A stretch of DNA of 64,000 nucleotides from Gemmatimonadaceae bacterium. GTDB taxonomy: Bacteria > Gemmatimonadota > Gemmatimonadetes > Gemmatimonadales > Gemmatimonadaceae. The notes under the pieces are model-generated. The model was not told the DNA's origin. It searched no databases and saw only the letters and a program-made list of their open reading frames with translations. Position numbers and translations under genes: made by a program. Below, one piece after another: positions 1 through 64,000 of the stretch. The first letter of the stretch is position 1; every line of letters starts with the position of its first letter. Where the stretch lies: assembly GCA_019752115.1 (NCBI GenBank), contig JAIEMN010000003.1:62001-126000 (forward strand). Reading direction: 5' to 3'.

Positions 1-901
1 CACCGCCGGTGTTGTAGCCCACCCCGAAGTAGTCGCGCGCCGCGACCGCATCACCGCCGTAGTCGATCACCTCGTGATAGACGTACGGCAGCGGCAAGCC
101 TTCCGTGGCCGCCGTGCGGTTCACCAAGCCGATGATGGAGTCGAGCTCCACGGGCTGGATGTGCTTGGCCGCATCGATGCGAAAACCCGCCACCCCCAAG
201 CGCAGCAGCTCCATCAGATACCCCGCGATCTTGGCGCGCACCGTGGGGGATCCCGTCTTGAGATCGGCGAGACCGAGCAACTCACAATCCTGCACATTGG
301 CCGCGTCGCTGTAGTTGCTGACGCCGCACGGCGGGTGGAAGTCGCCGCTCGTGTAGAGCCCGGGATACTCGTACTTGGTGAACGCCGTCCCGGCGCTGCC
401 GGTCCCGGCGTTCGTGCCCGACATGTGATTGACGATGGCATCGACGTAGATGTCTACGCCCGCGCTCTTGCACGCTTGCACCATGCTCACGAACTCGGCG
501 CGCGTCCCCGAGCGGCTGCGATCGAGCTTGTAGCTCACCGCCTGGTAGCGCTGCCACCAGGGGGAGTTGGTGGCCAGCACGTGCTCCTGCGGCGGCGAGA
601 CCTGCACCGCCTTGTAGCCGGCCGGCCCCAGGCGCTGGGTGCATTCGGTGGCGATGTCAGCCCACCGCCATTCGAAGAGCTGCACGAACACGTCGCCGGC
701 CGCCGCCCGACCCGTGGGCCGATAGGTCTGCGGAAGCGTGGGGCGCTCGAGTGGCGTGGTGATCGGCGGGGGCGTGATATCCGCGCCGCCGTGGGTGCAC
801 CCGACAGCGAAAAGCGCAGCCGCGAACATCGCGACCGCGCTCGTCTGCTGCCGGAGCGCCCGGCCCGGAGCAAGGCTCCGGACCAAGCGATCCATTGGCA
901 T
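1..901 (-). CDS. Secreted lipoprotein alpha-amylase (GH13), C-terminal part outside window
   Basis: Endo-acting alpha-1,4-glucan hydrolase, probably on the cell surface. The translation starts MPMDRLVRSL, has a hydrophobic stretch ending in a lipobox-like FAVGC, then reads FVQLFEWRWADIATEC, typical of the GH13 barrel start. GH13 region I is seen as VDAIVNHM and region II as GFRIDAAKH, which contains the catalytic nucleophile Asp. The gene runs off the left edge before regions III and IV. The ATG at 901 overlaps the SusD stop (TGATG), suggesting translational coupling; a second ATG lies at 895. It is the third gene of a SusC-SusD-amylase operon, which fits starch as the substrate. Confidence 0.88.
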   Translation of the reverse strand, partial: MPMDRLVRSLAPGRALRQQTSAVAMFAAALFAVGCTHGGADITPPPITTPLERPTLPQTYRPTGRAAAGDVFVQLFEWRWADIATECTQRLGPAGYKAVQVSPPQEHVLATNSPWWQRYQAVSYKLDRSRSGTRAEFVSMVQACKSAGVDIYVDAIVNHMSGTNAGTGSAGTAFTKYEYPGLYTSGDFHPPCGVSNYSDAANVQDCELLGLADLKTGSPTVRAKIAGYLMELLRLGVAGFRIDAAKHIQPVELDSIIGLVNRTAATEGLPLPYVYHEVIDYGGDAVAARDYFGVGYNTGG

Positions 902-2469
902 CAGTACCCCGTGTTCTGCTTGAGATTCGGGTTCGCGATGAGCTCCGACGCCGGCAGCGGATAGAGCGCACGGAAGGCTTCCGTGGTCTTGCCCGCCTTC
1001 ACGCCGCCCTTCCACGCCCAGACGCCCGTCGTGGTGAACTTGCCGAAGCGGATCAGGTCCGTGCGGCGGGTGCCTTCCCAGAAGAGCTCACGGCCACGCT
1101 CGTCGAGGATGAAGTCGAGCGTCATCTGCGCGTCGGTGATGTTCCCCGACGTGTTGCCGTAGGCGCGCGTGCGGAGCTGGTTGATGTAGTCCAGCGCCTG
1201 CGTCCGCGTGCCACCGCCACCACGCAGCACGGCTTCGGCGTAGATCAGGTACGCATCGCCGAGACGGAACATCGGGTAGTCGGTGTCGGCGAAGCCGAAA
1301 TCCGATCCGACGCCACCCGTGGACTTGGCGTTGGTGTACTTGGGCGCCGCGATGCCCTGCGTGAAGTCAGTCATGTTGTCGATCGACAGCGACTGACCCG
1401 AGCGGAAGAAGAAGTTGTTGCGCTTGTCTTCGCCGCCGGCCGGGAAGAGGGCGACCGCTTCCGGCTTCGCGCGCAGGCCCCACCAGCCACCATCCAGCCC
1501 ATAGTCGCCGGCGTTCATCTGATTGCCGACCGACGCGTGCGTGAGGAAGGTGGTGCCGCCGTAACTCTGCGTCTTCTTCCCGTCCTGCGGGATCGGGAAG
1601 ATCATCTCAGGCGACGTGTGGTTGTCGGCCGAGAAGATGCGGCGGAAGTTGTTGTCGAGGCGGTACGAGCCCGCGATGACCTTCTCCGCCTCCGTCCGCG
1701 CTTCCGTGTAGCGGGCCGTGCCCGTGTACACCGCGGAGTTGAGGTAGAGCTTGGCCAGCAGCATCGCCACACCACCCTGGTCGACGCGGCCGTACTCGGC
1801 CGCCCCGGCGGCCGGGAGATCGGCGCGGATGGCGTTGAGCTCGTTCACGACATACGTGAAGACGTCGGCGCGCTTGGCCTGGGCCGGCGCCGTCTTGCCA
1901 ATGGCGTCGGCGTCGGTCACGAGCGGCACATCGCCGAAGAGGTCGATCGCGTGCCAGTAGCTGAGGGCGCGCAGGAAGCGCGCCTCGGCCCGGTACTGCT
2001 TGACCGTCGCGGCGAGCGACGTCTGGCCGCGGGCGGCCAGCTTCGCGTCGCTCGTCTCACGCAGGAACTCGTTGGCCATCGCCACCTGGAAGTAGATGCG
2101 ATAGTACATCGAGCCCAGGAACGAGTTCGACGAGCCCCAGATCTGCGTGTTCAGCTCCTGGAGCGGACCGTCGTTCCACGCGATGACCGCTTCATCGGTG
2201 GGGAGCTCCTCCATCTGCCACCAGAGGCGGACGTACTGGGAGAAGCCTTCGTCGAGACCGGCAATGTCCCCGCTCCCCGCGGGGCCGGACTGACCGGAGA
2301 GCGTCAGGCCACCATAGATCTTGGCGAGGAACTGCTTGTACGCCGCCGGATCCGTGAAGATGTTCGCACTGGTGACCGAGCTCTTGGGCTCGGTGGTCAC
2401 GTCGGTGCACGCCCCGAGGGCGAAGAGCACCGCGGTGGCCATGAGCAGCTTGCGAGCGTTAATCGTCAT
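901..2469 (-). CDS. SusD/RagB-family outer-membrane glycan-binding lipoprotein
   Basis: 522 residues. The signal peptide ends in the lipobox LGAC, so it is a lipoprotein; the family sits on the cell surface and binds glycan for its SusC partner. The N-terminal segment (SSVTSANIFTDPAAYKQFLA) and the C-terminal part (LDFILDERGRELFWEGTRR then DLIRFGKF) are classic SusD signatures. It starts 15 bases after the SusC stop and overlaps the amylase start, so the three genes form one transcription unit. The amylase and the opposite malQ operon point to starch or maltodextrin as ligand. Family assignment is firm; substrate is inferred from context. Confidence 0.93.
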   Translation of the reverse strand: MTINARKLLMATAVLFALGACTDVTTEPKSSVTSANIFTDPAAYKQFLAKIYGGLTLSGQSGPAGSGDIAGLDEGFSQYVRLWWQMEELPTDEAVIAWNDGPLQELNTQIWGSSNSFLGSMYYRIYFQVAMANEFLRETSDAKLAARGQTSLAATVKQYRAEARFLRALSYWHAIDLFGDVPLVTDADAIGKTAPAQAKRADVFTYVVNELNAIRADLPAAGAAEYGRVDQGGVAMLLAKLYLNSAVYTGTARYTEARTEAEKVIAGSYRLDNNFRRIFSADNHTSPEMIFPIPQDGKKTQSYGGTTFLTHASVGNQMNAGDYGLDGGWWGLRAKPEAVALFPAGGEDKRNNFFFRSGQSLSIDNMTDFTQGIAAPKYTNAKSTGGVGSDFGFADTDYPMFRLGDAYLIYAEAVLRGGGGTRTQALDYINQLRTRAYGNTSGNITDAQMTLDFILDERGRELFWEGTRRTDLIRFGKFTTTGVWAWKGGVKAGKTTEAFRALYPLPASELIANPNLKQNTGY

Positions 2470-2484
2470 AGGTCGTGACCGGAA

Positions 2485-5469
2485 TTAGAAGCCGACGTTG
2501 AGACCGACGGTAATGGTGCGCGACAACGGATAGATGTTGTTGTCGATCCCATTCACACCCGCCAGCGGGTCGATGCCCGAGTACTTCGTGCTCGTGAACG
2601 CGTTCTGGACCGTGCCGAAGGCGCGGAGGTTGTTGAGCCCGCCGACCTGCTTGAACGTGTAGCCCAGGGTGATGTTGTCGAGGCGGAGGAACGAGGCCTC
2701 TTCAACGTACACATCCGACCAGTACTGCGGCTTGGTGAAGTTGTACTTCGTCGCGCTGGCATGGACGTTCGCCGGCGCGTTGCCGCTCAGCACCTGATAG
2801 TTACCCAGGTTGGACGAGATGTTGTTGTACACGTAATTGCCGAGGTAGGCGCGCGCCGTCAGGGACAGGTCGAAGCGCTTCCAGGCCATGTTGGACGTGT
2901 GTCCAATGATGAGCCGCGGCGCCGGGTTCTTATAGACGACGCGATCATCGAAATTGATATTCCCGTCGCCGTTCTGGTCGACGTACATGTCCTTGTCGGC
3001 CACGTTGCCGGTCACCGGCTGGCCGTTGGCGCCCTTCTTCGTGCGGTACACGTAGAAGGAGTTCACCGGGTAGCCCGGCTTGAGCACCTGCACCGTGTTG
3101 CCCACGCCGCCAGCGATTCCGCCAGTGAGAATGGCGTCGGAACCGGCGCCGCTGATCTTCACGACCTTGTTCGTGTTGCTGGAAAGGTTCAGGTTCGCGT
3201 CCCAGCTGAAGGCGCCCTGCTTCGCCGCCTCGAACACCTTGCCCGTCAGCCCGAGTTCCCAGCCCTTGTTCTGCAGGCTGCCGATGTTGGTCGTGACGAA
3301 GTTCGAGAGGTTCGTACCGGCCGGAACCGGGACTCTGAAGATCAGGTCCTTCGTGTTCTTGACGTAATACTCGGCCGACCCCGTGATGCGGTTCGAGAAG
3401 AGGCCGAAGTCCGCGCCGATGTTGTTCGAGGTCGTCTGCTCCCACTTGATGGCGGGGTCAACGGCGCTCGGACGGATCATGTTGATGAACGAGTTGCCGA
3501 ACTGGACGAGCGCCTGGCCATTCGACGTGCCGTAGGTGGACACGAAGAGGTAGTTGCCGAACGCCTGGTTACCGTTCACACCCCAGCTGTAGCGGAGCTT
3601 GAGGTCCGACAGCGGCGTCTTGTCCTTGAGGAACGGCTCGTCGATGACGCGCCACGCGAACGCGGCCGACGGGAACACACCCCACTGGTTGCCGGGGCCG
3701 AAGCGCGACGATCCGTCACGACGGACACCGCCGGTGAAGAGGTACTTGTCGTTCAGCGTGTAGTTCAGGCGGGCGAAGCCGGAAATCAGCTTGGCGTCCT
3801 GCACGTCCAGGAAGTTGCCGTACGTCTCGGCGCCCGGGATGCCGTTGATGCCGAGGAGGCTCGTCGAGAGCTTCTGGGCGAACATCGACGGGTAGTAGCC
3901 GTTCGACTGCTCGTAGGTGTAACCGGTCGTGAAGTCGACGTCGCTCTTGTACGCGTCATAGTGGCGCGCGTAGTTGGCGAACGTTTCGAAGACCGTATTG
4001 ACCTGGCGCGGGTTGTTCTGGTCGAAGCGGCCGCCGCGGCTCGACTCGATGTCGGTCTGCGCGGTGGCGGGCGAGAAGTACGTGCGCGTGGACTGCGTGA
4101 AGTCGTAGCCGGCGCGCGCCGTGACCGAGAGTCCTTCGACGTGCGGGATGCGATAGCGCGTCTCGACGTTGCCAATCGTGCGGAACACGTTGCCGCGCTC
4201 CGTCACCAGGCCGAGATCGCTGAGCGGGTTGTTCGCGCCGAGCGGATCCGACCATTGGAAGTACGTACCGTTGGCGTTCTTGATCGGCTGCGTCGGGTTC
4301 ATGGCCGTCGCATTGCCCAGCACGCCACCCGGCGTGTAGAAGTCGTCGTTCTTCGACGCCTTGAGGCTCGTCTTCACTTCGAGCTGATCGTTGAAGAGAC
4401 GATCGCTGTAGTTGAAGTTCGAGGCGATACGGCGGGCCGTGGTGCCCTGCAGCACGCCGTCCTGGTTCAGGTAGTTGAGCGACAGCCGGTAGCGCATGGC
4501 GTCCTTGCCGCCCGACACCGCCATGTTCTGTTCCTGCCCACCGGCCGTGCGCTCGATGGCGTCGAGCCAGTTGGTGTTGGCCGAGCCGAGGCGGCTCACA
4601 TTGCCCGGCGCGAACTGCTGCATCGCCGCGCGATACTGCGCCGCCGACATCATGTCGAGGTTCTTGATGATCGACGAGCTCGAGTACGACGAGCCGTAGG
4701 TCACCTGCGTGCCGATCGAGCCGCGCTTGGTGGTGACGATGACGACACCGTTGGCGCCGCGCGAGCCGTAGATGGCCGTGGCCGAGGCGTCCTTGAGCAC
4801 CGAGATGCTCTCGATGTCGCCCGGGTTGATGAAGTTGAGCGGGTTACGGCCCGACGACACGCCACCGCCGATCTGGAGCGGCACCCCGTCGATGACGAAG
4901 AGCGGCTCGTTGGAGGCGTTGATGGACGTGCCGCCGCGGATGCGGATGGCCATGCCACCGCCCGGCTCGTTGTTGTCGACGACCTGCACACCGGGGACCT
5001 TGGCCTGAATGAGCTGGGCCGGGTTGATGACGCGACCGGTGTTGAAGGTCTTCTCGGTGACGGTTTCGACGACGCCCGTACGATCACGGGCTTCGCGCGT
5101 GCCGTAGCCGGTCGTCACGACGGCCGCGAGCTGCGCGGCGAGGGCGTCGAGGGAGACGTCGACCGTGGCCGACTGGTCGGGCTGCACGCTCACCGAGACT
5201 TCCTTGGCGGCGTAGCCGATGCGGCTGAGGCGGATCTTCTGCGTGCCGACGGGAACGCCGACGAGCACGTAGCCACCGTCCGGCCGGGTGTGGGCGCCGA
5301 CGGTCGTACCGACCACGAGCACCTGCACATTGGCCAGGGGGCCCTGCGATGATGTTTCGACGACGCGACCGGTGATGCGGCCGGTGCTGCCCTGCGCCGA
5401 GACCTGCTGGGCGCTAAGCAGTCCGACGGCGGTCACCGCGGCGAGTAGCCAACGGGCGCCAACGAACAT
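2485..5469 (-). CDS. SusC/RagA-family TonB-linked outer-membrane transporter
   Basis: 994 residues from the chosen start MFVGARWLLA, which has a GGAGG eight bases upstream (5478-5482) and begins a signal peptide ending VSAQ. Upstream codons in the same frame look non-coding. After the signal comes a carboxypeptidase-like regulatory domain (about residues 27-105), then the SusC plug with TTGYGT and the GSRGANGVVIVTTKRG motif (plug end), then a long beta-barrel ending in the aromatic-terminated TVGLNVGF. With SusD it should import oligosaccharides across the outer membrane using TonB energy. First gene of the leftward starch operon. Confidence 0.95.
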   Translation of the reverse strand: MFVGARWLLAAVTAVGLLSAQQVSAQGSTGRITGRVVETSSQGPLANVQVLVVGTTVGAHTRPDGGYVLVGVPVGTQKIRLSRIGYAAKEVSVSVQPDQSATVDVSLDALAAQLAAVVTTGYGTREARDRTGVVETVTEKTFNTGRVINPAQLIQAKVPGVQVVDNNEPGGGMAIRIRGGTSINASNEPLFVIDGVPLQIGGGVSSGRNPLNFINPGDIESISVLKDASATAIYGSRGANGVVIVTTKRGSIGTQVTYGSSYSSSSIIKNLDMMSAAQYRAAMQQFAPGNVSRLGSANTNWLDAIERTAGGQEQNMAVSGGKDAMRYRLSLNYLNQDGVLQGTTARRIASNFNYSDRLFNDQLEVKTSLKASKNDDFYTPGGVLGNATAMNPTQPIKNANGTYFQWSDPLGANNPLSDLGLVTERGNVFRTIGNVETRYRIPHVEGLSVTARAGYDFTQSTRTYFSPATAQTDIESSRGGRFDQNNPRQVNTVFETFANYARHYDAYKSDVDFTTGYTYEQSNGYYPSMFAQKLSTSLLGINGIPGAETYGNFLDVQDAKLISGFARLNYTLNDKYLFTGGVRRDGSSRFGPGNQWGVFPSAAFAWRVIDEPFLKDKTPLSDLKLRYSWGVNGNQAFGNYLFVSTYGTSNGQALVQFGNSFINMIRPSAVDPAIKWEQTTSNNIGADFGLFSNRITGSAEYYVKNTKDLIFRVPVPAGTNLSNFVTTNIGSLQNKGWELGLTGKVFEAAKQGAFSWDANLNLSSNTNKVVKISGAGSDAILTGGIAGGVGNTVQVLKPGYPVNSFYVYRTKKGANGQPVTGNVADKDMYVDQNGDGNINFDDRVVYKNPAPRLIIGHTSNMAWKRFDLSLTARAYLGNYVYNNISSNLGNYQVLSGNAPANVHASATKYNFTKPQYWSDVYVEEASFLRLDNITLGYTFKQVGGLNNLRAFGTVQNAFTSTKYSGIDPLAGVNGIDNNIYPLSRTITVGLNVGF

Positions 5470-5725
5470 GAAACGAACCTCCGGGGGTGCTGAAGAGCGG
5501 ATGCGCGTGCGCGTCGCGGAACGCAACGGGCGCGTCGCACCCAGGGTGGGGAAACGGGGAGGGATTGGTAACGGCATTCGCTCGATGATCCTGAACGGGA
5601 GTCCAAGCATCGAAGGACTGCTGCGTCCGACTCGGGGGGAAGGTGAGTCGATTCGGCGGGTGAACGCACGCCACGAAACGGAGTGGGAACAGTGTTGTCA
5701 AGAATGATTTCGCCGATGAGGGGCA

Positions 5726-5739
5726 AGTAAACCTTTTCA
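5726..5739. promoter_or_regulatory. Candidate LacI-family operator, weaker copy
   Basis: AGTAAACCTTTTCA matches the LacI/CcpA-type consensus TGNAANCGNTNNCA with two mismatches. Its centre lies 41 bases (about four helical turns) from the stronger copy at 5767. No LacI-type regulator gene is in the window, so the assignment rests on pattern and context alone. Confidence 0.3.
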
Positions 5740-5766
5740 TGCGCAAAGTCGTGCAAGTGTTTTTCT

Positions 5767-5780
5767 GGTAATCGGTTTCA
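5767..5780. promoter_or_regulatory. Candidate LacI-family operator, stronger copy
   Basis: GGTAATCGGTTTCA matches TGNAANCGNTNNCA with a single mismatch and keeps the central CG. It lies about 96 bases upstream of malQ, in the spacer between the two starch operons, where a maltose-responsive LacI-family repressor would be expected. Confidence 0.42.
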
Positions 5781-5876
5781 TGACCCGAGCCATGATTTTT
5801 CCCGCTGGCGATTCCGCGTCCCGCGCACAAGCTTGCGAGCTCCCTCCCCTACCTCGCCCGCCGCTTTTCTGCTGCC

Positions 5877-7337
5877 ATGAAGTTCCCACGCGCTGCCGGC
5901 ATCCTGCTGCATCCCACCTCGCTCCCCGGTGCCGGGGGCATCGGCGACTTCGGTCCCGACGCTTTTCGCTTCATCGACTGGCTCGCCGCGAGCGGCATGA
6001 AGATCTGGCAGGTGCTGCCGCTCGGGCCCACCGGCTACGGCGACTCGCCCTACCAGTGCTTCTCCGCGTTCGCCGGCAATCCGCTCCTCATTCACGTCCC
6101 GGGCTACAGCGGCGACTTCCCCGCCCACCAGGTGGATTTCGGCCACGTCATCGCCTGCAAGCAGCAGGCGCTGGCCCGCTGGCTCGATACCGTGCCGTAC
6201 GACGACGCGGTGCGCGCGTTCGTCCAGCGCGAAGCCCACTGGCTCCCCGACTACGCGCGCTTCATGGCCCTCAAGCAGGCCCACGGTGGCGTGGCGTGGA
6301 CCCAGTGGGAGGCGGGCGCCGCCCAGCGGGAGCCCGCCGCCATGGCCCGCTGGGATGTGGAGCTCAAGGCCGAGATCGAGCGCATCCACAAGCAGCAGTA
6401 CGTGTTCTTCGGGCAGTACGGCGCCATTCATCGCGCCTGCCAGCAGCGCGGCATTCAGCTCATGGGCGATGTGCCCATCTACGTCGCGCACGACTCGGCC
6501 GACGTCTGGGCCAACTGCAACGAGTTCTTCCTGCACGCCGACGGGACGCTCAAGGTGCAGGCCGGTGTGCCGCCCGACTACTTCAGCGAAACCGGACAGC
6601 TCTGGGGCAATCCCCTTTATGACTGGGAGAGGATGCACGCCGAGGGCTACTCCTGGTGGATCGCCCGCATGCGGGCCGCCCTCCAGATGTTCGACGTCGT
6701 GCGCCTCGATCACTTCCGCGGCTTTGAGGCCTACTGGGAGATCCCCGGCGACGCGCCGAACGCCATCACCGGCCGCTGGGTGAAGGGACCGGGCGCAGCG
6801 CTCTTCGACGCGCTCACATCGGCGCTCGGCCCGCTGCCCATCATCGCCGAGAATCTGGGGCTCATCACCCCCGAGGTGGAGCAGCTGCGCGAGCAGTTCG
6901 GCTATCCCGGGATGAGCATCCTGCAGTTCGCGTTCGACGGCCAGTCGAGCGACTTCATTCCGCATCGCTACATTCGCGAGCGCGTGGTGTACACCGGCAC
7001 GCACGACAACGACACCACCATGGGCTGGTGGCGCTCCACGGGCGAGGGCGACTCGACCCGCTCCGCCGATGCAGTTGACCGCGAGAAGGCGTTCGCCAAG
7101 CGCTATCTCGCCACCGACGGCAGCGACATGCACTGGGTATTGATCCGCACGGCGCTCGCCTCGGTGGCGAACACGGTGCTTGTACCGATGCAGGACGTGC
7201 TCGGCCTCGGGAGTGAGGCGCGCATGAACCTGCCTGGCCGCCAATCCGGCAACTGGGGGTTCCGTTTCACATGGGAGCAACTCACGCCCCACCTGACCGA
7301 GCGCCTGCGGGAGCTCGCGGTGACGTACGAACGGTGA
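5877..7337 (+). CDS. malQ: 4-alpha-glucanotransferase (amylomaltase, GH77)
   Basis: 486 residues, normal length for bacterial MalQ. It disproportionates maltodextrins in the cytoplasm, releasing glucose. The start RAAGILLHPTSLPG, the segment GDSPYQCFSAFAGNP, the nucleophile-region segment VRLDHFRGFEAYWEIP, the acid/base segment IIAENLG and the late TGTHDNDTTMGWW are all diagnostic of GH77. The ATG at 5877 precedes a complete GH77 N-terminus. Its stop overlaps the GTG start of the sugar transporter by four bases, so the two are translated together. Confidence 0.96.
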   Translation: MKFPRAAGILLHPTSLPGAGGIGDFGPDAFRFIDWLAASGMKIWQVLPLGPTGYGDSPYQCFSAFAGNPLLIHVPGYSGDFPAHQVDFGHVIACKQQALARWLDTVPYDDAVRAFVQREAHWLPDYARFMALKQAHGGVAWTQWEAGAAQREPAAMARWDVELKAEIERIHKQQYVFFGQYGAIHRACQQRGIQLMGDVPIYVAHDSADVWANCNEFFLHADGTLKVQAGVPPDYFSETGQLWGNPLYDWERMHAEGYSWWIARMRAALQMFDVVRLDHFRGFEAYWEIPGDAPNAITGRWVKGPGAALFDALTSALGPLPIIAENLGLITPEVEQLREQFGYPGMSILQFAFDGQSSDFIPHRYIRERVVYTGTHDNDTTMGWWRSTGEGDSTRSADAVDREKAFAKRYLATDGSDMHWVLIRTALASVANTVLVPMQDVLGLGSEARMNLPGRQSGNWGFRFTWEQLTPHLTERLRELAVTYER

Positions 7338-8653
7338 ACACCACCACGCGCGACCCCGGGCCCGGAAACTTCTGGGCCATCTGGAACATGAGCTTCGGTT
7401 TCCTCGGCATTCAGTTCGGCTGGGGGCTGCAGATGGCGAACATGAGTGCCATCTACGAGTATCTGGGAGCCAAGCCGGACCAGATCCCGATGCTCTGGCT
7501 GGCCGCGCCGCTGACGGGATTGCTCGTGCAGCCGGTGATCGGCCATCTGAGCGACCGTACCTGGTCGCCGCGTTTCGGTCGCCGCCGCCCGTTCTTCATG
7601 ATCGGCGCGATCCTCAGTTCGCTGGCGCTGCTGATCATGCCGCAGGTGAGTGCGCTGTGGATGGCCGCCGGGCTGCTGTGGGTGCTCGACGCCTCGATCA
7701 ACGTGTCGATGGAGCCGTTCCGCGCCTTCGTGGCCGACCTGCTTCCGCCGGAAGGGCGGACGCGGGGATTCGCGATGCAGTCGCTGTTCATCGGTCTAGG
7801 CGCCTCCATTGCGAATGCGCTGCCGTGGATGCTCACCAACTGGTTTGGCGTGGCGCCGAGCGCCCCGGGCACGATTCCGCAGGCAGTGCGGCTGTCGTTC
7901 ATGGTGGGCTCGGCGGCGTTCTTCGGCGCGGTGCTCTATACGGTGCTGACGACCAAGGAAAAGCCGCCCGAGGATATGGCGGCCTTCGAACGTGAAAAGG
8001 CGCAGAGCGCCGGCTTGGCGGCCGGTGCGCGGGAGATTCTCGCCGCCATTCGCGAGATGCCGGTGACCATGCGCCAGCTGGCGTTGGTGCAGATCTGCAC
8101 GTGGCTTGGCCTCTTCTGCATGTGGCTCTACTTCGGGCCGGCCGTGGCGGTGAACGTGTTCGGCGCCCCCGACGCGCAGTCGCCGCTCTATCAGGAAGGC
8201 GTCGCCTACGCCGGGCTCTGCTTCGCCGCCTACTCGGTGGTGTGCTTCTTCTTCTCGTTCTTCCTGCCGCCCATCGCCAAGCTGCGGGGCGCCAAGGTGA
8301 CGCACGCGCTCTGCCTCTCGGCCGGTGCGATCGGCCTGATGTCGGTGAGCGTGATCCACACGCCGTGGCTGCTGATGCTGTCCATGGTCGGGGTGGGCAT
8401 CGCGTGGGCGAGCACGCTCTCCATGCCGTATTCGATGCTGGCCAACGCGCTGCCGGCCGGCAAGACGGGCGTGTACATGGGGATCTTCAATTTCTTCATC
8501 GTCCTCCCCGAGATCGTCGCGTCGCTCGGCTTTGGCTGGGTGATGAACAACGTGCTCGACAACAACCGGCTCGCGGCCGTGGTGGCTGGCGGGGCCTTTA
8601 TGGCACTCGCCGCGCTGCTGGTGCTGCGGGTGAAGCAACCTGAAACGAGATAG
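7334..8653 (+). CDS. MFS sugar transporter, SLC45/maltose-sucrose symporter type
   Basis: 439 residues from a GTG that overlaps the malQ stop (GTGA). About twelve hydrophobic segments. The N-terminus ([15 protein letters not shown], then PQ-free loop to [18 protein letters not shown] and FGRRRPFF) is characteristic of the SLC45-like proton:sugar symporters, which carry maltose or sucrose. The position between malQ and a GH13 enzyme suggests it imports maltose or maltodextrins across the inner membrane. Substrate is inferred. Confidence 0.85.
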
Positions 8654-8657
8654 GCGC

Positions 8658-10481
8658 ATGATTCGAGCGTCCCGCCGCATCGCTCTGGCATTGACCTTCA
8701 GCGCGGGCGCGCTGAGGGCGCAGGCGCCCAGTGTCAGCAAGGTCGAACCGCCCAATTGGTGGGCGAACCACAGCATCAACCCCGTGCGCGTGCTCGTGCG
8801 CGGGGCGCACCTGGCGGGCGCACGCGCGTCGTGTGCGCCGCTGGTCTGCGGTGCGGTGACCGTGAATGCGGCCGGCACCTACGCGATGCTCGATGTGCGC
8901 ATCGCGCCAACGATCAAGCCGGGTGACTATCCCATCACGCTGACCACGGCACAGGGGAGCGCGAAGGCACCCTTCACCGTGAGCGCCCAGCTCCCCACGA
9001 TGGGGCGCTTTCAGGGCTTCTCGAACGATGACGTGATCTATCTGATCATGCCCGATCGGTTCGCGAACGGCGATACCACCAATGATCGCACCAAGAAGTC
9101 GCCGGGGATTCTCGATCGCACCAAGCGGCGCTGGTACCACGGCGGAGACCTCGCCGGCGTACGCAAGCAGCTGCCGTACCTCAAGTCGCTCGGCATCACC
9201 GCGCTCTGGATGACGCCGGTGTACGATCAGAACGACGGCGAGGATACCAAGGAGGTCTACGATGGTCAGACCAGCACCGGCTATCACGGCTACGGCGCGG
9301 TGGACTTCTACAACGTGGACGAGCACCTCGGTACGCTCGCTGAGCTGCGCGCGCTGACGGATGAGGCGCACGCGATGGGGATCAAGCTGGTGATGGACAT
9401 GGTCGCGAACCACACCGGCCCCTATCACCCATGGGTGAAGGACGCGCCGACGCCGACCTGGTTCCATGGCACCGAAGCCCAGCATCCGAACAACGACTGG
9501 CAGACGTGGACGCTGCGCGACCAGGCCGCGAATCTGGCCATGACGAAAACGGTGCTCGACGGCTGGTTCGTGAACATCCTGCCCGATCTCAATCAGGATG
9601 ATCCGGAGGTCGCGAAGTACATCATCCAGAACACCCTCTGGTGGGCCGGCGTCAGCGGCATCGATGCCATCCGTCAGGATACGTGGCAGTACGTGCCGGT
9701 GAAGTTCTGGCGCGACTGGATGGCCGCGATCAAGAAGCAGTATCCGAAGATGAACGTGGTGGGTGAAGTACTCGACGGCGACCCGGCCCACATTGCGTAC
9801 TTCGAAGGCACGCATGTCACGCCGGACGGCGTGAAGACGGGGGTGGACTACATGTTCGACTTCCCGATGCACTTCGTGATGCGCGAGGCCTTCGCCCGCG
9901 GCGGCTCGCTGCGGGAAGTGGTGAAGATGCTGTCGCGCGACTTCCTCTATGCCAATCCGAACGCGATGGTGACGCTGCTCGGGCTGCACGACGAGCCGCG
10001 GTTCATGGGGGAGCGTGGGGCGACGGTGGCCGGACTCAAGCTGGCGTACACGCTCCTGCTCACCAATCGCGGCACGCCGATGCTCTACTACGGCGACGAG
10101 ATCGCCATGCCCGGCGGTGGTGATCCGGACAACCGCCGCGACTTCCCCGGCGGCTGGCCGGGCGACGCGACCAATGCCTTCACCCCCGCCGGTCGGACCG
10201 CCGATCAGCAGAGCGTGTGGACGCACATCCAGACGCTGCTGCAGCTCCGCGCCAAGACCCCCGCGCTGCGCACGGGCAAGATCGAACACCTGCTCGCCAC
10301 CGAACAGCAGTTCGTCTATCGCCGCGGCACCGTGGTAGTGGCGATCAACAACGCGAACACCCCGGCGACAGTCACACTCCCGGTGCCGGCGATCGGATCC
10401 GATGTCCTCAAGGCGTGTGCGTCGCTTAGTGGCACGGCGTTGACGATCCCGGCGCGTTCAAGCTGCGTATTCGTGCCGTAG
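8658..10481 (+). CDS. Exported GH13 enzyme, cyclomaltodextrinase/neopullulanase (SusA-like)
   Basis: 607 residues with an N-terminal signal peptide (hydrophobic stretch ending LRAQAPS), so probably periplasmic. An N-terminal beta domain (about 25-115) precedes the barrel, as in neopullulanases and SusA. GH13 region I is VMDMVANHTG, the nucleophile region is AIRQDTW, the acid region is VVGEVLDGD, and region IV is LGLHDEPRF; all catalytic residues are present. The calcium-loop segment DRFANGD is also typical. It would cut imported maltodextrins before inner-membrane transport. It starts four bases after the transporter stop. Exact specificity is not readable. Confidence 0.88.
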   Translation: MIRASRRIALALTFSAGALRAQAPSVSKVEPPNWWANHSINPVRVLVRGAHLAGARASCAPLVCGAVTVNAAGTYAMLDVRIAPTIKPGDYPITLTTAQGSAKAPFTVSAQLPTMGRFQGFSNDDVIYLIMPDRFANGDTTNDRTKKSPGILDRTKRRWYHGGDLAGVRKQLPYLKSLGITALWMTPVYDQNDGEDTKEVYDGQTSTGYHGYGAVDFYNVDEHLGTLAELRALTDEAHAMGIKLVMDMVANHTGPYHPWVKDAPTPTWFHGTEAQHPNNDWQTWTLRDQAANLAMTKTVLDGWFVNILPDLNQDDPEVAKYIIQNTLWWAGVSGIDAIRQDTWQYVPVKFWRDWMAAIKKQYPKMNVVGEVLDGDPAHIAYFEGTHVTPDGVKTGVDYMFDFPMHFVMREAFARGGSLREVVKMLSRDFLYANPNAMVTLLGLHDEPRFMGERGATVAGLKLAYTLLLTNRGTPMLYYGDEIAMPGGGDPDNRRDFPGGWPGDATNAFTPAGRTADQQSVWTHIQTLLQLRAKTPALRTGKIEHLLATEQQFVYRRGTVVVAINNANTPATVTLPVPAIGSDVLKACASLSGTALTIPARSSCVFVP

Positions 10482-10508
10482 CGCCTTCGTGTCCCTTCGC
10501 GGCTTCTC

Positions 10509-10826
10509 CTACTGGCCAGTTCCCGGCTCGTGCGGCACGTCCGTCTCGCCCGCGGGTGGCGCGACATAGGCGAAGGTCATGATCATCGCCACAATCCAGC
10601 CGATCACCGTCCAGCCGAGCAGCAGGTTGATGAGCAGGATCTTTGTGCGCCGCGGGCTTTCGTTCTTCCAGGCGAGCAGCGACGGCAGGATGTACAGCGC
10701 CACGCTGATGACGATCATGATCCAGCCCTTGGGGAGCCCGCCGCCGGTGTAGCGCTGAGCGGGCTCTTCGAGCTGACGGATCATCGGGACGAGCACGGGG
10801 ACGAGCATCGGCACAATATACGTCAT
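10509..10826 (-). CDS. Small two-helix membrane protein, superinfection-immunity family (T4 Imm-like)
   Basis: 105 residues from MTYIVPMLVP. Two hydrophobic segments are separated by a charged loop, and the second carries LLLGWTVIGWIVAM, which resembles the hallmark of the Imm_superinfect family (phage T4 Imm and many bacterial homologues). Most bacterial members are uncharacterised, so a phage-exclusion role is not implied. A GGAG-like stretch lies about 15 bases upstream. Its ATG overlaps the start of the opposite GNAT gene by two bases; internal ATGs at 10808 and 10784 are alternatives. Confidence 0.65.
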   Translation of the reverse strand: MTYIVPMLVPVLVPMIRQLEEPAQRYTGGGLPKGWIMIVISVALYILPSLLAWKNESPRRTKILLINLLLGWTVIGWIVAMIMTFAYVAPPAGETDVPHEPGTGQ

Positions 10827-11637
10827 GCGTGACCTGCTTCTCTCCGATCGCGCGCTCGCCCAACGGCTCGAGCGCGCCGAAGCCCATGCCAACCGGGCGT
10901 TCGTCGAAGCCCGCGCCCGGCTCGCGCCCGAGGTGGGCGCCACCTGGTGCGACGTCGACGGCACCTGGGCGATGTTCGACGGCGCGGGCTCGCCGCTGAC
11001 ACAGACGTTCGGCCTCGGCACGATGACCGACGCGCGCGAGGCGCAGCTCGACGTGCTCGAGGCGTTCTTCACGGAACGGGGGGCGGCGACCAGTCATGAG
11101 GTGGCCACCACCGCCGATGTGGGACTGCTCGCACACCTCACCGGACGCGGCTATCGACCCATCGAGTGGTCCGCGGTACTGTGGCAGCGACTCCCACGCT
11201 CGGGGGGCGGCGTCGGGAGTTCGATGTCCGTGCGTCGCATTGAGGCCTCGGAGGTCGGGCGCTGGGCGGACACGTCGGCCCGCGGCTGGGCAGAGACACC
11301 GGAACTCGCGGACTTCGTGCGCGGCTTTGGCGAGGTCAGTGCGGCGGCCCAGGATACGCACGCGTTTCTGGTGGAGTATCGGGGCGACGCGATCGCCGCT
11401 GGCAGTCTCCACCTGCACGAGGGCGTCGCGCTCTTGGCCGGCGCGAGCACCATTCCCGCGTTCCGCGGTCACGGCGCGCAGCGATTGCTGCTCATGGCGC
11501 GCCTCGCGTTTGCCATGGAGCAGGGCGCCGACCTCGCCATGATGGTGACCGCACCCGGCAGCGCGTCGCAACGCAACGCGCAGCGCGCGGGATTTCAGAT
11601 CGCCTACAGTCGCGTCAAGTTGGAGCGCGCGCGCTAG
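10825..11637 (+). CDS. GNAT-family N-acetyltransferase
   Basis: 270 residues. The C-terminal half holds the GNAT fold, with the acetyl-CoA pyrophosphate loop seen as FRGHGAQRLLL, followed by the terminal SQRNAQRAGFQIAYSR segment typical of the last GNAT strands. The N-terminal half (about residues 1-130) carries AMFDGAGSPLTQTFGLG, found in a two-domain GNAT subfamily. Substrate unknown. Its stop overlaps the stop of the convergent nickel permease (CTAG at 11634-11637), and its start overlaps the divergent upstream gene, so it has no private intergenic DNA. Confidence 0.83.
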   Translation: MRDLLLSDRALAQRLERAEAHANRAFVEARARLAPEVGATWCDVDGTWAMFDGAGSPLTQTFGLGTMTDAREAQLDVLEAFFTERGAATSHEVATTADVGLLAHLTGRGYRPIEWSAVLWQRLPRSGGGVGSSMSVRRIEASEVGRWADTSARGWAETPELADFVRGFGEVSAAAQDTHAFLVEYRGDAIAAGSLHLHEGVALLAGASTIPAFRGHGAQRLLLMARLAFAMEQGADLAMMVTAPGSASQRNAQRAGFQIAYSRVKLERAR

Positions 11638-12311
11638 CGGAGCTCAGCCAGCACGCCCGCGCCGAGTGAGAGGCCAACAACCACACTCATCGCCGCCGCG
11701 CCGAGGCGCACGTAGCGGGCGGCGCTCGCGTTGCGCTTGCTGACCATGCCGGTGGCGGTGCCGGTGAGAAAACTCACCAGCGACATGCCCACGATGGTGC
11801 CCACGCCAAAGGTGAGCAGATAGGCAAACTGCTCGCGCACATCGCGCGAGGCGGCCACGAGCAGCACCACGACGGCGCCGCTGCCGGCGAGCCCATGCGC
11901 GAGCCCAAACCCGAGCGCCCGTGACGCCGTCCGCACCTCGGCGGTGTGCACGTGCGAGTGATGATGCGAATGGGCCGCGTGGTGCGGCTCTCCCAGCGCA
12001 TGGCGATGCCGCCGCGCTTCGACCCACAGGGAGCCCACCCCCAGCACGATGAGCAGCGTGGCGACGCCGAGTTCGGCCGTGCTGTAGAAGCGCTCCGGGA
12101 CCCGGATGCCCAGCAGAATGAGGGCGACGGCTACGAGCGCCACACTCGCCGTGTGCCCGATTCCCCGGGCGACCCCCAGCCGCGCGGCGTGCGACATGCC
12201 GCCCTCCCGTGTGGCGAGGGTCGTGACGGCCGCGAGATGGTCCGGCTCGAACGCGTGGCGGAACCCCACCACGAAGCCGATGCCGAGCGCCGGCAGCAGG
12301 AGTTCGGTCAT
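11634..12311 (-). CDS. NicO/NiCoT-type nickel permease for hydrogenase maturation
   Basis: 225 residues, about six hydrophobic segments. The first helix region carries RHAFEPDHLAAVTT, matching the HX4DH nickel-binding motif of nickel/cobalt permeases. A central loop is histidine-rich (HHAAHSHHHSHVH), a common metal-sensing or metal-capture element. Its ATG overlaps the hypF stop (TGATG), so it is co-translated with hypF and should supply Ni2+ for the hydrogenase. Cobalt is a possible alternative; the hypF linkage makes nickel much more likely. Confidence 0.82.
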   Translation of the reverse strand: MTELLLPALGIGFVVGFRHAFEPDHLAAVTTLATREGGMSHAARLGVARGIGHTASVALVAVALILLGIRVPERFYSTAELGVATLLIVLGVGSLWVEARRHRHALGEPHHAAHSHHHSHVHTAEVRTASRALGFGLAHGLAGSGAVVVLLVAASRDVREQFAYLLTFGVGTIVGMSLVSFLTGTATGMVSKRNASAARYVRLGAAAMSVVVGLSLGAGVLAELR

Positions 12312-14692
12312 CACGCCGCTCCCGAGAGATCGGTGCACGCGGCGATCATGGCCTGCCCCAGGGCCAGACCGCCGTCGTTGCTGGGAACGCGATGATGCTC
12401 GAGCACAGTGAATCCTTCGGCGACGAGCGCCGTGCGGGCCAGGTCAGACAACAGGCGATTCTGAAACACGCCACCGGTCAGGCCAACGGCGTGTATCCCG
12501 TGCGCGTTCCGCGCGTACCGGGCCACCTCCACCATGCCAGCCGCAATCCCCTCGTGGACGGCGCGCGCGATGTCCGCCGGTGACGGCGCTTCGGGCTGTC
12601 CCTGCGCGCGCACGTCGGCGAGCAGGGCGCGCACCAGGGGCGCCACGTCCATAATGCGGGCCGGCGCGTGGGGGCCGGAGTCAGGGTTTTCCTCCACTCG
12701 CATCCGATATCGCCCGGCCAGCGGCGCCGAATCGGCCGCGGTGGCACCCGCCGCGAGCGCCTCGAACTCGATGGCCCCCTGCCCCTCGTAGCTCACCACC
12801 CGACGGCCGCCCGCCAGTGCGGCGCAGGCATCGATGAGGCGCCCCATGCTGGTCGTGGTGGCACACCCCATCCCCTTCGCCAGCTGCCAGGCCAGCGCCC
12901 GCTTCTGGGCCGGCTCGAGCGTCGCGTCGAGCGCAGTGGCGTCGTCGACGGGGATCCCGAGGGCGTGCAGCAGACCGAGCGCCGTGCGCCAGGTCTGCTT
13001 CACCGCCGCATCGCCACCAGCGAGCAGGAAGGGGGTGAGACTCGCGAGGCGCGAGTAGCTCCGATAGCCGCCCAGCAGCGCCTCGCCACCCCAGATGGTG
13101 CCATCGGGGCCGTAGCCGGTGCCATCGAAGGTGAACGCGAACAGCGTGTCGGTATCGGTAAGGCCGTGCTCCGCCATCAGGCTGGCGAGATGCGCGTGAT
13201 GATGCTGTACACGCACCAGCGGGAGTCCGCGTGCGGCGGCCTCGCGCGATGCCCAGGCGGCGGAGAGATATCCCGGATGCGCATCACAGGCGATGCGCTC
13301 GGGGTGCGCATCGTGCAGCCGCTCAAGGTGCGCCACCGCGTGCGTCAGCGCAGCGAGCGTGTCCGGACTCGCCACATCACCGATATGGCTCGACAGAAAG
13401 CAGCGCGCGCCCTGCAACACGCCAACGGTGGCCTTGAGCTCGGCGCCTACGGCGAGCACCCGCGTAGACGCATAGTCACCCAACGGCACCGCGAGGGGAA
13501 ATGGCGCATACCCGCGCGACCGGCGCACCGGTCGCTCGCGCTCATCACGACCGATCTGCACGACCGAATCGTCGCAGGGGACTTCGATGGGGCGATCGTG
13601 CGCCAGCGCCCCATCGACGAGCGGGGCCAGGCGCGCGCGGGCATCCTCATCGCGCCAGGCGATCGGCTCGTCGGACAGATTGCCGCTGGTGCACACGAGC
13701 GGACCGACCGTTGCCAGCATGGCGTGCAGTGGCAGCGACGGCAGCATGGCGCCAATCGTGTCTATGCCGGGGGCGACGTTGGGCGCAATCGGGGTGGAGG
13801 CGGCGTGCGGCACGAGCACGATGGCGTGGGCCGGTGACGTCAGCGACGCAGCCGCTCCCTCGCTTACCCGCGCAAACGTGCGCAGCGTGTCGAGCGAGCC
13901 GACGAGAATGGCGAGCGGCTTGTCGGGGCGATGTTTGCGCGCGCGCAACGTCGCGACCGCCTGCTCGTTCGTGGCATCGCACACCAGGTGATACCCGCCA
14001 ATCCCCTTCACCGCGATCACGCCGCCGGCGCGCAGCACAGCGAGCGCCTGCGCGAGCGCCTCCTCACGCCGCGCCAGGACATCGGGCCCACCGGGCGCAT
14101 ACCACGCCAGCGAGGGCCCGCACACCGGACACGCATTCGGCTCCGCGTGAAAGCGACGGCTCGTCGGATCGTCGTACTCGCGCTGACAGTCCGGGCACAT
14201 CGTGAACTGCCGCATGGTGGTGCGCGTGCGGTCGTACGGCACGTCGAGCACGATCGTGAAGCGCGGCCCGCACTGCGTGCAATTGAGGAACGGGTAGCGA
14301 TAGCGACGGTCGGTCGGATCGTTGAACTCGCGCCAGCAGTCGGCGCAGGTCGCCAGATCGGGCGAGATGGGCACCGTACCGCCGGCGCGGGCCGGACTCT
14401 CGCGAATGACAAAGTCCGAGGCCTGCGCGATCGGCACCACCACCGTCGTGACCTCATCGACCACCGATGCCGCCGGGGCCTCCGCCACCAGCGCAGCGAG
14501 AAACGCCTCGACGAGGTCCGGCGCGCCCTCGACCTCGATCAGCACGCCGTCGTCGTCGTTGTAGACCCAGCCAGTCACGCCATGGGCGTGGGCGATCCGA
14601 TGGACGAACGGCCGGAACCCTACCCCCTGCACCGTGCCCCGCACCCGGACTTGGCGGCGAACGGCCTCGGGGGGCGGTGAGGCGGCAATCAT
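12311..14692 (-). CDS. hypF: Carbamoyltransferase HypF
   Basis: 793 residues, normal for HypF. It makes the carbamoyl group that HypE dehydrates to the cyanide ligand of the [NiFe] site. N-terminal acylphosphatase domain (VRGTVQGVGFRPFVHRIA), two zinc-finger pairs (CADC with CTQC, and CPDC with CPVC), a YrdC-like domain (GVIAVKGIGGYHLVCDA), and a Kae1-like carbamoyltransferase domain with the VQHHHAH metal site and GLTGGVFQNRLL. The start at 14692 (MIAASPPPE) was chosen because it precedes the acylphosphatase domain closely; an ATG at 14713 is also possible. Neither has a strong ribosome site. Confidence 0.96.
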   Translation of the reverse strand: MIAASPPPEAVRRQVRVRGTVQGVGFRPFVHRIAHAHGVTGWVYNDDDGVLIEVEGAPDLVEAFLAALVAEAPAASVVDEVTTVVVPIAQASDFVIRESPARAGGTVPISPDLATCADCWREFNDPTDRRYRYPFLNCTQCGPRFTIVLDVPYDRTRTTMRQFTMCPDCQREYDDPTSRRFHAEPNACPVCGPSLAWYAPGGPDVLARREEALAQALAVLRAGGVIAVKGIGGYHLVCDATNEQAVATLRARKHRPDKPLAILVGSLDTLRTFARVSEGAAASLTSPAHAIVLVPHAASTPIAPNVAPGIDTIGAMLPSLPLHAMLATVGPLVCTSGNLSDEPIAWRDEDARARLAPLVDGALAHDRPIEVPCDDSVVQIGRDERERPVRRSRGYAPFPLAVPLGDYASTRVLAVGAELKATVGVLQGARCFLSSHIGDVASPDTLAALTHAVAHLERLHDAHPERIACDAHPGYLSAAWASREAAARGLPLVRVQHHHAHLASLMAEHGLTDTDTLFAFTFDGTGYGPDGTIWGGEALLGGYRSYSRLASLTPFLLAGGDAAVKQTWRTALGLLHALGIPVDDATALDATLEPAQKRALAWQLAKGMGCATTTSMGRLIDACAALAGGRRVVSYEGQGAIEFEALAAGATAADSAPLAGRYRMRVEENPDSGPHAPARIMDVAPLVRALLADVRAQGQPEAPSPADIARAVHEGIAAGMVEVARYARNAHGIHAVGLTGGVFQNRLLSDLARTALVAEGFTVLEHHRVPSNDGGLALGQAMIAACTDLSGAA

Positions 14693-14817
14693 GGGGTCAA
14701 CGTGTTTCCGCATGGCTGAATGCGAGAATAGCAAGTTCATGCCATAACGCCATCCGAAACCGGACCATAGAGTAGCCCATCCCACCCCCGCCGTTGCGCC
14801 CGCCAGGAGGAAGTTCG

Positions 14818-15606
14818 ATGGGAATCGCCGTGCCGTCCGAGCCGAGTGCTGCCCAGGAGCAGCTGCTCGCCCGCCTCTCGGAAGAGAAGACGATCGACGC
14901 ACTGAATCGCCTGCTGGACCGTCTGGACGTCATTGCGTTCACTGCCGATGCCCTGAGTGGCTTCCTGGCGCGCGCCGATGTGGTCGCGGAGAGTGTGGCC
15001 TCCAGCGTCGCCGATCTCAAGAAGATGACGGGCGAGGAGACAACCGCCGGTGAGGTGATCGGTCGCCTGCCCCAGCTGGCCAAGGCCAGCGTGCAGCTTG
15101 CGGATGTCACGGCGTCGCCGGCGTTCGACCGGATCATCAATTCGCCCCTGCTGGAGCGCCTCGGCGATCCCAAGGTGCTTCAGTCGCTCCTCGATGTGTT
15201 GGACCGCCTCGAACTGGCCTCGTTCGTCCTCGAGAGCGTGGACGGCTTCCTCAAGCGCAGTGAGGGGATTGGCCAGGCGCTCTCCGAAGACGTGGCGGAT
15301 CTCAAGAAGGCCACGCAGCCCGATCTGGTGAAGCTCAAGGAGGTCATGCGCGCCATGCCCGCGCTGGTGACCGCCGGGCAGACGCTGGTGAAGTCGGGGA
15401 TGCTCGAACCCAAGGCCGTCGAGGCGCTCGGCAAGATCGGCCGGTCGGTGGCCGACTCCTACGACGAGGCGCGCGCGGTCAAGCGGGAAACCCGGCCGCT
15501 GGGGCTCTTCGGTCTGCTCAAGGCCATTCGCGACCCGGATGTGAATCGCGCGCTCGATTTCGCCCTGCACGTCTCGAAGGCCTACGGGCAGAACCTCAGC
15601 AAGTAA
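14818..15606 (+). CDS. DUF1641-type protein with internal duplication, head of hyp/hydrogenase operon
   Basis: 262 residues. Start chosen because AGGAGG lies seven bases upstream (14805-14810). The protein is alpha-helical by composition and contains two similar segments, about residues 29-69 and 121-164, both with a LLDxLD core and ending in ADLKK. This resembles DUF1641 proteins, which accompany formate dehydrogenases and hydrogenases; no biochemical function is established. It is six bases upstream of hypA and diverges from hypF, so it leads the rightward operon. A role in hydrogenase assembly or docking is inference from position. Confidence 0.7.
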
Positions 15607-15611
15607 TCGCC

Positions 15612-15991
15612 ATGCACGAACTCTCCATTGCGCATGGCATCGTCGACGTGGCCGTCGGTGAAGCGCGCCGCCTCGGCGCCGTGCGGGTCAGCGCCGTGCA
15701 CGTGGCGGTCGGGCGGTTGTCAGGGATTGAGGCGGGCGCGCTGCTCTTCTGCTACGACATCGCCACCGCGGGTACGCCCCTCGACGGCTCGCGGCTGGTC
15801 ATCGAGGACGTCCCGATCAGCATCTACTGCAAGCCGTGCGGCTCGGAGAAGGCGCTGCCGGGCGTGAACCGCTTTCGGTGTCCGGACTGTCAGACGCCGA
15901 GCGGCGACATTCGGCGGGGGCGTGAGCTGGAATTGACGCATCTGGAGGTGGAGCAGCCGGATTTCACGCCGCTCACCCAGAGTGCCGCCTC

Positions 15992-15995
<4 letters not shown>
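15612..15995 (+). CDS. hypA: Hydrogenase nickel-insertion protein HypA
   Basis: 127 residues. It begins with the invariant MHELS, whose Met and His are nickel ligands in the family. The C-terminal half has the zinc site as YCKPC and RCPDC. HypA hands nickel to the large subunit together with HypB. It starts six bases after the DUF1641 gene and overlaps hypB by four bases (ATGA). Confidence 0.95.
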
Positions 15996-16711
<716 letters not shown>

Positions 16712-16762
16712 GCGAGCAAGCGCTGCCGTGCGGAGTCGCGTGCACGACGTTACCGTGACGGT

Positions 16763-18481
16763 ATGGCGTCCCGACCGCGTGTGGCGCACCCACTGAAACT
16801 CGAAGACGGCGGCAGCCATCCACTGCGCTCCGCGGCGGACCGGCTGCAGCACGTGTTCACCGTCGCGCAGCTGCTCGCGCGCGAACCGGATGGCGCGACG
16901 CTCGCCGCCGAGCTGGCGGCGCTGTTGCCGCCAATGCTCGGGGCGGATCTCGCACTGGTGGCGACGGTGATCGACAGTGAGATCACCGCCGTGGCCGGCG
17001 GCGCGGTGCTGGACCCGGCCATCACCGCCGTGATGCGCGCCATCATGACCGTCGCGGCGACCCGACGTGAGCGTCTGGTGTCGAACGACCCGTTCACGAT
17101 GCTGCCAGGCACCTTCTCCACGCCGGCGAGTGTGGGGTACGGCAGTCTCGCCGTGATGCCCGCGTTGCATCACGCCGGGCACGCCGTCGCCGTGTTGCTG
17201 GTGGCGAGCCCGGACGAACGCGCGTTCACCGATTCGGACCTGATGCTCCTCGGCACGATCGCGGAGCAGACCGTGGTAGGCCTCGACCGGGCGCAACTGC
17301 TGGGGCGCCTGTCGGAATGGTCCAACGGGATGGAGGCGTTGCTCGCGTTCTCGGGCTCGGTGCATCAGCATCGGGCGCCCGAAGTGCTCGTGAACGAGAT
17401 GGTCGAGCATGCGGCTCGCTTTCTCAAAGCCGACGCCGGTCGCGGCGGGCTCGCCGTGGCGAGACCGAGTGGCGATCTGGTCATGGAGGCCACGGCCTAC
17501 TGGCAGCATGGGCAATGGACGCGCGCCACGCGTCGCTGGCCTCGGAAGCAGGGGATCCCGGGGATCGTGCTCGACCACGAGTTCGCGTATCTCGCCCCCG
17601 ATTACCCGAACGATCCGGCCGCCGATCCCGATCTCGTCACCGAAGGGACCATCCGTCACGCGCTCTGTGTCCCCCTGCGTGACGCGATGCATACGGTGGT
17701 GGGGTTTCTCGAATTACATCGGGGCGTGGAGCGCGCGGCGTTCACCTGGAACGATGCGGCGTTTCTCGAGGCGCTGGCGGACACCACCGCCATGGCGATC
17801 GAGAACGCGCGGCTGGTGAACGCGCTGGAGGCGAAGAACGACGAGATCCGGCAGCTCTTCGCGCGCCATGCCGAACGGCTGGAAGAAGAGCGGCAACACA
17901 TCGCCCGCGATCTGCACGATGAAACCGGGCAGGCGCTCGTGGGGGTCAAGCTGGCGCTGCAGGTGCTGTCGCGCGTCGTGCCCGCCACCGATCCAACCCT
18001 CGCAGCGCCGCTCGATGAGCTGCGTCTGCAGGTGAATCAGGCGACCTCGCGGTTCCGTCAACTCGCCCGGCGGCTGCGCCCCCCGAGTCTCGACCAGCAT
18101 GGTTTGGCCTCGGCCATCGGCCAGTTGGCGCACGATGCCGAACAACGGAGTGGGCTGCAGGTGTCGGTCGCGTTCGAGGGGATCGACGAACGGCGCTGGC
18201 CGCTGCACGAAACCGCGGTGTTCCGCATCGTGCAGGAGGCGCTCACGAACGTGTGCGTGCATGCGCAGGCCACGACATGTGCCGTGCGCGTGTCGCATAC
18301 CGGGCATTCCCTGGCCGTGCGCATCACCGACGACGGCCGTGGCTTCCGCCCCGATGAGCGCACGCCCGGGCTGGGGCTACGCGGCATCGGCGAACGCGTC
18401 CACATGCTCGGCGGGACGCTGCAGGTGTCGAGCGCCCCCGGCGAGGGGACGCGCCTGCTGATCGATCTGCCGCTGTCGTAG
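16763..18481 (+). CDS. Soluble GAF-GAF histidine kinase (NarL/DegS class), candidate hydrogenase regulator
   Basis: 572 residues without membrane segments. Two GAF-like domains (about 25-190 and 195-355), then a HisKA_3 domain with ERQHIARDLHDETGQAL (phospho-acceptor His385) and a HATPase_c domain with DDGRGF and GLGLRGIGERV. The GAF part has a single Cys (about residue 302), so a cysteine-bound Fe-S sensor is unlikely; haem or a small molecule remains possible. It sits 51 bases after hypB and three bases before its response regulator, inside the hydrogenase locus. Control of the hydrogenase genes is inferred from location. Confidence 0.88.
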   Translation: MASRPRVAHPLKLEDGGSHPLRSAADRLQHVFTVAQLLAREPDGATLAAELAALLPPMLGADLALVATVIDSEITAVAGGAVLDPAITAVMRAIMTVAATRRERLVSNDPFTMLPGTFSTPASVGYGSLAVMPALHHAGHAVAVLLVASPDERAFTDSDLMLLGTIAEQTVVGLDRAQLLGRLSEWSNGMEALLAFSGSVHQHRAPEVLVNEMVEHAARFLKADAGRGGLAVARPSGDLVMEATAYWQHGQWTRATRRWPRKQGIPGIVLDHEFAYLAPDYPNDPAADPDLVTEGTIRHALCVPLRDAMHTVVGFLELHRGVERAAFTWNDAAFLEALADTTAMAIENARLVNALEAKNDEIRQLFARHAERLEEERQHIARDLHDETGQALVGVKLALQVLSRVVPATDPTLAAPLDELRLQVNQATSRFRQLARRLRPPSLDQHGLASAIGQLAHDAEQRSGLQVSVAFEGIDERRWPLHETAVFRIVQEALTNVCVHAQATTCAVRVSHTGHSLAVRITDDGRGFRPDERTPGLGLRGIGERVHMLGGTLQVSSAPGEGTRLLIDLPLS

Positions 18482-18484
18482 CGC

Positions 18485-19114
18485 ATGGCCAAGGCGCGAA
18501 TTCTGCTGGTGGACGATCATGCGCTCGTGCGGCGCGGCCTGGCCGTGCTCCTGCGCATGGATTCGCGCTTTGAGGTCGTGGGCGAAGCCGGGTCGGGGGA
18601 GGCCGCGCTCGCGGCCGTGGAGCAGTTGCGCCCCGACGTGATGGTGCTCGATCTCAACATGCCGGGGATCGACGGCCTGGAGACGCTCCGCCGGCTCCGC
18701 AGCAAGCCGATCCCCGTGAAGGTCCTGATCCTCACGATGCACGACGAAATGCATCTGGTGGGGCAGGCGATGACGAGTGGGGCCGACGGCTACCTGCTCA
18801 AGGATTCGATGGACGACGAGCTCTTTCAGGCCATCGACGGGGTGATTCGCGGCCAGAAGTACGTGGCGGCGGCGATCGACCGGAGCCGGCTGCTGGAGGT
18901 CACCGCGCGTCCGACGACTCTCACCACGCGCGAGCGCGAGGTGCTGCAGCTCATTGCGGCGGGGCATACCACGAGCGAAGTCGCCGAACGGCTCAACATT
19001 TCGCCGCACACGGCTACGCGGCACCGCGCGAATCTCATGCAGAAGCTCGATGCCCACAACCAGGTCGAGCTGGTGCGCATTGCGTCGTCGCAGGGGCTGA
19101 TCGTGCTGGGGTAG
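18485..19114 (+). CDS. NarL/FixJ-type response regulator, candidate hydrogenase regulator
   Basis: 209 residues. Receiver domain with LLVDDHALVRRGL and the phospho-acceptor Asp56 in MVLDLNMPGIDG, then a linker and a LuxR-type helix-turn-helix (LTTREREVLQLIAAGHT through AERLNISPHTATRHRANLM). It is partnered with the kinase three bases upstream and lies immediately before the hhyS leader, so autoregulation and control of hhySL are plausible. The regulated genes cannot be read from sequence. Confidence 0.92.
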   Translation: MAKARILLVDDHALVRRGLAVLLRMDSRFEVVGEAGSGEAALAAVEQLRPDVMVLDLNMPGIDGLETLRRLRSKPIPVKVLILTMHDEMHLVGQAMTSGADGYLLKDSMDDELFQAIDGVIRGQKYVAAAIDRSRLLEVTARPTTLTTREREVLQLIAAGHTTSEVAERLNISPHTATRHRANLMQKLDAHNQVELVRIASSQGLIVLG

Positions 19115-19255
19115 CGCCCCGCGAGCGTGGGCCGCGTAGCCTCTTCTTGCTATTGTTGGCCCCCCGCCCGGTTCGCATTGTGTCGCCTGCAATTCCCACC
19201 TCTACGGCCGGATCACCTGTCCTCCGGCTTCATCTCCCGCAGGAGACCTCCCATC
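19115..19255 (+). promoter_or_regulatory. Leader region of hhyS with an inverted repeat
   Basis: The 141-base gap between the response regulator and hhyS is the largest non-coding stretch in the rightward operon, and so the likeliest site of a second promoter. It holds CCGGA-N10-TCCGG at 19208-19227 and the hhyS ribosome site AGGAG at 19241-19245, ten bases from the ATG. No convincing sigma-70 or sigma-54 promoter was found by eye. Confidence 0.4.
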
Positions 19256-20227
19256 ATGGCAACGGTGCTGTGGCTGCAGGGCGGCGCGTGTTCCGGCAAC
19301 ACGATGTCGTTCCTGAATGCCGAAGAACCGAGCGCGTGCGATCTGGTGACCGACTTCGGCATTGAGATCCTGTGGCACCCCTCCCTGGGCCTCGAGATGG
19401 GCGCCCCCGTGCGTCAGCTCCTCGATGACCTGGCGAGCGGCAAGAAGCAGCTCGACATCTTCGTGTTTGAAGGCACCGTGATCCTCGGGCCCAACAACAC
19501 CGGTCGGTTCAACATGTTCGCCGACCGCCCCATGAAGGACTGGGTGAAGGAGATCGCCAGTCACGCCGGTGCTGTCGTCGCGCTGGGCGACTGCGCCTGC
19601 TGGGGCGGCATCCCGGCCACCGAGCCCAATCCGGTGGACTCCGTAGGGTTGCAGTACCTCAAGCGCAAGCACGGCGGCTTCCTGGGGAGCGACTTCAAGT
19701 CCAAGTGGGGGCTGCCGGTCGTGAACATCCCCGGCTGCCCGACGCATCCGGACTGGGTCACGCAGATCCTCGTGGCCATCGCCGCCGGCCGCGCTGGCGA
19801 TATCGCGCTCGACGACCTCCAGCGCCCGCAGACGTTCTTCAAGACGTTCACGCAGACCGGCTGTACACGCGTGCAGTACTTCGAGTACAAGCAGAGCACG
19901 ATGGAGTTCGGCCAGGGTACGCGTCAGGGCTGCCTCTTCTACGAACTCGGCTGCCGTGGGCCCATGACGCACTCGCCGTGCAATCGCATTCTGTGGAACC
20001 GGCAGAGCTCCAAGACGCGCGCCGGCATGCCCTGCACCGGGTGCACCGAGCCCGAGTTCCCGTTCCACGATCTCAAGCCGGGCACGGTGTTCAAGACGCA
20101 GAAGGTGAGTGGCACGATTCCGAAGGAAGTGCCCACCGGGACGGATCACGTCTCGTACATGGCACACGCGGCGGCCGCGCGCATCGCGGCGCCGAAGTGG
20201 ACGAAGGAAGACATGTTCGTCGTCTGA
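19256..20227 (+). CDS. hhyS: Group 1h (Hhy) [NiFe] hydrogenase small subunit
   Basis: 323 residues from MATVLWLQGG, preceded by AGGAG. Electron-transfer subunit carrying three Fe-S clusters. There is no Tat signal peptide, as in cytosolic-side Hhy enzymes. The N-terminal motif is GGACSGN: the second Cys of the usual CxxC is Asn, a hallmark of this group, where structural work on the Ralstonia actinobacterial-type enzyme showed an Asp as substitute ligand. Further cluster cysteines are Cys113/115, Cys161 (NIPGCPTHP), Cys203, Cys226, Cys233, Cys242, Cys260 and Cys263. The C-terminus WTKEDMFVV is also typical of the group. Confidence 0.95.
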   Translation: MATVLWLQGGACSGNTMSFLNAEEPSACDLVTDFGIEILWHPSLGLEMGAPVRQLLDDLASGKKQLDIFVFEGTVILGPNNTGRFNMFADRPMKDWVKEIASHAGAVVALGDCACWGGIPATEPNPVDSVGLQYLKRKHGGFLGSDFKSKWGLPVVNIPGCPTHPDWVTQILVAIAAGRAGDIALDDLQRPQTFFKTFTQTGCTRVQYFEYKQSTMEFGQGTRQGCLFYELGCRGPMTHSPCNRILWNRQSSKTRAGMPCTGCTEPEFPFHDLKPGTVFKTQKVSGTIPKEVPTGTDHVSYMAHAAAARIAAPKWTKEDMFVV

Positions 20228-20268
20228 TCGCCTGAGTCTCCTCCCACCTTCACTCCCAGAGCACTGAC

Positions 20269-21891
20269 ATGGCCACGGCGACTCAGCCGGTGAACGACCT
20301 CCGCATCTCCCCGCTTGGACGCGTCGAGGGGGACCTCGATCTCCGCGTCACGATTCGTGACGGCGTGGTGACCGATGCGTGGACCGAAGCGAGCATGTTC
20401 CGCGGGTTTGAGATCATTCTTCGCGGCAAGGATCCGCAGGCGGGGCTGATCGTGACGCCGCGCATCTGCGGTATCTGCGGCGGCTCGCACCTCTACAAGA
20501 GCGCGTATGCGTTGGACACGGCGTGGAAGACGCACATGCCGCAGAACGCGACCCTCATTCGCAACATTGCGCAGGCGTGCGAGACGCTGCTCTCCATTCC
20601 ACGCTGGTTCTACGCGCTGTTTGCGATCGACCTCTGCAACAAGAAGTACGCGCACCTGCCCGAGTATGACGAAGTGGTCCGCCGCTTTGCCCCGTTCGTC
20701 GGCACCAGTTTCGAGCCGGGGGTCACGCTGTCCGCCAAGCCGGTGGAGGTGTACGCCATGTTCGGCGGCCAGTGGCCGCACTCGAGCTTCATGATCCCGG
20801 GCGGCGTGATGTGCGCGCCCAGCCTCTCGGACGTCACGCGCTCCATCGCCATTCTGGACATGTGGAAGCGCGAGTGGCTCGAGAAGCAGTGGCTCGGCTG
20901 TTCCATCGAGCGCTGGATGGAGATCAAGAGCTGGAATGACATGCTGGCCTGGGCGGAAGAGAACGAGTCGCAGCGCAACTCCGACTGTGGCCTGTTCATC
21001 CGCTTTGCGCAGCGGGCCGGGCTCGACAAGTACGGCCAGGGTGTTGGTGCGTATCTCGCCACCGGGACGTTCTTCGAGCCGTCGCTTTACGAGCACCCCA
21101 CGGTGGACGGGCGCAATAGCGCGCTCATCACCCGCTCCGGCATCTATGACGGGTCGAGCTTCCACGACTTTGACCATCTGAACGTGCGTGAGGACACGGC
21201 GCACTCGTTCTATCGTGGCGACAAGTCGCTGCACCCGTGGCAGGGCGAGACCGACCCGATCGATCCGCTCGAAGGGCACAAGCAGGGCAAGTACTCGTGG
21301 GCCAAGTCACCGCGCTACGATGTGCCGGGCAAGGGCGCGATCCCGCTCGAAGTCGGTCCGCTGGCGCGTCAGGTCATCGCCGGCCGCCCGGGGAATGCCG
21401 CGCACCAGGACTACGATCCGTTCATCATGGACGCGATCAAGACCGCGGGCCCGAGCATCTTCACCCGAGTGATGGCGCGCATGCACGAGGCGCCCAAGTA
21501 CTACGCGATGGTCCGGAAGTGGCTCGACCAGATCGACCTGCACGGCCGCTTCTACAACAAGCCGGTGGAACTCGAGAGTGGTCGCGGCTTCGGGTCCACC
21601 GAAGCGGCACGTGGCTCGCTCTCCGACTGGATCGTGCTGAGCGGCGGCAAGATCGAGAACTACCAGGTCATCACGCCCACCGCGTGGAATATCGGCCCGC
21701 GCGACCGGCTCGGCCGCCACGGCCCCATGGAAGCCTCGTTCATCGGTGCCGAAATCCAGGATCCCACCGATCCGATCGAGATGGGCCACGTGGCCCGCTC
21801 CTTTGACTCGTGCCTCGTGTGCACGGTGCACGCGTACGACGAGAAGACGGGTAAGGAGCTCTCGCGCTTCCGCATCGGCGAGATGGGGTGA
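20269..21891 (+). CDS. hhyL: Group 1h (Hhy) [NiFe] hydrogenase large subunit
   Basis: 540 residues. Holds the NiFe(CN)2CO active site that splits H2. The first nickel motif is RICGICGGSH (Cys67, Cys70); the second is DSCLVCTVH (Cys515, Cys518, His521), followed by a 19-residue tail that the downstream endopeptidase would remove. The DSC variant replaces the common DPC. The sequence around SPLGRVEGDLDL is the usual hydrogenase N-terminus. Group 1h enzymes have very high affinity and oxidise atmospheric H2 during carbon starvation. It lies 41 bases downstream of hhyS. Confidence 0.95.
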   Translation: MATATQPVNDLRISPLGRVEGDLDLRVTIRDGVVTDAWTEASMFRGFEIILRGKDPQAGLIVTPRICGICGGSHLYKSAYALDTAWKTHMPQNATLIRNIAQACETLLSIPRWFYALFAIDLCNKKYAHLPEYDEVVRRFAPFVGTSFEPGVTLSAKPVEVYAMFGGQWPHSSFMIPGGVMCAPSLSDVTRSIAILDMWKREWLEKQWLGCSIERWMEIKSWNDMLAWAEENESQRNSDCGLFIRFAQRAGLDKYGQGVGAYLATGTFFEPSLYEHPTVDGRNSALITRSGIYDGSSFHDFDHLNVREDTAHSFYRGDKSLHPWQGETDPIDPLEGHKQGKYSWAKSPRYDVPGKGAIPLEVGPLARQVIAGRPGNAAHQDYDPFIMDAIKTAGPSIFTRVMARMHEAPKYYAMVRKWLDQIDLHGRFYNKPVELESGRGFGSTEAARGSLSDWIVLSGGKIENYQVITPTAWNIGPRDRLGRHGPMEASFIGAEIQDPTDPIEMGHVARSFDSCLVCTVHAYDEKTGKELSRFRIGEMG

Positions 21892-21907
21892 TCGTGGGCA
21901 TGCTCGC

Positions 21908-22396
21908 ATGAACGAACCGGCACGCGTCCTCATCGTCGGCTGCGGAAATCTCCTCCGCGGCGACGATGCGGTCGGTCCCATCCTGGTGCGGCACCTCTGG
22001 CAACGAGGGGTGCCGCACTTGGTGCGTTGTGCAGACGGGGGCACGGGCGGCATGGACGTGGCCTTTCAGATGCGCGGCGTCCCGCACGTCATCATCGTTG
22101 ATGCCTGCACCAGCGGCTCCGAGCCCGGCTCGATATTCCGCCTCAGTGGCACCGACTGCGAAACGCCACCGTTGGCTGGCGTCAATCTCCACGCCTTCCG
22201 CTGGGATCACGCGCTCGCCTTTGCCCGGTGGGCGCTCAAGGAGGAGTACCCGCCGCGTATCGACGTGTGGCTCATCGAGGCCGAGCGCCTGGAAGTGGGC
22301 GAGCCGTTGTCGCCCAAGGTGGAAGCCGCGATGCACCGCGTGTGCGATCTGCTGATGCAGGAAGTCGACGTGTCACTCGCCGAGGCCGCCGCGTGA
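21908..22396 (+). CDS. Hydrogenase maturation endopeptidase (HyaD/HybD family)
   Basis: 162 residues. The start GCGNLLRGDDAVGPILVRHL is the family signature, with the acidic nickel-sensing residue in RGDD; a second acidic site is in VDACTSGS. It removes the C-terminal tail of HhyL after nickel insertion. ATG at 21908 was preferred because the family starts just before this motif. It is 16 bases after hhyL, and its stop overlaps the next gene by four bases (GTGA). Confidence 0.92.
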   Translation: MNEPARVLIVGCGNLLRGDDAVGPILVRHLWQRGVPHLVRCADGGTGGMDVAFQMRGVPHVIIVDACTSGSEPGSIFRLSGTDCETPPLAGVNLHAFRWDHALAFARWALKEEYPPRIDVWLIEAERLEVGEPLSPKVEAAMHRVCDLLMQEVDVSLAEAAA

Positions 22397-22707
22397 CGAG
22401 CGCGCAGATCGAGCTCACGGCGCACGGCTATCTCGTGCTCACCTCGCAGGTCGCGCGCGCGTTCTTCCCGAACGACACGCTGCTCGCCATGCCGCGCGGT
22501 CAGGAGCTCTGGCTGCTCCCTACCCGCGGACCGGGCGGCGGTGGGCTGATGCTCAAGCAGCGCAACCTGCAGGGCGATCGCAGCGTGCTCGTGCGCGAAG
22601 CGCTCAACGATCGATACCCCGTCGGCCAGCTCCCCGCTTTCTGGGATGACCAGGCCGGCGCGCTCCGCGTCGCGATGGTCACCGAGCGCGCGCATGGTGC
22701 CCTTTGA
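22393..22707 (+). CDS. Small hydrogenase-cluster protein of unknown function (104 aa)
   Basis: GTG start overlapping the endopeptidase stop. Starts VTSAQIELTAHGYLVL; contains FFPNDTLLAM, ELWLLPTRGPGGGGLMLKQRN and FWDDQAGALRVAM. No signal peptide, membrane segment, or metal-binding Cys pattern. I recognise no named family. The tight overlaps on both sides (4 bases upstream, 14 bases with the next gene) argue for a real cytoplasmic protein made with the endopeptidase; an assembly role is only a guess. Confidence 0.75.
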   Translation: MTSAQIELTAHGYLVLTSQVARAFFPNDTLLAMPRGQELWLLPTRGPGGGGLMLKQRNLQGDRSVLVREALNDRYPVGQLPAFWDDQAGALRVAMVTERAHGAL

Positions 22708-22897
22708 TGACAGCCCCGTCATCGCCCTGCACACCCGCGTGGAGTACGAACACGGGCGATGGGTCGTCTACGCCGACGCCGTCTGCATCCCGGAGACGGA
22801 GGAATACGTGATCACCCACCGCGTCAGCGATCACCCGAGGAAGGAAGCCGCCGAGTTGGCCGCGAAATGGATCGCCCGCACCGCCAACAAACCGTAG
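22694..22897 (+). CDS. Very small hydrogenase-cluster protein of unknown function (67 aa)
   Basis: ATG at 22694 overlaps the preceding gene by 14 bases. The predicted 67-residue protein begins MVPFDDSPVIALHTRV and looks like a short beta-rich domain followed by a helix (KEAAELAAKWIARTAN). No family recognised. Coding is supported by the overlapping operon arrangement and protein-like composition. It is followed by a 15-base-period repeat rather than by another overlapping gene. Confidence 0.65.
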   Translation: MVPFDDSPVIALHTRVEYEHGRWVVYADAVCIPETEEYVITHRVSDHPRKEAAELAAKWIARTANKP

Positions 22898-22904
22898 GCC
22901 CGCG

Positions 22905-22979
22905 TTCCCGCAGTCCAGCTCCCGCAGTTCCAGCTTCCGCAGTACAGGCTTCCGCCGTGCGAACGTCCCGCGGTCCCCA
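22905..22979 (+). repeat. Five degenerate 15-base direct repeats inside the hydrogenase operon
   Basis: Non-coding spacer between the 67-aa gene and the TPR gene. The core TTCCCGCAGTCCAGC recurs with a period of 14-16 bases about five times, decaying to the right (TCCCGCAGTTCCAGC, TTCCGCAGTACAGGC, TTCCGCCGTGCGAAC, GTCCCGCGGTCCCCA). It could be a regulator-binding array, a translational spacer, or simply slippage. Confidence 0.7.
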
Positions 22980-22997
22980 CCCCAAAGATCACTCCCC

Positions 22998-24242
22998 ATG
23001 ATCCGCCCCCAGCCCCTAGGCCTCCACCCCTACCCCGCCGGCCTCCTCCTCCTCCCCGCCTCGCTCGACAACGAGCCGAGGGAGCTGGATACGGAAGCCC
23101 TGCGCGCGCTCATGCGCGGCGGCACGCCGGACTGGTGGCCCGAGTCGTGGGGCTTCTACGCGGCCGCGCTCCGCGGTGAGCGGGAGGCAGCCTTTGACGC
23201 GCTCCCCGGGCAATCCAACGCGCTCGCCAGCTACAACCGGTACGTACTGGGCGGCAACGCGCTTGATCGGCGTCATGCCGAGCGCATGGGTGACCACGTC
23301 GTGCGGACACTCACCCAACTGGCCGCCTTCGTGATGGGCGAAAGCGATGCCCTGCCAGCGCTCGATGCCCTCGACGGCGAGCTGGCCGCGCATGGCGCCC
23401 TGATGGTGGCCAGCGCGCACCTCGAGCACGGGCGACACGCCGAAGCAGCCGCCGCACTCGACGCCGGCATTGCCGCGGCGCGCGCCACCTCGCCGCTGCT
23501 GGCCGCGCAGCTGCTGCTGCAGCGCGCCTCGCTCAACGACGACGGCGCCGCCGCCGAACAGCAGCTGCGCGACGCCATCGCCCTCGCCGCCGATACGCCG
23601 CTCGCGTCGCTGACCGCCGAACTGTGGTGCGCGCTCGCCTTTGTGGTCCATCAGCGTGCCGAGACGCACCGCATGCGCCTGGTCGAAGCGGCCGAGCACT
23701 ATCAGCGCGCGTTGCGCACCGGGATCACGAAGGAGTCGCACCCCGATCTGTGGGCCCGCATTCAGGTGAATCTCGGGCTGATCTATGTGGCCATGCCCAT
23801 GAGCGAGCAGGGCGAAAAGCTCCGGCTGGCGGTGGCCGTGCAGGCGTTCCGCGAAGCGCTGCACGTCTACACGCGCGAGACGCACCCCGATGAGTGGGCG
23901 AGCACGATGCTCAACATGGCCAACGCCATGCAGTATCTCCCCAGCGCCAAGCAGGCCGAGAATCTCGCCGATGCGGTGACCGCGTACGAGGAGCTGCTGT
24001 CGGTGCGTCCCAAGGAGTTCGACCCGGTGGGATATGCGCGCATTCTCGCGAACCAGGGGAACGCCCTCGCGCATCTGGGCATCTTTGGCCCGGCCGTGGA
24101 GAAGCTCACGGAGGCGCACAAGCTGCTCCACTGGCACGGCGAGGCCGATGCGGCCCAGCGCCTGCTGGCGCAGCTCGAGCAGATCAACGAACAGCTGGCG
24201 CTCGCCGGCAGCGCGTCGGCCGATGCCACGGGAGCGGTCTGA
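22998..24242 (+). CDS. TPR-repeat protein of the hydrogenase cluster
   Basis: 414 residues, no signal peptide, helical throughout. Several tetratricopeptide-like helix pairs, clearest from about residue 245 (RIQVNLGLIYVAMP, LAVAVQAFREALHVYTRETHP, TMLNMANAMQYLP, YARILANQGNALAHLG). The N-terminal part starts RPQPLGLHPYPAGLLLLPASL and carries a WWPESWGFYAAALRGE segment. TPR folds mediate protein contacts, so a scaffold or chaperone role for hydrogenase assembly is reasonable inference. The next gene starts within its stop codon (TGATG). Confidence 0.82.
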   Translation: MIRPQPLGLHPYPAGLLLLPASLDNEPRELDTEALRALMRGGTPDWWPESWGFYAAALRGEREAAFDALPGQSNALASYNRYVLGGNALDRRHAERMGDHVVRTLTQLAAFVMGESDALPALDALDGELAAHGALMVASAHLEHGRHAEAAAALDAGIAAARATSPLLAAQLLLQRASLNDDGAAAEQQLRDAIALAADTPLASLTAELWCALAFVVHQRAETHRMRLVEAAEHYQRALRTGITKESHPDLWARIQVNLGLIYVAMPMSEQGEKLRLAVAVQAFREALHVYTRETHPDEWASTMLNMANAMQYLPSAKQAENLADAVTAYEELLSVRPKEFDPVGYARILANQGNALAHLGIFGPAVEKLTEAHKLLHWHGEADAAQRLLAQLEQINEQLALAGSASADATGAV

Positions 24243-24616
24243 TGGACCTGCACGCGCGGCAGCAGTTCGACTTCTTCTTCAACAGCGCGATTGAGCGCTT
24301 TGTGGAGCGGATTGAGCAACGGTGTGGTGGCCCGGTGCCGGCGCTCGCGCGCCTACGCGAAGACACCAACGGCGATGGCGTCTGGATCGATGAGTTCGTG
24401 TCGGCGCTCTTCACCGATTTCCTGCTCGACAACACCGCGGGGGCCGCGTTCATCCTGCAGGCGCTGGCCAAGTGGCCGGTGCCGGTAGTGATCGAACCCG
24501 CCCGCACGGTGAGCGACTGGATGCAGCTCGTCGCCCGTCACGCCTTCGCGAGTGTACTGGCCGCCAAGACCGAGGAGGCGCTCGAGCAGCGCCTCGCCTT
24601 TCAGATCACGGACTGA
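24242..24616 (+). CDS. Hydrogenase-cluster protein of unknown function (124 aa)
   Basis: Starts MDLHARQQFDFFFNSAIERF in the TPR gene stop (TGATG). Predicted soluble and helical, with a DTNGDGVWIDEF segment that looks like an EF-hand loop by spacing, though no calcium role is claimed. No family recognised. Its place between the TPR and NifU-Rieske genes implies a role in the same process. Confidence 0.72.
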   Translation: MDLHARQQFDFFFNSAIERFVERIEQRCGGPVPALARLREDTNGDGVWIDEFVSALFTDFLLDNTAGAAFILQALAKWPVPVVIEPARTVSDWMQLVARHAFASVLAAKTEEALEQRLAFQITD

Positions 24617-24633
24617 CTCCCCGAGCCCCATCC

Positions 24634-25521
24634 ATGACCGCGATCGCACCGCAGCCGCAACCGGCGGCCACGACCGATGCCCCCAAGACCCTCGAGCAGC
24701 TCGCGGGCGACGTGCAGCGTACGCTCGACGACGTGCGTGGGATGCCCATCGATCACCGCACGCGCGCGCTGGCGCTCAAGGACGCCGTGGAGGCGTTCCA
24801 CAAGGCCGGCCTCACGACCATCGTGAAAGCCCTCAAGGGCGACCCGCACGGCAAGGCACTGCTGCTCGACCTCGTCGATGACCCGGGCGTCTTTTCGCTC
24901 TTTTCGCTGCACGGCATCATCCGGAGCGATGTCCGCACGCGCGTGGCGCGCGTCATCGAGAATCTCCGCCCGTACACGCAGTCGCATGGCGGTGATGTCA
25001 CGCTCGTGGACATCAGCGAGGACACCGTCTACGTGAAGCTCAGCGGCGCCTGCAACGGGTGCAGCATGTCGAGCGTGACGCTGCGTCGCGGGGTGGAGGA
25101 CGCGCTCAAGGAGCAGGTCCCCGAGATCACCAAGATCGAGGTGGTGCCCAACACTCCCGAGGAGAAGCCCACGCTCGTGTCGCTCTCCCGCGCGCCCAAG
25201 AACGACGGCTGGGTGGATGGGCCGCTCGTGAGCGAACTCACGCCGTCGCGCCCGTATCGGCAGGACCTGCCCGAAGGGCGCAGCATCGTCGTCCTGCTGG
25301 TGGGGGACGAGGTGAAGGCGTATTGGAATGAGTGCGCACATCTGGGGCTCGCCATCGACGGGGGGATGGTGGATCAGAGCAACGGCACGATCACCTGCCC
25401 GTGGCATGGCTTCTCGTACGACTGCGCCAGCGGCGAGTGCCTGAGTGCGCCGCAGGCACAGCTCGAAGGCGTGCCGGCGCGCGTCACGGAGGGCCGGGTG
25501 CAACTGCGCCCGGTCTCGTGA
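24634..25521 (+). CDS. hhyE: NifU-Rieske fusion Fe-S protein, HhyE/HucE-like electron carrier
   Basis: 295 residues. A NifU C-terminal-type domain (about 100-172) has the CNGC cluster site (Cys140, Cys143); a Rieske domain (about 205-292) has CAH (Cys234, His236) and CPWH (Cys255, His258), the complete [2Fe-2S] ligand set. The N-terminal 95 residues are helical and unassigned. Similar Fe-S proteins encoded with mycobacterial high-affinity hydrogenases (HucE, HhyE) are proposed to link the hydrogenase to the respiratory chain. There is no membrane anchor or signal peptide, so it is cytosolic. Symbol given by domain content and context. Confidence 0.85.
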   Translation: MTAIAPQPQPAATTDAPKTLEQLAGDVQRTLDDVRGMPIDHRTRALALKDAVEAFHKAGLTTIVKALKGDPHGKALLLDLVDDPGVFSLFSLHGIIRSDVRTRVARVIENLRPYTQSHGGDVTLVDISEDTVYVKLSGACNGCSMSSVTLRRGVEDALKEQVPEITKIEVVPNTPEEKPTLVSLSRAPKNDGWVDGPLVSELTPSRPYRQDLPEGRSIVVLLVGDEVKAYWNECAHLGLAIDGGMVDQSNGTITCPWHGFSYDCASGECLSAPQAQLEGVPARVTEGRVQLRPVS

Positions 25522-25528
25522 GCCACGC

Positions 25529-26734
25529 ATGACCGCCACCACGTGGCAGCCGCTGCTGCGCTGTGGCGCGGCGTCGCCGTTCGGGCTGGCGCTCCCCAGC
25601 GCGCAGCCCACCGCGTCGCAGCTCTATGCACCGCGCGGCGTCTGGTTCAACGATGACCTGCTCATCGTGGCCGACTCCGGGAATCATCGCGTGCTCATCT
25701 GGCATGGGCTGCCGAATGTGAGCGGCACCGACGCCGACGTGGTGCTGGGTCAACCCGACTTTCAGAGTGAAGGCCCTGCCGCCGGCGGCCGGTCGCGCGC
25801 CAATGGGCTGCATTTGCCCACCGGCGTGCTCGTGCACGACGGCAAGCTCATCGTGGCCGATGCCTGGCATCATCGGTTGCTCGTGTGGAACGAGATCCCC
25901 ACCCGCAACTACGAGCCGCCCAGCTACGCGATCGGCCAACCCACGCTCGAGGAGGTCTCGCCGAACGGCGGCAGCGACATCGATGGCAATGCGCTCTACT
26001 GGCCGTACGGCATGGGCGTGACCGGCTCGATGTTCTGGATTGCCGACACCGGCAACCGCCGCGTGCTGGGGTGGGAGGGACTCCCGGAGCCGGGCGATTA
26101 CGCCGCGGTGGTGCTGGGACAGGACGATGCGCGCCGGGGCGACGAAAACCGCGGCATTGGTCCCAGCGCTCGGTCGTTCCGCTGGCCGCACGCCATTGCC
26201 GGTGATGCCGACACGCTCTTCGTGGCCGATGCCGGCAATCACCGCATTCTCGGGTGGACTCCCATTCCGGAAGAGGATCGCCATGCCGATCTGCTGCTCG
26301 GACAGGCCGGCTTTGAGCGCAACGAGGAGCTCCCGCACCGCCCGCAGGGAGCGCACCGGATGCGCTTCCCGTACGCCATCGCGCAAGACGCCGGGCGGCT
26401 CGTGGTCGCCGATACCGCCAACAACCGCGTCCTCACCTGGGACGGGGTCCCCCGCGTCGGCGTGCAGCGACCGGCGGACGGCGTGCTCGGCCAACTCAAC
26501 TTCGATGCCGCCGGCGAAAACCGGTGGAAGAGTGTCGCCGATGACACCCTCTGCTGGCCCTATGGGCTGTGGTTGCACGGGAATCGGCTCGCCATTGCCG
26601 ATTCGGGGAATAACCGGATGATGTTGTGGGAAATTCCCGGATGGCGGGGGGCGGATCCCGAGGCGTATGCTCACGACACCCCCCAGGACGCCTCACAGGC
26701 GGAGCCCGATTATGTGTCTCGCAGTCCCCGGTAA
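25529..26734 (+). CDS. Cytosolic six-repeat NHL beta-propeller protein of the hydrogenase cluster
   Basis: 401 residues. Six copies of an NHL-type motif are visible: ADSGNHRVLIW, ADAWHHRLLVW, ADTGNRRVLGW, ADAGNHRILGW, ADTANNRVLTW and ADSGNNRMMLW, enough for a closed six-bladed propeller. No signal peptide. Propellers of this type bind proteins or small ligands; the function in hydrogenase operons is not established. The ATG at 25529 is eight bases after the Rieske gene stop. Its 3' end overlaps hypC by 23 bases. Confidence 0.85.
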   Translation: MTATTWQPLLRCGAASPFGLALPSAQPTASQLYAPRGVWFNDDLLIVADSGNHRVLIWHGLPNVSGTDADVVLGQPDFQSEGPAAGGRSRANGLHLPTGVLVHDGKLIVADAWHHRLLVWNEIPTRNYEPPSYAIGQPTLEEVSPNGGSDIDGNALYWPYGMGVTGSMFWIADTGNRRVLGWEGLPEPGDYAAVVLGQDDARRGDENRGIGPSARSFRWPHAIAGDADTLFVADAGNHRILGWTPIPEEDRHADLLLGQAGFERNEELPHRPQGAHRMRFPYAIAQDAGRLVVADTANNRVLTWDGVPRVGVQRPADGVLGQLNFDAAGENRWKSVADDTLCWPYGLWLHGNRLAIADSGNNRMMLWEIPGWRGADPEAYAHDTPQDASQAEPDYVSRSPR

Positions 26735-27008
26735 AATCGTCGAGATCTCCGACGACGGGATGGTCCGGATGGCCAAGCTCGACTTTGGCGGCATCCAGAA
26801 GCAAGTGTGCCTGGCGTACCTCCCCGACGCCGTCGTGGGCGACTACGCCATCGTGCACGTGGGCTTTGCCATCAGCCGCATCGACGAAGCCTCGGCGCAG
26901 GAAACGCTGCGGCACTTCCGCGAGCTCGGCTTGCTCGAGGAAGAGCTCGGGGAGATCCCCGACGACGAATACGCGCCGCCGCCCCCCTGCCCGGTCACCT
27001 ACCAGTGA
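26712..27008 (+). CDS. hypC: Hydrogenase maturation chaperone HypC
   Basis: 98 residues, starting with the invariant MCLAVPGK; the Cys2 carries the Fe(CN)2CO unit with HypD and then docks on the large subunit. The start must be at 26712 because the Met-Cys must be terminal, so it overlaps the propeller gene by 23 bases. Its stop overlaps the hypD start (GTGA). Confidence 0.95.
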
Positions 27009-28126
27009 AGTACCTCACGGAGTTCCGCGACGGCGCCATCGCGCAGAAGTTGGCCGCCGAGATCCGCCAGATGACCACGCGGCACTGGGCCATCATGGAA
27101 GTGTGCGGTGGGCAGACGCACTCCATCATGCGCAATGGTATCGACCAGCTGCTGCCGAGCGAGATCGAGCTGATTCACGGCCCGGGGTGCCCGGTGTGCG
27201 TGACGCCGCTCGAGATGATCGACAAGGCGTTGGCCATCGCGGCGCTCCCGAACGTGATCTTCTGCAGCTTTGGTGACATGCTGCGCGTGCCGGGCTCCGA
27301 TCGCGATCTGTTCCGCGTAAAGAGCGAAGGTGGGGATGTGCGCGTCGTGTACTCGCCGCTCGACGCGGTGCAGCTCGCCGTGCAGCACCCCACCAAGCAG
27401 GTGGTGTTCTTCGGCATCGGCTTTGAGACCACCGCGCCGGCGAACGCCATGGCGGTGCATCTCGCCAAGAAGCAGGGGCTTACGAACTTCTCCATGCTGG
27501 TCTCGCATGTGCTGGTGCCGCCGGCCATCGATGCGATCATGCGCTCCCCCACCAACCGCGTGCAGGCCTTTCTCGCCGCGGGGCACGTGAACAGCGTCAT
27601 GGGCTTCTGGCAGTATCCGCCGCTCGCATCGCAGCACCGGGTGCCCATCGTGATCACGGGCTTCGAGCCGCTGGACGTGCTGGAAGGCATCCGCCGCTGC
27701 GTACGCCAGCTCGAGGCCGGTGAACACGAGGTGGAGAACGCGTACGAGCGCGTCGTCACGTTCGACGGCAATCGCGCGGCGCAGGCGCTACTCGAGGAAG
27801 TGTTCGCCGAAAGCGACCGCGCCTGGCGCGGCATTGGCGTGATCCCCCGGAGCGGGTGGAAGCTCAGCGACGCCTACGCCGACTACGACGCCGAGAACCG
27901 CTTCGATGTGTCGGACATCCACACGCACGAGTCGCCCGAGTGCCGGAGCGGTGAGGTGCTGCAGGGGGCCATCAAGCCCACCGACTGTCCGGCGTTCGGC
28001 AAGCAGTGCACGCCGCGCACGCCCTTCGGCGCCACGATGGTGAGCAGCGAAGGCGCGTGCGCCGCCTACTTCAACTACGGCCGCGTGGTGCAGCTGGAAC
28101 GGGTTCGCGTTCGGGTCCACGCATGA
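27005..28126 (+). CDS. hypD: Hydrogenase Fe-ligand assembly protein HypD
   Basis: 373 residues from a GTG overlapping the hypC stop. The conserved [26 protein letters not shown] and the C-terminal [4Fe-4S]-binding region ([30 protein letters not shown]) are complete. It builds the Fe(CN)2CO fragment on the HypC-HypD complex. Its stop overlaps the hypE start (ATGA). Confidence 0.96.
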
Positions 28127-29211
28127 CCTCCGTCACCTCCGCGCCGGCCACGACGGGCGCCACGATTTCGATGGACGAGTGGGCCTGCCCACTCCCGCTG
28201 CGCGACTACCCCACGGTCGTCCTCGGGCACGGCGGCGGCGGGCAGCTCTCGGCGGAGCTGGTGGAGCATCTCTTCCGTCCGGCGCTCGGTGGCGACGATC
28301 CGCCGCCGCTGACCGACTCCACGGTGCTCACGCTGCCCGGAACGCGCATCGCCTGCAGCACCGATTCGTTCGTGGTGAAGCCGCTGGTGTTTCCGGGGGG
28401 CAGCATCGGGACGCTCGCCGTGCATGGCACGGTGAATGACCTCGCCATGAGTGGGGCCACGCCGCTCTATCTCACGGCCGGATTCATTCTCGAGGAAGGG
28501 CTCCCCATGGCCACGCTCGCGCGCATCGTGAGCGACATGGGGCGCGCAGCGCGCGAGGCGGGCGTACGGATCGTCACCGGCGACACGAAGGTCGTGGAGC
28601 GCGGCAAAGGCGATGGCGTGTACATCAACACGGCCGGCATCGGCGTCGTTGCGGCGAACGTGGACATCGCCCCGCGCCGGGCGCAGGTCGGCGATGTGGT
28701 GCTGCTCAGCGGCACGATCGGCGACCATGGCATGGCGATCATGAGCCTGCGTGAAGGGCTCGAGTTCGACACCACCATCCAGAGCGACTCGGCCGCTCTG
28801 CACACCATGGTCGCCGCGCTGCTCGCCGCCGCGCCCGATGTGCACGTGATGCGTGACCCCACGCGCGGGGGAGTCGCCAGCTCACTCAACGAGATCGCGC
28901 AGGATGCACAGGTCGGCATCCAGATCCACGAGGAGCGCGTGCCGGTGCGCCAGGAAGTGCGCTCGGCGTGCGAACTGCTCGGGCTCGATCCCCTGTTCGT
29001 GGCTAACGAAGGGAAAATGCTGGCCATCGTGCCAGCGGCGCAGGCCGACGCCGCGCTCGCCGCGATGCGCGCGCACCGGCTTGGCGGGAACGCCGCGATC
29101 ATCGGTGAGGTGGTGGCCGATCACCCGGGGATGCTGGTGGAACGCACCACCATCGGCGCGCGCCGGGTGATCACGATGCAGATCGGGGAGCAGTTGCCGC
29201 GGATCTGCTGA
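28123..29211 (+). CDS. hypE: Hydrogenase cyanide-ligand synthase HypE
   Basis: 362 residues. PurM-like ATP-dependent dehydratase that turns the HypF-derived thiocarboxamide on its C-terminal Cys into thiocyanate. [31 protein letters not shown] and [13 protein letters not shown] are family motifs, and the protein ends in PRIC, so the catalytic terminal Cys is intact. The ATG overlaps the hypD stop. Last gene of the hydrogenase operon. Confidence 0.96.
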
Positions 29212-29249
29212 GTAGTTGATCAGACATCTGACCTCCGCGCCCGATCGGG

Positions 29250-29353
29250 ACTCGGACCTCGGTCTCGGAAGCAGATCTCAGGAGTCGGACGTCGGAATTC
29301 TGGTCGGACACCAGAATCCCGAAACCGATGTCCGACTTCTGCTGCCGAGACCG
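29250..29353. repeat. Imperfect inverted repeat downstream of hypE
   Basis: The left arm CGGTCTCGGAAGCAG (about 29260-29274) pairs with CTGCTGCCGAGACCG (about 29339-29353), and pairing continues inward (GTCGGACGTCGG against CCGATGTCCGAC, then AATTCTGG against CCAGAAT). It could act as a terminator-like hairpin for the hydrogenase operon, though no T-run follows. Its right arm is part of the 91-base repeat that recurs after the next gene. Confidence 0.65.
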
Positions 29354-29394
29354 AAGTCCGAAGCCTGATCAAGCCCAGAGATCTGAAGTCCGAT
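29304..29394 (+). repeat. 91-base direct repeat, copy 1 (left of TonB receptor)
   Basis: By hand alignment about 77 of 91 bases match copy 2 at 31489-31579, with a run of 43 identical bases at 29312-29354. Both copies begin TCGGAC and end TCTGAAGTCCGAT at the same spacing. No transposase or tRNA is nearby. Confidence 0.85.
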
Positions 29395-29412
29395 CAGCCG
29401 CGTAGAATTGTT

Positions 29413-31479
29413 GTGACATATCGCCTCGTCGCCCTCTCGCTCGCCCTCGCCGGTACGCTCCCCGCCCAGTCCACGCCGGACTCGGCACGTAGCGATTCGT
29501 CCCGGACGCTCTCGGCCGTACGCGTCACCGGCCGGCGCGACGATCTTACCGGCGTCGCGTTGAGTGCGGCGCAGGGGCGCATTGGCCATGCCGACCTCAA
29601 GCAGCGCCCGATGGTGCGCGAGGGCGAGATCCTCGAGGTCGTGCCCGGGATGATCCTGACGCAGCACAGCGGCGACGGTAAGGCCAATCAGATGTTTCTG
29701 CGGGGCTTCAATCTCGATCACGGGACAGATTTCCAGACCCGCATTGAGTCGATGCCGCTCAACCTGGTCACGCATGCGCACGGCCAGGGATACAGCGACC
29801 TCAATCTGCTGATCCCCGAGCTCGTCGATCATGTCTCCTACTCGCTTGGCCCGTACTACGCCGAGCTCGGGGACTTTGGCAGCGCGGGCGGCGCTACGCT
29901 GCAGCTGGTCCGAGCATTGCCCCAGGCGTTCGCATCAGCCGAAGGAGGCGCGTGGGGCTACCGTCGCCTCGTCGCCGCGGGGAGTGAAACGCGTGGCGCA
30001 CATACGTGGCTCGCCGGTGGCGAAGTGAAGGACTACGATGGGCCGTGGCTGATCGCTCAGGGACTGAGCAAGCGCAGTGGCTTGGCGCGGTACAGCTGGC
30101 AGGGCGCGGGGCAGTCGCTCTCGGTGCTCGGCATGAGCTACGCAAACCATTGGAACGCGAGCGATCAGATTCCGGAGCGGGGGGTGCTGCAAGGGGCCCT
30201 GGACCGCTTTGGCCAGATCGATCCGTCATTGGGCGGGCAAACGGCGCGCCACTCGCTCTCCATGAACTTCGAACGCCAGCGTGGGCTCGTACACAGCACG
30301 TTCGATGCGTACGCGGTACGCTACGACTTCACGCTGTTCTCGAACTTCACCTACTTCCTGGACAACCCAGCCAGCGGCGACCAGATCCGGCAGCGCGATC
30401 ATCGTACGATTTACGGTATCGAGTCGCAGCAACGGCGCGTGTTCACCCTGGCCTCGCGGGCGCAGCAGTGGCGGTATGGCCTGCAGACCCGCTTCGACGA
30501 TGCCGATGTCTCGCTTGGACGCAGCGCCGACCGACAGCTCACGGGAATCGTGCGCGCCGACGTGGTGTGGCAGGGGAGTGCCGGCATGTGGACATCGCTC
30601 GAGTCCCAGTGGAGCCGCCGAGTCCGCACCGTGCTGGGCGTGCGAGGCGACGCCTACGGCTTCGTTGTGCGCAGCGATCGCGCGGAGAATTCTGGCAATC
30701 GCCGAGCCTTTCTCGCGAGCCCGAAGGCGTCGCTCATCGTGCGGGCCAGCGATGGCGTGGAGCTGTATGCCGGTGGCGGGCTGGGCTTCCACAGCAACGA
30801 TGCGCGCGGTACCACCATTCACACCGATCCGGTGAGCGGCGATCGGGTGTCGCCGGTGGAGCCGCTGGTTCGCTCCACGGGTGGTGAGCTGGGCGTACGC
30901 CTGAGTGGCCCGCGCGACCTGCGTACCACGATATCGCTCTGGACCCTCCGGCTGAATAGCGAGCTGCTCTTCGTGGGCGATGCCGGCACGACGGAGCCGC
31001 AGGGGAGAAGCGCGCGTACCGGGTTTTCGATGGCGAACTATTGGCGACCGGTCTCGAGCCTGGCGCTCGATGCGGACGTGTCCTTCACCGCCGCGCGGTA
31101 TCTCGACGCGGAGCCCACCGCGCGCCGGGTCTCCGGCGCGCTTGAGAATGTCATCGCCGCCGGCGCGCAATGGACTCCCGTGCGCGGCGGCCCGACCGCG
31201 GTCGTGCGCCTCCGGCATCTTGGAGCGTATCCGCTGACGGAGAGCAACGCCGTCCGAGCGACCCCCACGACACTGGTCAACGCCAGTGTGGGCGTGCCGA
31301 TTCGCGGGGGCCGGCTAACCGCGAGCCTCCTCAACGCGCTGGGCAGTCGCGGGCGTGATATCCAGTACTTCTATGCCTCGCGACTCTCCGGTGAACCGGC
31401 CGGCGGCGTGGAGGATGTGCACTTCCATCCGGTGGAGCCGCGCCAGATTCGTCTGGGGATCAGCATAGGCGATCGCTAA
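29413..31479 (+). CDS. TonB-dependent outer-membrane receptor, substrate unknown
   Basis: 688 residues from a GTG; signal peptide ends TLPAQS. Plug domain with a TonB-box-like segment (SAVRVTGRRD), VVPGMILTQHSGDGKANQ and FLRGFNLDHGTDF, then a beta-barrel ending RLGISIGDR, which lacks the usual terminal aromatic residue. A HAHGQGY segment in the plug and EDVHFHPVEP near the end are histidine-containing. No ribosome site stands out, so the start is uncertain. It follows hypE by 200 bases in the same direction; nickel uptake for the hydrogenase is a tempting but unproven guess. It lies exactly between two 91-base direct repeats. Confidence 0.85.
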   Translation: MTYRLVALSLALAGTLPAQSTPDSARSDSSRTLSAVRVTGRRDDLTGVALSAAQGRIGHADLKQRPMVREGEILEVVPGMILTQHSGDGKANQMFLRGFNLDHGTDFQTRIESMPLNLVTHAHGQGYSDLNLLIPELVDHVSYSLGPYYAELGDFGSAGGATLQLVRALPQAFASAEGGAWGYRRLVAAGSETRGAHTWLAGGEVKDYDGPWLIAQGLSKRSGLARYSWQGAGQSLSVLGMSYANHWNASDQIPERGVLQGALDRFGQIDPSLGGQTARHSLSMNFERQRGLVHSTFDAYAVRYDFTLFSNFTYFLDNPASGDQIRQRDHRTIYGIESQQRRVFTLASRAQQWRYGLQTRFDDADVSLGRSADRQLTGIVRADVVWQGSAGMWTSLESQWSRRVRTVLGVRGDAYGFVVRSDRAENSGNRRAFLASPKASLIVRASDGVELYAGGGLGFHSNDARGTTIHTDPVSGDRVSPVEPLVRSTGGELGVRLSGPRDLRTTISLWTLRLNSELLFVGDAGTTEPQGRSARTGFSMANYWRPVSSLALDADVSFTAARYLDAEPTARRVSGALENVIAAGAQWTPVRGGPTAVVRLRHLGAYPLTESNAVRATPTTLVNASVGVPIRGGRLTASLLNALGSRGRDIQYFYASRLSGEPAGGVEDVHFHPVEPRQIRLGISIGDR

Positions 31480-31488
31480 GACATTGGG

Positions 31489-31579
31489 TCGGACGTCAGA
31501 ATCCCGAAACCGATGTCCGACTTCTGCTGCCGAGACCGACGTCGGAGGCCCGAATCATGCCTGAAGTCTGAAGTCCGAT
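31489..31579 (+). repeat. 91-base direct repeat, copy 2 (right of TonB receptor)
   Basis: Second copy of the repeat at 29304, with identity over 43 bases at 31497-31539. It also contains an internal inverted pair TCGGAC/GTCCGA, so it may fold as a hairpin between the convergent receptor and outer-membrane protein genes. Confidence 0.85.
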
Positions 31580-31584
31580 ATGAC

Positions 31585-32925
31585 TTAGAAGAAGAACACG
31601 TCGCCCCCGCTCCGATTGAAGCGCGGGTTCACCACCGTGTTGAAGATCGATCCGAAGGTGTAGCTCATGCCGAAGCTCACGAAGAAGCGATAGTTCGTGG
31701 CCAACGCCTGACGTCGCGAGATGATCTCGTTGTCGGTGAGCTCTCCGCGCGGCAGGTAGAGCTGATCGTTTACGCGGGAGTAGCTGCCGCCCATGTTGAA
31801 GGCGAGTCCCTTCGCAATGCGAATATCGGCGAACGCGCTCGATCCGTAGCTGTAGTACTGGGTCTTGTGCAGGTATTGGGAGCCGTACACCGACCAATTC
31901 ACCGAGCCCCACGGCTGCTTGGAGTTCCAGCCGAGTGTGAGGGCGTGGAACGGCCGCGTCTCTTCGATCTGGTCGTAGATCGTGCGTTCCTTGTAGCGCA
32001 TCGAGGCGGCGCCGACGTTGTAGTACGCCGTGAGCTGGCGCCGCGTGAACTCCTTGTACGGGAAGTAATTCCACTCGAGCGCCGGGGACACACGAATGTT
32101 GCGCTCGTAGTTGTTGAAGTCCGAGTACTCCCCGGTCGCCGTGAGCCCGGCCGACCAGTGCTCGCCCATGCTCTTGGCCACCAGCGCGTTGCCGCCGTAG
32201 TTGCGCAGCAGGTTGGTAAACTCGGTGCCGTCGCTCAGCGAGAACCGACTCTCGTTGTAGCCCAGGTTGGAGCTGAGATTGATCTTCCACGCGGCCGTGA
32301 CGCGATTGGCGCTCGAGCTCAGGAAGCCATTGCGGAAATTCTGACGCTTTTCCCCGCTCCCGTATCCGTTGGCGGAGATGCGGTAGACCCAGAAGTTCCA
32401 CGGATCTTTCACAGCCTTCGGATTCGTTGGCCCCGTGGTCGGCGCGCGATAGGTCAGATCGAGCCGACTCGCCAATGGCGTCTTGGCCGCATAGGGAGCC
32501 AGCAGCAGCGAGAAGGTGCGCGCGAGATTCCGACGCGCCACATCACGGGCGTCGTTCGGGTTGATGAACACCACCGCGGTGTCCATGCGCCCCTTGAAGC
32601 GTTCGCCGCCAATGGCGGTCACGGTCACCTCGCTCCCGCCCGAGCCGGTCTCCAGCGACGTGACCAGCAAGAGCACGTCGGCGAAGAGGCGGTCGCGCAC
32701 GAAGTTCACCCAGCGCAGCTGATCCCGAAAGAAGTCATAGTCGCAGCCACGCGATTCACAGTCCACGAAGACACGCAGCGCACCCGCCTGCGTGGTATCC
32801 GGGGCTGCGGTGGTCGCCGAGGCGGGCGAGCGGTTCGAGGGTGGCGGTGACTCCTGCGCGGCGAGCGCCCCAAACGGCAGACCACCAATGACCACAAGAC
32901 GACGCATCCATCGGGACAGAATCAT
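31585..32925 (-). CDS. Predicted outer-membrane beta-barrel protein of unknown function
   Basis: 446 residues from MILSRWMRRLVVIGG; a later ATG at 32907 would also give a signal peptide (hydrophobic core, FGALAAQ). Residues about 55-180 form a globular domain (FVDCESRGCDYDFFRDQLRWVNF, then a VTVTAIGG strand); the rest alternates aromatic and polar residues like a beta-barrel and ends in GGDVFFF, a C-terminal aromatic typical of barrel sorting. Cys pair in the N-terminal domain may be oxidised. No family named with confidence. Confidence 0.72.
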   Translation of the reverse strand: MILSRWMRRLVVIGGLPFGALAAQESPPPSNRSPASATTAAPDTTQAGALRVFVDCESRGCDYDFFRDQLRWVNFVRDRLFADVLLLVTSLETGSGGSEVTVTAIGGERFKGRMDTAVVFINPNDARDVARRNLARTFSLLLAPYAAKTPLASRLDLTYRAPTTGPTNPKAVKDPWNFWVYRISANGYGSGEKRQNFRNGFLSSSANRVTAAWKINLSSNLGYNESRFSLSDGTEFTNLLRNYGGNALVAKSMGEHWSAGLTATGEYSDFNNYERNIRVSPALEWNYFPYKEFTRRQLTAYYNVGAASMRYKERTIYDQIEETRPFHALTLGWNSKQPWGSVNWSVYGSQYLHKTQYYSYGSSAFADIRIAKGLAFNMGGSYSRVNDQLYLPRGELTDNEIISRRQALATNYRFFVSFGMSYTFGSIFNTVVNPRFNRSGGDVFFF

Positions 32926-33115
32926 TGCACTGAGGGACAGAGGAAAGGCATGGGCGACGAGGGGCATCGCGGCGGGACCACCGGACCACAATGCGCTACG
33001 ACACCAATTCCTTACGGAGGGTTCGCAACGGGGTGACAAACGGCGCCGGCGGGAGCAGAATCAGCAGGATGCCCTCCGCCCGATTTGTCGTTCGCCCTCT
33101 TCCTTGCCGCCGATC

Positions 33116-33853
33116 ATGACGACCCCCCGCCGCGACTTCCTCCGCCATGCCGGACTTGGCGCTGCCGCGCTGGCCACCTTCCCCCAACTGGCTCAGGCTG
33201 AACCCCTGCGTCGGGACTGGACGCGCGAGCGTGAGGAGCAACTCGCCGAGCTGGCCGAGCTCGAGGCGGCGCTCGACGGGCAGCCGCCCGCGCAGCCGCC
33301 GGCTCAACCCCAGTGGGACACCAGCTGGACAGCCAAGATCACCGGCAAGCATCGGGCGATGTTCGACGTCCCCGATGTGGAAGGCGGGGTGGGCGTCTTC
33401 CGCGCGGCGATCTGGGGGCGGCAGTACACCGATGTGCTCAAGCTGCAGCCGGCCGACCTCTCCACCGTGGTCGTGCTGCGCCATGGCGGCATTCCGCTCA
33501 TCATGACCAATGAGTTCTGGACCACCTACGAGGTGGGCAAGGCCATGAAGCTCAAGAACGAGAAAGGCAAGACGCAGAAGGTGAATCCCGTCCTGCCGGA
33601 TCCCGACGCCAAGGGGCCCGGTTCGCCGTATACGCTCGACAAGCTCATCGCCGCCGGCGCCATCGCCCTCGGGTGCAACATGGCGTTCCGATCGATCGTG
33701 TCGATGGTCGAGAAGAAGGACAAGCTCAAGCCCGCCGAAGCCCGCACCAAGGCGATGAGCATGATCCTCCCCGGCGTGATCCTCCAGCCCAGCGGCATCT
33801 TCGCCAACGTGATGGCCGAAGAGGCCGGTTGTCATTTCGTACGCGCCGTGTGA
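33116..33853 (+). CDS. Tat-exported DsrE-like protein
   Basis: 245 residues. The N-terminus MTTPRRDFLRHAGLGAAALA has a twin-arginine motif (RRDFL) and hydrophobic stretch, so it should be folded before export. A charged, Pro-Ala linker (about 30-65) leads to a DsrE/DsrF-like alpha-beta domain (GVFRAAIWGRQYTDVLKLQP, VVVLRHGGIPLIMTNEFW, AAGAIALGCNMAFRSI). A single Cys in GCNM and another near the end (AGCHF). DsrE-fold proteins often handle sulfur or thiols; the assignment is by fold resemblance only. Confidence 0.6.
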   Translation: MTTPRRDFLRHAGLGAAALATFPQLAQAEPLRRDWTREREEQLAELAELEAALDGQPPAQPPAQPQWDTSWTAKITGKHRAMFDVPDVEGGVGVFRAAIWGRQYTDVLKLQPADLSTVVVLRHGGIPLIMTNEFWTTYEVGKAMKLKNEKGKTQKVNPVLPDPDAKGPGSPYTLDKLIAAGAIALGCNMAFRSIVSMVEKKDKLKPAEARTKAMSMILPGVILQPSGIFANVMAEEAGCHFVRAV

Positions 33854-33888
33854 TCACGGCCTTCGCGCTCACCTCCACCCTCTCTCGC

Positions 33889-35337
33889 ATGCGTTCCCGT
33901 CTTGCCCTCGCGGCCGGTGCCATCGCGCTCTCGCTGAGCGCCCCCGCCGGCGCTCAGCCCCGGTTTTCCGCGCCCGGTGCGCCCACGACCCTCACGCCGG
34001 AGCAGCAGGCGGCGCGCGCGATCTACAAGGAGATGGTGGAGATCAACACCGTCGACTCCGTGGGATCTGTTACGAAGGCGGCCGAGGCCGTCGCCAAGCG
34101 CTTCCGTGACGCCGGCTTCCCCGAGAGCGACATCGCGATCGTCGGGCCCGCCGACAAGCCCGCCAAGCAGAATCTCGTCGTGCGCTATCACGGCAAGAAC
34201 GCGTCACTCAAGCCCATTCTGCTGCTGGCACACCTGGACGTGGTGGCTGCGCTGCGAAGCGACTGGCCGCGCGATCCGTTCACGATGGTCGAGCAGGATG
34301 GTTACTTCCTCGGGCGCGGCGTCGCCGACGACAAGAGCATGGCGGCGATTCTCACCGCCAACCTGCTCCGCTACAAGAAGGAAGGCTGGGTGCCCGACCG
34401 GGATCTCATCCTGGCCCTCACGGCCGACGAAGAGGGCGGTGGCTCCAACGGGGTCGGGTGGATCATCGCCAATCGCAAGGAGCTGATCGACGCCGAGTAC
34501 GCGATCAACGAAGGCGGCGGTGGCACCCTGCAGGACGACAAGCCGCTCTTCCATTCCATTCAGGCCGCCGAGAAGGTGCCGGTGAACTACACGCTCACCG
34601 TCACCAATACGGGCGGACACTCGAGCGTGCCGCGCAAAGACAACGCGATCTACACGCTCGCCGCCGCGCTCACGCGCATCGAGAAGTACACCTTCCCGGT
34701 GGAGCTGAACGATGTGTCGCGGCCGTTCTTTGAACAGACGGCCAAGGTCGAGATGCCGTCGCTCGCCGCCGCGATGCGCGCGATCGCGAAGAACCCGAAG
34801 GATACCGCCGCCGCGCGCATCATCTCCACCGATCCGCGCTACGCGTCCATGCTGCGCACGAGCTGCGTGGCCACCCGCCTCTCGGGCGGTCATGCCGACA
34901 ACGCCCTGCCGCAGACGGCCACCGCCAACGTGAACTGCCGCGTGGCGCCAACGAGCACGGGCGCACAGGTCCTCGAGGTGCTGCAGAAGCTCGCCGGCGA
35001 CAGCGTGAAGCTGAGCATGCGCGGCGGCGACCGGAACAACGCCGGTGGGCCGCCCGCGCCGATCAATCCGACGCTACTCGCCGCCACCACGCAGCTCACG
35101 AACAAGATGTTCAACGGCGTGCCGGTGATTCCCACGATGAGCACCGGCGCCACCGACGGTCGCTTCCTGCGCGCCGCCGGTATTCCGACCTACGGCGTGA
35201 GCGGGGTCTTCTCGAGCCCCGGCGAAACGAACGCCCACGGTCGCGACGAGAAGCTTCGCATCAAGAGCTTCTACGACGGCCTCGATTTTCTCTATCAGCT
35301 GGTCAAGATGATCTCCTCCGCCAAGCCGATCAGCTGA
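33889..35337 (+). CDS. Secreted M20/M28-type zinc metallopeptidase
   Basis: 482 residues from MRSRLALAAGAIALS, a signal peptide ending AGAQ. A GTG at 33850 overlapping the upstream stop is an alternative start. Metal-binding and catalytic segments of M20 are visible: LLAHLDVVAA, RGVADDKSMAA, LTADEEGGGSNG, and a dimerisation domain with NTGGHSSVPRKDNAIY; a late HGRDEKL supplies the final His. Expected to hydrolyse peptides or acyl-amino acids in the periplasm. Followed by a strong terminator. Confidence 0.9.
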   Translation: MRSRLALAAGAIALSLSAPAGAQPRFSAPGAPTTLTPEQQAARAIYKEMVEINTVDSVGSVTKAAEAVAKRFRDAGFPESDIAIVGPADKPAKQNLVVRYHGKNASLKPILLLAHLDVVAALRSDWPRDPFTMVEQDGYFLGRGVADDKSMAAILTANLLRYKKEGWVPDRDLILALTADEEGGGSNGVGWIIANRKELIDAEYAINEGGGGTLQDDKPLFHSIQAAEKVPVNYTLTVTNTGGHSSVPRKDNAIYTLAAALTRIEKYTFPVELNDVSRPFFEQTAKVEMPSLAAAMRAIAKNPKDTAAARIISTDPRYASMLRTSCVATRLSGGHADNALPQTATANVNCRVAPTSTGAQVLEVLQKLAGDSVKLSMRGGDRNNAGGPPAPINPTLLAATTQLTNKMFNGVPVIPTMSTGATDGRFLRAAGIPTYGVSGVFSSPGETNAHGRDEKLRIKSFYDGLDFLYQLVKMISSAKPIS

Positions 35338-35360
35338 GCGAAAGCGGTGCACAACGAAGA

Positions 35361-35396
35361 GGGGGCAGCGCGCCATCGCGCGCTGCCCCCTTTCTC
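35361..35396. terminator. Strong Rho-independent terminator, probably bidirectional
   Basis: A perfect 13-base-pair stem, GGGGGCAGCGCGC with GCGCGCTGCCCCC, closes a CATC loop and is followed on the plus strand by TTTCTC. It lies between the convergent peptidase and ANTAR regulator genes. Confidence 0.9.
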
Positions 35397-35436
35397 ACTT
35401 CCCCCTGACGTGTCACCTACGGTGCCCGTCGAGCGC

Positions 35437-36039
35437 TCAGCTCTTCATGCCAGGTTCGGAGTCAATGACCGCTCTCGCAATGTCTACCATCCTGACCGAG
35501 CGATCCTGCGACGACCGCTGCATGATCCGATAGGCTTCCTGTTCGCTCGAGCCGGTGCGACGCATCAGGATGCCCTTGGCGCGCTCGATGAGCTTGCGCG
35601 CTTCGAGCTGTTCCTTGGCCGCCGCAGCTTCCCGCTTGGCTTCGATGAGCTCGCGCGCGCGCGTCACCGCCATGCGGAGCGTGGCGTCGAGCGTGGTCGG
35701 CGGTGTGGGTTTGGGCAACAGCGCGACGGCAGTGCTGCGCATGACGTCGGCCGTCGACAGCGTGAGGGAGAGATCACCCGTGATCAGCACCACGGCGGTG
35801 CCGGGGAGCTGGTGCGCGATCTCTTCGGCGGCCTGCACCCCGGTGGCGCCGGGCATGTGCATATCGAGCAGGACCGCATCGGGCGTGAACTGCTGCGCCT
35901 TTTCGATGGCAGCAGTCCCACTATCAACTTCGGCTACGACCATGTGACCGAGTGCGCCCAGAAGGTCCACCAGGGTGGAGCGTTCTAGCGCATTGTCTTC
36001 GGCCACCAGCACGCGAATGGTCGTCGGCTGTTCGGACAT
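35437..36039 (-). CDS. Response regulator with C-terminal ANTAR RNA-binding domain
   Basis: 200 residues. Receiver domain (VLVAEDNALERSTLVDLL, phospho-acceptor in AVLLDMHMPGATG), a coiled-coil linker (ARELIEAKREAAAAKEQLEA), then an ANTAR domain with ERAKGILMRRTGSSEQEAYR. ANTAR proteins bind tandem hairpins in nascent RNA and prevent termination, so its targets are leader RNAs elsewhere. It follows the hybrid kinase by three bases, which makes that kinase its likely partner. Confidence 0.9.
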   Translation of the reverse strand: MSEQPTTIRVLVAEDNALERSTLVDLLGALGHMVVAEVDSGTAAIEKAQQFTPDAVLLDMHMPGATGVQAAEEIAHQLPGTAVVLITGDLSLTLSTADVMRSTAVALLPKPTPPTTLDATLRMAVTRARELIEAKREAAAAKEQLEARKLIERAKGILMRRTGSSEQEAYRIMQRSSQDRSVRMVDIARAVIDSEPGMKS

Positions 36040-36042
36040 GAG

Positions 36043-38052
36043 TTACTCGGATGTGGAAGGCGGGGAGTATCCCCCCGCAATGTGGGCCTTGAGTTCCATT
36101 GCCCGCAACGGTTTGCGGAGCACGAATTCGGCGCCCTGTGCCTCTGAGGTATCGGCCGCAGGCTCCCAGCCGGTGATCACCCCGACGCGCACGCCCGGTG
36201 CCACCGCCCGGGCAAAGGCGACCAGGTCCCATCCACTGCCGTCGGGCAAGCCCACATCGGTCAGCAGAATGTCATAGGGCGGGGGGCTGGCCGCCTCGAG
36301 GCGGCGGCGGGCGTCGGCGCACGTCCCAACCGCGTCCACGATATGACGGTCGCCCTGCAGGATGCGCCGCAAAAATTCCCGGCCATCGTCGTGGTCCTCG
36401 ACCACCAGAATGCGCTGCGGCGAGGAGACGGCGGGGACAACTGGCGGCGTTGGAGCGGATTGTGTCTGCTCCACGGGCAATCGCAGGACCACCTCGGTCC
36501 CGCGCCCCAGCTCAGACGAAATGTGCACGGTGCCGCGATTCCGCCGCATGATGCCGTACACCTCGGCCAATCCGAGGCCCGAGCCCTTTCGTCCCTTGGT
36601 GGTGAAAAATGGCTCGAAGGCGCGCTCGCGGACTTCAGCGGTCATGCCAACCCCGGTGTCCCGGACGAAGACGCAGGCGTCGCGTCCCTCCACCACCGTC
36701 CGGACCGTGAGCGTGCCGCCGGTTGGCATGGCGTCCATCGCGTTCTGCACCAGGTTGAGCAGCGCCTCGCGGATCTCGCCGGGCAGGCCTCGCGCGCACA
36801 CGTCTGGACCAAGCTGACGAACGACCCGGACCTCCCCCGCCTCACCGGCCGGGCGCTTGCGGACGGGTTCCGTCAGGTCGAGGACTTCGTTGACGAGGAC
36901 CGACAGATCCATCTCCTCGTCGCCCCCGGCGTGTACCGGTTCCTGCCGGATGAAGCGCCCGACGCGCGAGGCGGTCGCGGCCGCCGTTTCCGAGGCCGTC
37001 TTGATCCGATCGGCGTACTCACGCACCGCGTCGGGCGATTCGGCATGATGCCGCAACAGATACGCGGCCGCCATGATCGGGTTGAGCGCGTTGTTCAGAT
37101 CGTGCATCACGCCGGCCGCCAGTTGCCCGATGGCCGCCAGACGCCGTTCGCGCACGGTGTCTTCCTGCGCCGCCAGCAGGTCGCGCGACCGCTCTTCGAC
37201 CAGACGCTGCAGTTCGGACTCGTTCAGCGGCGGGCCCGAGGCCTGCGCCGCCATCTCCCGGTCGCGAATCAGCTGGCTCAGCTGCTCACGATCGGTCACG
37301 TCGCGGTCGAGCAGCACCACACCGCACACCTGGCCATCGGCATCGCGCATGGGCGCCGCGTACGCTTCGATCGTACGCGCCGTGCCGAGACGCTGCACCT
37401 CGAGCAGCTGCCGCGACACGATGATGCCGGCGAACGCCTTCATGGCCGGTGTGTCGAGAAACGGGAGCGGCCGCACATTCTGCACGCAGTGGGGCTTGTC
37501 GAGCTCCCAGAGCTCACGCACCGTGGCCGGCTGACGCTCCGCGTGTTCCCGCTCGGCGTTCGCGTTCTGCCGGCGGATGCGGCCGTCCATATCCACGATG
37601 CGGACGGACGAGGGCGTGAGGTCAAAGATCGTCGCCAGTTCGCGATCGGCCCGTTCCAGGGCGGCTCGGCGCTGCTCACGCTCGGTGGCGTCCACCGCCG
37701 ACACCAGCAGCAGATCCGAATCGAACACCGTCACCCGAAGATCGACGATCGGCCCGTCCAGACCGAAGGGGACGGTGCGCGTCTGGAGTGGTGCCCGGGC
37801 TTTGGCTGCGGCGATGGCTTCGGCGGCAGCGGCGCCTAACGGCTGGAGCACCACGCGCCACTGCTGGGACTCGAGCGGCGCGATCTCGTCGACGACGAAC
37901 AGCTCCCGGCCCCGCTGATTGATCGCCACGAGTGTCCCGGCCGCCGCAAAGAGCGCCGCAGCCGACGGCAGCGCGTCGAGCAGCGCGGTCAGTCGCGTGC
38001 GCTCACGGTCAGAGATGGTGAGCGGCGACGCGGTGTCAGATGGCGAGGGCAT
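36043..38052 (-). CDS. Hybrid PAS histidine kinase with receiver domain
   Basis: 669 residues from MPSPSDTASPL; upstream in-frame starts (ATG 38163, TTG 38175) would add a proline-rich stretch that looks non-coding. Two PAS-like domains (about 15-125 and 130-265), a coiled coil, HisKA with AAGVMHDLNNALNPI, HATPase with NLVQNAMDAMP, TGVGMT and KGRKGSGLGLAEVYGIM, and a C-terminal receiver (ILVVEDHDDGREFLR, ILLTDVGLPDGSGW). No membrane segment. It forms a two-gene operon with the ANTAR regulator. Signal unknown. Confidence 0.87.
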   Translation of the reverse strand: MPSPSDTASPLTISDRERTRLTALLDALPSAAALFAAAGTLVAINQRGRELFVVDEIAPLESQQWRVVLQPLGAAAAEAIAAAKARAPLQTRTVPFGLDGPIVDLRVTVFDSDLLLVSAVDATEREQRRAALERADRELATIFDLTPSSVRIVDMDGRIRRQNANAEREHAERQPATVRELWELDKPHCVQNVRPLPFLDTPAMKAFAGIIVSRQLLEVQRLGTARTIEAYAAPMRDADGQVCGVVLLDRDVTDREQLSQLIRDREMAAQASGPPLNESELQRLVEERSRDLLAAQEDTVRERRLAAIGQLAAGVMHDLNNALNPIMAAAYLLRHHAESPDAVREYADRIKTASETAAATASRVGRFIRQEPVHAGGDEEMDLSVLVNEVLDLTEPVRKRPAGEAGEVRVVRQLGPDVCARGLPGEIREALLNLVQNAMDAMPTGGTLTVRTVVEGRDACVFVRDTGVGMTAEVRERAFEPFFTTKGRKGSGLGLAEVYGIMRRNRGTVHISSELGRGTEVVLRLPVEQTQSAPTPPVVPAVSSPQRILVVEDHDDGREFLRRILQGDRHIVDAVGTCADARRRLEAASPPPYDILLTDVGLPDGSGWDLVAFARAVAPGVRVGVITGWEPAADTSEAQGAEFVLRKPLRAMELKAHIAGGYSPPSTSE

Positions 38053-38242
38053 TGGCAGAGACACACCGGACGTCGTGGCCGGACCCCGGGGGCAGCTTCG
38101 CGGCCGGGCAATCGGGAAACGGGGTGACGGGGACTCGCCCGGCACGGGGTGGAAAGTAGCCATCCTTTGTCCCAACGGTCAAATCGACCGGGCTCACCCC
38201 TACAGAGGGGCGCCATGCGCCGCTGCTCGGTAGCTTGGTGGC

Positions 38243-38338
38243 ATGTCGACCTTCCGCACGACGCTCATTCGGGTCCTGGCGGTCCAGCTGGTGGCGCTGG
38301 CCCTGCTGTGGCTGCTCCAGTCCCGCTACTCCCACTAG
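38243..38338 (+). CDS. 31-residue single-helix membrane miniprotein upstream of symporter
   Basis: ATG at 38243 gives MSTFRTTLIRVLAVQLVALA followed by LLWLLQSRYSH and a TAG at 38336-38338, three bases before the symporter start at 38342. The composition is a perfect short transmembrane helix with basic N-terminal and polar C-terminal ends. Tiny membrane proteins encoded just before sodium:solute symporters are known in other families as accessory subunits. Not proven to be expressed. Confidence 0.6.
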   Translation: MSTFRTTLIRVLAVQLVALALLWLLQSRYSH

Positions 38339-38341
38339 CGC

Positions 38342-40000
38342 ATGCATTGGCTGAACTGGGCCATCGTGGCGGCCTACCTGATCTTCGTCGTGGGCGACAG
38401 CCTGCGGCGCACGCGCGGGGCCACGAAGAATCTCGATGGGTTCTTCCTGGCCAGTCGCCGCCTGCCGTGGTGGGCGGTGGGGCTGTCGGTCATGGCCACG
38501 CAGCTCTCGGCCATCACGCTGATCGGCACGACGAGCCTGGGCGCCACGAGTGGCATGCGATTCGTGCAGCAGTACTTCGGGCTGCCGATCGCGATGGTCA
38601 TTCTGGGCGTGACGCTGGTGCCGTTTCTGCACGGCTCCAAGGTCTACACCGCCTACGAGTACCTCGAACGGCGCTTTGACGCGAAGACGCGATCGGTCAC
38701 GGCCTTCCTGTTTCTGTGCTCACGCGGCATGTCGTGCGGCACGATCATCGCGGCGCCGAGTGTGGTGCTGAGCGCGATCTTCGGCTGGGACATCTCGTGG
38801 TGCGTGGTGCTCATTGGCATCCCCACGGTGCTGTACACGGCGATCGGCGGCGTGGAAGCGGTCGCCTGGGCCGATGTGAAGCAGATGGTCATCGTGATCG
38901 GGGCGCTGGTGGCGATCGTCGCCGTGCTCATGATCAAGCTGCCCGTGCCGGTGGACGACGCCCTCCGCATTGCCGGCAGCACGGGGCGCATGCAGGTGTT
39001 CGACTTCTCCTTCTCGCTCACCGAGACGTACACCTTCTGGTCAGGGATCATCGGCGGCACGTTCCTCATGCTGTCGTACTTCGGCACCGACCAGAGCCAG
39101 GTGCAGCGCTATCTCGCGGCCAAGAATGTGGACGAAGCGCGCACGAGCCTGCTGATCAGTGCCTACTGGAAGATTCCCCTGCAGGCGCTCGTGCTGCTGA
39201 TCGGCGTGTTCGTGTATCTGTTCTACACGTTCAATCCGGCGCCGATGCTCTTCAATCCGCGCCACGATGCCATGCTGCGCGAGAAGCAGCCGGCCGTCTA
39301 CGCGGAGCTCACCGCGAAGTACACGGCGGCCCTCGCGGCACGGAATCAGGCCGCGCGCGATGCCGCGGCTCACGGCGATGCGCCGGCCGATCTCGCCGTC
39401 TTCCACGACCAGAACCTGCGCGCCGATTCGGTGCGTGCGCTGGCGCTTGAGGCGGCTGGCAAGGCAACGGGTGAGAACCCGAAAGACGTGAACTTTATCG
39501 TGCCGCGCCTCGTGCTCGACTACCTGCCGCTCGGTTTCGCGGGGCTCTTTTTGGCCGCCGTCATCGGCGCGGCGATGAGTGCCATTGCCGCCGAGCTCAA
39601 TTCGCTCGCCACGGCCAGCACGGTGGACTTCTACCAACGCTGGTTCAAGCGCGACGCCACCGACGCGCAGTACCTGCAGGCCGGCCGCGTGGCCACGCTC
39701 GGCTGGGGGGTCTTCGCGATGGCCGTGGCCACTAAAGCCGCGACGCTCGGCTCGCTGATCGAGGTGGTGAACCGCTTCGGCTCGTTCTTCTACGGCTCGA
39801 TTCTGGGCGTCTTCCTGCTCGCCATGATCAAGCGGGCGAACGCCCTCGGCGCGTTCGTCGGGTTGCTGAGCGGCATGGCCGCCGTCGCCGCGGTGTCATT
39901 CGGAGCGCCCAAGGTGAGCTTCCTGTGGCACAACGTGATCGGCGCGGTGGTGGTCGTTGTGGTCGGGCTGGGGCTCAGCGTTACTTCGCGGGACAACTGA
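38342..40000 (+). CDS. Sodium:solute symporter (SSS family)
   Basis: 552 residues with about 13 hydrophobic segments. Family signatures include DGFFLASRRLPWWAVGLS, SAITLIGTTSLGATSG, GGVEAVAWADVKQM and the long helix near AGLFLAAVIGAAMSAIAAELN. A large hydrophilic insert (about 300-385) between two helices is longer than in many SSS members. The substrate (sugar, amino acid or organic acid) cannot be read. Preceded by the 31-residue membrane peptide, followed by a hairpin. Confidence 0.9.
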   Translation: MHWLNWAIVAAYLIFVVGDSLRRTRGATKNLDGFFLASRRLPWWAVGLSVMATQLSAITLIGTTSLGATSGMRFVQQYFGLPIAMVILGVTLVPFLHGSKVYTAYEYLERRFDAKTRSVTAFLFLCSRGMSCGTIIAAPSVVLSAIFGWDISWCVVLIGIPTVLYTAIGGVEAVAWADVKQMVIVIGALVAIVAVLMIKLPVPVDDALRIAGSTGRMQVFDFSFSLTETYTFWSGIIGGTFLMLSYFGTDQSQVQRYLAAKNVDEARTSLLISAYWKIPLQALVLLIGVFVYLFYTFNPAPMLFNPRHDAMLREKQPAVYAELTAKYTAALAARNQAARDAAAHGDAPADLAVFHDQNLRADSVRALALEAAGKATGENPKDVNFIVPRLVLDYLPLGFAGLFLAAVIGAAMSAIAAELNSLATASTVDFYQRWFKRDATDAQYLQAGRVATLGWGVFAMAVATKAATLGSLIEVVNRFGSFFYGSILGVFLLAMIKRANALGAFVGLLSGMAAVAAVSFGAPKVSFLWHNVIGAVVVVVVGLGLSVTSRDN

Positions 40001-40008
40001 CGAGGGAA

Positions 40009-40057
40009 GGGACCACTGACGAGGATTGGTGCACGCACACGTCCTCGTTGTTGTCCC
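40009..40057. terminator. Hairpin between convergent symporter and PIG-L genes
   Basis: The arms GGGACCACTGACGAGGA and TCCTCGTTGTTGTCCC pair with two or three interruptions around a 16-base loop. No T-run follows. The left arm is itself a near-repeat of GGGACAACTGACGAGG at about 39990-40004, which spans the symporter stop codon. Likely a termination or mRNA-stabilising structure for two convergent genes. Confidence 0.5.
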
Positions 40058-40081
40058 CTGACCTCGTGAGCTGTCCCCGCT

Positions 40082-42811
40082 TCAAGGGACGCGCGGCCCC
40101 ACGACCGGTGGCTGCCCCGCCACCAGATTCGCCAGCAGCCGCGCCGCCCCCGGCACGCCGTTCGGTAACTGCCGGAACAGTGCGAGCGTGACGTACACGT
40201 ACTTACCCTTGCCGAGCGGCGCCGCGACCAGCGCGCCCTTGTTCTCCGGCTCGTTCGGATCGTTCATCCCGAGCAGGCTCGTGTAGCGCGGGTCGATCGT
40301 GCTCGGCATATACGTGGCGCGCTCCTGCACCCAATCCGCCCAGTCGGCGGCGCTGATCCTGTTCGGGGCACTGAGCAGCGGGTTGGTGGGCGCGAGCACC
40401 TTCACCGGCGCGTTTTCATCCGTCACACGTTCGGCGCGCGGCGCCCACTGCATGGGGAAGGGCAGCACCTTCGTGAACTGGTTCATGTTCTGTGCGCCGT
40501 ACTGCACCACGAGCGTGCCGCCGGCCTTGGCGTAGTCGAGCAGGCGACCGTTGTAGCGCACGAGCGCCTCGCTGCTTTCGTAGGCGCGCGGCCCCACCAC
40601 AATGCTCGTGAAGCGCGACAGGTCCATGCCGGCGAGCGCGTTCGGATCGATGCGCTCCACCGCGATATCCAGCTGCTCCAGCGCATCGGCGCCATGATCG
40701 GCGAGCCCCGCGATGTAGCCCACGCGCGCCCGCGCCGGGAGCTTCACGTCCACGGCGCTCAGATACATCCCCGAGCCGCCATAGAGGCGCATCGGATCGA
40801 TGTGCTCGTAGTTCACCGTATAGTAGCCGCTCGAGCTCATCGTGCCTTCGTGGAAGGCCAGCGCGGCGAGCTGATGTCGACCCGGTGCGAGCATCCCGCG
40901 CAGGCGGAAGGTGACGACGCCCACGCCGCGCGGCGCGAGCGTGATGGTCTTTTCGATCGAGTCCGCCTTGAGCCCGTCGGGGAGCTCGAGCTTCACCAGC
41001 ACCTTCGCGTCCTGATCGTACGCGCTCTCGAGCCGAACCGGCACATCACGCAGCACCGGCACGCCGGCGCGGATGTACTCCATCACGTTCGCGAGCCCGA
41101 TCACGATCCCCGGCACCGCGGCCACGGGCTTGGAGACATCCCCCTTCACCGCATCCACACTGCGCCGCACCACGGGCACCGTGATGTCGACCGTCGTGCC
41201 TGCGATCTGCAATACGGCGCGCGCCGTCGTGGCGGTCCGCCCGATCTCCGTGGCCTCATCCACCGCTTCGATGGGCGTCTGGAACCAGTCGCCCTGTTTG
41301 CGGCCATTCGTGCGCCACCAGGTGGTGGTGGGCTCCATGGAAAAGGCGAAGCGCTTGAGCGTGATGCTGCTGTCGGGGAGCAGCTCGTGCTTGTCTTCAA
41401 TGACCCCGAGCTGTCGGAACTCTTCACGCGTCACGGCATTGGTGAGCGTGACCGGCACGCGACCGCGATTGTACACGCTGATGCGCACCGGCAGCGAGTC
41501 GCTCACGCCCGTCTTTTCGGGGCGGCGCACCGGGAAGACCTCCTGATCGGCCTCGGCTTCCACCACCACGCCCGACGCCTGCACGAGCGCGCGCTCGGTC
41601 CGCTGGATGGTCGTGCTGAGCGCGTCCCACAGCGCGGGATCCGCATTGCGCGCACGCCCCGTGAGCGTAGGCGGAAGGCCCGCGCGCGCGAAGAACAACC
41701 GGGCCGGCGGGGTGCCGGCCGCGTTGCGCACGGCGCGCAGCTGCTCGAGCGCCCGCGCGAGTGGGGCGACCAGCGCACTCGGATCGGCTGGGCGATACTG
41801 CGCACTGAGGCCCCGTAGGACCGCGAGCGCCGAATCGAGCACGGGCGCCGACGCGGCCGGCACCTTCGCGCGCAGCGGCGCCCACGTGGTGTCGACCCCG
41901 TCGAACAGACCGCGCTCGTCACGCGCATTGGCCGGCCCCACCCGCGTCGCTTCGCGCGTCACGCCAGCGTAGATCGTGCCTTTGCGCTGCAACGTGCCCT
42001 GCCCTTGCGAGCGGTGCTGGCTGCGACTGTCCGCCGCGATCTCGTAGTAGCTGCGACCGAGTGAGGGGTCATACTCGCCCACGTTCACCTTGAGCGTGGC
42101 ACTGTCCATCTGCTGCCGCGCACTGCGGTAGAACTTGGACACCGTCCACGGCAGCCCGAAGTCCTTCACCGGAAAACGCACGGTATCGGCGGCGAGCTCG
42201 TACGCTTCGCGCGCCAGCATGCCGCTGATCTGATGATGCCCGTGCCCATCGCGCGGCGTCCCGCTGAACCACGCCACGATCACGTGCGGGCGGAAGGCGC
42301 GCACGACCTTCACCACGTCGCCCAGAATGGTGTCCTTGGGCCAGTGGGTGAGCGTTTCCTCAGCGTTCTTGCTGAAGCCAAAATCGAAGGCCCGCGTGAA
42401 GTACTGCGTGGGACCGTCAATGCGACGCGCGGCGAGCAGCTCCTGCGTACGAATGGCACCCAGCGCTTCGCCAAGTTCGTTGCCGATCAGGTTCTGTCCG
42501 CCATCGCCGCGCGTGAGCGACAGGTACGCCGTCTCGACGTGCCGCCCGCGGGCAAGCCACGCCAGCAGAAAGGTGTCTTCGTCGTCGGGGTGCGCGGCGA
42601 TCGTGAGTACGCGGCCGGTCGTGCCGAGGCCCGCGATCGTGTTGCCGAGGGCGGCGGCGCCGCGGTCCACGGTGGGCTGGGCGTGAACCACGGTGACGGG
42701 GGTGGCCGCGGAAACAGCCACGGAAACTGCCGCGGTTACCGCGACGGCAGTGACGGCCTGAACGACGAACGCCGCGGCTCTGGCCGCGGCGCTGATCGGA
42801 TCGAATCGCAT
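40082..42811 (-). CDS. Large exported PIG-L/LmbE-family deacetylase
   Basis: 909 residues from MRFDPISAAARAAAFVV, an Ala-rich signal peptide ending VHAQ. The N-terminal domain has the zinc motif AHPDDEDTFLLAWLARG and GHGHHQISG, which identify a PIG-L-type N-acyl deacetylase. After about residue 300 comes a long region with beta-sandwich-like repeats and a C-terminal glutamine-amidotransferase-like fold (TSIVVGPRAYESSEALVRYN, LDYAKAGGTLVVQYG). Such multi-domain forms are common in Gram-negative soil bacteria; substrate unknown. It is 22 bases downstream of sucA in the same direction. Confidence 0.85.
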   Translation of the reverse strand: MRFDPISAAARAAAFVVQAVTAVAVTAAVSVAVSAATPVTVVHAQPTVDRGAAALGNTIAGLGTTGRVLTIAAHPDDEDTFLLAWLARGRHVETAYLSLTRGDGGQNLIGNELGEALGAIRTQELLAARRIDGPTQYFTRAFDFGFSKNAEETLTHWPKDTILGDVVKVVRAFRPHVIVAWFSGTPRDGHGHHQISGMLAREAYELAADTVRFPVKDFGLPWTVSKFYRSARQQMDSATLKVNVGEYDPSLGRSYYEIAADSRSQHRSQGQGTLQRKGTIYAGVTREATRVGPANARDERGLFDGVDTTWAPLRAKVPAASAPVLDSALAVLRGLSAQYRPADPSALVAPLARALEQLRAVRNAAGTPPARLFFARAGLPPTLTGRARNADPALWDALSTTIQRTERALVQASGVVVEAEADQEVFPVRRPEKTGVSDSLPVRISVYNRGRVPVTLTNAVTREEFRQLGVIEDKHELLPDSSITLKRFAFSMEPTTTWWRTNGRKQGDWFQTPIEAVDEATEIGRTATTARAVLQIAGTTVDITVPVVRRSVDAVKGDVSKPVAAVPGIVIGLANVMEYIRAGVPVLRDVPVRLESAYDQDAKVLVKLELPDGLKADSIEKTITLAPRGVGVVTFRLRGMLAPGRHQLAALAFHEGTMSSSGYYTVNYEHIDPMRLYGGSGMYLSAVDVKLPARARVGYIAGLADHGADALEQLDIAVERIDPNALAGMDLSRFTSIVVGPRAYESSEALVRYNGRLLDYAKAGGTLVVQYGAQNMNQFTKVLPFPMQWAPRAERVTDENAPVKVLAPTNPLLSAPNRISAADWADWVQERATYMPSTIDPRYTSLLGMNDPNEPENKGALVAAPLGKGKYVYVTLALFRQLPNGVPGAARLLANLVAGQPPVVGPRVP

Positions 42812-42833
42812 GAGCGGTTCTGTCGAGTTGGAG

Positions 42834-45608
<2,775 letters not shown>

Positions 45609-45657
45609 GCTCGGAATGTAAAAGCCTCGCACGCAGCGCCCCACTCAGCGCGGTCCG

Positions 45658-46929
45658 TCAGTGATGCGCGGGCAGCACGAGCGTGAAGGTGGAGCCGTCG
45701 CCGGGGCGCGAGACGACCTCGATGCGCCCCGCGAGCAACGTGGCGAGCCGGCGGGCGATGTAGAGGCCGAGGCCGGTGCCGCCGCGGCGGCGGGTCTGGG
45801 CGTCATCCACCTGGGAGAACGGGCGAAAGAGCCGCTGCATGTCGGTGGGAGCGATGCCGATCCCCGTGTCCCGGACGGCGAAGCGCACGGTAGGGCCTCC
45901 GTCGGCCGCCGGCGACCCGCGGGAGATGCGCACATCCACGCGCCCCTGCTCGGTGAACTTGATGGCGTTCTGGCAGAGGTTGAGGAGGATCTGCCGGACT
46001 TTGCTTTCGTCGGTCCGGAGCACGGGGAGCCCCGGCTCGAGCTCCAGATGGAAGTCGATCCCCTTGGCGCGAGCGACCGGCTCCAGGAACGGGTGGAGCG
46101 AGTCGGCCAGCTCGTCGAGGCGCACATCGCTATCGCGGGTCGTGAGCCGATCGGCCTCGAGCGAGGCATACGTGAGGATGTCCTCGATCAGGCTCCCCAG
46201 GTGCCGGCCCACAGTCCGCAGCCGCGTGATCGTATCCCGCTGCTGCGGCGTGAGTGGTCCTAGGATCTCATCTTCCAATAGCTCACCGTACCCCTCGAGT
46301 GCCGCTAAAGGGGTTCGAAGCTCATGCGATAGTGTCGCTAAAAGGCTCGTCTTGGCCGCATCGGCCGATCGGGCTTCCTCGAGCAGCCGGGCCTTCCAGA
46401 GCGCCAGGGCGGCCAGGTCGGCGAGCACCCCCAGCCGCTCTTCGTCAGTCTCGTCGAAGTTCGGGTGGCCGTCATCGCGCGTGACGGACAGCACGCCGAA
46501 GAGCTGGTTGTTGGCGAGGAGCGGCAGCAGGAGAATCGGCCCGATCCCCAGCTGGGGCAGCACGGAGGCAAAAAAACTCGAACTCCGGCTCGGGTTGTCC
46601 AGCGACAGCGTCCGACGCTCTTCGGCGACCCGCCCGGTGAAGGTCCCTTCGAGTGGAAAGCTCATGCCGAGCAACGGCATGGTGCGCCCAAAGCAGGCGA
46701 CATATACGCCATTATCGCCGCTTAATTGAGCCACTGCTGAGCCACTCGCACGTCCTCGGTACATCGCGAGCGTGCACAGTGTCTGCACCACCTTCTGCGA
46801 ATCGGTCTCGGCGGCCAGCGCCCGGGCCACCTGCCGGATGGAGCCCAGCTCCTCGGTTTTGCGGTAGTCCGAATAGAGCAGGTCTCCGGCGTCGGTCGGG
46901 AAGCCGGTCGGATCGTGCGGTGCGGTCAT
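45658..46929 (-). CDS. Cytosolic GAF histidine kinase
   Basis: 423 residues from [19 protein letters not shown] domain (about 40-180), a HisKA domain with [20 protein letters not shown], and HATPase with [17 protein letters not shown] and [13 protein letters not shown]. No membrane segment and no adjacent response regulator, so its partner is elsewhere. Two short stretches (about 46255-46350 and 46690-46740) use codons such as TTA and CTA that are rare in this window. It sits 49 bases upstream of sucA in the same direction. Confidence 0.88.
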
Positions 46930-46997
46930 GCGGGGGTCGGTGCGAAACGCCTCATGCGGGGAACTCTGCACCCGCCGCCGCCGATTGGGGAGGACAC

Positions 46998-47171
46998 ATG
47001 CCCAAACGAGAAAGCCAGCGCCCCCGTGAGGGCGGCACGAACGGTCACCCCGACAAACTCTGCGCCCGCTGCGGCCGCCCCTTCAGCTGGCGCAAAAAGT
47101 GGGAGCGCGACTGGGAGTCGGTGCGGTATTGCTCGGACAAGTGCCGGATGGGGAAGAGCGCGACGAGGTAG
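46998..47171 (+). CDS. DUF2256-family zinc-binding small protein
   Basis: 57 residues with GGGGAGG just upstream of the ATG. Basic N-terminus, then [19 protein letters not shown] and VRYCSDKCR: two CxxC/CxxxC pairs for one zinc. The pattern matches DUF2256, small proteins of unknown function often found near photolyase or cryptochrome genes. None is adjacent here. Confidence 0.88.
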
Positions 47172-47177
47172 CGACCG

Positions 47178-48671
47178 TTATCGCCGGATCGGTGCGACGC
47201 GGAGCGTCACGGCGCGCACCGGCGTCCGCTCGCGAAGCTCGACCAGCTGCGCCCCCATGTGGCTCGTGCTATCCGCCCGCACCGTCAGCGTCGTTCGCGG
47301 CACCCCGCACAGCACGAAGCGGCCCGCGGCATCGCTCGTATCGCGGACGGTCTCGCGCATCGCCATCAACCGCGACCCGCGCGTACCGGGCGGGATGCGC
47401 GCGCTCGCAATCCAGCGCGCCTCGACCGGCGTGGCCACGACGCGCCCCGCGGAATCCTCGGCCGTACCGGCAATCGCGGCCAATCCGTCGCGCCGAACCT
47501 GTGGCCCGCAGAGGTGATCGACCAGCGACTCGTCGCGTAGCACAATCGCCAGGGCCTCGGCGACGCGTTCCGGCACATCGATCGCCAGTGTCCATGGTGT
47601 GGTGTCGCGCGCCTTGGGCACGGCGATCGCCAGCTGATAGCGACCAGGCAGCAGCACGCCGAGGTCAACGTCTCCTCGCGCGCTGAGCGCGGCGCGCACG
47701 TTGGCCCCGGTGACCGTCACCGTTGCTCCCGCCATGGCCGCCAGTACGTCGGTTGAGGCACGCAGCGCGATGCGCGTGCTGGCGAGCGATTGCGCGTATA
47801 CCGTGGAGTCGTCACCCGTGCGGCCTGCGCCTCGCGTGACGCGCATCGTCACGCCGCCCACGTCCTTGAGACCGAGCACCGCGACGCGCTCGCGTGTGTA
47901 GGTGGTGCGCGCGAGACCATCGGCGCTCTTGGTGCCAGGCGCGCCGAGGATGGGCATCGTGAGCGACCAGTCGCGGATGAGCGGCAGGCCATCGTGCCCC
48001 ACGGCAAAGCGCAGCGCACCGGTGGCGGCGTCGCGCGCGATGAACGCGGGCAGGCCGTCGTACCAGAAGCGCAGCGAATCGGGGCGGAGCGGATCACCCG
48101 TCGCGAAGAACGTGGCCGCCACCTCGGCGCGTTGCGGTGCCGGCGGTGTGACGGGGGTGATGTCGACCGTCCAGCGCACTCCGTCGCGTGTAAGCGCGCG
48201 ACGGACCGCGTAGCAGTGCGTGGCCACGAACGCGTCCGACGCCATGGTCGCGAGATCGGGAGCGTGGAAGGCCGTCCCATTCGCTTCGTCGCGCACGTAG
48301 CCATACCGCGCGAGACTGTCGGCCGGCCACGCCTCGAAGGGTGGCGCCGCCATGCGCGCCTCGCGCGTGAGCGCGAAGTGCCGTACCAGCGTTGGGCCGC
48401 GATCGTAGGCCCGCTCGCGCTCGTACCGCAGCACCTCGGCGCGCACGCCAGGCGCGCGGAACGCCTCGGCGGTTTGCGTCATGAGCGCCCGCAGCTGCAG
48501 ATGCACCGCGAGCAGCGCGGAGTCGCCGGCGGGTGGGGTGCCGCAGACCCGGCGGGCGGAGATGCGGGCAGTGGCGAGGGAGACCGGCTGCGCGGCGGCG
48601 ACCGACACGAACACGAGCACGGCAGACGCGACGTGTCCCACGCGCCCGAGTGTCGCGTGCCACGTCTGCAT
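47178..48671 (-). CDS. Exported protein with carboxypeptidase-regulatory-like domain
   Basis: 497 residues from MQTWHATLGRVGHVAS (ATG at 48695 is an alternative), with a signal peptide ending VAAAQ. The middle is beta-rich and carries the paired cysteines VCGTPP, THCYAV, HLCGPQ and VLCGVP. A C-terminal segment (LAAIAGTAEDSAGRVVATPV, TSDAAGRFVLCGVPRTTLTV) is a CarboxypepD_reg-like domain. Similar proteins with several such repeats are common near TonB receptors in Gemmatimonadota-like genomes. Function unknown. Confidence 0.72.
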   Translation of the reverse strand: MQTWHATLGRVGHVASAVLVFVSVAAAQPVSLATARISARRVCGTPPAGDSALLAVHLQLRALMTQTAEAFRAPGVRAEVLRYERERAYDRGPTLVRHFALTREARMAAPPFEAWPADSLARYGYVRDEANGTAFHAPDLATMASDAFVATHCYAVRRALTRDGVRWTVDITPVTPPAPQRAEVAATFFATGDPLRPDSLRFWYDGLPAFIARDAATGALRFAVGHDGLPLIRDWSLTMPILGAPGTKSADGLARTTYTRERVAVLGLKDVGGVTMRVTRGAGRTGDDSTVYAQSLASTRIALRASTDVLAAMAGATVTVTGANVRAALSARGDVDLGVLLPGRYQLAIAVPKARDTTPWTLAIDVPERVAEALAIVLRDESLVDHLCGPQVRRDGLAAIAGTAEDSAGRVVATPVEARWIASARIPPGTRGSRLMAMRETVRDTSDAAGRFVLCGVPRTTLTVRADSTSHMGAQLVELRERTPVRAVTLRVAPIRR

Positions 48672-48843
48672 GCCCCTCCAGTTGATCAGTCGCATCCACG
48701 CACCGTTCAGCTCGTCAGCCAACCCTTTGTGCGCGGGATCACTCTCATCCCGCGTGTGTAAGCATCGCGCGTCCCCGGGCATTTGACGAGGGACGACCCG
48801 CGTCGCAGTCTGACGCATTCCCCCGCCCCATTGAGGTCAATCG

Positions 48844-51800
48844 ATGAATGGTCGTGGTGTGCCCCGGTGGCCGGCCCTGCTCCGGCACGTCGCCCTCGTG
48901 TTCGCGCTGTGCACCCTCGCCCTGACCCCACGCGCAGCGGCGGCCCAGCAACAGGCTGACGTCATTCGGGGTCGCGTTGTGGGCGCCGACGGCGCGCCGA
49001 TCTTCAATGCACAGATCACCGCCGTGTCGTACTTCGGCGGCATCACCAAGCAGACGCGCACCAATCGCGATGGGCGCTTCTCCATCACCTATCCCAACGG
49101 GGAAGGCGACTACTGGCTCTCCTTCGCCGCCCTCGGCTATCAACCGCAGCGCATCGAAGTGAAGCGCGTGGCCGACGAAGAAGTCCTCATTGCCGACATC
49201 AAGCTCTCCAATGTGCAGACGCTGGCCGCGGTGCAGACCACCGCGAACGCCGCGAAGGCGCCGCCGCCGCGGCAGGACTTCATGGGCGATGTGACGGGTG
49301 GTGACCGATTCGTCTCCAACACGAGCGTCACCCCCGAGCAGGCCGGCAACCTCGCCGCGCTCGCCGCCAGCACCCCCGGCGTGCAGCTCATCCCCGGCGT
49401 CGACGGCAACCCCGATCGTTTCTCCATCTTTGGTCTCGATCCGTCGCAGAACAACGCGTCGCTCAACGGGCAACAGGCAGGGCTCTCCACCATTCCGCGC
49501 GATGCCGCGGTGGGGCAGACGGTCCGCACCGGCTACGACGTGGCGAACGGCGGGTTCAGTGGCGCGCAGGTGGCCATCACCACCTTCAGCGGCAACAACT
49601 ACATCAACCGCACCATGAGCGGCGTCTTCAACGCGCCGCAGGGGCAATTCAACGACGCGGTGGGGCGCGCGAACGCGTATTCGTTTGCCTCCATTGGCGG
49701 CCGGCTCGCCGGTCCGTTCGTGATGGACAAGGACTTCTACAACGTCTCCTTCCAGTTCGATCGACGGGACACGCGCCTTCCCACGCTGCTCACCAGCTCC
49801 CCGCAGGTCTTCCAGAGTAATGGCGTCGCCGCCGACTCGGCGCAGCGCTTGCGCAGCATTCTGTCGCAGCTCGGCCTGCCGCTCACGGTGAGCGATGTCG
49901 GGCGCACGTCGCCGCGCACCAATGCCTCATTGCTGGGCACCTTTGACTGGGCGCCCAAATCACCCACGAGCGGGCAGGCGTTCAACCTTGCGTTCAACGG
50001 GACCTATACCGACGCGGGGCCGCAGAACGCCTTTGCCCTGCAGACCTCCACCGCGCTGTCAGGATCGCGCAGTCTGAGCGGCGGCTCGCAGCTGCGGCAC
50101 ACCAACTACTTCAACAACGGCGTTCTCACGGAGTCGATGTTCAGCGTGTCGGGGTCGCATCAGCGCACCGATCCGTTCCTCGAGCTCCCCGCCGGCACCG
50201 TGCTGGTCACCAGCACCCTCGCCGATGGCTCGAGCGCCACGCGCTCGCTCACCTTTGGCGGCGGGAGTAATGCGGGCACCAACGACCAGCTGTCGCTCAG
50301 CGGCCGCAACATGCTGTCGTGGATCAGCAACAACAACAAGCATCGTCTCAAGCTGATCACCGAACTGCGCCTCGATCGGGCCGGCTCGGAGCGTGCCACG
50401 AATCTGTTCGGACGCTACACTTATCAGTCGCTCGATGATCTGGCGGTCGGCCGCGCGTCGAGCTTCTCGCGCAACCTCAACACGGTGTCGCAGACCGGGC
50501 GCGCGCTGGTGGGTGCCGTGGCGCTGGGTGACGCTTTCCGCCCCACCAAGGACCTGCAACTGCAGTACGGCGTGCGCCTGGATGGGAACACGTTCCTCGA
50601 CCGCCCCGCCGAGAATGCCGCGATCGCGAGCGCCTTCGGCGTTGCCAATACACTGGTGCCGAACCGCCTCTATCTGAGCCCACGCCTCGGCTTCTCCTGG
50701 CTGATGGGTACGGCGCCGCAGATCTCCTTTGCCGACGGGTTCTTCAGCGGCCCGCGCGCCACCATTCGCGGCGGCTTCGGGCTCTTTCAGAACATGCGCG
50801 GGCCCGATCTCGTCTCCGGTGCCATCGCGAACACGGGGTTGCCGGGGTCGCAGCAGCAGCTCGTGTGTACGGGCGCGGCCACGCCCATCGCCGATTGGGA
50901 TATGCTTCTGGCCAACCCGAACGGTGTGGCCGGCAGCTGCGCCGATGGCACGAGTGGCTCGCTCTTCGCGAACAGCGCGCCGAGCGTCACGCTGTTCGGG
51001 CCGCAGTACACGCAGGAACGGAGCTGGCGCAGCAACCTGAGCTGGAACGGGCTCGTGTGGGGGAACCGCTACAACCTCACCGCGAACGTGCAGTATGCGC
51101 TCAACCTGAGTCAGCCCGACTTCGTGGATCTCAACTTCCGCGCGCAGCCGCAGTTTGCGCTCGCCGGGGAAGCCGGACGACCGATCTACGTGGCGCCCAC
51201 CAGCATCGACGCCGCCAGCGGCCTCATCGCCTCGCGCGACGCTCGGATCAGCACGGCCTTCAACAGCGTGCAACAGCAGCGCTCGGACCTGCGCTCGCAG
51301 AGTGGACAGTTCACGGTGAATATCTCCCCCTTCACCTTCAACACGCCCACGTTCCGCTGGTCGGCCGGCTACAGCTATCTGTATCTCACCCAGCAGTATC
51401 GCGGCTTCAGCAACACGGCCGGCGATCCGCTGGCGATTGCCTGGAATACCGGCGCGACCCCGCGGCACGATCTCTCGTACCAGCTCACGTGGAACGTGAA
51501 GAACTTCGTCACGCTCACATGGAATGGGCGCTTGAGCTCGGGGCAGCGCTTCACGCCCATGATCAGCGGCGATGTGAACGGCGACGGCCGCGCCAACGAT
51601 CGCGCCTTTGTGTATGCGCCGGGTGGTACGACGGATGCGGCGCTCGGGGCCGGCATGCAGGCGCTGCTCGACAACGGCTCGAGGGCTGCCCGGAAGTGCC
51701 TCCGGAGCCAGCTGGGCAAGCTGGCTGATCGCAACAGCTGCGAAGGGCCGTGGACCGCGGCCAACTCGTCGCTCAACATCACGCTGAATCCATCGCGTAT

Positions 51801-52542
51801 CCGGCTGCCGCAGCGCACCACGCTCTCGTTCACGCTCTCCAATCCGTTGGCGGCCGCCGATCTGCTGCTGAATGGCAGCGAGAAGCTCAAGGGCTGGGGG
51901 CAAGCGCCCTTCGTGGACCAGTCACTGCTCTATGTGCGTGGCTTCAACGCGGCGACCAACAGCTTCCGCTACGACGTCAACCAGCGCTTCGGCGCCACGC
52001 GCGTGCAGCAGGTGACCTCGCGGGCGCCCGCGATTCTCACCATGCGGGTCAACGTGGACCTCGCCCCCACGCGTGACTGGCAGAATCTCAGTCAGCAGCT
52101 CGCCCGCGGCCGCACCCGGGCGGGCGCCAAGATGACCGAAGCCGCCGTGCGTCAGATGAGCCCACAGCTCTTCCCGAACGTGATGTCGCGCCTGCTGCAG
52201 GTGGGCGAGCAGATCCATCTCACGCGACGACAGGCCGACAGCCTGGCCACCATGAGCCGCCGCTACACCCGCCTCGTCGATTCGGCGTGGACGCCGGCTG
52301 CCAAGTATCTGGCGGCGCTCCCCAAGGAGTACGACAAGGCCGACGCCCAGCGAAAGCTCGTGGCGGCCCGCGAGGTCGTGATCGACTACCTCATCCTCGC
52401 CACCCCCAACGTGCGCAAGCTGCTCACGAAGGGGCAGCTGCGCGTGCTCAACTCGCAGATCCTGCAACAGCTCGAGCCGCGCTATCTCGAACTGCTCAAG
52501 AGTGGGCAGTCGGGGAGTGAGTTCGCGTTCTTCTTCTTCTGA
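48844..52542 (+). CDS. Large TonB-dependent-receptor-like protein with helical C-terminal extension
   Basis: 1232 residues; signal peptide ends RAAAAQ. GAGG-like ribosome site about eight bases upstream. A carboxypeptidase-regulatory domain (about 38-125) leads into a plug-like domain (TPGVQLIPGVDGNPDRFSIF, NNASLNGQQAGLSTIP) and a barrel (about 260-1075). After the last barrel strand (ILTMRVNVDLAPTRDW) a further 150 residues are helical, with two LTxxQ motifs (LTRRQADSL, LTKGQLRVL) as in Spy/CpxP-type periplasmic chaperones, ending FAFFFF. Paired with the beta-propeller gene eight bases downstream. Substrate unknown. Confidence 0.82.
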   Translation: MNGRGVPRWPALLRHVALVFALCTLALTPRAAAAQQQADVIRGRVVGADGAPIFNAQITAVSYFGGITKQTRTNRDGRFSITYPNGEGDYWLSFAALGYQPQRIEVKRVADEEVLIADIKLSNVQTLAAVQTTANAAKAPPPRQDFMGDVTGGDRFVSNTSVTPEQAGNLAALAASTPGVQLIPGVDGNPDRFSIFGLDPSQNNASLNGQQAGLSTIPRDAAVGQTVRTGYDVANGGFSGAQVAITTFSGNNYINRTMSGVFNAPQGQFNDAVGRANAYSFASIGGRLAGPFVMDKDFYNVSFQFDRRDTRLPTLLTSSPQVFQSNGVAADSAQRLRSILSQLGLPLTVSDVGRTSPRTNASLLGTFDWAPKSPTSGQAFNLAFNGTYTDAGPQNAFALQTSTALSGSRSLSGGSQLRHTNYFNNGVLTESMFSVSGSHQRTDPFLELPAGTVLVTSTLADGSSATRSLTFGGGSNAGTNDQLSLSGRNMLSWISNNNKHRLKLITELRLDRAGSERATNLFGRYTYQSLDDLAVGRASSFSRNLNTVSQTGRALVGAVALGDAFRPTKDLQLQYGVRLDGNTFLDRPAENAAIASAFGVANTLVPNRLYLSPRLGFSWLMGTAPQISFADGFFSGPRATIRGGFGLFQNMRGPDLVSGAIANTGLPGSQQQLVCTGAATPIADWDMLLANPNGVAGSCADGTSGSLFANSAPSVTLFGPQYTQERSWRSNLSWNGLVWGNRYNLTANVQYALNLSQPDFVDLNFRAQPQFALAGEAGRPIYVAPTSIDAASGLIASRDARISTAFNSVQQQRSDLRSQSGQFTVNISPFTFNTPTFRWSAGYSYLYLTQQYRGFSNTAGDPLAIAWNTGATPRHDLSYQLTWNVKNFVTLTWNGRLSSGQRFTPMISGDVNGDGRANDRAFVYAPGGTTDAALGAGMQALLDNGSRAARKCLRSQLGKLADRNSCEGPWTAANSSLNITLNPSRIRLPQRTTLSFTLSNPLAAADLLLNGSEKLKGWGQAPFVDQSLLYVRGFNAATNSFRYDVNQRFGATRVQQVTSRAPAILTMRVNVDLAPTRDWQNLSQQLARGRTRAGAKMTEAAVRQMSPQLFPNVMSRLLQVGEQIHLTRRQADSLATMSRRYTRLVDSAWTPAAKYLAALPKEYDKADAQRKLVAAREVVIDYLILATPNVRKLLTKGQLRVLNSQILQQLEPRYLELLKSGQSGSEFAFFFF

Positions 52543-52550
52543 GGCCCACC

Positions 52551-53813
52551 ATGCGAATCACTCTGGTACTTGTGGCGAGTGCGGCGCTGGCGAGTGTCGC
52601 GCTGGCGGCTACCGCCGGTGCCCAGGACAGTCTCGAGACGCGCGTGACCACCAGTCGCGTCCCCATTCCCGTGCGGCAGCTTGCCTCGAAGGAGTCGGCC
52701 GACACCACACGGCTCACCGATGTGTCGAGTGTGCGCCACCTGCCCAACGGCAGCGTCATTGTGAACGACGTGCAGCGGCGGCAGCTGGTGGTCTACGACA
52801 AGTCGCTGCAGCAGGCGCGCATCATTGCTGACACGAGCAGCAATTCCCCCAACCCCTACGGACTGCGGACGGCGAACGGCTCCCTGATTCCCTATCAGGG
52901 TGACTCGACCCTGTTCATCGATCTCGACTCGCAGGCGTTCCTCGTGATCGACGGTGCCGGCACCTTTGCGCGCGTGATGGCCCCGGTGCGGGCGAGCGAC
53001 ATGTTTCTGATCGCGTCCAGCCAGTACGGCGCCTCGCAGTTCGATGCCAAGGGGCGCCTGTTCTATCGCGGCATCCGGCGCAACAGCAACGACGGCTTCG
53101 AATTCACCGGCGGGAACAGCCGACGGGTGACCACGGAGCCCGATTCGGCGCCCATTCTGCGCATGGACTTCGACAAGCGCAGCGTGGATTCGGTGGCGTT
53201 TCTCAAGATTTCGGCGCCCAAGAGCGTCTTCATCTCGACGAGCAACATGGCGTTCTCGCGGCGCATGATCAATCCGCTCCCCGTGTCCGACGAGTGGACG
53301 CTCCTGCCCGACGGCACCATCGCCATCGTGCGCGGGCAGGACTATCACGTGGACCTCATCGCCCCCGACGGCAAGCGCACGAGCGGACCACGGCTCCCCT
53401 TCGACTGGCGGCGCATCACCAAGGAAGACAAGCAGGCCATCATCGACTCGGTGCGAAAGGCCGACGCCGAGCGGGTGGCCAAGCTGCCTCCCGCGCCGCC
53501 CAGTCAGTTCTCGATTCCGCAGTCGAACGAGTTCGTGGAGCCGAGTGAACTGCCGGACTACTACCCGCCGGTGCGGCAGGGGCAGGTGCGGGCCGATTAC
53601 GAGGGGAATCTCTGGATTCTCCCCAGCACCTCCAAGGATGCAAAGAACGGCCTGCTGTACGACGTGGTGAACCGGGAGGGCGCGCTCGTAGAACGGGTGC
53701 AGCTACCCAAGGACCGCACACTGGTAGGCTTTGGGCCCGGGGGCGTGCTGTATTTGAGTTGGGTGCGGGCACCGGGGAAGGCGACGCTGGAGCGGGCGAC
53801 GGTGGCGCGGTAG
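52551..53813 (+). CDS. Exported six-bladed beta-propeller protein
   Basis: 420 residues; signal peptide ends ATAGAQ. Propeller-like blades with HLPNGSVIVNDVQRRQLVVYD, LLPDGTIAIVRGQDYHVDLI and DYEGNLWILPSTSKDAKNGLL, typical of TolB/6-bladed propeller families. Probably periplasmic or lipidless secreted. It follows the receptor-like gene by eight bases, so they are co-transcribed. No catalytic motif recognised. Its stop codon lies inside a hairpin shared with the convergent gene. Confidence 0.8.
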   Translation: MRITLVLVASAALASVALAATAGAQDSLETRVTTSRVPIPVRQLASKESADTTRLTDVSSVRHLPNGSVIVNDVQRRQLVVYDKSLQQARIIADTSSNSPNPYGLRTANGSLIPYQGDSTLFIDLDSQAFLVIDGAGTFARVMAPVRASDMFLIASSQYGASQFDAKGRLFYRGIRRNSNDGFEFTGGNSRRVTTEPDSAPILRMDFDKRSVDSVAFLKISAPKSVFISTSNMAFSRRMINPLPVSDEWTLLPDGTIAIVRGQDYHVDLIAPDGKRTSGPRLPFDWRRITKEDKQAIIDSVRKADAERVAKLPPAPPSQFSIPQSNEFVEPSELPDYYPPVRQGQVRADYEGNLWILPSTSKDAKNGLLYDVVNREGALVERVQLPKDRTLVGFGPGGVLYLSWVRAPGKATLERATVAR

Positions 53814-53828
53814 GCGAACGCCTACCGC
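53807..53828. terminator. Palindrome carrying both stop codons of two convergent genes
   Basis: GCGGTAGGCG-AA-CGCCTACCGC is a perfect 10-base-pair palindrome. The TAG in the left arm ends the propeller gene and the complementary TAG in the right arm ends the opposite peptidase gene. No T-run follows on either strand, so it may protect transcript ends rather than terminate strongly. Confidence 0.55.
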
Positions 53829-55366
53829 AGCGCCCCCGGCCACTCCTTCCCCAGCCCGGTCATCAGCTCGGCCATCACCGCGATCGCGTCCCACAGATTC
53901 CGTACGCACAGGTTCTCGTTCGGCGCGTGCTGCGAATTGTCGGCATTGACCGTGGGCACCGTAATCACCGTCGCGCCGAGCTGCTCCACGAAGTGAAAGA
54001 GCGGGAGGGAGCCACCCAGAATGGGCATCGTGAACGGCTCCACGCCGTACGCACTCGTCATGAGCCGCTTCACCGCCTGCACCGGCGCCAGCGTACTCGC
54101 GACGCGCACGCTGGTGTAGCCCTCGTCCCAGGTGATGGACACGAGCTTGGAGCGGTCGGTGCTCTTGGCAGCCGCGTTCACATCACGCGTGACGGTGTAG
54201 CCCAGACTCGCCAGATGCGCCTCGAGCAGCTGCTTGATGCGCGCCGGCTGCTGGTTTGGCACGAGGCGGAAGTCGAGGGAGACGCTGGCGCTGGTGGGCA
54301 CGGCGTTGGCCGCGCCGGTACCCACGTTGCCGGCGCGAATGCCGCGCACGTTGAGCGCGGGGTACATGATGCGCTCGCCGAGCGGAGCGTTGTTGGCTTC
54401 GGTGTGCGCCAGGCCGAGCGAGGTGCGCACGCTGTCATCGGAAACCGACAGCGCGGCGGCGAGCTGCTTGTCGCTCGCACTGATGGCCGGCACGTCGTCG
54501 TAGAAGTTGGCAATCCTGATGCGCCCATCCACATCGCGGATGCTCGCCACGAACTGCGCCGCGAGCACGGCCGGATTGGGCGCCCAGTTGCCGTAGTGGC
54601 CGCTGTGCAGCGCCCGATTGGCGCCGTAGAAGGTGATGTCGGCGCCCATGACGCCGCGCACGCCCAGCACGAGTTGCGGGCGGCCACTCACATGGGTAGG
54701 CCCGTCAAAGAAGAGCCAGGCGTCGGCGGTGAGCTGGTTCTTGTACGTCTTGAGCAGCTCGCCCAGGTGATTCGAACCGGCTTCCTCTTCGCCCTCGAGA
54801 AAGAACTTCACATTCACCGTCGCGCTGCGCTTGGCCGCCTTCATGGCATCGAGCGCGGCGAGCATGGCGATGATGGGCCCCTTGTCGTCGCTCGCCGACC
54901 GGGCGCGAATGCGAAGCTCGGGATCGATCGTGTCACCCTTGGCCGGCAGCGGCGCCGCCTCCTGCGCCACGCTGTTCTTGTAGCGCCGCAGCTCGGGCAC
55001 GAACGGATCGGCATCCCACCCGCCACCGGCCACGGGCTGGCCATCATAGTGCGCGTAGAACACCACGGTGCGCGTGGCCCCCGGCACACGAAGCTCGCCG
55101 AACAGCGCCGGGCTCCCGCCGCTCGGTGCCCGCAGCGTGGTGAGCGCCACGCCGCGCTTGGCGAACGCCTGCGTCAGGAAGGCGACATTCTTGGCGATGT
55201 CGTCCTGATTGCTCGCCACATTGGGAATGGCGAAGAGCGCGAAGGCTTCGTCGAGAATCTCGCGCTCATGCGCGCGCCGCCAGGCGTCAACCTGCGGGCG
55301 AAGGGGCTGGGCCTGGGCCGCGGTGGGGAGGAGCAGCAGGGATGCGAGAATTGCCTTGATGTTCAT
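53822..55366 (-). CDS. Exported M20-family dipeptidase
   Basis: 514 residues; MNIKAILASLLLLPTAAQAQ is a clean signal peptide. M20 metal and catalytic segments: VVFYAHYDGQPV, SASDDKGPIIAM (bridging Asp), FFLEGEEEAGSNHLG (base Glu), then a dimerisation domain and a final RKTFENL-like region with the late metal His. Closest in pattern to the M20 dipeptidases of the CNDP/PepV-like branch. It would process peptides in the periplasm. Preceded by the palindrome at 55413. Confidence 0.92.
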   Translation of the reverse strand: MNIKAILASLLLLPTAAQAQPLRPQVDAWRRAHEREILDEAFALFAIPNVASNQDDIAKNVAFLTQAFAKRGVALTTLRAPSGGSPALFGELRVPGATRTVVFYAHYDGQPVAGGGWDADPFVPELRRYKNSVAQEAAPLPAKGDTIDPELRIRARSASDDKGPIIAMLAALDAMKAAKRSATVNVKFFLEGEEEAGSNHLGELLKTYKNQLTADAWLFFDGPTHVSGRPQLVLGVRGVMGADITFYGANRALHSGHYGNWAPNPAVLAAQFVASIRDVDGRIRIANFYDDVPAISASDKQLAAALSVSDDSVRTSLGLAHTEANNAPLGERIMYPALNVRGIRAGNVGTGAANAVPTSASVSLDFRLVPNQQPARIKQLLEAHLASLGYTVTRDVNAAAKSTDRSKLVSITWDEGYTSVRVASTLAPVQAVKRLMTSAYGVEPFTMPILGGSLPLFHFVEQLGATVITVPTVNADNSQHAPNENLCVRNLWDAIAVMAELMTGLGKEWPGALR

Positions 55367-55412
55367 TCGTTGACGCTACTGCCTGTTGTGGCGATCGGCG
55401 AGATGGCTGTGC

Positions 55413-55502
55413 CTGATCTGCGGAGGGGCGGAGCAACGGGGCAACGGAGAACGACCATCTCGAAACTCCGTTCCTCCGCTGCTCCGCCCCTCCGCAGATC
55501 AG
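55413..55502. repeat. Long palindrome between peptidase and thiamine-receptor genes
   Basis: Perfect 23-base arms CTGATCTGCGGAGGGGCGGA plus GCA at 55413-55435 and their complement at 55480-55502, with a second inner pair AACGGAG/CTCCGTT (55443-55449 and 55466-55472). It lies downstream of the TonB receptor gene and upstream of the peptidase gene (both leftward), so it may end the receptor transcript. There is no flanking T-run, transposase or target-site duplication visible. Confidence 0.85.
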
Positions 55503-55555
55503 GTACAGCACACCATTAAGCAGCTCACAGATCTGCCGCGGGCGCCCATCGCCGC

Positions 55556-57664
55556 TCAGAAGTCAAACGACGCCGTCAGGAACAGCGCCCGCGCCGGCAG
55601 GATGAAGTACCGCACCTTTCCCGACCCCGACACCGACCCGCTCGCGAACTTGCGGGTGTCGCCGAGGTTCTGGCCGCGCAGCGTGAACGTCGTGCGACCC
55701 AGTGTGTAGCGGGCGGTGGCGTCCACCGTGTAGTAGTCGGGGAGTACGCGGTCCGGGCTCGACGTGTTGTCGAGGAAGGCGCGGCTCTGGTAGCGCCCTT
55801 CGAGGCCGAACATCGTGGCCGTGGTGGGCATGACTTCGACGCGGTGCGACGAGATGAAGCGCGGCGTGAGCAGCGGCTCCACGTTGCGGCGCACCACCGG
55901 CGTGCCGCGGGAGGAGTCGGTGAACTGCTTGATGCGGTTCGTGCTCCAGGTGGCGTTGCCAGCAAGCAGGACGTGCCGGATGCCGCGATAGGCCGCATCG
56001 ACCTCGAGGCCACGGCGGTAGCTGGCCCCGACATTCCGGCGCAGGATGGAACCGCTCGCCGTGGGCGCGCCGATGCGCGCAATGTCGTTCGTGAAGTCCA
56101 TGCTGTACACATTCGCCGAGAGGTCGAGTGTGGACCGCTTGAGCGTCAGACCGATCTCGGTATCGCCGAGGCGCTCGGGCTTCACGCGCGTGAAGTCGCC
56201 GTAGTCGGCAAAGTTGGAACTGTTGAGATCATCGTCACCCGCGAGCAGATCGCTGCGCGCCGGCTCACGCGTGGTGCGGCCGTAGCTCGCGAACGCCGAG
56301 AGGCCAGGCGCCAGCTGATACGTCACGCCGGCGCGCGGGTTGAAGAAGCGCCAGGTGATGCTCGGGCCGGTGATGTTGGCGTTCGCATCGGGGTTGTAGG
56401 CGAAGTGCGCCACGCGCCCCTGCAGGTCGAGGAAGAGCGCCGCCTTGCCCGCGGTGCGGGTCACCTTGGCGAACGCGCTCGCGTCCTGCTTCTCGCCGTT
56501 GTTGTCGTACAGCGTGGTGCTCGGCTGGAGGTAGCCACGGTGATAGCGCCGATACGTGTTGGCGTTCACGCCCGTGTGCAGCGCCCAGTCGCCACGCTCC
56601 ACGTTGAGCGCGCTCGTGGCGCCGTACCACGAGTGCTGCAGATTGAACCGGTAGCGATCGGGACCATCGAAATAGTCGTAGCTGCCGGCCGCAGAGTTGC
56701 GGTAGAGCGTGGTGTTGAAGGTGCCGCCGTTCGTGAGGGCGTGCGACCAGGCCAGGCTCACCATCTGCTGGCCGAACTTGTCGCGCTCATCCACACCGAG
56801 GGGATTGTAGCGCCAATTTTTCGCAAGTTCGGCCTTGGTGGCGCCGGTGTATGAGAGCGTGTCGGCGAGGAGCCCGACCAGCGCGGTGAGCTTCACGATG
56901 TCCTGCTTGCCGAACCAGCCCGCCCCGAGGAAGCCGCTGCGCCCCATGACACCCGAATGATCACGATAGCCGTTCGTGCGGAGGGCGCTCACGCGGCCAT
57001 AGGCGGCGAAGCCATTCGCCGTGAGCCCGGTGTTGAAACCCACCGTGGCACGCTGGGCGCCAAAGGATCCGATCTGCAGCTCGGCATCGCCACTGCGGCC
57101 GCGACGCGCCACCGGGGTGGTCTCGAAGTTGATCGAGCCCGCGTAGCTGGCGGTGCCGGCGGTGCTGGTCCCGACGCCACGCTGCACCTGCACGCTCTGC
57201 ACGTTGCTCATCAGGTCCGCGAAGTTGGCAAAGTACAGCACCTGATCTTCGGGATCGTTGAGCGGCACGCCATCGATCGTGATGTTGATGCGCGTCTGAT
57301 CGAGGCCACGCAGGCGGAGGTAGCTGTACCCCCAGAGCGTGCCCGTTTCGGTATGCGACGTCATCGACGGTGCGGCGTTCATCAGCAGCTGGGGCACGTC
57401 CTGCCCAAAGTGCCGCTGCTCGATGGCGGCCTTGGTAATGGTCTTCTGCGCGATCGGCGCAGCCTCGCCGGCGCGGATGGCCTGGACCAAAACGCCTTCG
57501 ATCTTCCGAGCGGCGGCCTTGGCACTGTCGGCCGCGGCCGAGTCCGGACGGATCTGCGCGCTGAGCGACGAACTGGCGGACACCAAGAGCGCGGCAGCCG
57601 CTGAGCCATGGCTCAGACGACGCCGCAGCGCGCGCCCGAGGCGCGCGTGCATGCGATGTAGCAT
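55556..57664 (-). CDS. TPP-riboswitch-controlled TonB-dependent receptor, probable thiamine uptake
   Basis: 702 residues. The signal peptide ends SSSLSAQ. A plug domain (VPQLLMNAAPSMTSHTETG, YSYLRLRGLDQTRINITIDG, VQVQRGVGTSTAGTASYAG) precedes a barrel ending TASFDF with the terminal aromatic. The start at 57664 was chosen because the AGGGAG at 57672-57677 (inside the riboswitch) gives ideal spacing; a later ATG at 57652 is less likely. Thiamine or a precursor is the predicted ligand because the TPP riboswitch lies directly upstream and a PnuC/PnuT transporter diverges from it. Confidence 0.9.
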   Translation of the reverse strand: MLHRMHARLGRALRRRLSHGSAAAALLVSASSSLSAQIRPDSAAADSAKAAARKIEGVLVQAIRAGEAAPIAQKTITKAAIEQRHFGQDVPQLLMNAAPSMTSHTETGTLWGYSYLRLRGLDQTRINITIDGVPLNDPEDQVLYFANFADLMSNVQSVQVQRGVGTSTAGTASYAGSINFETTPVARRGRSGDAELQIGSFGAQRATVGFNTGLTANGFAAYGRVSALRTNGYRDHSGVMGRSGFLGAGWFGKQDIVKLTALVGLLADTLSYTGATKAELAKNWRYNPLGVDERDKFGQQMVSLAWSHALTNGGTFNTTLYRNSAAGSYDYFDGPDRYRFNLQHSWYGATSALNVERGDWALHTGVNANTYRRYHRGYLQPSTTLYDNNGEKQDASAFAKVTRTAGKAALFLDLQGRVAHFAYNPDANANITGPSITWRFFNPRAGVTYQLAPGLSAFASYGRTTREPARSDLLAGDDDLNSSNFADYGDFTRVKPERLGDTEIGLTLKRSTLDLSANVYSMDFTNDIARIGAPTASGSILRRNVGASYRRGLEVDAAYRGIRHVLLAGNATWSTNRIKQFTDSSRGTPVVRRNVEPLLTPRFISSHRVEVMPTTATMFGLEGRYQSRAFLDNTSSPDRVLPDYYTVDATARYTLGRTTFTLRGQNLGDTRKFASGSVSGSGKVRYFILPARALFLTASFDF

Positions 57665-57668
57665 CGTT

Positions 57669-57755
57669 GGACTCCCTACGCCGGTACGAACCGGATCAGG
57701 TTCTGCGGGTGTTTTCTCAGCCTGCGCTCACTGGCGGCGCCGGCACCCCGGTCAT
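57669..57755 (-). promoter_or_regulatory. TPP riboswitch (THI element), translational type
   Basis: Read on the minus strand it contains GGGGTGCC, GGCTGAGA, ACCCGCAGAACCTGATCCGG and TACCGGCGTAGGGAGTC, the full conserved core of the TPP aptamer in order. The GTAGGGAG of the 3' part serves as the ribosome-binding site, seven bases before the receptor ATG at 57664, so ligand-induced folding would hide it and block translation. A TAATTA at 57768-57773 just beyond could be the -10 box of the receptor promoter. Confidence 0.96.
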
Positions 57756-57785
57756 GTGCCCGAACGGTAATTAGCTTCCCTGCCT

Positions 57786-58415
57786 ATGACCAGCCTCCTC
57801 GGCCTGTACGACGCCCTCTGCACCTGGCTCACGGCCCACGGGTCCTCGTGCGCCGAGCTGTTCGGGTTCATCACGGGCGTGCTGAACGTGTGGCTGGTGA
57901 CGCGCGAGAACATCTGGAGCTGGCCGCTCGGGGTGCTCAACGCCGTCTTCTACATGGTGGTCTTCGCGCGCACAGGGCTCTACAGCGACACGGGGTTGCA
58001 GGTCGTGTATTTCGTGCTGTCGCTCTATGGCTGGTATCACTGGCTCCGCGGCGGCCCCCAGCACGAAGCGGTCGTGGTCACCCGGACTTCCACGCGGCTC
58101 TGGGGCATCCTCGTGGTGATCGCGGTGGTGACCTGGTTTACGCTCAGCAGCATCACCAAGCGCCTCCCGGGCGCCGCCATGCCGCATCTCGACGCCGCGC
58201 TCGTGGCGACCAGCCTCGTGGCGCAGTGGATGATGACGCGCAAACTGCTGGAGAACTGGCTGCTGTGGATCGCGGTGGATGTGGTGTACATCGGGCTGTT
58301 CATCAACCGGCACCTGCCGCTCACCGCCGTGCTCTACACGGTCTTCCTCGGCCTCGCGATCCTCGGCTACGTGCAGTGGGGGCGCTCGGCGCGCGCTGCG
58401 GAGGGCTCTGTATGA
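57786..58415 (+). CDS. PnuC/PnuT-family vitamin transporter, probably thiamine
   Basis: 209 residues, about seven to eight hydrophobic segments. The PnuC hallmark regions are FGFITGVLNVWLVTRENIWS, WPLGVLNAVFYMVVF and YGWYHWLRGG with the WxxW-type ligand motif. PnuC carries nicotinamide riboside, and its PnuT branch carries thiamine. Divergence from the TPP-riboswitch receptor gene (121 bases apart) argues for thiamine; the NadR-like kinase downstream argues for nicotinamide riboside. Its own promoter must lie within the riboswitch DNA. Confidence 0.85.
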   Translation: MTSLLGLYDALCTWLTAHGSSCAELFGFITGVLNVWLVTRENIWSWPLGVLNAVFYMVVFARTGLYSDTGLQVVYFVLSLYGWYHWLRGGPQHEAVVVTRTSTRLWGILVVIAVVTWFTLSSITKRLPGAAMPHLDAALVATSLVAQWMMTRKLLENWLLWIAVDVVYIGLFINRHLPLTAVLYTVFLGLAILGYVQWGRSARAAEGSV

Positions 58416-58421
58416 GCGGAC

Positions 58422-58535
58422 GGGTCGTTGTCTCGCACAGAGGCACAACGCGCACGGAGGTGACACAGAGAACAACCATTGTTTTTCTCTGTGACATCTC
58501 TGTGGGCTCTGTGCCTCTGTGCGAGACAACGACCC
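58422..58535. repeat. Long two-tier palindrome between transporter and kinase genes
   Basis: Perfect 26-base arms at 58422-58447 and 58510-58535 (GGGTCGTTGTCTCGCACAGA then GGCACA, and its complement), with an inner stem CACAGAGAA/TTCTCTGTG (58464-58472 and 58485-58493). It fills most of the 142-base gap between the two co-directional genes and has the same two-tier architecture as the palindrome at 55413, but a different sequence. It looks like a dispersed extragenic palindrome. Confidence 0.88.
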
Positions 58536-58557
58536 ATCCCCCACACGGGCGCCTCCG

Positions 58558-59100
58558 ATGACACCCCCGACGCGCGTCGTCCTCACCGGCTCCGAGTCGG
58601 TAGGAAAAACGACCCTCGCCGCCCAGCTCGCCGCGCACTACGGTGTACTTACCGTGCCGGAGTTCGTGCGGGAGTACGCCGCCCAGAAAGGCGCACCGCT
58701 CGACTTCCGGGATCATGGGCCCATCGCGAAGGGGCAGATGGCCCTCGAGGACCGCTACATCGCGCGGGCCAACGAGGCCGGTCATCGCCTGCTGATTCAG
58801 GATACGGATCTGATCAGTACCGTCACCTATTGCCACCACTACTTCGGACGTTGCCCGCAGTTCATCGAAGAAGCGGCGGTGGAGCGGCGACCGGCGCTGT
58901 ACCTGCTGCTCGATATCGATGTCCCCTGGGTGCATGATGGCATCCGCGACCGGGGCGACCGTCGCGACGAGGTGCAGCAGCTGTTCGTGGACACGCTGGC
59001 GCGTCTTGGTGCGCCGGTTCAGGTTGTGAGCGGATCATGGGATGAACGGTTCCGCTTGGCAGTGCATCTGATCGACACGCTCCTCGCCACCCACTCCTGA
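58558..59100 (+). CDS. NadR-like P-loop kinase (nicotinamide riboside or thiamine kinase)
   Basis: 180 residues from MTPPTRVVLTGSESVGKTT. The Walker A motif is GSESVGKTT; VPEFVREYA and LLIQDTDLISTVTYCHHYFG match the C-terminal ribosylnicotinamide-kinase domain of NadR. The nucleotidyltransferase domain of NadR is absent. It would trap the imported vitamin by phosphorylation. Since the linked locus is TPP-controlled, thiamine is a possible substrate in place of nicotinamide riboside. Upstream in-frame codons fall in the palindrome, so the start at 58558 is preferred. Confidence 0.82.
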   Translation: MTPPTRVVLTGSESVGKTTLAAQLAAHYGVLTVPEFVREYAAQKGAPLDFRDHGPIAKGQMALEDRYIARANEAGHRLLIQDTDLISTVTYCHHYFGRCPQFIEEAAVERRPALYLLLDIDVPWVHDGIRDRGDRRDEVQQLFVDTLARLGAPVQVVSGSWDERFRLAVHLIDTLLATHS

Positions 59101-59113
59101 CGAGAGAAATACC

Positions 59114-59554
59114 ATGGCACCTTCCGGCCAGTCGTATAAGAATCACGCGCAGTTCACGCCCGCGTATCACTACTTCACGAGTCCGATCTCGCTCATCTAC
59201 CTCGTGTGGACGGTGAAGCGCCTGATCAGTAATCCGGGCAACGATACGGCGTACGCGCTGGTGGGCGCGCTCGCGATCACGGGGCTCGTGGCGGTCACGC
59301 GTCTGTCTCCGCTGCGCGTCCAGGACCGCTTGATCCGCCTCGAAGAGCAGCTGCGCTACGCGAAGCTCTTGCCGGCAGAGATTGCCGCGAAGGCTGAATC
59401 AACCTTTTCCCCGCGTCACTACATCGCGCTGCGCTTCGCGTCGGACGCCGAGCTGCCGGAGCTGGTCAACAAGGTGCTGGCGAATCCGTCGATGACGCAG
59501 AAGGAGATCAAGCAGGCGATCAAGAACTGGCGCGGCGATTACTTCCGGGCCTGA
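59114..59554 (+). CDS. DUF6526-type small membrane protein
   Basis: 146 residues with two N-terminal hydrophobic segments (SPISLIYLVWTVKRL, ALVGALAITGLVAVTRL) and a charged C-terminal part (VQDRLIRLEEQLRYAKLLP, KEIKQAIKNWRGDYFRA). The arrangement matches DUF6526 inner-membrane proteins of unknown function. GAGAGAA lies upstream. It starts 14 bases after the kinase gene, so co-transcription is possible but a functional link is not evident. Confidence 0.8.
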   Translation: MAPSGQSYKNHAQFTPAYHYFTSPISLIYLVWTVKRLISNPGNDTAYALVGALAITGLVAVTRLSPLRVQDRLIRLEEQLRYAKLLPAEIAAKAESTFSPRHYIALRFASDAELPELVNKVLANPSMTQKEIKQAIKNWRGDYFRA

Positions 59555-59571
59555 CGGCCGCGCGGAGCAAC

Positions 59572-60720
59572 TTACGTCGTCGCCAACAGCTCCACGGCGA
59601 TGCCCCCGTTCGAGCTGCGGAACTTGGAGGTGGTGCGGAGCTTGAGTTGGCCCAACAGCGCCTTGTCGGCCGGCATGAACAGGCCCAGCTGCCACCCGCG
59701 TCCGCCGGCGCGCAACACGTCGCCGAGCCGCGCGAAGAGCCCGCGCAGATCGGTGCCGTCGCTGACGCGCAGGCCATAGGGCGGATTCGTCAACAGCAGG
59801 CCGTGCGGCGCGATGGCCGCGAGATCCAGCGTGGACAGCGGCTCCTGCTCAATCACCAGGTCCGCGGCCACGCCGGCGCGCTCGGCGTTCGCCCGCGCGG
59901 CGGTGACGGCGCCCGCATCGCGATCGCGCACGACGATCGGCACGCCCGCGCTGGGGCGTACCGCGGTGCGGAGGGCGGCGCGGGCGGCCGCGAAGCGCGC
60001 GGCGTCGGCGCCCGGCCATTGCTCCATCGCGAAACCGCGTGACAGCCCCGGCGCGATGCTGCGCGCGATCAGTGCGGCCTCGATGCCGATGGTCCCGGAC
60101 CCGCCAAAGGGATCGACCAGCGCCCGCTCGCCACGCCAGCCCATGCCGGCCAGCATCGCCGCGGCCAGCGTTTCGCGCAGCGGCGCCTTGGCCACGGCCT
60201 GTCGCCAGCCGCGGCGATGCAGCAGCTCCCCCGAACTGTCGGCGCTGATCGTGCACACGTCACGCTCGAAGCGCACCACAATGAGCTGACTGGGGGCGTC
60301 GTCCGCCTCATCGTCTTCGTCGGGACGTGCCTTCGTCGTCACCGAAACATTCGCGACCGCACCGGTGATGCCGCGCGCGACACGCTCCGCCACCGCATCG
60401 GAGTGATACAGCCGCGATTTGCGGCAGGTCACCCGCAGGCGCACCGACGATCCCGCCGCAATAACCCGCGTCCACGCGACGCGCGCCGCCTGCTTCTCGA
60501 GCGAGGCGAAGTCGCGCGCCGGAAACTCGGCGAGCCGCACGATCACCCGCGAGGCGATCCGTAGCTGCGCATTGAGCGCAAAGAGCCCCGCGTCATCAAC
60601 CGAGACCGAAACGCCCGAGGGCGTCACCTCGCGAGGCGTGAGACCGATCGCCGACACCTCGCTGGCCACGAGCGGAGCAAGCCCGGGCGCGGACACCACA
60701 AACGCGTCATGCCGGGTCAC
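59572..60720 (-). CDS. RlmL/YcbY-like class I rRNA (guanine-N2)-methyltransferase
   Basis: 382 residues from a GTG. An N-terminal THUMP-containing region (about 55-165; LYHSDAVAERVARGI) is followed by a Rossmann methyltransferase with DPFGGSGTIGIEAALIA (SAM loop) and TNPPYGLRV (catalytic NPPY motif). This resembles the N-terminal half of RlmL, which methylates 23S rRNA G2445; the second methyltransferase half of enterobacterial RlmL is absent, as is common. Substrate position is inferred from the family. Confidence 0.87.
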   Translation of the reverse strand: MTRHDAFVVSAPGLAPLVASEVSAIGLTPREVTPSGVSVSVDDAGLFALNAQLRIASRVIVRLAEFPARDFASLEKQAARVAWTRVIAAGSSVRLRVTCRKSRLYHSDAVAERVARGITGAVANVSVTTKARPDEDDEADDAPSQLIVVRFERDVCTISADSSGELLHRRGWRQAVAKAPLRETLAAAMLAGMGWRGERALVDPFGGSGTIGIEAALIARSIAPGLSRGFAMEQWPGADAARFAAARAALRTAVRPSAGVPIVVRDRDAGAVTAARANAERAGVAADLVIEQEPLSTLDLAAIAPHGLLLTNPPYGLRVSDGTDLRGLFARLGDVLRAGGRGWQLGLFMPADKALLGQLKLRTTSKFRSSNGGIAVELLATT

Positions 60721-60760
60721 CGGGGCTGACGCCGTGATCGGGCGCGCCGTCGCGCCGCCC

Positions 60761-63559
60761 TTACGCAGCGTACTTACTGCGCGCGACGAACGGCGCCTTG
60801 GCGCCCCGCGTAGCCAGCAGCTCCCAGAAATCCTCGGCGTCCACCGGACGCGAGAACAGGTAGCCCTGACCGAGCTCGCAGCCGAGGGAGATGAGATGGG
60901 CGCGCTGCGCCTCGGTCTCGATCCCTTCGGCCACCGTATTCATCCGCAGCGTTTCTCCCAACGCCACAATTGCGCTCGCGAGCACCGGTCCATCGCCTCC
61001 CTTGTCGATCACATCCACGAACGCCTTGTCGATCTTCAGGATGTCGACCGGATAGCGTTGCAGATAGCTCAGGGAAGAATAACCGGTTCCGAAGTCATCG
61101 ATAGCCAGCGACACGCCGAGCGCCTTGAGCGCCGTGAGCCGGGTCATCGAGACGTCGGTGTGCTGCATGAGCATGCTTTCGGTGATCTCGAGCGTCAGCT
61201 GCGACGGATCGAGCCCCGACTCCTCGAGCGCGCTTGCCACGTCCTCCACGATCGCGGCGTCCTGCAGCTGGCGGCCGGAGAGGTTGACGGTGATGCGCAG
61301 CGCCTGGTTGCGCTCGCGGGTCCACTTCTGCGCCTCACGGCAGGCACGGCGCAGCACCCAGCGCCCGAGCGGCACGATCAGCCCCGTTTCCTCGGCGATG
61401 GGGATGAACGTCATGGGCGACACGAGCCCGCGATCGCGGCTGATCCAGCGCACGAGGGCCTCGGCACCGATGATCTGCCCGGTGGTGAGCTCCACGATGG
61501 GCTGATACTGCAGGAAGAACTCCTCACGATCGATCGCCATGCGCAGACCCGCCTCCACCACGAGGCGGTCGAGCGCCGCCTTGTGCATGGCCGGCTCGAA
61601 CATTGCGACCTGTCCCTTGCCGCGGGTCTTGGCCACGTACATGGCCACATCGGCGTTGCGCACCACATCGTCGCTCGATTCGCCCTGAGAGGCGCGCGCG
61701 ATGCCGATGCTGGCATTCACGAACACTTCCTTGCCGCTCAAGGTGAACGGGCGCTGCAAGGCGGTGTGAATGCGATCCGCCACGACGAACACATCCTCGT
61801 CATTGGCACAGTCTTCCACGAGCACCGCGAACTCATCGCCACCCAGACGCGCAATGAGATCGGTATCGCGCACGCAGAGCGACAGGCGCCGCGCGGCGTC
61901 CACCAGCAGACGATCGCCGACCACATGGCCGAGCGAGTCGTTCACATTCTTGAAGTTGTCGAGGTCCAGAAAGAGCACGGCGACGTGATTGCCATGGCGC
62001 ATGCTCCGCGCGAGCGCGTGCCCTACCTGGTACAGGAACAGCGAGCGGTTCGCGAGATCGGTGAGCGGATCGTGAAACGCCTGGTGCATGTACTGCTGCT
62101 TGATCTGGCTCTGCTCGGTCACGTCGCGCGTGTTGAGCACGAGCCCGTTGATTACCGGCTCGCTCATCAGGTTGGTGCCGACGTTGTCCACCGTCATCCA
62201 CCCACCACTCGCGTGGCGCAGGCGCCATTCGCGCTTGAGCACTCCCGGCGACGCCGCCTCGGGGCGGTACTGCACCCGCGTCAGCTCCGCGAGGAACGCC
62301 TGCGCGACCTTGCGGTCGTTGTCGTGCAGCAGGTCGAACAGCGACGTTCCCGACAGGCGCGCCGGATCATGACCGAACACCGTGGCCATGGAGGGGCTCA
62401 CATAGCGAATGGTGCCGTCGGGATCGGCGATGATGATGACGTCGCTCGAGTGCTGCACGAGGGCGCGGAAGCGGGCCTCGTTCTCGCGGGCCGCGCTTTC
62501 GGTCAGCAGGCTCACCGCCTCGCGCGTCACCGCCCACTGGCGGGCAAAGGCCAGCCCCATGAGCACCAGCGCCCCCAGCAGGAGCACGGTGAGCGACGGG
62601 CTCGATTCATCGAGCACATGCCTCGTCAGCAGCACGACGCCGGGTAGCGCGGCCGCGAAGGGAATGGCGGTGGTCGCGAGGTCCACGCGTTTGGACACCG
62701 GGCGCAGTTCGCGATGCAATACGGTGGCGCTGGCGAGCCAGCCGGCCGCGGCGAGCATGACCATCGCCACCGGACTCACGACCTGCATCACGCCGATCGC
62801 CCCATCCTGCTGGATAGCCGCGGCGGCAACGTGGCCGAAGAACTGCACGACGAACACGCCAGCCAACAGCACCAGCACGTTGGCGCGATGCTGCAGTACC
62901 GTGCGCCGCCAGAAGGCGGCCAGCACCACGATCACCACCACATCGAGCACGGCTTCGACATGGAGCAGTGCGTACCGGGCGCGCGCCACGTCCGAGAGCG
63001 TGGTCTCGCTTACGGTGTACCACGTGAGCAGCGCGCCGCCGGCGGCCACGGTGACAACGTCGAGCGCGAGACGCAGTCGATCGATGCCACGGCGCGGTGC
63101 GCTCGGCAGGCAGCACATCGCGGCGAGGAAGAGCAGCGGACCGGCGAGGGTCAGCGGGCCGGCGAGCCCGATGGGCCAGTTGGCACCGCCCAGCACATCC
63201 CGGAACAGTTCAATGGGGAGGAGGGCGATCGCCGCGGCGGCGATCCGCCAGAAGCGGCGCGTGCCGCGATCGAGGGCAAGTTCTCGGCTCGCGTGCAGCG
63301 CGAGCGTGACGGCGGCCAGCACCAGCGGCAGGAGCAGCAGCGCACTCGCGCCGCGCACCACCGCGCTGGTCTCGCGCCCCGACGCGAGCCACGCCGTCAG
63401 GAGTGCACCATAGCCAATGAGCCCCCCGAGCAGCATCCGATCCGGCCGGTGCCCGAATACCACAGCACGCACCGTCGCATCGCCTCGCGGCGCGCTCGGT
63501 GCTTCCGGCTCAGTCGGTTGTTCGGGTCGACGCACGGTGGCGTCGGTCGCGAGGGGCAT
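60761..63559 (-). CDS. Membrane-anchored PAS-GGDEF-EAL cyclic-di-GMP protein
   Basis: 932 residues. The first 350 residues form about nine hydrophobic segments, a large membrane sensor region. Then PAS (about 365-490; FRALVQHSSDVIIIADPDG), GGDEF (about 500-665) with intact RLGGDEFAVL, and EAL (about 675-925) with GAEALVRW, LEITESM, DDFGTGYSSLSYL, ILKIDKAFV, AEGIETEAQ and GQGYLFSRP. Both catalytic motifs look complete, so it could make and degrade c-di-GMP; many such proteins work mainly in one direction. It has no obvious operon partner here. Confidence 0.93.
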   Translation of the reverse strand: MPLATDATVRRPEQPTEPEAPSAPRGDATVRAVVFGHRPDRMLLGGLIGYGALLTAWLASGRETSAVVRGASALLLLPLVLAAVTLALHASRELALDRGTRRFWRIAAAAIALLPIELFRDVLGGANWPIGLAGPLTLAGPLLFLAAMCCLPSAPRRGIDRLRLALDVVTVAAGGALLTWYTVSETTLSDVARARYALLHVEAVLDVVVIVVLAAFWRRTVLQHRANVLVLLAGVFVVQFFGHVAAAAIQQDGAIGVMQVVSPVAMVMLAAAGWLASATVLHRELRPVSKRVDLATTAIPFAAALPGVVLLTRHVLDESSPSLTVLLLGALVLMGLAFARQWAVTREAVSLLTESAARENEARFRALVQHSSDVIIIADPDGTIRYVSPSMATVFGHDPARLSGTSLFDLLHDNDRKVAQAFLAELTRVQYRPEAASPGVLKREWRLRHASGGWMTVDNVGTNLMSEPVINGLVLNTRDVTEQSQIKQQYMHQAFHDPLTDLANRSLFLYQVGHALARSMRHGNHVAVLFLDLDNFKNVNDSLGHVVGDRLLVDAARRLSLCVRDTDLIARLGGDEFAVLVEDCANDEDVFVVADRIHTALQRPFTLSGKEVFVNASIGIARASQGESSDDVVRNADVAMYVAKTRGKGQVAMFEPAMHKAALDRLVVEAGLRMAIDREEFFLQYQPIVELTTGQIIGAEALVRWISRDRGLVSPMTFIPIAEETGLIVPLGRWVLRRACREAQKWTRERNQALRITVNLSGRQLQDAAIVEDVASALEESGLDPSQLTLEITESMLMQHTDVSMTRLTALKALGVSLAIDDFGTGYSSLSYLQRYPVDILKIDKAFVDVIDKGGDGPVLASAIVALGETLRMNTVAEGIETEAQRAHLISLGCELGQGYLFSRPVDAEDFWELLATRGAKAPFVARSKYAA

Positions 63560-63619
63560 GTCGAGTGACGTCCAGGGAAGGCTGCCCCACGACGAAAGTC
63601 GGGGCCGCCCGGTCCGTCG

Positions 63620-64000
63620 TCACCCCGTCGGCTCCGTCGCCGCATTCCCAGGTGTCGTACGCACCGACGGTCGCCGCCCTCCTCGCCACACCAACCGGGA
63701 GGCGAGGAGTGCAGCGACGACCGATGCATATAGGATCGGCTCGCTTCGGTCCTTCTTGACTGCCCAGAAGAAATGCAGGCAGGCGGCCGCCACGCTCACG
63801 TAGACCAGCTGATGAAGTCGAGTCCATCTTTTGCCGCCGAGGCGGCGAATCGACGCCTTCGTGGAGGTCAACGCCAGCGGAATCAGCAGCAGGAAGGCCA
63901 GCATCCCGAGCGTCACGTACCAGTGCTTCAGGATGTCCTTCCAGATCTCGGCCCAGTCGAAGAACCAGTCGAGGACCGTGTAGACCAGCAGATGCCCCAA
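63620..64000 (-). CDS. msrQ: MsrQ haem-binding quinol subunit (partial, 5' end outside window)
   Basis: The last 126 residues of a ferric-reductase-like membrane protein; the open frame continues past the right edge. Segments WKDILKHWYVTLGMLAFLLL, PLALTSTKASIRRLGGKRW and LHQLVYVSVAAACLHFFWAV match MsrQ, whose two conserved His (in LHQL and LHFFW) bind haem. MsrQ passes electrons from quinols to periplasmic methionine sulfoxide reductase MsrP, whose gene should lie just beyond the window. Confidence 0.88.
   Translation of the reverse strand: MGHLLVYTVLDWFFDWAEIWKDILKHWYVTLGMLAFLLLIPLALTSTKASIRRLGGKRWTRLHQLVYVSVAAACLHFFWAVKKDRSEPILYASVVAALLASRLVWRGGRRPSVRTTPGNAATEPTG

Follow-up and report, generated by a model that had tools for sequence, protein, structure and literature searches.

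A conserved six-gene helper set beside a Huc-type [NiFe]-hydrogenase in a Gemmatimonadaceae genome

Huc-type enzymes scavenge atmospheric H2 and have attracted interest for use in air-powered fuel cells, and several conserved genes flanking the structural genes may bear on how the oxygen-tolerant cluster chain of Huc is built. The best described enzyme, that of Mycobacterium smegmatis, was purified as HucS, HucL and HucM only and binds and reduces menaquinone itself. In its solved structure, Lys212, Tyr229 and Tyr301 of HucS make direct contact with menaquinone (PMC10017518), and HucS, HucL and HucM alone account for the 833-kDa particle. Deletion of hucE (MSMEG_2268) abolishes Huc activity in this species, the staining of Huc with the artificial acceptor nitroblue tetrazolium is also lost, and the authors of the deletion (Islam et al., 2019) held electron transfer to be the most plausible role of HucE (PMC6883350).

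A similar gene group is found in the extended hyp-operon of Nostoc PCC 7120 (asr0689-alr0693), where genes for a TPR protein (alr0691), a NifU-like protein (alr0692) and an NHL protein (alr0693) lie between hupSL and the hyp genes, and a role in maturing the small subunit of the hydrogenase was suggested for this operon (Agervald et al., 2008, PMC2408588; Agervald et al., 2011). A 2020 paper mentioned NHL and Rieske members next to hucL, and the gene order analysed here was reported in Parageobacillus in 2026 (PMC12976888). A preliminary description of the present locus had named its six accessory genes the best candidate in the window for an undescribed molecular machine; undescribed they are not, since the Nostoc papers of 2008 and 2011 already cover the set and a genetic test of HucE dates from 2019. 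What is already known is therefore the set in Nostoc, as putative small-subunit maturation genes, and the essentiality of HucE in M. smegmatis. Apparently new are the gene fusions, the restriction of one small protein, S104, to Huc genomes and the ligand pattern of HucE, which were not found in the literature examined and may still have been published. For the five set proteins other than HucE, no interaction or mutant data were found in the literature examined.

A group 2a hydrogenase locus with six accessory genes

The window, that is, the whole analysed stretch of 64,000 nucleotides, carries the following hydrogenase-related genes.

14818..15606, forward strand: HucM homologue (DUF1641), membrane stalk; E 1e-9 to 7uus_Q and 1e-5 to 7utd_Q
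15612..16711, forward strand: hypA and hypB, maturation genes, recognised in the ORF translations
19256..20227, forward strand: hucS, hydrogenase small subunit without signal peptide; E 5e-177 to the Huc small subunit 7uur
20269..21891, forward strand: hucL, hydrogenase large subunit, directly 3' of hucS; Pfam NiFeSe_Hases E 5e-81
21908..22396, forward strand: hucD, HycI-type hydrogenase maturation protease; Pfam HycI E 5e-13
22393..22707, forward strand: S104, 104 aa, GTG start; predicted small beta-barrel, Huc-specific, single copy
22694..22897, forward strand: S67, 67 aa; predicted three strands and one helix
22998..24242, forward strand: TPR-like helical-repeat protein, 414 aa; Pfam TPR below cut-off (E 0.013)
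24242..24616, forward strand: P124, 124 aa, predicted all-helical; an ORF for which a relative of known function was not found
24634..25521, forward strand: HucE, 295 aa, NifU-Rieske; Pfam NifU E 2e-26, Rieske E 6e-12
25529..26734, forward strand: NHL six-bladed propeller, 401 aa; Pfam NHL E 3e-22, six blade motifs
26712..29211, forward strand: hypC (26712-27008), hypD and hypE, maturation genes, recognised in the ORF translations

The HucS match to the M. smegmatis Huc small subunit extends over the full length of the protein, its N-terminus (MATVLWLQGG) lacks a leader (Tat signal), and its alignment to 7uur_D shows identical residues at Lys212, Tyr229 and Tyr301, while HucL was assigned by its Pfam family and its position after hucS rather than by comparison with Huc. 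Judged by this homology, the [NiFe]-hydrogenase belongs to group 2a and its structural genes are hucSL, not hhySL (group 1h) as the preliminary description had named them. The HucM homologue, which is encoded in the locus but outside the six-gene set, matches the solved HucM chains in two non-overlapping regions and has its scaffold segment duplicated (internal repeat E 1e-12). A sensor kinase and a response regulator sit between hypB and hucS. The genome has a second hydrogenase, which adjoins an ORF reading like cytochrome b, and no set gene was found in 19.5 kb of sequence there.

The six ORFs lie one after another in the interval between the HycI-type protease and hypC (22393-26734), as first described, and because homologues in the same order were found in relatives, all six can be regarded as real genes; profiles made from the hypC/D/E and hypA/B genes of the window likewise recovered the same genes in related loci. 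The junctions from the protease to hypC measure -4, -14, +100, -1, +17, +7 and -23 bases, so that six of the seven are overlapping or no longer than 20 bases, in agreement with the close packing noted at the outset, the exception being the 100 bases 5' of the TPR gene. A hydropathy scan predicted no transmembrane segment in any of the six proteins. Pfam gave nothing credible for the 104-, 67- and 124-aa proteins. Structure prediction yielded confident models with pLDDT 89.7 for an S104-S67 fusion and 95.8 for P124, and Foldseek found no match at E <= 0.001 for the S104(-S67) or the P124 model. A resemblance of P124 to the DNA mimic T7 Ocr (Z 7.3) was set aside, as scores below about 13 carry little weight where helical bundles are compared, and P124 is only mildly acidic (18 acidic and 11 basic residues).

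Linkage of the set to Huc across loci and genomes

One HucS scan of public genomes yielded 80 loci, which by record title belong to Gemmatimonadota, Acidobacteriota, Planctomycetota, Chloroflexota, Actinomycetota and a few others, and the 56 loci in which 9 kb or more of downstream sequence was available, the window and its relatives included, were used for counting. The TPR, HucE and NHL genes were present in 56 of 56 loci, each 3' of hucS-hucL-protease and in invariant order, and S104, S67 and P124 were present in 50, 45 and 35 of them, respectively. P124 was not found in the mycobacterial loci of the survey, where the TPR and HucE genes nearly abut. The hucM and hyp genes differ in place and strand among the 56 loci, whereas the order of the set is constant.

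Because this survey was anchored on HucS, whole genomes were also searched, namely 249 from the window's phylum and 150 from the order to which a Mycolicibacterium locus belongs (399 in total). In the former sample, Huc-type HucS, S104, P124 and strong TPR matches all fell in the same seven genomes, and in the latter HucS and S104 fell in the same four. S104 thus occurred in exactly the 11 of 399 genomes with Huc and was absent from the 388 without Huc in these two samples, 80 of which (52 and 28, respectively) have another small-subunit profile match, some of these matches being partial and weak. Weak and partial TPR-profile matches outside the Huc genomes (E 1e-24 to 1e-4) were discounted, as they appear to represent helical-repeat proteins of other kinds. 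Furthermore, on plasmids the TPR gene was found by tblastn at a distance of up to 6 kb in 16 of 17 Huc-type records, and by profile in the seventeenth; the hosts add Deinococcota, Bacillota, Pseudomonadota and Bacteroidota. Overall, the set accompanies Huc in at least eight bacterial phyla. Collectively, these results show that Huc has a tightly conserved set of helpers in these six genes, and the earlier proposal that they belong together and to the hydrogenase is strongly upheld by co-occurrence.

Reciprocally, four actinobacterial loci called group 1h-like from their HhyE-like gene, not from phylogeny, were searched for the six proteins; the HucE relative alone was detected, and no relatives of S104, S67, TPR, P124 or NHL were detected there. 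Together with the HucS homology, these four loci rule out the Hhy reading.

Some members of the set also occur fused in single proteins: S104 and S67 are joined in Sulfobacillus and in five loci whose record titles are of the Acidobacteriota type (two phyla), and S104 and the TPR protein are joined in two Planctomycetota loci, L045 and L047. These fusions are the best evidence that S104, S67 and the TPR protein work together; the three probably form one complex, and the fusions suggest that they would also bind one another when unfused.

Members of the set can also be missing locally. At L018, S67 is absent and a gap of just 24 bases lies in its place, so it appears dispensable in some close relatives, and HucE, NHL, S67 or P124 can be missing elsewhere (L124, L119, L122); not every member is therefore needed in every lineage. 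In three alphaproteobacterial plasmid loci, the TPR and HucE genes are separated by genes for two ~70-aa proteins that contain hydrophobic segments, and HucM was not detected within 9 kb in these loci. A two-transmembrane ORF at that place was found in none of 66 main-survey loci, and HucM and the two-transmembrane pair do not strictly replace each other, as L047, L084 and L091 show neither. Plasmid loci of Runella and Hymenobacter carry S104-like and TPR genes 3' of the protease, with weak S104 matches (E ~0.003-0.006), and HucE is absent within 9 kb although Huc-type genes are present.

HucE and the probable role of the set

The HucE of the window, which the published definition of HucE fits (PMC6883350), consists of an N-terminal helical domain, a NifU domain with a CxxC motif (CNGC) and a C-terminal Rieske domain (CAH...CPWH, of the form CxH...Cxx(H/C)). 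All 65 HucE copies of the main survey that could be read keep the Rieske ligands (one more copy is masked), whereas the NifU cysteine pair was lost in eight of the surveyed copies, through a missing first cysteine in six and deletion of the domain in two (L036 and L047). Such losses in copies that keep the Rieske ligands weaken the view of HucE as essentially a NifU scaffold, and the pattern suits a redox protein more than it does a scaffold for clusters, although alone it does not indicate maturation. In L124, a further Huc locus in which the NHL gene was not found, HucE comprises only the N-terminal domain and a short cysteine-rich tail; this copy, the NifU losses and the copies without the C-terminal domain reported by Islam et al. 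(2019) together indicate that neither cluster domain is universal and that the N-terminal domain is.

As staining with nitroblue tetrazolium is lost upon hucE deletion, the defect does not lie only in handing electrons to quinone, and the phenotype suggests that HucE acts before or during assembly. Because the deletion is inactive even with this artificial acceptor and HucSL reduces quinone directly, we favour, at a probability of about 0.6, the reading of the six genes as a Huc-specific biogenesis set of the group 2a [NiFe]-hydrogenase, which most likely helps to build Huc rather than to pass its electrons to the membrane. This reading is supported by the fixed order of TPR, HucE and NHL, the restriction of S104 to Huc genomes and the fusions, by the absence of set genes at the second hydrogenase and of all but the HucE relative at the group 1h-like loci, and by the conserved quinone ligands of HucS and the presence of a HucM homologue.

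For the individual proteins, we infer the following steps. One chaperone or scaffold complex of S104, S67 and TPR, frequently joined by P124, would act on nascent HucSL beside the protease HucD; HucE would be an Fe-S redox maturation factor that gives HucS an active cluster set in air; and the NHL propeller would serve as an interaction platform for the same assembly. An analogy is a rubredoxin-related factor that is cited as maturing a group 1d enzyme under air. The finished Huc would work without the set, with HucSL reducing menaquinone itself and HucM linking the enzyme to the membrane. A sharper version, which we regard as tentative and rather less probable than not, would make the set a dedicated assembly machine for the unusual chain of three [3Fe-4S] clusters in Huc, in which the S104-S67-TPR chaperone holds HucS and HucE sets the redox state at cluster loading, on a route separate from Hyp and HupGHIJK and confined to group 2a.

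The preliminary description had proposed that the propeller, the TPR protein and the Fe-S protein form a complex that docks the hydrogenase and relays electrons to quinone. A physical complex of at least three members (S104, S67 and TPR) is supported by the fusions, and the docking and relay function is disfavoured: given the separate HucM homologue, the kept quinone residues of HucS and the composition of purified Huc, both roles would, by homology, already be filled by HucM and HucSL. On this idea, HucE would be an electron carrier whose Rieske cluster takes electrons from HucS to the quinone pool, with TPR and NHL holding the complex together. The invariant Rieske ligands and the essentiality of HucE in M. 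smegmatis would suit such a carrier, which Islam et al. (2019) also favoured for HucE, citing the co-localisation of the related HhyE with Hhy on native gels. However, the purified HucS-HucL-HucM enzyme binds and reduces menaquinone directly through ligands conserved in the window, nitroblue tetrazolium fails to rescue the hucE deletion, and the Runella and Hymenobacter loci have Huc-type genes without a nearby HucE, so we consider this role unlikely.

More doubtful still is that the set encodes further structural subunits of mature Huc that are attached loosely and lost in purification; the set is strictly linked to hucSL and not to the hyp genes, and TPR and NHL folds are typical interaction platforms, both in line with this view, but the 833-kDa particle is explained without them, and hucE deletion removes all activity whereas hucM deletion removes just the large form. 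Finally, a role of S104 as a nucleic-acid-binding regulator of the operon is very improbable, as the best structural matches of its model, DNA-binding MraZ (Z 7.7 over 92 residues, and 7.3) followed by B3 domains (Z 4 to 5), are no more than suggestive of a shared MraZ/AbrB-like fold, Z below 8 being within the range of chance arrangements and Foldseek giving no match, while the fusions to S67 and the TPR protein suggest protein-protein work and a dedicated sensor kinase and response regulator are already in the locus.

The S104-S67-TPR complex, the Rieske and not the NifU site as the conserved part of HucE and the restriction to group 2a, if they hold, indicate which genes would be needed for an active Huc in another host.

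Comparison with known systems

HupGHIJK/HoxOQRTV of group 1d enzymes are a work-alike, being small proteins encoded beside the structural genes that mature the small subunit in air; no match of the window set to a family of this type was found in Pfam or NCBIfam scans, and hupGHIJ orthologues were not found in cyanobacterial genomes in the 2008 Nostoc paper (PMC2408588). In the Hhy system (group 1h), HhyE is homologous to HucE over the N-terminal and NifU parts, and the four group 1h-like loci have the two CxxC motifs of the HhyE type where the HucE of the window has its Rieske site.

The gene order of the window agrees with the description of the Nostoc operon, with TPR, NifU and NHL in order between structural and hyp genes (PMC2408588). 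Compared by description, not sequence, asr0689 and asr0690 are two-transmembrane proteins, unlike S104 and S67, and resemble the hydrophobic ~70-aa pair of the three alphaproteobacterial plasmid loci, and alr0692, again by description and not sequence, is without a Rieske domain, unlike the HucE of the window. In the Huc-type locus of Parageobacillus thermoglucosidasius 23.6, protease, hypothetical, TPR, hypothetical, NifU, NHL, hypC, hypD and hypE follow one another as in the window, and the transcript levels of TPR and NHL do not rise with those of their neighbours (PMC12976888).

The likeness to the M. smegmatis huc operon lies in the full-length HucS match, the HucM homologue and the NifU-Rieske HucE, and many Mycobacterium relatives also have the window's order S-L-D-s104-s67-TPR-E-NHL. 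The window differs from the M. smegmatis operon in its longer HucM with the duplicated scaffold segment and in the sensor kinase and regulator between hypB and hucS, and from the mycobacterial huc loci in the presence of P124.

Regulator pair and module spacer

In the window, hypB and hucS are separated by genes for a sensor kinase and a response regulator (16763-19114), and such a pair stands at the equivalent place in many Acidobacteriota and Gemmatimonadota loci; it may control the operon. The sole long spacer within the six-gene module (22898-22997) looks to include imperfect repeats with a CCGCAGTNCAGCTTC-like unit.

Variant and additional hydrogenase loci

Two small glycine-rich, hydrophobic proteins are encoded between TPR and hucE in the alphaproteobacterial Huc-type operons, at the following positions:
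L118, 14338-14779, small hydrophobic protein pair
L121, 14310-14755, small hydrophobic protein pair
L123, 14327-14775, small hydrophobic protein pair
HucM was not detected in these three operons, and the pair is a possible alternative means of membrane attachment. In L124, a further Huc locus, HucE (8820-9512) comprised only the N-terminal domain and a CGCSGGGSCAC tail, and the NHL gene was not found in the 16 kb read. The window genome carries a second [NiFe]-hydrogenase (L104, G000:C45:72500-92000), neighboured by a cytochrome-b-like ORF and multihaem-like ORFs. Two surveyed Huc loci (L082 and L090) came from MAGs titled Bifidobacterium breve, bins that are probably mixed or mislabelled.

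HucM length and particle architecture

The scaffold segment is duplicated in the window HucM homologue (14818-15606; internal repeat E 1e-12), and across the surveyed loci HucM was ~160-205 aa long in the actinobacterial ones versus ~250-330 aa in most of the others. Therefore, the Huc particle may be built differently.
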